From Natronolimnohabitans innermongolicus JCM 12255 (lineage in GTDB: Archaea; Halobacteriota; Halobacteria; Halobacteriales; Natrialbaceae), in NCBI RefSeq assembly GCF_000337215.1, contig NZ_AOHZ01000010.1, positions 1 through 33,080 of the forward strand: DNA of 33,080 nucleotides. Direction: 5' to 3'. Below, piece after piece: positions 1 through 33,080 of this stretch; the first letter of the stretch is position 1, and each line of letters opens with the position of its first letter. The notes beneath the pieces are model-generated. The model saw nothing but the letters and a program-made list of their open reading frames with translations, was not told the origin of the DNA and did not search any database. The translations under genes and the position numbers were made by a program.

Positions 1-964
1 AGAGGTAGGCGGCCGCGGTGAGGTCGGCGGGGGTAGTGTCGCGTTTGAAATCCAGGGTCTCCGCGCGGATGCCGTAGAGCAAGGCGGTGGCAACCTCCTC
101 GGAGACGTTCATGTCGAACTCCTGGATGTACTTCGTCATGATCGTCGACGTCGAGGACATGTTCGGCCGGATGTCGACGAACTCGGGTTCGAACTCCGAC
201 TCGGGCTCGTGGTGGTCGATGAGCACGTCGACGGAGAGATCCATCTCGTCGGAGGTCGCGTGGTCGACCAGCGAAACCGTGTCGTAGACCGAGTAGTCCT
301 CGATCTCGCCCCACTGCACCAGATCGATCCCCAGCAGGTTGACGAACGCGCGGTTCTCCTGGTGGCCGACGTCTCCCAGGTAGATGATATCCGATTCGAC
401 GCCGAGGTGGTCGGCGATAGCCTGTAAGGCCGCCGCGCTTGCGATCGAGTCCGGGTCCGGGCTGTCCTGGGTGACGATCGCCAGCCGGTCGCTCGTCTCC
501 TCGAGCAACTGGGCGAGTTTCCCCGCGTTGTACTCGAGTTCGCCCGACTCGAGGGCTCGAAGCGCGGATTCGGCGATCACCGAGGAGGGGTTGATGACGA
601 TGTCGGCGCCCAGTTCCTCGAGTTCGTCGCCCGAGACGGGGTCGCTCGCGCGGGCGACGACGAACTGCGTGTCGTCGATCTCGCGGATGTGTTCGACGGC
701 CTGTTTGTTGGACTCGACGTCGGAAGCGAGGATGAGGACGACGTCGCGGTCGGCGACGAGGTCGGCGGCCTCGGGTTCTTTGATATCGGCGGTTCTGGCG
801 TCTAAGTCCTGGTCGCGCAGCGACTCGACGCGGCTCTCGTCGCGGTCGATAATGAGGACGTCTTTCCCTTGTTCGACGAGTTCCTCGGCGACGGCGTAGC
901 CGACGCTTCCACAGCCGAGAATCGCATAATCAGAGATCGACGAGATCGTAACCCCCGTACTCAT
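1..964 (-). CDS. TrkA-N / DHH-family phosphoesterase (partial, C-terminus off the left edge)
   Basis: About 321 residues are visible from an ATG at 964, and the frame stays open to the window edge. The N-terminus is a Rossmann TrkA-N (RCK-type) domain with the glycine motif GCGSVG and an acidic residue ending the second strand (IIDRD). The second half is a DHH phosphoesterase: motif I is DSPDPDSIAS and the signature motif is LIDHHEP, both supplying metal-binding Asp and His. The DHHA1 domain that should follow lies outside the window. Family members cleave phosphodiester bonds in nanoRNA or cyclic dinucleotides; the nucleotide-binding N-terminus suggests ligand control. The exact substrate cannot be read from the sequence. 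A palindrome and a TATA-like element lie just upstream. Confidence 0.88.
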   Translation of the reverse strand, partial: MSTGVTISSISDYAILGCGSVGYAVAEELVEQGKDVLIIDRDESRVESLRDQDLDARTADIKEPEAADLVADRDVVLILASDVESNKQAVEHIREIDDTQFVVARASDPVSGDELEELGADIVINPSSVIAESALRALESGELEYNAGKLAQLLEETSDRLAIVTQDSPDPDSIASAAALQAIADHLGVESDIIYLGDVGHQENRAFVNLLGIDLVQWGEIEDYSVYDTVSLVDHATSDEMDLSVDVLIDHHEPESEFEPEFVDIRPNMSSTSTIMTKYIQEFDMNVSEEVATALLYGIRAETLDFKRDTTPADLTAAAYL

Positions 965-969
965 TGTCT

Positions 970-995
970 GTGTGGTCGGAGCGACCACACTTAAC
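970..995 (-). promoter_or_regulatory. Promoter with perfect 8-bp palindrome for the TrkA-N/DHH gene
   Basis: A perfect inverted repeat, GTGTGGTC (970-977) and GACCACAC (983-990) with a 5-nt spacer, occupies positions -6 to -26 relative to the ATG at 964. A TATA-like TTAAG (minus strand, about 990-994) abuts it at the distance expected for leaderless transcription. A protein bound to the palindrome would cover the TATA/start-site interval, so it is a reasonable repressor operator. The operator role is inferred. Confidence 0.45.
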
Positions 996-1120
996 GGTCC
1001 CGAAGATTCGTACGCAGACGATGTTCGATCGCGCAGTCACTGCGCCGGATATACGGGATCCGTCATTGTTGTCCGTTGTACGTGTGTCTAACCCTGCCAC
1101 GACGCCACTCAAGGGAAACG

Positions 1121-1128
1121 TATTTTAC
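1121..1128 (+). promoter_or_regulatory. TATA box of tRNA-Lys
   Basis: The AT-rich TATTTTAC lies 26-33 nt before the first tRNA base in otherwise GC-rich DNA, preceded by a purine-rich BRE-like GGGAAACG. Spacing fits an archaeal TBP/TFB promoter starting at or near the mature tRNA 5' end. Confidence 0.6.
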
Positions 1129-1153
1129 GTCCCGTCGAAAAGTCGCAGGTACA

Positions 1154-1227
1154 GGGCCGGTAGCTCAGTCCGGCAGAGCGTCTGACTCTTAATCAGACGG
1201 TCGCGTGTTCAAATCGCGCCCGGCCCG
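1154..1227 (+). tRNA. tRNA-Lys (anticodon CTT)
   Basis: A complete cloverleaf folds by hand. The acceptor stem GGGCCGG (1154-1160) pairs with CCGGCCC (1220-1226), with discriminator G1227. The anticodon stem TCTGA/TCAGA encloses loop CTCTTAA with anticodon CTT, which reads AAG (Lys). The T-arm is GCGTG-TTCAAAT-CGCGC. No intron is visible and CCA is not encoded, which is usual for haloarchaea. The last 16 nt recur about 115 nt downstream. Confidence 0.95.
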
Positions 1228-1283
1228 CTTTTGCGACGAACACTTTCGTGAGGAGCAAAGCGGCCAAAGCGATTTGAAGTAGA

Positions 1284-1315
1284 CCAGAAAGGCGCAGCGA
1301 AGCGAGCATTTCTGG
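1284..1315. repeat. Inverted repeat between the two tRNA 3'-end copies
   Basis: CCAGAAA (1284-1290) and TTTCTGG (1309-1315) form a perfect 7-bp stem around an 18-nt loop that contains GCGAAGCGAG. Almost the same core (TCGCTTCGCTCG) occurs in the insertion inside the histidine kinase at about 1581-1592. The hairpin may be the remaining end of a small mobile or repeat element. It has no T-tract, so it is a weak terminator candidate. Confidence 0.4.
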
Positions 1316-1320
1316 GCGTA

Positions 1321-1342
1321 GTTCATAATCGCGCCCGGCCCG
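1321..1342 (+). repeat. Second copy of the tRNA-Lys 3' end (att-like direct repeat)
   Basis: Positions 1327-1342 repeat exactly the last 16 nt of the tRNA (1212-1227). Including GTTCA on the left, the match extends to 21 of 22 positions with a single inserted T. The copy covers the 3' half of the T-arm and acceptor strand but lacks the rest of the tRNA. Direct repeats of tRNA 3' ends are the hallmark of integrase attachment sites. Only about 94 nt separate the two copies and no integrase is present, so this would be a scar, not a live element. Confidence 0.6.
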
Positions 1343-1407
1343 GTTTACCGCGAACGAATCCGCGAGCGGCGAGCAGCTGAACCGGCGGACGGAGTCCACA
1401 ACCGCAC

Positions 1408-2619
1408 TCACCCATCCCCGCGACGAGCGCCGCAATTCGAGACCGATTCGCTCGAGCGATCCTCGTCTTGCTCGTCGAGCGCAGGCAGCGTAACCGAGAA
1501 CACGGAGCCGTCGCCGGCGGTCGATTCGACCCAGATGTCGCCGCCAACAGATTCACTCCGCGAGTCTGTCGAGCACGACCTCGCTTCGCTCGCTCGAACG
1601 CCGTGGCGCTCGACGATCCGTTTACAGAGGGCGAGCCCGATACCCGTTCCCGCGTGCTCTTCGTGCGTGTGGAGTCGCTGGAAGATCTCGAAGATCTGCG
1701 CGTGGTCGTCGTGCTCGATCCCGATTCCCTCATCGCGGACCGAAACGATCCACTCGTTGCCGTCGCGTTCGGCCGAGACGTGGACGACCGGCGCCTCGTC
1801 GCCGCTGTACTCGAGTGCGTTCGAGACGAGATTCTGGAAGAGTTGTCGCAGCTGATTTTCGTTTCCCTCGACGCGAGGGAGTTCCTCGACCGTGACGTCG
1901 GCGTTCGTTTCGTCGATCCGAAACTCGAGATCCTTGCGAACGTCCGCGAGCACGTCGTCGAGGGCGTACTCGAGGAACTCCTCGCCCTCGTCGTCGAGTT
2001 GCTCGCCGTATCGACGGTCGATGAGCTGCAGGTAGCTCGAAACCATCCGGAGCGGCTCCTGCAGGTCGTGGCTTGCGGCGTAGGCGAACTGTTCGAGGCG
2101 CTCGTTGGACTCCTCGAGGCGCTCGTTCGAGCGTTCGAGGCGCGCCTGAACCCGTTGCAGTCGTCGATTCCGGCGCTCGAGTTCGAGCGCGTTCGTCTTC
2201 GCTTGGGCGGCGTACAGTCCGACGCCGTATCCGCCGACGGCGCTGAACGCCGTGAGAATGGGGACCAGCCGATTCGGTTCCGGGAGATCGGTATCGGGTT
2301 GAAGATGGTAGAGTGCGAGAATCGAGAGCATCGCGGCGATAGCCACGAGACACCAGCCCGCGATCGTCGAGTAGAAGTCGGCGTGAACGTCGGTCTCGGG
2401 CAATCGATAGCCGCCGACGAGGAGCACGAGTCCGGAGCCGCCGATAAAGGTGGTGATGACGGCGATAGGGAGCAACGGCGTTCCCTGAGACACGTTCCAG
2501 ACCGCCCGCCCGAGCGCGACGACGACGTACAGCGCGCCGAGCGCTACGAGTATCTGCCTCCCGCCGAGGATGGACGTCAGGCGGTTCCAGTATCGCATTC
2601 TACGTTGGTTTTGGAGCAT
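1408..2619 (-). CDS. Membrane sensor histidine kinase, apparently damaged
   Basis: 403 aa. Four hydrophobic segments (about residues 22-42, 50-70, 83-104, 117-138) are followed by a coiled coil (about 144-178) and a kinase core. The H-box is FAYAASHDLQEPLR with phospho-acceptor His184; the N-box QNLVSNALEYS, G1 DEGIGI and G2 GTGIGLAL are present. Two oddities stand out. After the first DHp helix (FLEYA, about 219) the sequence jumps straight to the linker before the ATP domain (DDVLADVRKDL), so the second DHp helix usual in haloarchaeal kinases seems absent. An 18-residue insertion (341-358) separates VERHG from GGDIWVES, which are normally joined. The reading frame is intact, but DHp dimerisation and signalling are doubtful. 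The first in-frame ATG is used; Met8 is an alternative start. Confidence 0.85.
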   Translation of the reverse strand: MLQNQRRMRYWNRLTSILGGRQILVALGALYVVVALGRAVWNVSQGTPLLPIAVITTFIGGSGLVLLVGGYRLPETDVHADFYSTIAGWCLVAIAAMLSILALYHLQPDTDLPEPNRLVPILTAFSAVGGYGVGLYAAQAKTNALELERRNRRLQRVQARLERSNERLEESNERLEQFAYAASHDLQEPLRMVSSYLQLIDRRYGEQLDDEGEEFLEYALDDVLADVRKDLEFRIDETNADVTVEELPRVEGNENQLRQLFQNLVSNALEYSGDEAPVVHVSAERDGNEWIVSVRDEGIGIEHDDHAQIFEIFQRLHTHEEHAGTGIGLALCKRIVERHGVRASEARSCSTDSRSESVGGDIWVESTAGDGSVFSVTLPALDEQDEDRSSESVSNCGARRGDG

Positions 2620-2679
2620 GGCGAACGATAATCGTTCTCACGGAGCCAGCAGGGACGGCTGCGACGGTCGCTCGCCGCG

Positions 2680-4173
2680 TCACCGATCGTCGCGCACGCC
2701 GTTCGGGAACTCGTTTTCCGAGAGCGAGACGGTTCCCGAACCGTCGACGATCCGAACCGAGTAGCCGTCCTCGAGCGATCGCGCGGCCGTGTTTTCGATC
2801 GTGACGTCGGTCGCACCGTCGACGACGATCGGCGTGTGGGTCGTCTCGAACTCGCTGTCGGCGACGAGATAGTCGGCGCCGCGGAGGTCGAGTCCGCGCC
2901 GGTTGTCCGCACCGGGCTGGTCGACCGAGAGGTCGACGAACCGGCAGTCGTGTCGTTCGCAGTAGATGGCGTGACGGTTTCGCGTGCCGGGAGCGTCGCC
3001 GGTGATCCGAACGCGCTCGAGGTCGGCGCCGTGGGCGTCGTCGCCGAGGAGTCGGATCGCGTTGGCGCTGCCCGCGATCTCGACGTCGACGTCGCGAACG
3101 GTCGTCCGTCCGGCGCCGGGACTGACGCGGATCGCGTTACTCGGGGCGTCTCCGACGGCGAGTTCCGTCTCCGCGATCGTCGCGCTCTCGACGTCGTTCA
3201 TGACCCTGATCGCGTCGCCGTTCGGCGCCGGTGCGTCGACGGTGACGCCGGCGAGTTCGGCGCGGCCGCCGTCGAGGCGGATCGCGTGCTGGCCGTCCGA
3301 GCCGTGGGGATCGGCGTCGACGATGACGTCGGCGTTTCTGATCTCGGCTCTCGACCCGTCGAGACGGATCGAGGCCGTTCCGCTGTTTTGGTATCGGCCG
3401 CCGTCGACGCCGACCCGACCGGTCTCACTCGAGGCGTACAGGCCGTTGTCCGGGAAGCCGCCGAGTCGGCAGTTGTGGAAGACGAGCGTTCCGCGGTGGT
3501 GTTGATCGACGGTGATGCCGGTGGCGCCGCGCCACATCTGGTCCGCGTTCGGCGTCTCGTCGACGTGGACGGCGCCGTCGATTGCATAAAAACAGTCGAC
3601 GATGCCCTCGCCGTCGGGGTCGGTGACGTTGAACAGTCCCGGGCCCCACGTCCCGCTGTCGTGGGTCCCGTGGATCGTCACGTTTCGGACCGAAAGCCCG
3701 TCGGAGACCTGGGCGCTGACGACGCGGATGCCCGTTTCGTCGGCGGTCTGATCGACGTCGAAGTTCTCGAATCGGAGGTCTCGACCGGGAGCGTCGGCGG
3801 TGCCCAGTCGGAACAGCCGATACTGCGGGCCGTCGAACTTGTGGTACGTCGCCGGAACCAGCGTCGCGTTCTCGCCGACGAAGCCGAGGTTTTCGAAGTC
3901 GGTCGCCCGGAGCTGTTCGTCCATGTAGTATCGCCCCTCGGGGAATTTGAGGAGCGTGTCGTCGGCGACGTGTTCGCGGAGGACGGGCGTGACGGGCTCT
4001 CCTCCCTCGTTATCCGCCCCCGCCTCGACGACGTCGACGACCGTCCCGTACTCGTCACCGAGTTCGCTGCCGGCCGCGAGGCCGGGAATCGAGAGCGCAC
4101 CGACGGCGGCGAGACAACCCGTAAGATACGATCTGCGACTACGCTGCGGTACGTGTGAATCGTTTCCGGTCAC
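2680..4173 (-). CDS. Tat-exported right-handed parallel beta-helix protein
   Basis: 497 aa with a GTG start at 4173; a TATA-like element about 30 nt upstream supports this start. The N-terminus carries a twin-Arg signal (SRRSYL followed by a hydrophobic Ala/Leu/Gly run ending AAGSE), so export of a folded protein is likely. The rest consists of short repeating beta-strand coils rich in Asp, Gly and Asn (phrases such as AIRLDGGRAEL, AIRVSPGAGRT), typical of pectate-lyase-like or polysaccharide-processing beta-helices. I see no certain catalytic triad. It probably acts outside the cell on, or as a scaffold for, carbohydrate. It lies 60 nt upstream of the kinase in the same direction, so co-transcription is possible. 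Confidence 0.82.
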   Translation of the reverse strand: MTGNDSHVPQRSRRSYLTGCLAAVGALSIPGLAAGSELGDEYGTVVDVVEAGADNEGGEPVTPVLREHVADDTLLKFPEGRYYMDEQLRATDFENLGFVGENATLVPATYHKFDGPQYRLFRLGTADAPGRDLRFENFDVDQTADETGIRVVSAQVSDGLSVRNVTIHGTHDSGTWGPGLFNVTDPDGEGIVDCFYAIDGAVHVDETPNADQMWRGATGITVDQHHRGTLVFHNCRLGGFPDNGLYASSETGRVGVDGGRYQNSGTASIRLDGSRAEIRNADVIVDADPHGSDGQHAIRLDGGRAELAGVTVDAPAPNGDAIRVMNDVESATIAETELAVGDAPSNAIRVSPGAGRTTVRDVDVEIAGSANAIRLLGDDAHGADLERVRITGDAPGTRNRHAIYCERHDCRFVDLSVDQPGADNRRGLDLRGADYLVADSEFETTHTPIVVDGATDVTIENTAARSLEDGYSVRIVDGSGTVSLSENEFPNGVRDDR

Positions 4174-4493
4174 GTCCCACCGTCGGGGAGACGACGGCTT
4201 ACGTATATTTGCAGTAATGGCTCCCGAAACGGTCTCGAGCGACGAAACCGAGCCCCGGGACGCTCCCGAGCGGCGAAGCCGGACGCTTACCGGACCCCTA
4301 AGCGGTCGCGCTGGCGTGGCGAAACGCGAAACAGTTGTGCTGTCGAGAACGACCCGGCCGCGGCGGTCTGGGAACGTGACGAACCGCGCTTCGACCGGCG
4401 ATTCCGTTGTTCTTCACCGCGGTGGTTGTGTCGCCGGTCGGCGGGTCGCGGGCCCCACGTATAAGGCGAAACCCGTCGTACGCTCGAGCGACC
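4174..4493. other. Intergenic region with divergent promoters
   Basis: This 320-nt stretch separates two divergent genes. A TATA-like element at 4203-4210 (minus-strand AAATATAC) lies about 30-37 nt before the GTG of the beta-helix gene. Another AT-rich patch near 4459-4466 (GTATAAGG) lies about 30 nt before the MBL start at 4494. The middle 240 nt are GC-rich; the short open frames there lack haloarchaeal codon bias, and I see no gene or RNA in them. Confidence 0.5.
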
Positions 4494-5159
4494 ATGTCTG
4501 TCACCTACGAGGGGAGTACGTTCGAGCGACCCGGCCACGCGAGCAAGCGACTCGAGACCGCCGACGGGACCGTCGTCTACGTCGACCCGTGGAGCGAGGT
4601 GATCGACGACGAACCCAGCGATGGGGATGTCGTCTTCGTGACCCACGACGACTTCGATCACTACGATCCGGACGCGATCGACGCCGTCGCCGGCGACGAC
4701 GCCACGATCGCGGTTTTCGAGGCCGTCGACACGAGCGACCTCGAGCGCGACGTCGTCGACCTCCCGCTCGAGGGCGAGACCACCGTCGCCGGGATCGACG
4801 TCCGGACGGTGCCCGCGTACAACGACCCCGAGGGCGACCACGTCGACGACGACGGCGAGCCGTTCCACGCCGAGGGCGAAGTGATCGGGCTTCACCTGAC
4901 GATCGACGGGCTCTCGATCTTCGTGCCCTCGGATACGGACTTCCTCGAGCACCACGAGTCGATCACGGCGGACGTCTTCGTGCCGCCGATCGGCGGCCAC
5001 TACACGATGGACCGGGCGGAAGCCGCCGACTTCGCCCGCAGCGTCGATCCTGACCTGGTGTTGCCCGAACACTACGACACGTTCGAGGCGATCGAGACCG
5101 ACGCCGAGGCGTTCGCCGAGGAACTCGAGGCCGAGGGGATCCGGGTCGAACTGTTCTGA
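4494..5159 (+). CDS. MBL-fold metallo-hydrolase, UlaG/UPF0173-like
   Basis: 221 aa from the ATG at 4494. A longer frame upstream would add 29 residues without resemblance to the family, and the TATA-like element at about 4459 supports the shorter start. The sequence shows the beta-lactamase-fold layout of UlaG-type proteins: a DPW turn near residue 31, the metal motif at 51-56, the SDTDF strand, and late GHYTMD and LPEHYDTF motifs. The canonical HxHxDH is here HxDxDH (His51, Asp53, Asp55, His56), so one ligand is replaced by Asp, possibly changing metal choice. The substrate is unknown. It is monocistronic, with a T-tract 25 nt after the stop. Confidence 0.85.
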   Translation: MSVTYEGSTFERPGHASKRLETADGTVVYVDPWSEVIDDEPSDGDVVFVTHDDFDHYDPDAIDAVAGDDATIAVFEAVDTSDLERDVVDLPLEGETTVAGIDVRTVPAYNDPEGDHVDDDGEPFHAEGEVIGLHLTIDGLSIFVPSDTDFLEHHESITADVFVPPIGGHYTMDRAEAADFARSVDPDLVLPEHYDTFEAIETDAEAFAEELEAEGIRVELF

Positions 5160-5183
5160 GCGGATTTTCGTCGTCGAACGCAA

Positions 5184-5188
5184 TTTTT
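5184..5188 (+). terminator. T-tract terminator after the MBL gene
   Basis: A run of five T (with a TTTT shortly before, at about 5165) follows the stop codon by 25 nt. Archaeal RNA polymerase terminates at U-rich tracts, and such runs are rare in this GC-rich sequence. Confidence 0.4.
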
Positions 5189-5240
5189 CGCGGCGATCCG
5201 TCCTACGAACTACCATTTTCACCGCGCTCGCGTCAGAACG

Positions 5241-5263
5241 CTTAACTCGATCAATCTCGATCA
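5241..5263 (+). promoter_or_regulatory. Promoter and 10-bp-phased direct repeat before the receiver gene
   Basis: The TATA-like CTTAACT (5241-5247) lies 24-30 nt before the ATG at 5271. Directly after it, CTCGATCA occurs twice (5246-5253 and 5256-5263), offset by exactly 10 nt, about one helical turn. Same-face tandem sites between TATA and start are a typical place for a repressor or dimeric regulator. The binding role is inferred. Confidence 0.45.
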
Positions 5264-5270
5264 GCAGACA

Positions 5271-5675
5271 ATGGCTCCTCCAGACCGGATCGAGCATCTC
5301 CTGTTGGCGGAGGACAACCCGGGCGACGTTCGCCTGACGAAAGAGTTGCTGAAGGGGTGGGATCGCGATCCGACCGTCCACGTCGTCTCCGACGGCGCCG
5401 ACGCGCTCGACTTCCTCCACCAGTCGGGGGAGCACGGCGACGCCCCCCGACCCGACGTGGTCCTCCTCGACCTGAACCTGCCCCGCGTCGACGGGACGGA
5501 GGTCCTCCGCGAGCTGGACGACGACGTTCGGGATATCCCCGTGATCGTCCTCTCGGGGACGGAGCCGGGTGGAGATAAGGAACTGGACGACCTCGAGGAT
5601 CGTGTGCAGGCGGTCGCGGTGAAACCGCTCGACGTGGACGTTCTCGACGAAGTCGCACGCTCCGTGCAGAACTAG
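5271..5675 (+). CDS. Stand-alone response regulator receiver (CheY/Rcp1-like)
   Basis: 134 aa, only a receiver domain with no output domain. The acidic pocket is Glu14-Asp15 (LLAEDNPGD), the phospho-acceptor is Asp67 (VVLLDLNLP), the switch Ser is 95 (VLSGTEP) and the conserved Lys is 118 (AVKPLD). The AEDNPGD form and the long loop around residues 51-61 resemble Rcp1-type regulators that pair with phytochrome-like or PAS/GAF kinases. It probably relays phosphate to another protein. The nearest kinase gene (1408-2619) is about 2.7 kb away and damaged, so the partner is unknown. Confidence 0.92.
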   Translation: MAPPDRIEHLLLAEDNPGDVRLTKELLKGWDRDPTVHVVSDGADALDFLHQSGEHGDAPRPDVVLLDLNLPRVDGTEVLRELDDDVRDIPVIVLSGTEPGGDKELDDLEDRVQAVAVKPLDVDVLDEVARSVQN

Positions 5676-5710
5676 TTCGGATTCGGACGCGGCGTGGGCG
5701 GCATGGAATT

Positions 5711-6091
5711 TTGCGCTACGAGCGGGAGTGCTCGTGGCGGGACGGAACTGTCAGGTCGGTCCGGAGGTCACATGGATACGGCCCTCATCCCCTCGGTGCG
5801 ACCGAACGAATCTGCAGGTCGGAGTACGGCAAACCGGTGACGGTCGGCGATAACTCCGTCGTCGCATCCGGTGCCGTCGTCACCGACGACGTGCCGGCGG
5901 ACGCCGTCGTCCAGGGGAATCCTGCGTCGGTCGTCATCGAACTGGATGAAAACTGGGAGTCGCTGGGCCGTCGTCGGCGCTCGAGCGCGGTGAAGAGAGA
6001 GAAAAGCGCCACGACTCGAGTGCGATGTCGCGTTCTCGCGTTCTCGAGCCCTAGAACGTCGAGAGTTCGCCGTCGATCACGCGGCGCGTGA
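5711..6091 (+). pseudogene. Decayed sugar O-acetyltransferase (maltose acetyltransferase family) fragment
   Basis: Residues encoded by 5771-5956 match the C-terminal left-handed beta-helix of Maa/LacA-type acetyltransferases: HPLGATER, then SEYGKPVTVGDN, then SVVASGAVVTDDVPADAVVQGNP. The N-terminal 100 or so residues are missing. One helical coil is also missing, because the first VGDN runs straight into SVVASG whereas family members have about 17 residues ending in a second GDN here, consistent with deletion between two similar GDN-coding sequences. After the homologous part the frame runs on into the AdoMet synthetase gene on the other strand, so the original stop is lost. A catalytic His may remain in HPL, but the trimeric enzyme could not form normally. 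Confidence 0.7.
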
Positions 6092-7256
6092 TGTCGGTGA
6101 CGCTGGCGAGTTCCTCGTCGACGATGGCTTCGATTTCGTCTTGGACGTCGCCGAGTTCGACGCCGTCTTCGGTGACGACGTGGACGTCGGCGACGTGGGG
6201 CTGATCGATCGGGCGACCGATCTGGGAGAGCAGTCGGACGCGCAGATCGCGGATGTCGTCGACGTCATCGACGACCTGTTCGGCGATCTCCGTCGAGAGC
6301 AGGTTGTAGATCTTTCCGATGTGGTTGACGGGGTTCTTGCCGCTGGTCGCTTCCATCGACATCGAGCGGTTCGGCGTAATGAGGCCGTTGGCGCGGTTAC
6401 CGCGGCCGACGGAGCCGTCGTCGCCCTGCTCGGCGGAGGTGCCGGTCACGGTGAGGTAGATCGACCCCTCCTCGTAGTCGTCGGCCGTGTTGACGTGGAC
6501 GTCGACCGTTCGGTCGGTGTGTTCGCCGGCGACCTGCTCGACGAACTCCCGGACCGATTCGACGGCGTCCGCGTAGGCGTCCATGTCCGGGACGTGTTCG
6601 TCGACCATCGCGGCCGCGACGGTGACGTCGATGTGGTCGCCCTCGCGTTTCCCCATGAGCTTCACGTCCTGTCCGAGGTACGGGTTCTCGTCGGCGAACT
6701 CCCCGTTGAGTCGCGCCTCGGCGTCCTGGATGATCCGTTCGGTTTCGGTCAGGGGCGCGTGGCCGACCCCGTAGCTCGTGTCGTTGGCCATCGGAACCGA
6801 CACCTCGTCCTCGCCGAAGACTTCCTGAAGGTCGCCGCTGCCCTCGCCGAGTTTGACGTCGACGACGATCTCCTCGCCGACCTCGAGGTTCGGAATCGTC
6901 TCCGACAGGTACTCGCGGGCGGCCCGCAGGGCGATCGTCTCGGCGGGGATGGTCTGGCCCTCGTAGCGTTTGGTCGCGCGACCGACGATCAGCAGGTAGA
7001 TGGGGTCGACGACCTCGCCACCGCCGAATGCGGGCGCAGCCTCACCGGCGACCAGCTGGGTCTCGTCGGTGTTGAAGTGCAATACCTCGCCGACGCGGTC
7101 GAGGTACTCCCGCGCTAGCGCGCCGGCGACCGCTTCGGCGACGCCGTCGCAGATCGAGTCGGGGTGACCGATTCCCTTTCGTTCGACGATTTCGACTTCC
7201 TGATCTTCGACTGCCTGACGGTCGATCGGTTCGACCCGGATGTTCCGCTCGCTCAT
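6051..7256 (-). CDS. mat: S-adenosylmethionine synthetase, archaeal type
   Basis: 401 aa, full length for the archaeal MAT family, which is very divergent from bacterial MetK. It makes S-adenosylmethionine from methionine and ATP in the cytoplasm, releasing phosphate and pyrophosphate. Diagnostic stretches include [19 protein letters not shown] near residue 30, [11 protein letters not shown] near 61, the glycine-rich [19 protein letters not shown] near 280, and the C-terminal [14 protein letters not shown] region. The ATG at 7256 is preceded by a TATA-like element at 7281-7287. The 3' end overlaps the run-on of an acetyltransferase pseudogene on the opposite strand. Confidence 0.97.
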
Positions 7257-7280
7257 ACTCGCCGTAAGCGGAGCGTGGTT

Positions 7281-7332
7281 CTATAACTTGCGGATATGAT
7301 TCGGGCGTGAGATCATAACTGCGGGGAGTTAT
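7281..7332 (-). promoter_or_regulatory. AdoMet synthetase promoter with upstream inverted repeat
   Basis: Minus-strand GTTATAG (7281-7287) lies 25-31 nt before the ATG at 7256, an archaeal TATA position. About 28 nt further upstream is a perfect inverted repeat, ATAACT (7315-7320) and AGTTAT (7327-7332), with a 6-nt GC spacer. It could be an activator site for this gene or the 3' hairpin of the upstream CYTH gene, whose stop is at 7365. Its role is not decidable from sequence. Confidence 0.4.
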
Positions 7333-7364
7333 CAGTTAGATAGCCGTCATACCGTTCCGGCGCG

Positions 7365-7913
7365 TTAGTTCCCGAGCAACAGCCCCAGATACGACGTCCG
7401 AAGCTGCTCGTTCGGGTCGAGTTCTAGTCGCTCGAGGACCTCGTAGGCCCCTTCTCGCGCGGACTCGAGGTCGCGCTCGCGCTCGACGTCCGTTTCGACC
7501 TCGACGTATTCGCCGACGTCGTCGACCGCATCGAGGGTGATGGTGTATCCATCGAGGGCGTAGCGCTCGCGTTCCTTGCGGACCGTCGCGGCCGGTTCGA
7601 AGCCGAGATGGGTCAACACGGCGTCCATCGTTTCGCCGCTGCCGACGGCGGTCTCGAACTCCTCGCGGCTCTTGGATTCGTCGTCGAGCAGCGGCCCCTT
7701 GTAGGTGACGCGGCTCTCGTCGGCGTCCACCCGATCCGGAACGGATTCGCGGCGAATGCGCAACGCCTCGTCGGTTTCGGCGAACTCCCGGTGAGGTGCA
7801 TCGTAGTAGGTGTCTTCCTGAACGACCGCGCGCCGTCGGTCCGCGTCGAGGGCCTCGAGTCGCGCCCGGACGGTCTCGAGGTCGGCAGGGACTTTCACTT
7901 CGACTTCGTACAT
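7365..7913 (-). CDS. CYTH-domain protein (class IV adenylate cyclase / CyaB-like)
   Basis: 182 aa from the ATG at 7913. A much longer open frame continues upstream but is antisense to the FKBP gene, and a TATA-like CTTACGG about 27 nt upstream supports this start. The signature ExExK is at residues 3-7 (EVEVK). Alternating charged strands follow (LRIRRE, VTYKGPLL, REEFETAV, VRKERERY, ITLDAVDDVGEYVEVE), building the triphosphate tunnel. Family members cleave or cyclise triphosphates (ATP to cAMP, thiamine triphosphate, inorganic triphosphate); which applies here is unknown. It is divergent from the FKBP gene, with 93 nt shared between the starts. Confidence 0.9.
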   Translation of the reverse strand: MYEVEVKVPADLETVRARLEALDADRRRAVVQEDTYYDAPHREFAETDEALRIRRESVPDRVDADESRVTYKGPLLDDESKSREEFETAVGSGETMDAVLTHLGFEPAATVRKERERYALDGYTITLDAVDDVGEYVEVETDVERERDLESAREGAYEVLERLELDPNEQLRTSYLGLLLGN

Positions 7914-7975
7914 GGGCGGGGTCACGAAAGGCGGCCGTAAGTATCGGTCGCTCCCCGCCCGCGTGAAAACGTGTA

Positions 7976-7984
7976 CCTTAAATG
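7976..7984 (+). promoter_or_regulatory. TATA box of the FKBP gene
   Basis: CCTTAAATG lies 23-31 nt before the ATG at 8007, as for a leaderless haloarchaeal mRNA. No Shine-Dalgarno is visible. Confidence 0.5.
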
Positions 7985-8006
7985 TAGACGGCGGGACGTA
8001 CAACGT

Positions 8007-8984
8007 ATGACCGAGGAACAGGAGGCCGAGCCTGCAGAACAGGCCGATGACGTTGCAGAGGACGTAGACGAAGACACTGAAGCCGAGCCAGAGGGGCTTC
8101 AGAACGGAGATTTCGTCGAACTCGACTACACCGCGTACACCGCCGACGGCGACCAGCTCGTCGACACGACCGACCCCGAGGTCGCCGAGGAGGAAGGCGT
8201 CGACGATCAGGGCCAGGAGTTCAAGCCCCGCACGATCGTCCTCGGTGAGGGACACATCTTCGAGGGCGTTGAGGAGGCCGTTATCGGCTCCGAGCCCGGC
8301 GACGAGGGCACCGTAACGATCGACGCCGAGGACGCCTTCGGCGAGTACGACCCCGACGACGTCCAGACCGTCAGCGCCGAGAAGATCGACGAGGACGACC
8401 GCTACCCCGGTGCGAACGTGCAGGTCGACGGCCAGCAGGGCTACATCAGCACGATCATCGGCGGCCGCGCCCGCGTCGACTTCAACCACCCGCTCGCGGG
8501 CGAGGACGTCGAGTACGAGTACGAGATTCTCGGCGAGGTCGACGACCGCGAGCAGCAGGCGGCCGGTCTCTTCGAGATGTACCTCGGGATGGAGCCCGAG
8601 CTCTGGATCGAGACCGACGAGGTCGAAGAAGAGGTCCCCGTCGAGCCCGACGAGGACGAAGACGATGACGACGAACCCGCCGAACCCGAATTCGAGACGG
8701 AAGTCGTCGAGAAGGAGACGCTCTACCTCGAGGCCACGCCCCAGATGACGATGAACCAGCAGTGGATGATGGGCAAACAGCAGATCGGTCAGCAGATTAT
8801 CGACCAGATCGGCGTCGACCGCGTCATCGTCCAGGAAGTCATCGACGGCATGGGCATGGGCGGTATGGGCGGTATGATGGGCGGCATGGGCGGTATGGGC
8901 GGCGGCGACATCGAGGAAGCCCTCGAGGACGCCGACGTCGATGCCGACGAGATCGTCGAAGAACTCGAAGGCGCCGAAGAGTAA
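8007..8984 (+). CDS. Long archaeal FKBP-type peptidyl-prolyl isomerase with Met/Gly-rich segment
   Basis: 325 aa. An acidic N-terminal extension (1-30) precedes the FKBP core (GDFVELDYTAY at 34, VLGEGHIFEGVEEAVIG at 78), interrupted by an insert-in-flap chaperone domain (about 108-165, with FNHPLAGEDV as in SlyD). An acidic linker (about 203-230) and an archaeal C-terminal domain follow. It likely catalyses prolyl cis/trans isomerisation and assists folding in the cytosol. Residues 281-300 are almost only Gly and Met (GMGMGGMGG pattern), reminiscent of the GGM tail of GroEL-type chaperonins, but here followed by a short helix of Glu/Asp/Ala. A T6 tract ends the gene. Confidence 0.93.
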   Translation: MTEEQEAEPAEQADDVAEDVDEDTEAEPEGLQNGDFVELDYTAYTADGDQLVDTTDPEVAEEEGVDDQGQEFKPRTIVLGEGHIFEGVEEAVIGSEPGDEGTVTIDAEDAFGEYDPDDVQTVSAEKIDEDDRYPGANVQVDGQQGYISTIIGGRARVDFNHPLAGEDVEYEYEILGEVDDREQQAAGLFEMYLGMEPELWIETDEVEEEVPVEPDEDEDDDDEPAEPEFETEVVEKETLYLEATPQMTMNQQWMMGKQQIGQQIIDQIGVDRVIVQEVIDGMGMGGMGGMMGGMGGMGGGDIEEALEDADVDADEIVEELEGAEE

Positions 8985-9000
8985 CCGACCCCGATCCGGC

Positions 9001-9006
9001 TTTTTT
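9001..9006 (+). terminator. T6 terminator after the FKBP gene
   Basis: Six T follow GATCCGGC 16 nt after the stop codon, typical of archaeal U-tract termination. Confidence 0.5.
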
Positions 9007-9215
9007 CGTCCGCGACGAGGCGACACTCGAGGAGGGAGTCCCCGCTGAGCGTCACTGTACGCCTGATCGCCGGACGGCGTTGCGATCGGTGTGTTACTAC
9101 TGGTCTCGGCGGGCGACTATCGTATCGACAGCCGAACCACGGATGCAGCGGCGTCTGGCTGCGTCGACCGAACCACGCGAGTGTCGGCCCGTCGCTTTTG
9201 TTCGCGAGGGAACAA

Positions 9216-9728
9216 ATGACGGCGATGGAGCGAAACGACTCGCTTTCGCGACGCTCGGCGATTCGATTCGGCGGCGTAGTCGCCGTCGGACTCCTCGCGG
9301 GCTGTACCGAAGGCGGTTCCGACCCCGAAGACGACGAGGACGGCGTCGAACTCGAGGAGGAAGCCGACGATGCCGATCCGCCCGACGAGGATTGGGACGA
9401 CGAGTGGGGCGAGGTGGACACGATCGAACTCGACGCCGAGGAGGATGGATGGATCGGACGGCGGCCGTCGGTTATCGAGGACGTCGAAAACCCGGATATC
9501 GCGCTCTACGAGGGGAGGGAGTACGAAATCGTCTGGACGAACACCGACGGAAGCAGCCACAACTTCGCCGTCGCCGACGAAAACACCACGATCGAGACGA
9601 GCAGTTTCGTCGACGAAGAGTCGGAAACGACGGAACTCACCTTCGAAGCGACCGCGGAGATAGAACTGTATCTCTGTGAGACCCACCCCGAGGAGATGAC
9701 CGGTTCGATCGAGATGCGCTCCGAGTGA
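9216..9728 (+). CDS. Tat lipoprotein with cupredoxin (halocyanin-like) domain
   Basis: 170 aa from the ATG at 9216; the frame extends to a TTG at 9198, and an ATG at 9225 is also possible. A Tat motif (SRRSAIRFGG) leads to the lipobox LLAGC, so Cys30 is likely lipidated at the outer membrane face. A very acidic linker (31-75) precedes the copper domain. Predicted type 1 copper ligands are His115 (SSHNFAV), Cys154, His157 and Met161 (CETHPEEM), the Cys-x2-His-x3-Met arrangement of small blue copper proteins. It probably carries electrons at the cell surface. A paralogue is at 19904-20335; they share the xxVENP...GxEYxxxW block. It stands alone in its direction. Confidence 0.85.
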   Translation: MTAMERNDSLSRRSAIRFGGVVAVGLLAGCTEGGSDPEDDEDGVELEEEADDADPPDEDWDDEWGEVDTIELDAEEDGWIGRRPSVIEDVENPDIALYEGREYEIVWTNTDGSSHNFAVADENTTIETSSFVDEESETTELTFEATAEIELYLCETHPEEMTGSIEMRSE

Positions 9729-9905
9729 CGGACGAAGCGCTCGACGAATCGTCGTGGATGTAGACAGGCGCGGACAGGTACGCGAGCGAGTCCGGCCCCG
9801 TGCCGACGGTCGGTCGACCGTCTCATACGGCTTACTGGCAGTCATTTCCGCCACGACCGCGACCCGAGCGGCGGTTGCGCCGGCACATCGGTACAGCAAA
9901 TCGTC

Positions 9906-10532
9906 TCAAGCGATGTCGCGGCTCGTATCGATTGCCACTTCCTCGGTCAACTCGAGTTTGATCGCCTCGGTCGGCTGGCTCCCGCCCCGGAACTTGGGGA
10001 TGGTGAGGTGGTTTTCGAGTTCGGTTCCGGCGACCGCGGTTTGCAGATCGAACACGGCGTCGGCGGCGTGATAGGTTCGCGTTCGGTTGGTGGGTTCCTC
10101 AGAGCCCTTCAGGCAGTGGAGGACGGCGATCGACCCCGTCTCGAGCATCTGCGATTTGAGTTCGTTACAGAACGCGACGTAGTCGTCGGTGTCGGCACGC
10201 TCCAGGACGTCGGCCGTGTCGACGATGAGGTTCGCCCCGTCGGGGAGCGCGCCGACCAGTCGCGTGGCCTCCTCGAGGGGGTCGTCGCTCGTGACGTGGC
10301 GGACCGTCGGACTGCCGATCTCCGAGGGCGAACTGTCGAGCGCGTGGCGAACGGCGTCGTCCGACCGTTCGGTCGTCAGGTACAGCGTCCCGCGAGCGGC
10401 CGTCAGTTCGTAGAGGAGCAGTTCCGACTGGCTGGCCGGATCGGCGGTGTACGCGACGATACATCCCGGCGGGAGTCCGCCCTCGAGCTTGCGATCCAGC
10501 ACGTCGATTCCGGTCTCCAGCCGACCAACCAT
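9906..10532 (-). CDS. RecA-superfamily (KaiC/RadA-like) protein lacking a P-loop
   Basis: 208 aa. The start [26 protein letters not shown] is that of KaiC/Rad55-like domains, where the next residues should form GxxGxGK[ST]. Here they read [11 protein letters not shown] (29-39), with no Lys or Gly pair, so ATP binding in the usual way is unlikely. A Walker B-like strand survives ([11 protein letters not shown]), as does the C-terminal beta-region ([12 protein letters not shown]). Haloarchaea carry many such degenerate paralogues, thought to be regulators or signalling adaptors. It is divergent from pyrB with a palindrome next to its start. Function unknown. Confidence 0.75.
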
Positions 10533-10534
10533 AC

Positions 10535-10567
10535 AATTGGGACCAATTACCGCAGCGTCCGCATAAC
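10535..10567 (-). promoter_or_regulatory. Promoter with AATTGG/CCAATT palindrome
   Basis: A perfect inverted repeat, AATTGG (10535-10540) and CCAATT (10543-10548), ends 3 nt before the ATG at 10532. A TATA-like minus-strand GTTATGC (about 10561-10567) lies about 30 nt before the same start. The palindrome therefore spans the expected transcription start of the RecA-like gene and could be an operator, possibly autoregulatory. AT content here is far above background. Confidence 0.45.
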
Positions 10568-10699
10568 TCTTTGGTCTTCCATTATTTCACGAGAAAGAAA
10601 TTGTCGCCTCGACTGCCAGTTTTCGTCGGGGCTCGCCGGGGACTCTGGGCGAACCCGAATGGGGAGATTCAAGGGCTCGGCAGGCACCAACACGAACGA

Positions 10700-11638
10700 A
10701 TGCGCCACGATCACCTCATCACGAGCAAACAACTCTCGCGGGCGGACGTCGAGACCGTCCTCGACCGGGCGGCCGAGATCGACGCCGACCCCGACGCCGT
10801 CGCCGATCGGCACACGAACACGCTGCTCGGGTTGCTGTTTTTCGAACCGAGCACGCGGACGAAGATGAGCTTCGAGACCGCGATGAAACGCCTCGGCGGC
10901 GATATCGTCGACATGGGTTCGATCGAATCCTCGAGCGTCAAGAAAGGGGAGACGCTCGCCGACACGGTGCGGGTCATCGAGGGCTACGCCGACGCGCTCG
11001 TCTTGCGCCACCCCAAACAGGGCGCGGCAACGATGGCCAGCGAGTTCGTCGACGTGCCGCTGTTGAACGCCGGCGACGGGGCGGGCCACCATCCGACCCA
11101 GACGATGCTCGACCTCTATACGATCCGAGAGAACGCTGGGCTCGACGATCTCACGATCGGCATCATGGGCGATCTGAAGTACGGCCGGACGGTCCACTCG
11201 CTGGCCCACGCGCTGACGAACTTCGACACCCGCCAGCACTTCATCAGCCCGGAGAGCCTCCGGTTGCCCCGCGAGGTCGTCTACGACCTCCACCAGGCAG
11301 ACGAGAACGCGGCGATCCGCGAACACGACTCCCTCGAGGACGTGTTGCCCTCGCTGGACGTGCTCTACGTCACCCGCATCCAGCGCGAACGGTTCCCCGA
11401 CGAACAGGAGTACCAGAAGGTCGCCGGCGAGTACCAGATCGACGCCGAGACGCTCGAGGCTGCGAGCGACGACCTGACGATCATGCACCCGCTTCCCCGC
11501 GTCGACGAGATCGACCCCGAAATCGACGACACGGAGCACGCGGCGTACTTCGAGCAGGCACACAACGGCGTCCCGGTCAGGATGGCGCTGCTGGATCTGT
11601 TGTTGAGCGACGAGCGCGGAGGTGAGGACGATGAGTGA
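10700..11638 (+). CDS. pyrB: Aspartate carbamoyltransferase, catalytic subunit
   Basis: 312 aa from the ATG at 10700; the frame upstream adds 43 non-homologous residues. It condenses carbamoyl phosphate and aspartate to N-carbamoylaspartate, the committed step of pyrimidine synthesis. The carbamoyl-phosphate loop is [15 protein letters not shown], the mobile loop Ser/Lys is [13 protein letters not shown], and the other substrate motifs [16 protein letters not shown] and [10 protein letters not shown] are all present. It overlaps pyrI by 8 nt, so the two are translated from one mRNA. The promoter is not obvious; an AT-rich patch near 10577-10585 would give a leader of about 90 nt. Confidence 0.97.
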
Positions 11639-12143
11639 CGATTCGGACCGCCGCGATGACGAGGCGGGCGACGCACGGAACACGCGCGAGGATCACCAGC
11701 TGCGCGTCAGCAAGATCCGCGACGGGACCGTCATCGACCACGTCCGCGGCGGGCAGGCGCTGAACGTGCTGGCGATCCTCGGAATCGACGGCAGCGAGGG
11801 CGAGGAGCTCTCCGTCGGGATGAACGTCCCCTCGGACCGACTCGCGCGCAAGGACATCGTCAAGGTCGAGGGTCGCGAACTGAGTCAGGACGAGGTCGAC
11901 GTCCTCTCGCTGATCGCACCCGACGCGACGATCAACATCGTCCGCGACTACGAGGTGATCGAAAAACACCGCGTCGAGCGCCCCGAAGTGGTCGAAGGCG
12001 TTCTCTCCTGTCCCAATTCGGGCTGTATCACGACCGGTGGCGAGCCGGTCAGCTCCCGATTCGACGTCCTGAGCGACGGGGTCCGCTGTGCGTACTGCGA
12101 AACGATCGTTCGCGACGGGATCGCGGCGCTGATCGACACCTGA
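11631..12143 (+). CDS. pyrI: Aspartate carbamoyltransferase, regulatory subunit
   Basis: 170 aa from the ATG at 11631; a GTG at 11622 is possible but adds only three residues. It binds nucleotide effectors and holds PyrB trimers together. After a disordered acidic N-terminus (1-22), the allosteric domain begins at [15 protein letters not shown]. The zinc domain has its four cysteines in the CPNSGC (127, 132) and CAYC (153, 156) pairs, needed to contact PyrB. The ATG overlaps the pyrB stop, implying coupled translation and balanced subunit synthesis. Confidence 0.97.
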
Positions 12144-12230
12144 AACGCAACGGCTTCCGATTCGGACGCACTCGAGGGTGGCGTCGACGGTCACCATCGT
12201 CGACAGCTTCGCACGCCAAGCGACGCATCC

Positions 12231-12242
12231 AGAATATCTAAG
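12231..12242 (+). promoter_or_regulatory. TATA-like element before the 39-aa microprotein
   Basis: AGAATATCTAAG lies about 29-40 nt before the ATG at 12271, followed by a second AT-rich stretch AAGATAATAA at 12251-12260. Either could be the TATA box. The AT-rich block is isolated in GC-rich DNA, which supports transcription of the short gene. Confidence 0.45.
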
Positions 12243-12270
12243 TAGCTGTCAAGATAATAATCCCGTGTAC

Positions 12271-12390
12271 ATGTCGCGTACAGTCAAGATTCTGGTCGCC
12301 CTGTTCGTCATCGCCGTCCTCTGGAAAGTCGTAAGCAGCGGCTCTTCAGACGTCGATATCGAAGAGGTCGAGTACGAGCCCGTCGAGTAA
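12271..12390 (+). CDS. Single-span membrane microprotein (39 aa)
   Basis: 39 aa. It starts with a short basic head (MSRTVK), followed by one hydrophobic helix (about 7-21, ILVALFVIAVLWKVV) and an acidic tail ending EVEYEPVE. The positive-inside rule predicts N-in, with the acidic tail outside. Codon use is the same GC-rich pattern as in neighbouring genes, and a TATA-like element precedes it, so I judge it real despite its size. No family function is known to me; small single-pass proteins often modulate larger membrane complexes. Confidence 0.6.
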   Translation: MSRTVKILVALFVIAVLWKVVSSGSSDVDIEEVEYEPVE

Positions 12391-12499
12391 CTACGATACG
12401 ATACCGCCGCGGTCGTCTCACCGGTCGTGAGAGGATCGCGCCACCGTCTTTTCGGCCCGGTTCCGAACGGCTTACGGCGACGGCGCCATAGGCGACAGT

Positions 12500-13339
12500 A
12501 TGTACGGCGTCGTCACACGCAACGCTGAGGAGGTCCGCTGGCCGGAGTTCGACCGGGGCTTTTACGAGGTCAAAGACGTCACCGGACGGTCGGCCGAACC
12601 GATCGAAGACGGCGTGAACATGGTGTCCTGTTTCGGCGACAACGCCGCCGCGGACGCCGATCCCTCGCTGGTGCCCGTCGACGATCTGGGGCGTCCGGCC
12701 ACGCGCGACCGGAAGTACTTCGACTGGGCCTACATCTGCCCCTCCCGCGAGGACTACCGCAACGGGCTGTTCGACGTCATCGACGACTGCGTCGCGGAAA
12801 ACGAGGACGTCCGACTCGACGACATCGGCTTCCCGCGAGCGGAGTACTGTCGCTGTGGCATCTGCGAGAAAAACTTCGAAGAGAGCGCGTTCGAGGACCG
12901 CCTCGAGTGGCGCGCGAACGTCATCACGGAGTTCGTCGAGCAAGCGGCCGACCGGATCCCCGGCGACGTCTACATGACGCTTTACCCGGATCCGTATCCG
13001 GGCCACCTCTACGAACGCGCCGGCATCGACCTCGCGGCCGTCGAGGAGTACGTCGACGAGTTCGTCGTGCCGCTGTACGATACGGCCTACGAGACCACCT
13101 ACTGGCTCGAGACGATCGCGAAGGGATTCGAGACCGCGCTCGAGACGCCGTTCAGCATCGAAGTGTACGCGATCGACGTCGATATCGACAACCTGATCCA
13201 CGCCACCGAAGTCGCGTCGGCCTACGGCGAGTACGTCTACTTCGGCTACGAGGCGAGCAACGCGCGCGGCGCTCTGCGCCGGATGCGAGCCGACGAGCGA
13301 GATGGCGTCACCCACGGCGATCCGAACTCCGAGACGTAA
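12500..13339 (+). CDS. Putative TIM-barrel / glycoside-hydrolase-like protein
   Basis: 279 aa, probably cytoplasmic (no signal peptide). The stretch YICPSREDYRNGLFDVIDD...DDIGFPRAEYCRCGIC resembles hypothetical glycosidase families in which a 'CP..P.YR' strand is followed by an 'HxDxIRFP' strand and a cysteine-containing YCRC.IC loop. Later strands (DVYMTLYPDPYPGHLYERAGIDL, EFVVPLYDTAYETTYW) continue the barrel-like pattern. Three cysteines in CRCGIC plus Cys at the start of the motif may bind metal. Catalytic residues cannot be assigned, and the enzyme role is inference. Its ATG at 12500 is followed by no other likely start. Confidence 0.6.
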   Translation: MYGVVTRNAEEVRWPEFDRGFYEVKDVTGRSAEPIEDGVNMVSCFGDNAAADADPSLVPVDDLGRPATRDRKYFDWAYICPSREDYRNGLFDVIDDCVAENEDVRLDDIGFPRAEYCRCGICEKNFEESAFEDRLEWRANVITEFVEQAADRIPGDVYMTLYPDPYPGHLYERAGIDLAAVEEYVDEFVVPLYDTAYETTYWLETIAKGFETALETPFSIEVYAIDVDIDNLIHATEVASAYGEYVYFGYEASNARGALRRMRADERDGVTHGDPNSET

Positions 13340-13350
13340 GTGGACGGAGC

Positions 13351-13373
13351 GGCGTCGCTACGCCGTGCTTTTT
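13351..13373 (+). terminator. Hairpin plus T5 terminator
   Basis: GGCGT (13351-13355) and ACGCC (13360-13364) form a 5-bp stem with a CGCT loop, followed by GTGC and five T, 12-34 nt after the stop codon of the preceding gene. The layout resembles a bacterial intrinsic terminator; in archaea the T-tract is the key part. Confidence 0.5.
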
Positions 13374-13561
13374 CGAATCGATAGTGAGCCTCGAGGCCCC
13401 CTCGAGCGCTCGAGTCCCCAGTCCCGTACTCGCGGTTGTGACCGACGAGCGGCCGTACACGGCGTGGTAGCTGTCAAAAAGCGGATCAACTGAGCGGCGA
13501 CCGTCGTCCGGGTCGGCGTTCGAAAGCGAAAGCGCACGCTCGTGCCGACGGTCGGACGAAG

Positions 13562-14446
13562 TTACCGGGTGTCTCCGACGACGTCATCGTCATCGTCGTC
13601 ATCGAGGAGGTCGTCGTCGTCGTCGCCCATTAGTTCATCGTCATCGTCGTCGCTCATCATGCCGTCATCATCGTCGCCGATGAGATCGTCGTCATCATCG
13701 CCGATAAGGTCGTCATCGTCGTCGCTCATCATGCCGTCGTCGTCGCCGATGAGGTCGTCGTCATCATCGCCCATCACACCATCATCGTCGTCGCCGATGA
13801 GGTCGTCATCGTCGTCGCTCATCACACCATCATCGTCGTCGCCGATGAGGTCGTCATCGTCGTCGCTCATCATGCCGTCGTCGTCGTCACCGATGAGGTC
13901 GTCGTCATCGTCGCCCATCATGCCGTCGTCGTCATCGCCGATGAGATCATCGTCATCGTCGCCCATCATGCCGTCGTCGTCATCGCCGATAAGGTCGTCA
14001 TCGTCGCTCATCATACCGTCATCGTCGTCACCGATGAGGTCGTCGTCATCCCGGTTGGCACCAGCACCGGTACTGGCACCTGCCGCACCGGAACCGGCCG
14101 CATCAGTCTCTGTTGCACCGGTGGTCGTCGCGTCGGTACTCCCCGTCTCGGTCTCGAGTTCCGATTCAGCGCCGGAGCTCGTCGCCCCGCCGCCGGCGCT
14201 GCTCGAGAGATCGCTCTCGAGGTGAATCTCGTCGTCGGTCACGCGCGATACCGCCGTCTCCTGGAGTGGGTACGCGTCGTCGTCGGTTCCGCCCCAGCCG
14301 AGTTTCGCCTTGATCGTATCCGTAATTCCCGGATCCGGTTCGACGTGTGCGGTACCGTGTTCGACGTCCGCGACGAGGCCAACCTCTTCGCCGTTTGCGT
14401 TGACGACTGTCTTGCCGATGTCGTCGTCGGTAAACTCTGGGGACAT
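13562..14446 (-). CDS. PRC-barrel protein with poly-Asp 16-residue repeat tail
   Basis: 294 aa from the ATG at 14446 (a TTG three codons upstream is less likely). Residues 1-75 form a PRC-barrel-like domain (DDIGKTVVNANGEEVGLVADVEHG, then DTIKAKLGWG) seen in many haloarchaeal proteins. A Ser/Gly/Thr/Ala linker (about 80-130) leads to about 160 residues of tandem repeats with consensus D5-LIG-D4-GMM-S/G. Aspartate makes up well over half of the tail, giving extreme negative charge; it could bind Ca2+/Mg2+ or act as a charged brush. The gene is monocistronic. The exact repeat function is unknown. Confidence 0.85.
   Translation of the reverse strand: MSPEFTDDDIGKTVVNANGEEVGLVADVEHGTAHVEPDPGITDTIKAKLGWGGTDDDAYPLQETAVSRVTDDEIHLESDLSSSAGGGATSSGAESELETETGSTDATTTGATETDAAGSGAAGASTGAGANRDDDDLIGDDDDGMMSDDDDLIGDDDDGMMGDDDDDLIGDDDDGMMGDDDDDLIGDDDDGMMSDDDDDLIGDDDDGVMSDDDDDLIGDDDDGVMGDDDDDLIGDDDGMMSDDDDDLIGDDDDDLIGDDDDGMMSDDDDDELMGDDDDDLLDDDDDDDVVGDTR
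13575..14052 (-). repeat. Coding minisatellite, 48-bp unit
   Basis: About nine full or partial copies of a 48-bp unit encode D5-LIG-D4-G(M/V)M(S/G). Some copies are shortened (a D5-LIG unit alone, and one with D3 instead of D4), and the last copies degenerate to DELMG and DLLDD. Mixed GAC/GAT codon choice differs between copies, so these are not all very recent duplicates. Slippage and unequal exchange should make copy number variable between strains. Confidence 0.85.
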
Positions 14447-14473
14447 TGCACTCAACTAGACGGCCAAGACCCG

Positions 14474-14480
14474 GTTTATC
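14474..14480 (-). promoter_or_regulatory. TATA-like element of the PRC-barrel gene
   Basis: Minus-strand GATAAAC lies 28-34 nt before the ATG at 14446, fitting a leaderless or near-leaderless transcript. Confidence 0.45.
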
Positions 14481-14564
14481 GTGGTGCTTGCGGTGGCTTG
14501 CGGTTCGAGTGGTGATATTTCGGCCGCGATGGACGACGAGTCCGCCGTTTCGACCGATTCTGCC

Positions 14565-15332
14565 TCAGGCGTCGAACTCGGGATCGCGCCCCTCGAGGAA
14601 GGCCGTCACGCCCTCTTCGTGTTCCGGGGAGGTTCGGGCCTGGACCTGCAGGAGGTTCTCGTAGTCCAGCGCGTCGGCCCAGTGGCGAGTCATGTTCTCG
14701 TGCATCGCCTGTTTCATCGTGCCGATAATCGCCGTCGGGCCGGCCTGAAGCTGCGCGACGGTCTCTTCGACGCGCGCGTCGAGGTCGGCCGCCGGGACGG
14801 CGTCGTTGACGAGGTCGAGGTCGGCGGCGCGGTCGGCGTCGACGAACTCGCCGGTGAACGCGAGTTTCTTGGCGGCCCGCAGACCGACGATGTGGGGCAG
14901 CATGAACGTCCCGCCGGTGTCGGGAATCAGGCCGACGCGGACGAACGCACAGGAGAACGTGGCGTCCTCGGCGGCGTAGGCGATGTCGGCGAGCGCGACC
15001 AGCGCCAGCCCGGCCCCGACGGCGTCGCCGTTTACCTTCGCGACGATCGGCACGTGCGACTCGAGCATCGCCTCGACGACGCGGCCGAACGTCTCGGTGA
15101 CGGATTCGTAGGCCTCGCGGGAGCTAGCGGGGAAGTTTGCCAGCGACTGGAGATCGCCGCCGGCACAGAAGGCGTCGCCTTCGCCCGTGAGAACGATCGC
15201 GTCGTACTCGTCGGGCGAGGCGGTCTCGATCGTGTCGGCGAGTTCGAGTGCGAGTTCTTTCGTGATGGCGTTGCGCGCGTCGGGTCGGTCGAACGTGATC
15301 CGGAGGATTCCGTCGGTGCTGTCGACGTCCAT
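14565..15332 (-). CDS. Crotonase-family enoyl-CoA hydratase/isomerase (PaaG-like)
   Basis: 255 aa, normal length. It has the crotonase oxyanion-hole segments (DAFCAGGDL and GDAVGAGLALV) and the SCAFVRVGLIPDTGGTFMLPHIVGL stretch. The two catalytic Glu of true 2-enoyl-CoA hydratase are not present at the expected sites: the first aligns with Val (CAFVRVG) and the second with Lys (GLRAAKKLAFTG). The Asp in LIPDTGG matches PaaG/enoyl-CoA isomerase-type proteins, so a CoA-ester isomerase is more likely than a hydratase. It acts on fatty acyl or aromatic CoA esters in the cytosol. A strong TATA-like element lies 24-31 nt upstream. Confidence 0.9.
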   Translation of the reverse strand: MDVDSTDGILRITFDRPDARNAITKELALELADTIETASPDEYDAIVLTGEGDAFCAGGDLQSLANFPASSREAYESVTETFGRVVEAMLESHVPIVAKVNGDAVGAGLALVALADIAYAAEDATFSCAFVRVGLIPDTGGTFMLPHIVGLRAAKKLAFTGEFVDADRAADLDLVNDAVPAADLDARVEETVAQLQAGPTAIIGTMKQAMHENMTRHWADALDYENLLQVQARTSPEHEEGVTAFLEGRDPEFDA

Positions 15333-15355
15333 GGCCGACCGGTCTCAGCCGGGCC

Positions 15356-15363
15356 CTATAATC
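15356..15363 (-). promoter_or_regulatory. TATA box of the crotonase gene
   Basis: Minus-strand GATTATAG is 24-31 nt before the ATG at 15332, with no Shine-Dalgarno before the start. Confidence 0.55.
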
Positions 15364-15483
15364 GTACTCGTTGACAGCTGTTTCGTCTCCGTCCTCCCGA
15401 CCGCATCGGCGATTGGCCGGCGGCTGTCGTCGATCGACGTGGACGGAACGTAACGTGACGGACCGTTCGAACCCGAGTGCCGG

Positions 15484-16164
15484 TTAGTTCGACGGGACCG
15501 GCGGCGCGACGGTCTCGTCCTCGGAGACGTTCAGCTCCGACGTGACGAGCGCGCGGTAGGCCCGGCGAAGTCGCTCCGAGAGGGCCTGGTGAGAGATGTC
15601 GAGTTCCTCCGAGAGCTCCTGCATCGAGACCTCGCGGGGAATCTCGAAGTAGCCGTGATCGATCGCGGCGACCAGCGTCTCGTACTGGCGGGCGGTGAGC
15701 CCACACTGGGTGTGGCTCTCCTCCTCGAGGTCGAACAGGCGGACGATCGTCGGCGTGACGTCGAGTTCCTCGAGCCGGTCGTAGAGCGAGCTCACGCTCT
15801 CGCGGTCCGTAAACCGGATGCTCAGCAGCCACGTGCCGTTCGACGCCGAGGCGCTCAGGACGGTGCCGTTCTCCTCGATGATCAGTTCGAAGACGTCGAC
15901 CGTCTCCGGGTCGAACTCGAGGTCGTAGAGCCAGCGGTCGTCGTCGCTGTTGATCAGCGAGTAGTTGCCGATCGCCGACGCTCCGTCGAGCGCGTGCTCG
16001 ATCTCGTCTTGCGACGGCCCGGAGAGCCAGAGCCCGTGCCCGCTCGAGGCGATAACGCGCTCCATCTCACAGTTCAGTCCGGGAACAGCCTCGAACAGCT
16101 CGCCGGCTCCGGTTCCGTCGGCCGGAATCTCGATGTCTGCGATCGATGTCATGAGTTCATGCAT
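15484..16164 (-). CDS. HTH-10 family (Bat-like) transcriptional regulator
   Basis: 226 aa. The C-terminal 55-60 residues form the HTH-10 domain: GLTARQYETLVAAIDHGYFEIPREVSMQEL, then SEELDISHQALSERLRRAYRALV. The preceding half (about 30-150) is the bacterio-opsin-activator type N-terminal sensor, a beta-rich fold that probably binds a ligand. It lacks the GAF/PAS modules found in the longest members. It likely binds DNA near its target genes. Start: ATG at 16164, with an alternative at 16152; an AT-rich minus-strand GGTTATTG (16182-16189) is placed for either. It is 151 nt upstream of the crotonase gene in the same direction. Confidence 0.9.
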   Translation of the reverse strand: MHELMTSIADIEIPADGTGAGELFEAVPGLNCEMERVIASSGHGLWLSGPSQDEIEHALDGASAIGNYSLINSDDDRWLYDLEFDPETVDVFELIIEENGTVLSASASNGTWLLSIRFTDRESVSSLYDRLEELDVTPTIVRLFDLEEESHTQCGLTARQYETLVAAIDHGYFEIPREVSMQELSEELDISHQALSERLRRAYRALVTSELNVSEDETVAPPVPSN

Positions 16165-16302
16165 GCGTACTACGGGGACTCCAATAACCCCGTTTCCAAA
16201 GAGATTAGCAGCGACGAAGCCGAATTACACGACTTCTTATGCGTCTCGCAAGCCGGTCGTTCATAGGGTACAATCAGTTCGCTGGCAAAATCCGTCTGAG
16301 CG

Positions 16303-16868
16303 TCAGTGACGGCGGGGAACGCCGACGAGTAACTGGACGATCACGACGACGACGATCGTGATCGCCAGCAACGCGAGTGCGATCGGAACGATCGCCTCGA
16401 GTCCGCGGGAGATCCGCAACACTTCGATCCGCGTCGGCATCGTCCGCGGGTTGTACGCGACCATCATCGTCGCGCCGAACTCGCCGATCGCCCGCACGAA
16501 CGTCAGGACGATTCCGGCAGCGATCGCGTTGCGTGCAAGCGAGAGCGAGACCAACCGAACCGTCTCGAGCGGGCCGTAGCCCATCGTCCGCGCGGCCTCA
16601 TCGAGTCGCGGATCGATGTCGTCGAAGCCCGCGCGGGCGGTGACGACGAGGAAGTGGGGCGGCGACGAACGTCTGGGCGAGGACGACGCCGGCGTAGCTG
16701 TCGGTCAGCGGGACCCCGAGTCCCGCGGCGACCGAGCCGATCGGCGTGCACCGACCGACGACGGTCAACAGCGTGACGCCGCCGACGATCGGCGGCAAGA
16801 CGAGCGGGAGCAAGACGGCGGCCTCGAGGAGCCGCTTGTCCGGAAATAGAGCCGTTCGCGGAGTAGTT
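16303..16868 (-). pseudogene. Frameshifted molybdate/tungstate-type ABC permease (ModB/WtpB family)
   Basis: The two halves are in different frames. Codons in 16868-16655 give LLEAAVLLPLVLPPIVGG, then LTDSYAGVVLAQTFVAAP. Beyond about 16655 the homologous frame gives FLVVTARAGFDDIDPRL and the EAA loop EAARTMGYGPLETVRLVSLSL, continuing to the end (RAIGEFGATMMVAYNP, then the last membrane helix). One extra base near 16654 fits a +1 insertion in AAP-FLVV. A second shift probably lies near 16850 (LYF to PDKR). The N-terminal membrane helices are missing and no ATPase or binding protein is adjacent. It cannot encode a working transporter. Confidence 0.75.
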
Positions 16869-17032
16869 CGACGTCGGCGCCGATGACGGCGTCGGGGTGT
16901 TTCGTCCCCTCCTCGATCCGAGGCGGTATTTCAGTCGTCGGGAGTTCCCGTGGGTTGGGAAATCAGACTGTGGCCGGTCGGAATCCGATCGATCGATATC
17001 GCGGCTGCAGCCGCTTCGATTCGTCGTTCGAC

Positions 17033-17038
17033 AAAAAA
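17033..17038 (-). terminator. T6 terminator after the zinc microprotein
   Basis: Six A on the plus strand give T6 on the minus strand 6 nt after the stop of the 37-aa gene. A perfect 14-bp palindrome, GCGGCTGCAGCCGC (17001-17014), lies just beyond. Confidence 0.5.
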
Positions 17039-17043
17039 CGGAG

Positions 17044-17157
17044 TTAATGGAGCGACGCTTCACACCGCGGACAGATCCGCGACTGTATCGGAACGCGTCG
17101 CTGGCAGTCGGGGCACGTGATATCCTCCTCGACCTGAAACGGGTACGCTCGACTCAT
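17044..17157 (-). CDS. Zinc-ribbon microprotein (37 aa)
   Basis: 37 aa from the ATG at 17157. Two CPxC knuckles, CPDC (Cys15, Cys18) and CPRC (Cys29, Cys32), are spaced by 10 residues, a complete four-Cys zinc-binding site in a very short chain. The rest is MSRAYPFQVEEDIT before and EASLH after. A TATA-like element lies about 32-39 nt upstream and a T6 tract immediately downstream, forming a compact transcription unit. Haloarchaea have many zinc-finger microproteins, some involved in stress or biofilm behaviour; which role applies here is unknown. It could bind RNA, DNA or a protein partner. Confidence 0.75.
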   Translation of the reverse strand: MSRAYPFQVEEDITCPDCQRRVPIQSRICPRCEASLH

Positions 17158-17188
17158 GGCGCTCGTTCGAACGAACACCGACTACTAC

Positions 17189-17196
17189 CATAAGTT
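17189..17196 (-). promoter_or_regulatory. TATA-like element of the zinc microprotein
   Basis: Minus-strand ACTTATGG lies 32-39 nt before the ATG at 17157, giving a leader of only a few nucleotides. Confidence 0.4.
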
Positions 17197-17258
17197 ACGT
17201 CGCGCCCGAACGTGACTCTCCGCCCGGATACTCAGTCGCCGCTACTGAGTGGTCTCGA

Positions 17259-17900
17259 TCACCGATAGTTCTTGAACAGCAGCGCCCGGACGTCGTCTTT
17301 GGTCTGGACCTCCTCGGTCGTCCCGTCGGGGAGTTCGACGCTGTAGCGGTAGTCCGCCGACGACGATTCCTCCCACTTGTCGTCGTGGGTCTCGAGCAGG
17401 CTCATCATCTCGTCTAACATGTCGTCGTCGTCGGCCGCGCCGTCGCCGCTCTCGTCACCGCCGTCGTCGTCGGCCGCCTCGCTCGAGGGCGTCGCGTCGT
17501 CGGCAGTCGAATCGGCGACGTCGGTCTCCGCCACCGACTCGTCGTCACCGCCGTCGTCGCTTCCGCTCGAGTCGTCGTCAGCGTTGGATTCGTCCGCTGG
17601 TCCGTCCCCGTCCTCGTCCTCGATGTACGAGACCTCCTCGAGGTCCATCTCGCCCGCGGTATCGGGCCCTCGGTCGATCGCGGCGCCGACGTCGGCCGAG
17701 ACGTCGGCGGTCGCCGAAGCGTCCAGGTCGGCGTCGATGCTCACGTCGATGTCCGGGTTCCCCTCGAGATTGTCGATCAGATACTGGATGGCGTCTCGCT
17801 CGCGGACGAAGCCGTACTTGCCGACGACCTGTTCGGAGATTTCCGCGCGCAACTGCTGGATGACCGCGTACTGTTCGTCAGTGACCTCGAGCGTTTGCAT
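17259..17900 (-). CDS. Acidic three-part haloarchaeal protein of unknown function
   Basis: 213 aa. Residues 1-48 form a predicted helical domain (LEVTDEQYAVIQQLRAEISEQ, then a helix ending YLIDNL), reminiscent in size and pattern of ribbon-helix-helix or antitoxin-like DNA-binding N-termini, though not diagnostic. Residues 50-165 are an Asp/Ser/Ala-rich linker, probably disordered. The last 45 residues (ADYRYSVELPDGTTEEVQTKDDVRALLFKNYR in essence) look like a small beta-alpha domain. The ATG at 17900 is preceded by a TATA-like CAAATATC on the plus strand (17925-17932). No family function is recognised. Confidence 0.75.
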   Translation of the reverse strand: MQTLEVTDEQYAVIQQLRAEISEQVVGKYGFVRERDAIQYLIDNLEGNPDIDVSIDADLDASATADVSADVGAAIDRGPDTAGEMDLEEVSYIEDEDGDGPADESNADDDSSGSDDGGDDESVAETDVADSTADDATPSSEAADDDGGDESGDGAADDDDMLDEMMSLLETHDDKWEESSSADYRYSVELPDGTTEEVQTKDDVRALLFKNYR

Positions 17901-17924
17901 ATCTCATCGATATCGCGGGGGGTA

Positions 17925-17934
17925 CAAATATCAT
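17925..17934 (-). promoter_or_regulatory. TATA-like element of the acidic protein gene
   Basis: Minus-strand ATGATATTTG lies 25-34 nt before the ATG at 17900 in an AT-rich patch. Confidence 0.5.
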
Positions 17935-18057
17935 CGCCCACCCGGTTGCCGAGGGAGATTGGGTGTGTAGCGTCGGTGGCCCGACGACACCGGTAACCCA
18001 CGACGGCCGGTGCTGACCGTCGCTCGAGCAGACGGTCGCCGCAACCGGCGAGCACGG

Positions 18058-18066
18058 TGTTTAAGC
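18058..18066 (+). promoter_or_regulatory. TATA box of the redoxin gene
   Basis: TGTTTAAGC lies 24-32 nt before the ATG at 18090, consistent with leaderless transcription. Confidence 0.5.
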
Positions 18067-18089
18067 CGACCGCTCCGGAACCGTTACGC

Positions 18090-18653
18090 ATGGTACTCGA
18101 GGAATCCGACTCCGAGCTCGCGGCTGGTGACACCGCTCCCGACTTCGAACTCGAGGGAACGGACGGGGACACGTACGCGCTCGAGTCCTTTTCGGACGCC
18201 GAGGCGTTGCTGGTCGTGTTCACCTGCAACCACTGTCCGTACGCGAAGGCGAAGTTCGACCTGCTGAACGAACTGGCCGACGAGTACGACGACGTCGCCG
18301 TCGTCGGAATCAACCCTAACGACGCGGCGGAGTACCCCGAAGACGACCTCGAGACGATGCGCGAGTACGTCGAGGACGGAACGATCCGATACGACGCGTA
18401 CCTCCGCGACGAGAGTCAGGACGTCGCCGACGCCTACGGCGCCGTCTGCACGCCGGATCCGTTCCTGTTCGAACGGACGGACGGGACCTTCCGGCTGGCG
18501 TACCACGGCCGACTCGACGACGCGTTGAACCCGGAGGACGAACCCACGCGATTCCACGTCCGCGAGGCCATCGACGCGATTCTGGCCGGCGAGTCGGTCG
18601 ACCTCGAGTGGCAGCCCTCGCAGGGCTGTTCGATCAAGTGGACCGATCGGTAG
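18090..18653 (+). CDS. Thioredoxin-fold redoxin (AhpC/TSA-like)
   Basis: 187 aa from the ATG at 18090. The N-terminus GDTAPDFELEGTDGDTYAL is the redoxin/peroxiredoxin-type first strand. The active site reads FTCNHCPYAKAK, a CxxC dithiol as in thioredoxin-like reductases instead of the single peroxidatic Cys of true peroxiredoxins. A third Cys in GAVCTPDPFLF (cis-Pro loop) and a fourth in PSQGCSIKW near the C-terminus are also typical of this subfamily. It probably exchanges disulfides or handles peroxides in the cytosol. It lies 77 nt upstream of the MscS gene, and may be read through into it. Confidence 0.9.
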   Translation: MVLEESDSELAAGDTAPDFELEGTDGDTYALESFSDAEALLVVFTCNHCPYAKAKFDLLNELADEYDDVAVVGINPNDAAEYPEDDLETMREYVEDGTIRYDAYLRDESQDVADAYGAVCTPDPFLFERTDGTFRLAYHGRLDDALNPEDEPTRFHVREAIDAILAGESVDLEWQPSQGCSIKWTDR

Positions 18654-18730
18654 CGCCGGTTCGACGCGGTCGGGAGTTGCGCCTGCCGGGCGGTCACTGA
18701 GGGGGTTTGCGTGAGTATCACGGGTAGCGA

Positions 18731-19888
18731 ATGGTCTCGACAGCACGGTCTGTGCCGGCGCAGGGCTCCCTCCTTCGCCCGGACCCGGTTCCTCGGATAC
18801 AGGAGACGATCTTCTCGTCGCTCGAACTGCAACTTCTCGCGACCGGGTTGCTGGCCGTCTTCGTCCTCGTCGGCATCTGGGGATCCGCTCGCATCCGGGA
18901 TCTCGTTCGGCGCCGATACGGCACGCAGTCCGCCGAGGTCAGCTCGATCCTCGTTCTCGGCGCCGTCGTCGTCGCCGCCGTCTACCTGTTCAGCGTCATC
19001 TGGCACGTCACGTTCGTCCTCGAGTACACGCTGCAGACGATGTCGATCGATCGGTGGCTCGCCGCCCAGCAACTCGTTACCGGGGCGATCGTCCTGACCG
19101 CCTACCTCGCGATCAGGTTCGTCAATCGGTCGATCGACAAACTCGCACAGGCGGGGGCGGTGACGAACCATCAAAGCGAGGTCGCCTACCACGTCGCGGA
19201 CGTCGCCATCGTCTGCTTTGCGGGGGCGACGATCCTGACGCTGTGGGGAATCGACCTCACGAACATCTTCATCGGCGCCGGCGCGATCACGGCGATCGTC
19301 GCGCTGACGGCCCGCGAGACGCTAGCGGCGATGCTCGCCGGGTTCATCCTGCTGTTCTCGCGGCCGTTCTACGTGGGCGACTGGATCGAAGTCAACGAGA
19401 CGACCGGGATCGTCACCGACGTGACGATCTTCACGACCAAGATCCAGACGTTCGACGACAAACACGTCCTCGTTCCGAACGACGAGGTGACCGACAGCCA
19501 GCTGACGAACTACTCCCAAAACGACCAACTGCGCGTCGAAGTCGAGGTCGGCATCGACTACGACGACGATCCTAAACGCGCGCGCGAGGTTATCGCCGAC
19601 GCGGTCGAGGGGCTCGACTCGGTCAAGAACAACCCGTCGCCGCAGGTAATCGCAAAAGCCTTCGGCGACTCGGCGATCCTCCTCGAGTGTCGCGTCTGGA
19701 TCAGCGATCCGACCATGCGACGGCGACTCCGGACCAAAACGAACGTCATCGAGGCGATCGTGACCGCATTCGACCGCGAGGGACTCGAGATCCCGTATCC
19801 ACAGCGCGTTCACGACGCGCGCGACGACGGGTTCCTGATCGACGGACCGGACGGACGGCGGGGCCGACTCTCGTCGCTCGAGGACTGA
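18731..19888 (+). CDS. MscS-family mechanosensitive channel
   Basis: 385 aa. Four or five hydrophobic segments (about 30-52, 72-95, 110-128, 155-175, 177-205) lead to the conserved pore and beta-domain: GAGAITAIVALTARETLAAM followed by RPFYVGDWIEVNETTGIVTDV. The cytoplasmic alpha/beta domain (VEVEVGIDYDDDPKRAREVI) completes the fold. It should open under membrane tension and release solutes during osmotic downshock, which matters for cells living in salt. Homo-heptamers are expected. The ATG at 18731 has no clear TATA, so co-transcription with the redoxin gene is possible. Confidence 0.95.
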   Translation: MVSTARSVPAQGSLLRPDPVPRIQETIFSSLELQLLATGLLAVFVLVGIWGSARIRDLVRRRYGTQSAEVSSILVLGAVVVAAVYLFSVIWHVTFVLEYTLQTMSIDRWLAAQQLVTGAIVLTAYLAIRFVNRSIDKLAQAGAVTNHQSEVAYHVADVAIVCFAGATILTLWGIDLTNIFIGAGAITAIVALTARETLAAMLAGFILLFSRPFYVGDWIEVNETTGIVTDVTIFTTKIQTFDDKHVLVPNDEVTDSQLTNYSQNDQLRVEVEVGIDYDDDPKRAREVIADAVEGLDSVKNNPSPQVIAKAFGDSAILLECRVWISDPTMRRRLRTKTNVIEAIVTAFDREGLEIPYPQRVHDARDDGFLIDGPDGRRGRLSSLED

Positions 19889-19903
19889 CCGCGACCGCCG
19901 TCG

Positions 19904-20335
19904 TCACTCGACGATGAGGTCGCCGATCTGGCTGGACTCGTGGAACGTACAGACGTACGTCACCATCTCGGGGTCGGCCGTAAACTCGAGGACCTCGCCC
20001 TCGCCACCCACACTGACCTGATCGGTCTGGAGATCGTCGACGACGTCGTTCCCGTCGTCCCAGATCGCGAGATCGTGGTGCATGTCGCCGCTGTTGATCC
20101 ACTCCATCGTGTACTCGCCACCGTCTTCGAGGACGAGCGTCGGATTCTCGACGCCGTCGATCGATTCGGGCTCGAGACCGACCCAGTATGATCGGTACCC
20201 CTCGAGAAGGATGTCCTCCTCTGGGTCGATTTCGTACTCTTCGCCGTCGTCGTCGCTGCCGAGGCAGCCGGCGGCAGCGACCGTAATCGCGGCGGCGCCG
20301 GCGGCAGACAGAACCGAGCGTCGTGTCCGTGCCAT
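19904..20335 (-). CDS. Tat lipoprotein with cupredoxin domain and Gln at the axial ligand site
   Basis: 143 aa. The Tat motif (MARTRRSVLSAAG) is followed by a hydrophobic run and the lipobox AAAGC (Cys24), so it is probably a surface lipoprotein. The copper domain has His87 (DMHHDLAI), Cys129 and His132 (YVCTFHESSQ). The position of the usual axial Met is Gln136, as in stellacyanin-type proteins, which should lower the redox potential compared with the Met-containing paralogue at 9216-9728. The two share the blocks xxVENPxxxLxxGxEYxxxWxN. It converges on the MscS gene with a 15-nt gap. Confidence 0.85.
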   Translation of the reverse strand: MARTRRSVLSAAGAAAITVAAAGCLGSDDDGEEYEIDPEEDILLEGYRSYWVGLEPESIDGVENPTLVLEDGGEYTMEWINSGDMHHDLAIWDDGNDVVDDLQTDQVSVGGEGEVLEFTADPEMVTYVCTFHESSQIGDLIVE

Positions 20336-20424
20336 GGGTTCGTACGTCGACTCGGAACCGTCTAACGCTCAACGCTACGGCGATTCCCACCCCGCGAGGA
20401 ACGAGACGATCATGTTCGGACAAT

Positions 20425-20461
20425 CATATAGCTGCGGGCGCGCTCGCTCGGATCCGCAGCT
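20425..20461 (+). promoter_or_regulatory. TATA-like box and 8-bp inverted repeat before the BtpA-like gene
   Basis: CATATA (20425-20430) runs into a perfect inverted repeat, AGCTGCGG (20430-20437) and CCGCAGCT (20454-20461), with a 16-nt spacer. The expected start point from this TATA is about 20453, inside the repeat, giving a leader of about 38 nt. It may be an operator for the divergent gene pair. No function is proven. Confidence 0.35.
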
Positions 20462-20491
20462 ACTTCCACCGCTCGCGTCGAGAGTACCGAT

Positions 20492-21355
20492 ATGACCGCG
20501 CTGACGCCGTTATCGGACCGCTTCGACGCTGACCGTCCCGTCCTCGGGATGGTTCACCTGCCGCCGCTACCCGGCTCGCCGGGCTACGACGGCGATCGGG
20601 AGGTCGTTCGGGCGCGCGCACTCGAGGCTGCTCGTCGCCTCGAGGCCGGGGGCGTCGACGGCATCGTCCTCGAGAACTTCGGCGACGCGCCGTTTTACCC
20701 CGACGACGTCCCGAAACACGTCGTCGCCGAGATGACCGCAATCGCGTCGCGGGTGGCGAATACCGTCGACGTTCCGCTCGGAATCAACGTACTCAGAAAC
20801 GACGCCGAGGCGGCGCTGGCGATCGCTGCGGCCGTCGGCGCGGATTTCATTCGAGTAAACGTCCACGTCGGGACCGCGGCGACCGATCAGGGTGTCCTCG
20901 AGGGGCGAGCCCACGAAACCGTTCGCCTGCGCGACCGCCTCGAGGCCGACGTCGCCATCCTCGCCGACGTGCACGTCAAACACGCGACTCCGGTCGGGGA
21001 CGCGCCAATCGAACGCGTCGCCCTCGAAACGATCGAGCGCGGCCGCGCGGACGGCGTCATCGTTTCGGGATCGGGAACCGGCTCCGAGGCCGAACTCGAG
21101 GACGTCGAACGAGTCGTAGACGCAATTTCGGACGGCGTCGAAATCGACGACCGTAGCTCGCCGCTCCCGCCGGTCTTCGTCGGTAGCGGCGTCACGAGCG
21201 AGACGGTCGGCGACTGCTTCGAAGCCGGCGCGGACGGCGTCATCGTCGGGACGGCGCTTAAAGAAAACGCGAAAACGACGAACCCCGTTTCGCGCGAACG
21301 CGTCGCGGCGCTCGTGTCGGCCGCTCGGACTCGAGACGCCGGCGACAGCGCGTAA
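20492..21355 (+). CDS. BtpA/SgcQ-family TIM-barrel protein
   Basis: 287 aa. The family start is clear (VLGMVHLPPLPGSPGYDG), as are the barrel strands DGIVLENFGDAPFY, PLGINVLRNDAEAALAIA, DFIRVNVHVGTAATDQG, LADVHVKHATPV and GVIVSGSGTGSEA, and the phosphate-binding end FVGSGVTSETV...DGVIVGTALKENAKT. The fold resembles (beta/alpha)8 phospho-sugar enzymes. BtpA was named for photosystem I assembly in cyanobacteria, which does not apply in archaea; a sugar or nucleoside catabolic role is more likely. No kinase partner is adjacent. It converges on the dehydrogenase gene (23-nt gap). Confidence 0.9.
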   Translation: MTALTPLSDRFDADRPVLGMVHLPPLPGSPGYDGDREVVRARALEAARRLEAGGVDGIVLENFGDAPFYPDDVPKHVVAEMTAIASRVANTVDVPLGINVLRNDAEAALAIAAAVGADFIRVNVHVGTAATDQGVLEGRAHETVRLRDRLEADVAILADVHVKHATPVGDAPIERVALETIERGRADGVIVSGSGTGSEAELEDVERVVDAISDGVEIDDRSSPLPPVFVGSGVTSETVGDCFEAGADGVIVGTALKENAKTTNPVSRERVAALVSAARTRDAGDSA

Positions 21356-21378
21356 CGGCCCGGACTCGAGTCCGATCG

Positions 21379-22698
21379 CTACTCCCAGTTGTGGAGCGCG
21401 TCCCGGAAGATCGCTTTCGCGTCGTCCTCGGTCACCGGTCGCGGATTACAGCGCAGGAGTCGCTGCTGGGTTTCGACCGTCTGTCTTGCGAGCCAGTCGA
21501 CGTCCCCTTCGGTGATGTCCGCGAGCTCGGTGAGTCCACTCGGGATGACGTTCAGGTCCTGCTGGAGCCGAACGTACTCCTGGCGAGCCCGATCGGCCGC
21601 GTCGCGAGTACTCAGGCCGCCGGTGTCGGCGCCCAGCATCTCGGCGACTCTGACGAACCGTTCGGGATCGCTCGCGGCGTTGTAGCCGAGCGTGCTCGCG
21701 GGCGTGAGTACGGCGATGGTCTCGCCGTGGTAGGTGTGATAGCGGTTGCCGACGGGGTAGGCCATCGCGTGGGCGAGACTCGCGCCGGCCGTCAGTCCCG
21801 CGATCGCGCCGAACAGCGCGCCCTTGAGCATCGCCGATCGAGCTTCGAGGTCGTCGCCGTTGTGGACCGCGGTCCGGACGTTACCCGAGAGCAGTTCGAT
21901 GGCCTTCTCGGAGAACATCTCGGTGAGCTCCGTTCGTCCGGCGTAGACGGGGCGGGCCTGTGGATCCGAGGCGCGCAAGAGGCCGTCGAACGGGTGGGTC
22001 GTGTAGCCCTCGATGGCGTGACCGAGCGCGTCCATCGCCGTCTTCCCCGTGATGTCGGGGGGCAGCGTCGTCGTAAACGTCGGGTCGAGGACGGCCGCGT
22101 CCGCCCTGATGTGGTTGCTCGAGATCCCCTCCTTGATCTCCTTTTCCTCGACGGAGAAGATGGCGACGGGCGAGATTTCGGCGCCCGTCCCCGCGGTCGT
22201 CGGCATGAGCACCAGCGGCGGCCCCGACTCGGTCAGCGCCTCGCCCTCGCCCGTCGGTTCGGCGACGTAGTCGAGCACCTGTCCGCCGTTCGCGACGATC
22301 GCCCGCGTCGCCTTCGCGACGTCGATACAGCTCCCGCCGCCGAAGCCGACGTAGAAGTCGTAGCCGTCCTCGCCTTCGTTCTCGCGGACGAACTCGAGGC
22401 AGCTGTCGACGTTCTCGATCGACGGCTCGCGCTCGGCGCCGTCCCAGACGGTCACGTCGTAGCCCGCGTCCGCTATGTGGTCGGTCACGCGGTCGACGTG
22501 GCCGACCTCGACCAGTCCCTCGTCGGTGACGAGGAGTCCGTGCGGATCGTCGTCGCTGTCGACGCCCAGATCCGCGAGCTGGAAGCCGAGCTCTTCGACC
22601 GCGTCGCGACCGAATCGAATCTGGGGCATCTGGAGGTGCCAGACCGTCTCGGGCCCCAGTTCGTGCTCGGGAGCCGAAACCGACCGGTCGTAGCTCAT
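21379..22698 (-). CDS. Iron alcohol dehydrogenase, hydroxyacid-oxoacid transhydrogenase (HOT/ADHFE1) type
   Basis: 439 aa, long for the family as in HOT proteins. The NAD-binding motif is GFGGGSCIDVAKA and the nucleotide loop is LMPTTAGTGAEISPVAIF. Metal ligands are expected at Asp and His in MDALGHAIEGY, His in GASLAHAMAYPVG and His in YHTYHGETIA. HOT oxidises 4-hydroxybutyrate to succinic semialdehyde while reducing 2-oxoglutarate; other iron ADHs use NAD. It starts 1 nt after the stop of the upstream lactonase gene, so the two are co-translated. The substrate assignment is from family and context. Confidence 0.9.
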   Translation of the reverse strand: MSYDRSVSAPEHELGPETVWHLQMPQIRFGRDAVEELGFQLADLGVDSDDDPHGLLVTDEGLVEVGHVDRVTDHIADAGYDVTVWDGAEREPSIENVDSCLEFVRENEGEDGYDFYVGFGGGSCIDVAKATRAIVANGGQVLDYVAEPTGEGEALTESGPPLVLMPTTAGTGAEISPVAIFSVEEKEIKEGISSNHIRADAAVLDPTFTTTLPPDITGKTAMDALGHAIEGYTTHPFDGLLRASDPQARPVYAGRTELTEMFSEKAIELLSGNVRTAVHNGDDLEARSAMLKGALFGAIAGLTAGASLAHAMAYPVGNRYHTYHGETIAVLTPASTLGYNAASDPERFVRVAEMLGADTGGLSTRDAADRARQEYVRLQQDLNVIPSGLTELADITEGDVDWLARQTVETQQRLLRCNPRPVTEDDAKAIFRDALHNWE

Positions 22699-22699
22699 C

Positions 22700-23521
22700 T
22701 CACTGCCCCCACCCGTCGCGGATCGACTCGAACTGGTCGCTGTCGTGACCGTAGACGACCTCGGCGTCGTGGCGTCGCTCGAGCGATTTGATCCGCTGGA
22801 GGCTGTCGAACCACTCCGTCTTCCCCCAAAGCAGGCCGGCGCCGAGGGGCGCCTCGTCCTCGAAGTTCTCCGCGCGGTAGAGCTGATCGCCGGCGAAAAC
22901 GATCGTCCCCTCGTCGTCGAGGTGAATTACCGTCCCCGTCAGTCCCGGCGTGTGGCCGGGGAACCGAACGAACTCGAGGTCCTCGAAGTGCTGTTCGCGA
23001 TCCTGGTGAAGAATCTGCCAGTTCAGGTCGTGATCGAAGTCCTCGAGGATGTACGCGCCGCTTCCCTCGTCGGTCTTCGCGCTGTAGTAGGCGAACTTGA
23101 CCTCCTTCTCGTGGACGAAGATCGGGACGTCGGTGCCGTCGAAGAACTCGAGTCCGCCGGCGTGGTCCAGGTGGAGGTGCGTCTGGAACACGTAGTCGAT
23201 GTCGTCGATGCTATAGCCCGCTTCCTCGAGGTCGTCGTCGAGGCGGTGTTCGTGGGCGTCGTGGGGATAGAACGCCTGTAACAGTTCTTCGGGCCAGTGA
23301 CCCTCGAGGGCCTCGTGGTGGTTGCCGGTGTCCCAGAGGATCGTCCCCTCGGGGTGGTCGATGACGAGACTCCAGACGGGGATCTCACCGTAATCGACGT
23401 CCGGGTTCGGCTCGTCGTGGGTCCCCAACGTGTGGCCCTCGATCATGTAGTTCTGGTCGCACTCGAGACCGCCCCGATGCAGGACGTCGATCGTAGCGTC
23501 TACCATGTTATTATACCTCAT
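22700..23521 (-). CDS. MBL-fold lactonase, AiiA/AttM (N-acyl-homoserine lactonase) family
   Basis: 273 aa. The metal motif is HLHLDH (His115, His117, Asp119, His120), followed by the third ligand His in GHTPGL, the bridging Asp in AGDQLY and His in YGHDSDQF, all required for a dinuclear zinc lactonase. The first ATG (23521) fits a TATA-like ACTTTTG about 27 nt upstream; an ATG at 23506 is an alternative. Family members open gamma-butyrolactone or acyl-homoserine lactones. The immediate downstream partner is a HOT-type dehydrogenase for 4-hydroxybutyrate, the hydrolysis product of gamma-butyrolactone. Confidence 0.9.
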   Translation of the reverse strand: MRYNNMVDATIDVLHRGGLECDQNYMIEGHTLGTHDEPNPDVDYGEIPVWSLVIDHPEGTILWDTGNHHEALEGHWPEELLQAFYPHDAHEHRLDDDLEEAGYSIDDIDYVFQTHLHLDHAGGLEFFDGTDVPIFVHEKEVKFAYYSAKTDEGSGAYILEDFDHDLNWQILHQDREQHFEDLEFVRFPGHTPGLTGTVIHLDDEGTIVFAGDQLYRAENFEDEAPLGAGLLWGKTEWFDSLQRIKSLERRHDAEVVYGHDSDQFESIRDGWGQ

Positions 23522-23619
23522 GGTCTATCACGACAGTATGCGGCAAAAGTGTTGTCGTGGGTACATCTGTGGGAATCCGGAACTGTAGCCGCTATTGACC
23601 GGTCGCGCCCATCCAGCGC

Positions 23620-24867
23620 TTAGCCGCCGAGCAGTAACGGTCCGATCAGGACGCCCATCAGGTGAACCCGGCGAGCACGGAAGCGGACCGGAACCATTCC
23701 GATTGCCGCCGCGACGGCGAAGACGACGATCCCGATCGGACCCGTAAAGAGATACGAGAGCACGAGCAAGAGCGAGAGAACGGCCACCGAAATTTTCCAG
23801 TACTCGAGTCGTCCGACCAGATCGAGGTAGGCGTCGCCGATCGTGACGACGAGAACGAAGCCGAACAGGCCGGCGAGAACGACCCCCGCGAGCAAGACCG
23901 GCAACTCGAGCGGTGCCCCCACCGACTCGAAGGCGACCATTACGCCGGTTCGGGGCTGGCCGATGGCGACGAGCGCGAACAGCGCGAAAATCGTATTCGC
24001 CGTATCGACGCCGCTCGTGGCGACGATGTAGCCGCGGTCACCGGATCGGCCGGGAATCAGGACGAGGACCGCGACTGCCGCGATCGCCGCGGAAATACCG
24101 GGAATGTAGCCGACGATCGCACCCGCAACCGCGCCGGCCAGCGCCGTCGCGGCGACGAACGGACCGGACGCCCTGAGACCCTCATCACCCTGCGGCGGCA
24201 CACTACCCCCGCGGATCGCGTCGATCAACACCGGCGCGCCGAACAGTCCGGCAAAAAGCGGGGCGAGCATCCCGCCGGCCTCGAGGGGCGCGTCCGGCGA
24301 GAGGTCAAGCGTCAGCACACCGAGCGTTGCGGCCAGCACAAAGGAGACGAAGCCACCGACTCGAGCGCGCCACGTGTACTCCGAGGCGATCAGCGCGACG
24401 ACGACCATCGCCAGCAAAAGCGAGAGGTTCGATCGGACCGTCGGGTAGATGGACGTCATACCCCACGTTATGGGAACGGCGAGCGGAATCGCGACGAGTA
24501 CGGCGAGCAGACTCCCCAGTGCGGAGAGCCGGATCGCTTCGTAGCCCCGCCCGTCCCGGACCATCCGGTGGCCCGGAAGGGCGGTGACGGCCATTTCCGC
24601 GTCGGGAACGCCGAGCGCCATCGCGGGGACGGCGTTGACGAACGTGTGGACGACGCCCGCGGCGAGCATCGCCGAGCCGACGAACAGCGGCTCCCCGGGG
24701 ATCGACGGCGCGAAGCCGGCAAGCAAGAGCGCGAAGTTGTTCGCGTGAAGCCCCGGAACGAGGCCGCTGCAACAGCCGAGTACCGCACCGGCCGCGATCC
24801 AGGCGAGCAACCGCAGCGACAGCGACGGCTCGGCGATGACCTCCACTATCGCGGATGTGCCCGCCAT
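23620..24867 (-). CDS. TctA-family (DUF112) integral membrane permease
   Basis: 415 aa, about ten or more membrane helices. It matches the archaeal branch of TctA: CCSGLVPGLHANNFALLL near 32, the family motif region HTFVNAVPAMALGVPDAEMAVTALPGHRM, and an inverted second half with VGYIPGISAAIAAV and SGVDTANTIFALFALVAIGQPRTG. TctA in bacteria works with TctB and a periplasmic TctC; neither is adjacent here, so this branch probably acts differently. It likely moves a carboxylate or amino-acid-like substrate. A TATA-like GTTTAACC (minus, 24892-24899) is 25-32 nt upstream. Confidence 0.88.
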   Translation of the reverse strand: MAGTSAIVEVIAEPSLSLRLLAWIAAGAVLGCCSGLVPGLHANNFALLLAGFAPSIPGEPLFVGSAMLAAGVVHTFVNAVPAMALGVPDAEMAVTALPGHRMVRDGRGYEAIRLSALGSLLAVLVAIPLAVPITWGMTSIYPTVRSNLSLLLAMVVVALIASEYTWRARVGGFVSFVLAATLGVLTLDLSPDAPLEAGGMLAPLFAGLFGAPVLIDAIRGGSVPPQGDEGLRASGPFVAATALAGAVAGAIVGYIPGISAAIAAVAVLVLIPGRSGDRGYIVATSGVDTANTIFALFALVAIGQPRTGVMVAFESVGAPLELPVLLAGVVLAGLFGFVLVVTIGDAYLDLVGRLEYWKISVAVLSLLLVLSYLFTGPIGIVVFAVAAAIGMVPVRFRARRVHLMGVLIGPLLLGG

Positions 24868-25159
24868 CGCTCACCCTGGCCGCGGCTTCGCGGTTAAACT
24901 CGCGGGTCCAACCAGTGGTCGACCTTCCTCGTTTACCACTCACTACTACTTCTCGAGGGCCCGAACGTCTCAAGCAGATCGTCCTGGTTTGACGCCCAAA
25001 ACCAACGGACATACGTCAGTTGTTCATCGATATACTCGCGTTCGAACGCCTTGGGTCGAAAGCCCGGTCGGTTGCGTCCGCGAGCAGTTCACGCGATTCT
25101 CAAGTCCCGGCGCAGTCGATTTCGCATTAGCGGTTCTTACGTCGAGCCACGATTGCCAA
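24868..25159. other. Intergenic region without a recognised gene
   Basis: 292 nt between two genes on the minus strand. Apart from the TATA-like element near 24895, I see no gene: the longest frames (about 60 codons) have no codon bias and no recognisable motif. No hairpin plus T-tract terminator is evident for the GLUG gene that ends at 25160. Confidence 0.5.
24892..24899 (-). promoter_or_regulatory. TATA box of the TctA-like gene
   Basis: Minus-strand GTTTAACC lies 25-32 nt before the ATG at 24867. A short hairpin, CCGCG/CGCGG (24880-24893), sits between it and the start. Confidence 0.5.
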
Positions 25160-26947
25160 TTACGCGTCATATTCGTCCGGTACAGCCCGCCTCGCCAGCA
25201 GATAGCCGGTCGCACCGAGACTCACGACGGCGCCGACGAGTCCGGGACCTGGGACGCCATCGCTGCTCGAGTCGTCGGTACCGAGTTCGTCGCTTTCGTT
25301 CCCCTCGTCTGCCGATCCATCGGAGTCGGCCTCACCAGTCGTCGTATTTTCGTCTTCCAGCGATTCCTCGGGTTCCATTTCTTTTTCGAATTCCTCGATC
25401 GGATACGTCGCCTCGAATGGGTCGTCGCTCGTCGTCACGTCGGCAAACGCGTCAGCTGGTCTATCCTGCCACGCTAATGCCGGATAGATGTCGGTCGTTG
25501 TCCAGACCTCACCGAAGTCGAACGCCTCGAGCGACTCGGCTGCATCGCTGCCAGTTATCGCGGCAGTTTCGAGACCGTGGTCGTCCGATACAGTCGGCGA
25601 TGTCGTTAGCCCGGTTTCCGCGACGCCCCAGTAGCTAGTGACGACCACACCAGTCTCGAACTGTTCGTCGTCGATAATTGCGTTCTTGCCGACGAGCCCG
25701 CCAACGCTCTCGTCGTCTTCCCACTCGAGCGTACTGATTGCATACGAGCGTTCGACTGTGCCCGTATACACGCTCGATCCGCTTTCGTTGATATTTCTCC
25801 CGACGAGCCCGCCGACGTCGGTACTCACGGAGTCGTCGCGCCCAGTCACGGCACCCGTCGCATAACAGTCGACGATCGTGTCCCGGTTCGTGCCGACGAG
25901 CCCGCCAACGTAATCCTGTCCGGTCGTCTCCCCCGTCGCGTAGCTCTCCACGATCGTACCCCGATTGATGCCAACGAGTCCGCCGGCGTTTCGACCACCG
26001 GTTACCTCTCCGGTGGCGACCGACCGACGAACCTCCGTTCCGATGTGCTGTCCGATGAGTCCGCCGACCCGACTGTTGATCTCGCCGTCCAGTGTGTTGA
26101 CCCGAACGTCGGCGATGGAATCGATGACAGCCCCCTCGCTGTCAGTTTTTCCGACGAGCCCACCGACGACGCTGCTGCTCAACACCTCACCCGTCGCACT
26201 CGAGTCACTGATGACGGTTTCGGACCTGTCGCCCCGCCACGGCGTGTGACGGCCGACGAGGCCACCGGCGTCACCGGTTGTCGCCGTCAGGTCGACATCT
26301 GCGTGGGCCCGCCTGACTGGTCCATCGCTGTTCCACCCGACAATACCTCCGACGTGTCGATCGGCAGTAATAGTCACGTTCGCTGTCGTGTCCTCGATAA
26401 CGGAACCCACTCCAGCGTTGCCGACGATACCGCCGATCTGATCGGAGCCGGAGATTGTCCCAGAAACGGACACATTCGAGATCGTTCCAGCCGTGAAATC
26501 GCCCACGAGCCCACCGACCTTGTCATCTCCAGTGATGTCAACGTCCACCAGATTGAGATCCCAGATGTCGACGCCCTGGCAGTCCCAGAACAGTCCAATT
26601 TCTGACTCAGTCGGTCGATCAATCGTCAGCCCACGGATCGTGTGTCCGTTCCCATCGAAATTTCCTCGAAACCGGTCCCTGTCGTCACCGATCGGATGAA
26701 CGTTATCGACCGCAGAAATATCGATATCATCGACGAGCCGATAGTAGGCTCCGCGTTCGCCGCCAACCGATAGTAACTGTTTGGCGGTCGAAATTTCGTA
26801 GGGAAACAGTCTGGATCCGTCTCCGCCGTCGAACGGATTCTCACCGTCTTCGTCAGCGGCCCCCACCACGCACCCGGTAACCGCTACCCCGCCAAGGGTT
26901 GCCACCGCAGTCGTCTGTACGAACCGTCGTCGGTCGGTTTTCTCCAT
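25160..26947 (-). CDS. GLUG-repeat surface protein with Tat lipobox and C-terminal anchor
   Basis: 595 aa. A Tat motif (TDRRRFVQTTA) is followed by a lipobox-like VTGC. From about residue 125 to 440 there are ten GLUG units, each containing VGGLVG or a close variant followed by a short TGxxTG-type beta-coil, so the body is a beta-helix. An acidic stalk (about 520-560) leads to PGPGLVGAVVSLGATGYLLARR, a membrane helix with a basic end like PGF-CTERM/archaeosortase sorting tails, but with PGPG. It is a candidate adhesin or cell-surface binding protein. The promoter region is very AT-rich. GC content of the gene looks lower than that of its neighbours. Confidence 0.85.
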   Translation of the reverse strand: MEKTDRRRFVQTTAVATLGGVAVTGCVVGAADEDGENPFDGGDGSRLFPYEISTAKQLLSVGGERGAYYRLVDDIDISAVDNVHPIGDDRDRFRGNFDGNGHTIRGLTIDRPTESEIGLFWDCQGVDIWDLNLVDVDITGDDKVGGLVGDFTAGTISNVSVSGTISGSDQIGGIVGNAGVGSVIEDTTANVTITADRHVGGIVGWNSDGPVRRAHADVDLTATTGDAGGLVGRHTPWRGDRSETVISDSSATGEVLSSSVVGGLVGKTDSEGAVIDSIADVRVNTLDGEINSRVGGLIGQHIGTEVRRSVATGEVTGGRNAGGLVGINRGTIVESYATGETTGQDYVGGLVGTNRDTIVDCYATGAVTGRDDSVSTDVGGLVGRNINESGSSVYTGTVERSYAISTLEWEDDESVGGLVGKNAIIDDEQFETGVVVTSYWGVAETGLTTSPTVSDDHGLETAAITGSDAAESLEAFDFGEVWTTTDIYPALAWQDRPADAFADVTTSDDPFEATYPIEEFEKEMEPEESLEDENTTTGEADSDGSADEGNESDELGTDDSSSDGVPGPGLVGAVVSLGATGYLLARRAVPDEYDA

Positions 26948-26970
26948 CTATTTTGTAAATTTACCTGAGT

Positions 26971-26980
26971 CACTTAATTT
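26971..26980 (-). promoter_or_regulatory. TATA-like element of the GLUG gene
   Basis: Minus-strand AAATTAAGTG lies 24-33 nt before the ATG at 26947 within an unusually AT-rich 50-nt block (about 26948-26995). Confidence 0.5.
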
Positions 26981-27108
26981 GTACTATATCTCATTTCCAC
27001 CGATTACTGTGGCTGCATCGACGAGGCGGGGTACTCGAACCGACCCACCCGTCCCCGTCATCTCGCTGGAGAACCGTCTGTAGAGAGCCGTTGCTGCGCG
27101 GAATTGGG

Positions 27109-27122
27109 ACGAAAGAAAATCG
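27109..27122 (-). terminator. U-rich terminator of the rpl1-rpl10-rpl12 operon
   Basis: The minus strand reads GATTTTCTTTCGTC beginning about 27 nt after the rpl12 stop, two T-tracts close together, as expected at the end of an archaeal operon. Confidence 0.55.
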
Positions 27123-27148
27123 AAGATTCGAAATCGTCGGTGAACGGC

Positions 27149-27502
27149 TTAGCCGAAGAGTTCGCCGAGGCCCTCGCCGCCAGCCTCTTCGTCCTCGTCG
27201 TCGTCGTCATCGTCGTCCGTCGTGTCCGGGACGTCGCTGGTCTCCTCGGCGTCGCCCTCGTCGCCACCTTCGTCACCGCCAGCAGCGGCAGCGCCGCCCG
27301 CAGCGGCTCCGCCTGCGGCGGGTGCGACGGCGGCCTCGGAGACGGCCTCGTCGATGTCGACGTCCTCGAGCGCGGCGACGAGCGCCTTGACGCGGGACTC
27401 TTCGACGTCGACGCCAGCAGCGTCGAGCACGTCCGTCAGGTTGTCTTCGTTGATCTCTTCGTCCGTTTCGTTCAGGATGAGTGCAGCGTAAACGTATTCC
27501 AT
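27149..27502 (-). CDS. rpl12: Ribosomal protein P1/L12, stalk
   Basis: 117 aa. The N-terminal helical domain [21 protein letters not shown] is diagnostic of archaeal P1. An Ala/Gly hinge (about 60-78) leads to an acidic tail ending [10 protein letters not shown], which binds elongation factors. It forms dimers on P0. It is the third gene of the operon, 24 nt after rpl10, with a GGAGG Shine-Dalgarno (27511-27515) 8 nt before the ATG. The tail is shared with P0. Confidence 0.98.
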
Positions 27503-27526
27503 TGTAGTGTCCTCCAGTTGTGTTGA

Positions 27527-28570
27527 TTAGCCGAACATCGCACCGAGACCTTCGCCGCCGCCAGCGTCGTCGTCATCGTCATCGTCGTCGTCTTCGTCGG
27601 CGGCCTCCTCTGTCTCGGTGTCGTTCTGTTCATCAGCCGATTCGTCTGCGCCCTCGTCGGCCGCCGGCTGGGCCGGCGCCTCGACGCCCTGCAGTTCCTC
27701 GGGCAGGGCCTCCTCGTCGTCGATCTGGGCCGCGAGCGCACGCAGCTGTGCGTCGGCCTTGGTGACGAGGTCGGGCATCAGGTCTTCGTCCTCGATGGCG
27801 GCCTGCAGACCGAGGCTCTTGGCCTCGCCCGTGGCCTTGGCGATGAGCGTCGGAACCGTCGCCGCGGTCGGGAAGCTCGCGTTGATTGCGAGGTTCCGGG
27901 CGCGGGCGGCGGCCGTCTGCACGTCGCTCTCGTAGGCCTCGATGTCGATGTCGAGGTCCTCGGGGTCGAAGAGGACGCCGTCTGCGACGACGGCGCGAAG
28001 GTCGAGACCGACCTCCTTGGGTTCGATCCCGAGCTCGTTGAGCACGTTCGCCAGATCTACGGACACTTCCTCGCCGGCCTCGAGGACCGTCGAGTCTTCC
28101 ATGACCTGGATCGAACCGTCCTCGATGCGCGCGTTGGCGCCGATGCTCTGGAGTTCGCCGACGAACGGACCGGGATCGATCCCGGTGTCACCCTCGGGGA
28201 TGACGATGTCGTTCGGGGCGACCTCGCCCTCGTTGATCGGGGCCGGCGTCTTCGACGCCTCGAGCTCCTTGTACAGCGAGAACGGGTTCTCGTTCGTGCC
28301 GATGATGCCGACCTGGCCTTCGACCTGGTCGACGAGGTCCTCGAGTCCGGTGCCCTCGAGGGCACGGACCTGCAGGGTGTTGCGGCTGACGCGCAGCTCC
28401 GCGGTGCCGTGGAGGTCACGGCGCATGTCCTGGAGCTGCTTGCTCGGAATGCCGGCAATGCCGACGATGCCGACGCTCTCGTAGCTCTCGATGATCGCTT
28501 CGAGCTCGTCGACCTCTTCTTGCTTCCACTGGGGAAGGTTCTCGGTCTTGCGTTCAGCCTGTGCGCTCAT
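27527..28570 (-). CDS. rpl10: Ribosomal protein P0/L10, stalk base
   Basis: 347 aa. The N-terminal rRNA-binding domain ([33 protein letters not shown]) and the P1-binding helical region (about 210-300) are present, followed by the acidic tail and [11 protein letters not shown] ending as in P1. It anchors P1 dimers at the GTPase centre of the large subunit. The gene starts 1 nt after the rpl1 stop, with a strong Shine-Dalgarno GGAGGTGG (28577-28584) inside the end of rpl1, so it is translated from the polycistronic mRNA. Confidence 0.98.
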
Positions 28571-28571
28571 G

Positions 28572-29204
28572 TTAGGCCACCTCCACGGACGGGCCCATCG
28601 TCGTCTTTACGTAGACGGCGTCGATGTTCTGGGGCCCCTTCTCGAGGTCGGCGTGCAGGCGACGCAGGATGACGTCGATGTTGTCAGCGACGTCTTCAGC
28701 GTCCATCTCTGCCGATCCGACGAGCGTGTGGAACGTTCGTCGGTCGCCGGAGCGAAGCTGCACGGTATTTTTGAGTCGGTTGACGGTCTCGACGACGTCG
28801 TCGTCGGGAGCGAGCGGGTCCGGCATCTTCCCTCGGGGACCGAGAATGGTACCCAGGTGCCGGGCGATGTCTTGCATCATCGCCTCTTCGGCGATGAAGA
28901 AGTCCGTCTCGTCGGCCATATCCTTGGCCTCGTCATCGTCCAGATCGGCCACGTCGTCTTCCGAAAGGACGTCGTCCGCGACCTCTTCGGCGCGGACGGC
29001 GGTTTCACCTTCGGCGATGACGACGATGATCGTTTCCTGGCCGGTTCCGGACGGCAGGACGATAGACTCGTCAACACGGTTCGACGGTTCGTTCAGGTCT
29101 AAGTCGCGCAGATTAATCGCAAGGTCGACCGTCTCGGTGAAGTTCCGATCGGGTGCGTCCTCGAGTGCGCGAGCGACTGCGGTTTCGATATCCGTATCTG
29201 CCAT
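28572..29204 (-). CDS. rpl1: Ribosomal protein L1
   Basis: 210 aa. The N-terminal [15 protein letters not shown] and the strand [14 protein letters not shown] are diagnostic of archaeal L1. The protein binds the L1 stalk of 23S rRNA and helps release deacylated tRNA. It is the first gene of the rpl1-rpl10-rpl12 operon. Its leader contains a GGAGGTGA Shine-Dalgarno, unlike most genes in this window. In related archaea L1 represses its own operon by binding its mRNA. The L11 gene, often next to L1 in haloarchaea, is not present upstream here. Confidence 0.98.
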
Positions 29205-29207
29205 CGT

Positions 29208-29297
29208 TCACCTCCGTAGTACGCAGGAGTGCTCCTACGGGTAGTGAAACAGGCTACGCCTGTCTCTCTTGAACGAAGTGCCATGCCGAACTTAAAC
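29208..29297 (-). promoter_or_regulatory. rpl1 operon leader: TATA, nested hairpins and Shine-Dalgarno
   Basis: TATA-like minus-strand GTTTAAG (29291-29297) predicts a start near 29266 and a leader of about 60 nt. In the leader, ACAGGC/GCCTGT (29249-29263) is a perfect stem near the 5' end, and AGGAG/CTCCT (29225-29236) is a second, with flanking GTAG and CTAC able to extend it. GGAGGTGA (29208-29215) lies 3 nt before the ATG. Such a leader is a good candidate for the L1 autogenous binding site known in archaeal L1 operons; the exact contact is not proven here. Confidence 0.6.
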
Positions 29298-29411
29298 CCG
29301 TCGAACTAACCTTCGCTCGAGAGACGTTCACATCGCCCGTCTGCGTCACGAATCGGCCGTTTCACCGTCCCGGGCCATACCAGTCAACGATATTGATAGT
29401 CACGATCATCG

Positions 29412-29420
29412 AAAATATTA
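29412..29420 (+). promoter_or_regulatory. TATA-like element of the small membrane protein gene
   Basis: AAAATATTA lies 27-35 nt before the ATG at 29447. A second AT-rich motif, CTTATATG, is at 29461-29468, inside the proposed gene. Confidence 0.4.
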
Positions 29421-29446
29421 TGCTTGGGTATCGTGTACTGCTGTCC

Positions 29447-30055
29447 ATGCGGCCATCAGGCTTATATGGGATGAGTGGGTTGTCGGGGCTCGAGTCGGTC
29501 ACGCCGGTACTCGTCAGCGACCTTGGCTTCGAGGCGTACACGGCACTTAGCGCGCTCGAGCGGAGCGGATTCCAGCTCGTCGCGACCCTCGCCGTCGCGG
29601 TCGTCGTCCTCGGGCTGTTACAGGGGTACGGACCCACGACCGTGTCGACGGCGCGACGCAGTCCGGTCATCTCGGTCTGCGTCGGCCTTCCGAGCGTGCT
29701 CGTCGTCGTCGGCCTCACGAGCGTGGGCTATCTGCTCGTCGGGACGAGCCTGGGGACGTTCTTCGGGATCCCGATGGCCGTCTTCGGCGCCGCGGTTCTC
29801 GTCGTCTTGACGGTGCTCGGATTCGTGACGATCGGACGGGCGATCGCGGCGCGACTCGGCCGGGATCGGCTCTGGGTCGGCGTCGTCGTCGGCAGCGCCG
29901 TCGCGGGCCTCGCCGGGCTTTCGATTCCGCTTACCGTCGCCGTCGCGGGAATGGCCGGTATGCTGGGACTCGGCGCCGGTGCGCGCGTCCTCGTCAGTAC
30001 CGGCGGCGTCTCGAGGCCGGACGAGCGAACGGTTCCACCCGCGAACAAGATCTGA
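29447..30055 (+). CDS. Four-helix membrane protein of unknown function
   Basis: 202 aa from the ATG at 29447; the frame opens at TTG 29393, with ATGs at 29420, 29447 and 29471. The TATA position favours 29447, but the true start may differ by 8-9 codons. Hydrophobic segments are at about 43-60, 72-97, 104-130 and 141-172, separated by short polar loops (GYGPTTVSTARRSP and RLGRDRLW). The C-terminal tail is polar (RPDERTVPPANKI). No catalytic motif is visible. It is divergent from the rpl1 operon and lies 61 nt upstream of another small membrane protein gene. Confidence 0.7.
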   Translation: MRPSGLYGMSGLSGLESVTPVLVSDLGFEAYTALSALERSGFQLVATLAVAVVVLGLLQGYGPTTVSTARRSPVISVCVGLPSVLVVVGLTSVGYLLVGTSLGTFFGIPMAVFGAAVLVVLTVLGFVTIGRAIAARLGRDRLWVGVVVGSAVAGLAGLSIPLTVAVAGMAGMLGLGAGARVLVSTGGVSRPDERTVPPANKI

Positions 30056-30116
30056 CTCGAGACGCTCCAAGACGAACCGACGAAAAGCGTTTTTCGACCG
30101 GCGTTGGACGTCCGAT

Positions 30117-30491
30117 ATGACGGCTCTCGGAAACGGACCCGCTCTCGAGACCGACTCGCTCTCAGCGCGCCACTGGCTCGGCATCGGACTCGCGCTCGTG
30201 ACTGCGGCCGTCCACCTGGTGCTCGGCATCGATTTTCTCCCCCACTGGATGGGCGCAGCATTCCTCGTTTCGACGGTCGGCTTCGGCCTCGGCGTCGTCC
30301 TCGTGCTGGTCGGCTACCGACGGCGATTCGTCTATCTGCTCGGGGTCCCCTTTACCGCCGCACAGATCGTCCTCTGGTACGCGCTGAACCAGCCGGCCGC
30401 CGTCGGCGATCTCTCGAGTGCCGAACTGATCGACAAGGTCGCACAGGTGCTGTTGATCGCCGTGCTGGTGGTGTGTTACCGTCGTGAGTGA
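30117..30491 (+). CDS. Four-helix membrane protein (124 aa)
   Basis: 124 aa from the ATG at 30117. Four hydrophobic segments (about 19-38, 45-66, 71-90, 105-121) leave only short loops, and the N-terminus is polar. No known catalytic motif is seen. The stop codon overlaps the GTG start of the next gene by 8 nt, so translation is coupled to the CDP-alcohol phosphatidyltransferase. This suggests the protein assists a membrane-lipid enzyme or acts in the same membrane process. Confidence 0.75.
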   Translation: MTALGNGPALETDSLSARHWLGIGLALVTAAVHLVLGIDFLPHWMGAAFLVSTVGFGLGVVLVLVGYRRRFVYLLGVPFTAAQIVLWYALNQPAAVGDLSSAELIDKVAQVLLIAVLVVCYRRE

Positions 30492-31431
30492 CCGATCGCC
30501 CGGAACCGCCGACGGCGACGCGGCCGACCTCGAGTCGGCGTCCGATAGGGACGCCGATATCGACGACGCGGCCGACCTCGAGTCGGCGTCCGATAGGGAC
30601 GCCGATATCGACGACGCGGTCGCCGTGAGCGAGGCGTCGAACCGCGGCGAGACGACCGCCACTCGTCGTCGCGTCCTCGCACGGTGGGGTCGCGTGACCG
30701 CGGGCGCTGCAGTGATGGTGGGACTCGCGTTGCTCTCGCTCTCCCTCTCGCCGCCGTGGGCAGGTGGCCCTCCGGCTATCGTACTCGCCACCGTCGGAGC
30801 GGTGCTCGCGCTCGAGTCGATCCTCGTTTTCGGCCTGCTCGCGGGCGGGAGCCCCGAGCGCGACTCGGCGCCGGCGCCGGCGCCGGAGCCGGTCTCGCTC
30901 GCGACGTGGATTACCGTCTCGCGCGGCGCGGCGATCGCCGTCCTCGCAGGGTTCGTCGTGACGGCGCCGACGGCGGCCGGCGCGAACGTGTGGCTCCCGG
31001 CCGCGTTGTTCGCCGTCGCGGCCGCGCTCGACGCGGTCGACGGAGCGGTCGCCCGTGCGACCGGGCGCGTCACCGACTTCGGCGCGCGACTCGACGTAGA
31101 GATGGACGCGCTGGTCGTACTCGTCGGCGCGCTCGTCGGCGTCCGCGAGGGATCGCTGCCGGCCCTCTTCCTCGCCGTCGCCGGGGCCCGATATCTGTTC
31201 GTCGCCGGCCGCTGGTGGCGACGGCGACGCGGACGGCCGGTCTTCGAACTGCCCCCGAATCGGCTCCGTCGCCCCCTCGGCGCGCTCGCGATGCTCGCGG
31301 TGTGGCTCGCGCTGTTGCCGGTTCCTGGCGACGCCGTCTCGAGCGCGTTCGCGGCGGCCGTCGCCGTCCCGTTCCTCGCGAACTTCTGCTGGGACTGGTT
31401 CGGAGTGACGGGTCGCGTCGGCGGCGAGTGA
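30484..31431 (+). CDS. CDP-alcohol phosphatidyltransferase-family membrane protein
   Basis: 315 aa from a GTG at 30484, inside the end of the previous gene. The catalytic motif D-x2-D-G-x2-A-R-x8-G-x3-D-x3-D is complete (Asp183, Asp186, Gly187, Arg191, Gly200, Asp204, Asp208), so the enzyme should be active. Extra membrane helices lie before it (about 70-120) and three after. It joins a CDP-activated lipid or alcohol to an acceptor alcohol in phospholipid synthesis; the exact headgroup is not evident. The first 45 residues are an acidic extension containing a perfect 16-residue tandem duplication (DNA at 30520-30615). Confidence 0.88.
   Translation: MSDRSPGTADGDAADLESASDRDADIDDAADLESASDRDADIDDAVAVSEASNRGETTATRRRVLARWGRVTAGAAVMVGLALLSLSLSPPWAGGPPAIVLATVGAVLALESILVFGLLAGGSPERDSAPAPAPEPVSLATWITVSRGAAIAVLAGFVVTAPTAAGANVWLPAALFAVAAALDAVDGAVARATGRVTDFGARLDVEMDALVVLVGALVGVREGSLPALFLAVAGARYLFVAGRWWRRRRGRPVFELPPNRLRRPLGALAMLAVWLALLPVPGDAVSSAFAAAVAVPFLANFCWDWFGVTGRVGGE
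30520..30615 (+). repeat. Perfect 48-bp tandem duplication
   Basis: Two identical 48-bp copies (30520-30567, 30568-30615) encode AADLESASDRDADIDD twice, in frame. The absence of any mismatch, even at third positions, points to a recent event or ongoing exchange. It lies in the disordered N-terminus, so function is little affected. Confidence 0.95.
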
Positions 31432-31434
31432 CGG

Positions 31435-32844
31435 TCAGTCCTGTGCCGTCTCCGTGCTTGCGGTCGCGTCGGTGGCAACCGAGATGTCGACCCCGTCCGT
31501 GTGGAACGAGCCGAGACAGAGGTAGAGCCCCCGCTCGTAGACGTCCGGCTCCTTCTGCATCCCAAGGTGCGAACCGATCTTCGCGTCCGCCCAGTACGCG
31601 CTGTGGGGTCCCTCGAAGAGTCGTTTTAACAGTCGTGGATCGACCTCGAACTTGACGTACGCATCGTAGTCGTCAGTATCGGGAGCGGCCACGTAGCGGT
31701 AGCCCCCACCGTTCATCGAGAGTTCGAGGTAGACCGACCCGACCATCGAGACGAGCACCATCGTCTCGGTCGCGTATCCGATCCGCTCGCGTTTCGCCTC
31801 GAGGTTCTCGTAGGCGTAGGGCACGTAGGCCTGCAACTCGGCGAGGCTTGGCATCGGATCGGCTTCGTACGTAAATGAGCGCGTCGCCAGTTCCTCCTCG
31901 ATGTAGCGCTGTTTCTCGTCCGGATCGGCGGGCTCGAACGGCGCAGAGCGCTCGCCGGTCTGGAGGTCGATGTGTTCGCCAGTGTTGAGGAAGACGCACT
32001 CGTGTTCGCTCGGGTCGACGGCGTCTTCGAAGAACTCGAGTGCCGTTATGCGGGGTGGATTGGCCGTATACTCGTTGAGATGGGCGAGGTCGCCGGCGAG
32101 TACGTACTCGCCGGCGAAGGGCATGTAGTAACGCGGCTCGAAAATTTCGATGAACTCGAGTGCGCGCTCGTGTTTTTCGCGGATGACGCGGTCGCGCTCG
32201 CGAATCTTCTTCTCATGGGTGTAGTCGGTGACGGCCTGCGGGTAGAACTGCGCAGCGCTGTACTGGTGACAGAGTAAATCTACGTCGCCGTAGTCGCGTT
32301 TGACCGACCGACAGACCGACTCGGCGATTGAAAACGGCACGTCGTTGGTGTTGACGAGCGTGTGTGTCCCGTCGTCGATGACCGCCATCGAATCGACCTG
32401 TGTCGATCCCGGCGTTTCGGCGTCGTCGTCGTACCACGTACAACCGAAGTAGTTTCCGCACTTCTCGGGGTCGCAGCCGTCTGCTGCGAGGACGTTGATG
32501 TGTGTGTCGCCTTCCAGGTGCGTCCGCTCGTCGTGGGGCAGTTCGATCACGTCGAACCCGAGGTCGGCGATAGCGTCTTTCAGGTAGTCCCACCGGTAGT
32601 CGTGGACGAGAACCGGAACGTCCACGTTCAGCCACTCGAGGGTAGCCGGATCGAAGTGGTCTGGATGGATGTGTGAGATATAGATGTAGTCGACGTCGTC
32701 GAACGCCTCGGGCTCGAAGTCTGGTTTGGGGTAGTGCGCCCACGACCCGTAATAGGCGCCGTCCTGCAGCCAGGGATCACAGAGTATCGACGTCTGATCG
32801 GTTTCGACGAGGATCGCAGCCGATTCGAGGTACGTTACTCGCAT
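31435..32844 (-). CDS. MBL-fold protein, UlaG/CMAH-like
   Basis: 469 aa. The N-terminal 270 or so residues are a metallo-beta-lactamase fold: DPWLQDG near 23 and the metal motif HIHPDH (His58, His60, Asp62, His63), then NTNDVPF and PFAGEYVLAG. The layout, with a long C-terminal extension of about 190 residues, resembles the MBL part of CMP-N-acetylneuraminate hydroxylase-type proteins, but the Rieske iron-sulfur domain of those enzymes is absent. Three Cys between DGCDPEKC and FGC may bind a metal. The substrate is unknown, perhaps an activated sugar. It converges on the phosphatidyltransferase (3-nt gap). Confidence 0.8.
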   Translation of the reverse strand: MRVTYLESAAILVETDQTSILCDPWLQDGAYYGSWAHYPKPDFEPEAFDDVDYIYISHIHPDHFDPATLEWLNVDVPVLVHDYRWDYLKDAIADLGFDVIELPHDERTHLEGDTHINVLAADGCDPEKCGNYFGCTWYDDDAETPGSTQVDSMAVIDDGTHTLVNTNDVPFSIAESVCRSVKRDYGDVDLLCHQYSAAQFYPQAVTDYTHEKKIRERDRVIREKHERALEFIEIFEPRYYMPFAGEYVLAGDLAHLNEYTANPPRITALEFFEDAVDPSEHECVFLNTGEHIDLQTGERSAPFEPADPDEKQRYIEEELATRSFTYEADPMPSLAELQAYVPYAYENLEAKRERIGYATETMVLVSMVGSVYLELSMNGGGYRYVAAPDTDDYDAYVKFEVDPRLLKRLFEGPHSAYWADAKIGSHLGMQKEPDVYERGLYLCLGSFHTDGVDISVATDATASTETAQD

Positions 32845-32909
32845 ACGTCTCTCGAGTGGCGATCCAGGCTTCGTTATGTTGGAATTACTTACTTCTCATA
32901 CATTGTTAA

Positions 32910-33080
32910 TTATTGGTATGTCTCCATTATAGCCTGACGTACTACTTCGCTTCCCGTTCGGGTCTCGTCAGCAGCGGTCGGACAAACGACCACGCTCTTC
33001 TGTAGGAGATTGTTGATACTGGTCAGCTGTCGCTGTGAAATCGAAGAGAGCAAGGACACCGCGTCAGCGGTGTCCGTTAG
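32910..33080 (-). CDS. C-terminal 56 residues of an unknown gene cut by the right edge
   Basis: An open minus-strand frame enters from the right edge and stops with TAA at 32910-32912. It encodes a polar C-terminus (LTDTADAVSLLSSISQRQL, later ETRTGSEVVRQAIMETYQ). Codon choice and the lack of internal stops over 57 codons support a real coding end. It ends 65 nt upstream of the MBL gene on the same strand, with an AT-rich stretch between, so the two may be in one transcript or the MBL gene may have its own promoter. Family unknown. Confidence 0.55.
   Translation of the reverse strand, partial: LTDTADAVSLLSSISQRQLTSINNLLQKSVVVCPTAADETRTGSEVVRQAIMETYQ

What the first reader, a model, noticed from the sequence alone, without database searches (positions are those of the whole stretch)
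21379..23521. Two-gene operon pairing an AttM-type lactonase with a HOT-type iron dehydrogenase
The MBL protein has all ligands of AiiA/AttM lactonases and its stop lies 1 nt before the ATG of a HOT/ADHFE1-type iron dehydrogenase. In Agrobacterium the blc (att) operon pairs a lactonase of this family with an iron alcohol dehydrogenase to turn gamma-butyrolactone into 4-hydroxybutyrate and then succinic semialdehyde. The same two enzyme families fused into a haloarchaeal operon suggest an archaeal route for lactone or 4-hydroxybutyrate use, possibly with quorum-quenching side activity. Substrates are inferred, not shown.
Basis: partly seen in the sequence, partly recalled or inferred. Interest (0 to 1): 0.72.

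Follow-up and report, generated by a model that had tools for sequence, protein, structure and literature searches.

The report
Haloarchaeal lactonase and iron dehydrogenase operon
Many salt-loving archaea carry two genes locked end to end, one probably opening a small ring-shaped ester (a lactone) and the next probably oxidising the acid this releases; it looks like an archaeal counterpart, built from different parts, of a known bacterial pathway, but no enzyme activity has been tested.

Summary
A lactonase-type metallo-beta-lactamase-fold protein (273 aa, 22700-23521 minus) ends 1 nt before the ATG of an iron alcohol dehydrogenase (439 aa, 21379-22698 minus). Of 292 haloarchaeal genomes, 57 have the dehydrogenase orthologue and 52 the lactonase; 49 have both, always adjacent, with stop and start -13 to +3 nt apart. 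In three genomes (two genera; one is Halobacterium hubeiense) the next gene is a succinate-semialdehyde dehydrogenase.

The labels need correction. The lactonase is nearest the GcL/AhlS lactonases, not AttM/BlcC. The dehydrogenase groups with HOT proteins rather than with Agrobacterium BlcB; it has the first of the two inserts said to define HOT but lacks the second, so it is a HOT-like sister clade. Lactonase plus iron-dehydrogenase pairs also occur in Agrobacterium, Deinococcus, Actinomycetospora, Rubrobacter and Pseudomonas, with different subfamily combinations and gene orders, so the pairing probably arose several times.

Best reading: lactone to hydroxy acid (probably gamma-butyrolactone to 4-hydroxybutyrate), then to succinic semialdehyde, finished by a dehydrogenase usually encoded elsewhere. 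Substrates and hydride acceptor are inferred. A new variant of a known kind.

The parts
22700..23521 (-). Lactonase of the metallo-beta-lactamase fold, GcL/AhlS-like AHL-lactonase family; 273 aa as called, probably 268 aa from the conserved start at 23506
   Evidence: Pfam Lactamase_B 1.4e-20; NCBIfam AhlS 2.6e-51, below its cut-off; PDB GcL-type 6cgy 1.4e-41; model nearest GcL, E 7e-23; ligands invariant in 31 relatives
23162..23179 (-). HLHLDH metal-binding motif (H115-H120) of the lactonase
   Evidence: sequence and alignment
21379..22698 (-). Iron-containing alcohol dehydrogenase, HOT-like clade with HOT insert 1 only, 439 aa
   Evidence: Pfam Fe-ADH 1.4e-40 and ADH_Fe_C 6.7e-32; insert analysis; tree; model pLDDT 90.5
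21925..21999 (-). Coding region of HOT insert 1 (residues 234-258, THPFDGLLRASDPQARPVYAGRTEL), a loop between two helices
   Evidence: 25 residues, as in most two-insert HOT proteins, against 7-9 in BlcB and similar dehydrogenases; helices H214-233 and H257-279 flank it in the model
22696..22702 (-). Junction: lactonase stop (22700-22702), one base (22699), dehydrogenase ATG (22696-22698)
   Evidence: gap -13 to +3 nt in all 49 genomes with the pair

Best explanation
The two genes are a co-translated catabolic module working on consecutive steps. The GcL/AhlS-like metallo-lactonase opens a small unsubstituted lactone, most likely gamma-butyrolactone, to the omega-hydroxy acid (4-hydroxybutyrate). 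The HOT-like iron dehydrogenase oxidises that to succinic semialdehyde, passing hydride either to free NAD(P)+ or, as in HOT, via bound NAD to 2-oxoglutarate. A succinate-semialdehyde dehydrogenase, in the operon in a few genomes and elsewhere in most, makes succinate. Shown by computation: families, catalytic residues, conserved linkage, occasional third gene, recurring pairing in bacteria. Inferred: co-translation, substrates, direction, hydride acceptor.
For: 49 of 57 genomes with the dehydrogenase have the lactonase adjacent, junction -13 to +3 nt; the two proteins' distances correlate (Mantel r 0.84, 0 of 2000 permutations as high). The pair keeps together on chromosomes and plasmids while other neighbours change. 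A semialdehyde dehydrogenase (86-88% identical to the H. hubeiense one in the other two) lies directly downstream in three genomes of two genera. The window's genome has a 67% identical one elsewhere, and 48 of 57 dehydrogenase genomes have one against 140 of 235 others (p 0.0004, uncorrected for relatedness). Lactonase plus iron-dehydrogenase neighbours of other subfamilies recur: Agrobacterium and Pantoea blcABC, Deinococcus HOT-AttM 15 bp apart, Actinomycetospora lactonase-HOT, Rubrobacter HOT-lactonase, Pseudomonas. Literature: the blcABC operon degrades gamma-butyrolactone to 4-hydroxybutyrate and semialdehyde (PMC5924552); mammalian HOT oxidises 4-hydroxybutyrate with 2-oxoglutarate (PMC5125639); Haloferax mediterranei makes 4-hydroxybutyrate polymer from gamma-butyrolactone (PMC3880725).
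Against: No activity is known for any haloarchaeal member found here. The dehydrogenase lacks HOT insert 2 and lies on a long branch (1.08), so its substrate could have shifted. The semialdehyde dehydrogenase is linked in only 3 of 57 genomes and is common without the pair. Each partner is sometimes alone (8 dehydrogenase-only, one of them at a contig end; 3 lactonase-only). The best NCBIfam dehydrogenase match is choline dehydrogenase GbsB, far below its cut-off.
Confidence: 0.55

Rival explanations
1. Same two-step chemistry on a different ring: for example delta-valerolactone to 5-hydroxyvalerate to the semialdehyde acid, or a substituted gamma-lactone from sugar or fatty-acid breakdown.
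For: Lactonases of this fold hydrolyse gamma-, delta- and epsilon-lactones in some cases (PMC12258673); a 5-hydroxyvalerate dehydrogenase subfamily (CpnD) exists in the same dehydrogenase family (PMC5125639); the dehydrogenase is divergent from characterised 4-hydroxybutyrate enzymes; AMP-binding ligases lie near some pairs.
Against: The dehydrogenase groups with HOT, whose known substrate is 4-hydroxybutyrate; the downstream gene in three genomes is annotated succinate-semialdehyde dehydrogenase or is its orthologue.
Confidence: 0.22
2. The unit runs in reverse or protects: the dehydrogenase reduces succinic semialdehyde to 4-hydroxybutyrate, and the lactonase keeps the acid from cyclising or clears lactone formed spontaneously.
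For: Many iron dehydrogenases act as aldehyde reductases (general knowledge; lactaldehyde reductase and sulfoacetaldehyde reductase models match); the same genes would be linked.
Against: Downstream oxidising dehydrogenase in three genomes; the best-studied bacterial analogue, blc, is catabolic (PMC5924552).
Confidence: 0.1
3. Quorum quenching or signal-lactone scavenging is the main role, the dehydrogenase acting on homoserine-lactone-derived or unrelated alcohols.
For: Nearest characterised lactonases (GcL, AhlS, AiiA) are AHL-lactonases.
Against: Conserved coupling to a dehydrogenase whose nearest characterised kin use 4-hydroxybutyrate; even BlcC, which cleaves AHLs, sits in a gamma-butyrolactone operon whose induction does not respond to AHLs (PMC5924552).
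Confidence: 0.06
4. Both names mislead: the hydrolase acts on a non-lactone ester and the dehydrogenase on another alcohol such as choline or a diol.
For: Top NCBIfam dehydrogenase score is choline dehydrogenase GbsB (244 bits, cut-off 550); top solved structures are methanol and 1,3-propanediol dehydrogenases.
Against: GbsB score is under half its cut-off; HOT-type insert 1 and tree position; full lactonase ligand set including the AiiA-type Tyr.
Confidence: 0.07

Closest known systems
Agrobacterium blcABC (attKLM) operon
   Same: Metallo-lactonase plus iron alcohol dehydrogenase, with semialdehyde dehydrogenase in the operon; proposed chemistry identical
   Different: BlcB has neither HOT insert and falls in another part of the family tree; BlcC is on the other side of a starred branch from the haloarchaeal lactonases; gene order differs (A-B-C against lactonase-dehydrogenase); no linked BlcR-type repressor was seen; semialdehyde dehydrogenase usually unlinked
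Deinococcus wulumuqiensis HOT-AttM pair (plasmid pDrdI)
   Same: HOT-group dehydrogenase and lactonase 15 bp apart
   Different: Two-insert HOT with a BlcC-type lactonase, reversed order, bacterial
Actinomycetospora and Rubrobacter lactonase/HOT neighbours
   Same: Lactonase that groups on the GcL/AhlS and haloarchaeal side of the tree next to HOT
   Different: HOT with both inserts; orders differ between the two; bacterial
HOT (ADHFE1, cd08190)
   Same: Insert 1, metal ligands, clade with two-insert HOT (support 94); orthologues are annotated by RefSeq as HOT
   Different: Lacks the 13-residue insert 2 said to be present in all HOT proteins (PMC5125639)
GcL / AhlS quorum-quenching lactonases
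   Same: Fold, ligands, about 31% identity, best structural match
   Different: AhlS model score 174 against cut-off 475; operon partner; biological substrate unknown

Membership tests
AHL-lactonase family of the metallo-beta-lactamase superfamily (AiiA/GcL/AttM-like) | HxHxDH ... H ... D ... Y ... H ligand set | tested here: met
   H115, H117, D119, H120, H190, D212, Y215, H259 invariant in 31 relatives
AHL-lactonase family of the metallo-beta-lactamase superfamily (AiiA/GcL/AttM-like) | Lactone-hydrolysing activity | not testable with these tools
   needs enzyme assay
AttM/BlcC lactonase | Score above the curated AttM equivalog cut-off and grouping with BlcC | tested here: not met
   117.8 bits against cut-off 390; separated from BlcC by a starred branch
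AhlS lactonase | Score above the curated AhlS equivalog cut-off | tested here: not met
   174.3 bits against 475, though it is the best-scoring lactonase model
HOT (hydroxyacid-oxoacid transhydrogenase, cd08190) | First insert, about 19 residues, between alpha5 and alpha6 | tested here: met
   25-residue segment as in most two-insert HOTs, against 7-9 in BlcB and similar dehydrogenases; loop between helices 214-233 and 257-279
HOT (hydroxyacid-oxoacid transhydrogenase, cd08190) | Second insert, 13 residues, between alpha8 and alpha9 | tested here: not met
   6 residues against 19 or more in two-insert HOTs, in every pair dehydrogenase checked; definition from PMC5125639
HOT (hydroxyacid-oxoacid transhydrogenase, cd08190) | Grouping with HOT in a family tree made without the insert columns | tested here: met
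   clade of HOT + pair dehydrogenases + haloarchaeal paralogues, SH-aLRT 94, just under the starred level; quick tree
HOT (hydroxyacid-oxoacid transhydrogenase, cd08190) | 4-hydroxybutyrate:2-oxoglutarate transhydrogenase activity | not testable with these tools
   needs enzyme assay
blcABC gamma-butyrolactone operon | Linked lactonase, iron dehydrogenase and semialdehyde dehydrogenase | tested here: inconclusive
   all three linked in 3 of 57 genomes, only the pair in the window and most others
blcABC gamma-butyrolactone operon | Orthologous BlcB and BlcC proteins | tested here: not met
   different subfamilies in both trees

The most novel reading that the evidence does not exclude
A haloarchaeal lactone-to-succinate pathway, assembled separately from the bacterial blc operon, that uses a new subfamily of iron dehydrogenase (HOT insert 1 without insert 2), possibly a hydride-transferring transhydrogenase that needs no free NAD and passes 2-hydroxyglutarate to one of the genome's six FAD-oxidase_C family oxidoreductases.
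Probability: 0.3. Interest if true: 0.6.

Novelty: new variant of a known kind. Interest (0 to 1): 0.45.

Why it matters
Haloferax mediterranei is fed gamma-butyrolactone to make 4-hydroxybutyrate-containing bioplastic (PMC3880725), and this operon names candidate genes in haloarchaea for the lactone-opening and hydroxy-acid-removing steps; whether H. mediterranei itself carries them was not checked here. It gives a clean test of what separates HOT transhydrogenases from ordinary iron dehydrogenases, since this clade has one of the two HOT inserts. The pairing of lactonases and iron dehydrogenases from different subfamilies in several lineages suggests that many proteins annotated as quorum-quenching lactonases may have a carbon-catabolic role.

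Tried and rejected
TctA transporter just upstream as a third member: rejected. It is in 80 of 81 family genomes and lies elsewhere than the pair in several of them, so the linkage is positional. BtpA gene (20492-21355) downstream: opposite strand, shared only by loci with the same synteny. A stable third gene: none found; neighbours differ (kinases, nucleotidyltransferases, AMP ligases and others). Co-occurrence with semialdehyde dehydrogenase as strong proof: only modest enrichment, and the gene is common anyway. Literature searches for haloarchaeal HOT and for a joint lactonase/transhydrogenase report returned nothing. The own-genome paralogue of the lactonase (60% identical) has no adjacent dehydrogenase and is not part of the unit.

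Full report
What is there. The window is from a haloarchaeal genome (G000, 4.59 Mb; window = contig C10). On the minus strand a 273-aa lactonase-type protein (22700-23521) is followed, one base after its stop, by a 439-aa iron alcohol dehydrogenase (21379-22698). Pfam gives Lactamase_B (1.4e-20) and Fe-ADH (1.4e-40) plus ADH_Fe_C. Most orthologues of the first protein start at the Met that is residue 6 here, so translation probably starts at 23506.

Is it more than chance? In 292 haloarchaeal genomes searched with each protein, 57 have a dehydrogenase orthologue (72% identity or more; one is cut by a contig end) and 52 a lactonase orthologue (70% or more). In 49 genomes both occur and in all 49 they are adjacent; the distance from stop to start is -13 to +3 nt. 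Co-occurrence by Fisher test is 2e-43, not corrected for relatedness; distances of the two proteins correlate (Mantel r 0.84, 0 of 2000 permutations as high). Clean losses of one partner exist: G255 and G167 keep the dehydrogenase next to tctA without the lactonase, G260 keeps the lactonase without the dehydrogenase. Named carriers include Natronococcus occultus (plasmid), Halobacterium hubeiense (plasmid), two Haladaptatus plasmids, Natribaculum breve, Halorubrum vacuolatum and Natrinema limicola.

Surroundings. Apart from synteny shared by close relatives, the pair is the only conserved unit. The TctA gene upstream in the window is a core gene of the family (80 of 81 genomes) and lies elsewhere than the pair in several genomes, so it is not part of the module. 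In H. hubeiense and two further genomes (G074, G241) a semialdehyde dehydrogenase follows directly; the H. hubeiense one is annotated NAD-dependent SSADH and the other two are 86-88% identical to it. The window genome has a 67% identical enzyme on another contig. Presence of that enzyme is modestly enriched in genomes with the dehydrogenase (48 of 57 against 140 of 235), without correction for relatedness. N. occultus has a TIGR00366-family gene upstream; TIGR00366 is, from my own knowledge, a short-chain fatty acid transporter-like family.

What the lactonase is. All ligands of the AiiA family are present and invariant, including the active-site Tyr. Best curated model is AhlS (174 bits; AttM 118; neither reaches its cut-off). 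Best solved relatives by sequence and by predicted structure are GcL-type lactonases, about 31% identical (model pLDDT 78, pTM 0.84). In a small tree a starred branch (98/96) puts the haloarchaeal proteins with GcL/AhlS and two actinobacterial proteins, apart from BlcC/AttM. The AttM-type label is therefore imprecise.

What the dehydrogenase is. The four metal ligands and GGGS motif are kept. A published survey states that all HOT proteins have two inserts, 19 and 13 residues (PMC5125639). Every haloarchaeal pair dehydrogenase checked has insert 1 (25-residue segment against 7-9 in BlcB and similar dehydrogenases) and none has insert 2 (6 residues against 19 or more in two-insert HOTs). A model (pLDDT 90.5, pTM 0.90) shows insert 1 as a loop between helices 214-233 and 257-279 and a tight turn where insert 2 would be. 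In a tree built without the insert columns the pair dehydrogenases are one clade (100), grouping with two-insert HOT and a haloarchaeal paralogue group (94), away from BlcB; the clade's stem is long (1.08). RefSeq names orthologues hydroxyacid-oxoacid transhydrogenase. I call it HOT-like; by the published two-insert definition it fails one defining feature.

Pairs elsewhere. Lactonase plus iron-dehydrogenase neighbours also occur as blcABC in Agrobacterium and Pantoea, as dehydrogenase-AttM in Thioclava, as HOT followed 15 bp later by an AttM-type lactonase in Deinococcus wulumuqiensis, as lactonase-HOT in Actinomycetospora, HOT-lactonase in a Rubrobacter MAG, and dehydrogenase-lactonase in Pseudomonas vranovensis and a Pelagibacteraceae genome. 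The combinations of subfamily and gene order differ, which suggests the pairing was made more than once. That is inference from two small trees and gene order, but it is the best argument that the enzymes act on consecutive intermediates. HOT genes also sit on plasmids of the tetrahydrofuran degrader Rhodococcus ruber YYL and of Mycobacterium dioxanotrophicus, next to FAD/Fe-S oxidoreductases; tetrahydrofuran breakdown is proposed to run through gamma-butyrolactone and 4-hydroxybutyrate (PMC7464125).

Mechanism. Most likely: lactone opening, then oxidation of the omega-hydroxy acid to a semialdehyde acid, finished by a dehydrogenase usually encoded elsewhere. Gamma-butyrolactone to 4-hydroxybutyrate to succinic semialdehyde is the leading case because of blc (PMC5924552), mammalian HOT (PMC5125639) and the use of gamma-butyrolactone as a 4-hydroxybutyrate source by Haloferax mediterranei (PMC3880725). 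Substrate, direction and hydride acceptor are not shown. A delta-lactone or other ring is the main rival.

Novelty. Each part and the pairing principle are known in bacteria. I found no paper describing the haloarchaeal operon in the open-access library; most subscription papers are not in it. The archaeal operon with its one-insert HOT-like clade is a new variant of a known kind.

Noticed in passing
L084 about 11186-17856 (G087); G175 C1:3001001-3040366; G224 C1:520666-643376: The tctA gene that lies upstream of the pair in the window is split at about codon 288-300 in three genomes. In G087 the 5.4 kb insert (48.5% GC) encodes a tyrosine recombinase-like protein, suggesting an integrative element with an attachment site inside tctA.
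   Followed up: partly
G000 C14:63626-64417 (L135): A second lactonase 60% identical to the window's, belonging to a widespread haloarchaeal paralogue group without an adjacent iron dehydrogenase.
   Followed up: partly
L072 3968-8112; L232 1477-4263: Actinobacterial HOT genes on ether-degradation-associated plasmids are followed by a FAD/Fe-S oxidoreductase, a plausible 2-hydroxyglutarate recycler.
   Followed up: no
L074, L075, L155, L156: A separate haloarchaeal dehydrogenase family, about 43% identical, also has HOT insert 1 without insert 2 and is annotated HOT.
   Followed up: partly
window 25160-26947 (-): 595-aa protein with many GLVG-type repeats and a C-terminal hydrophobic tail; looks like a surface protein.
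   Followed up: no
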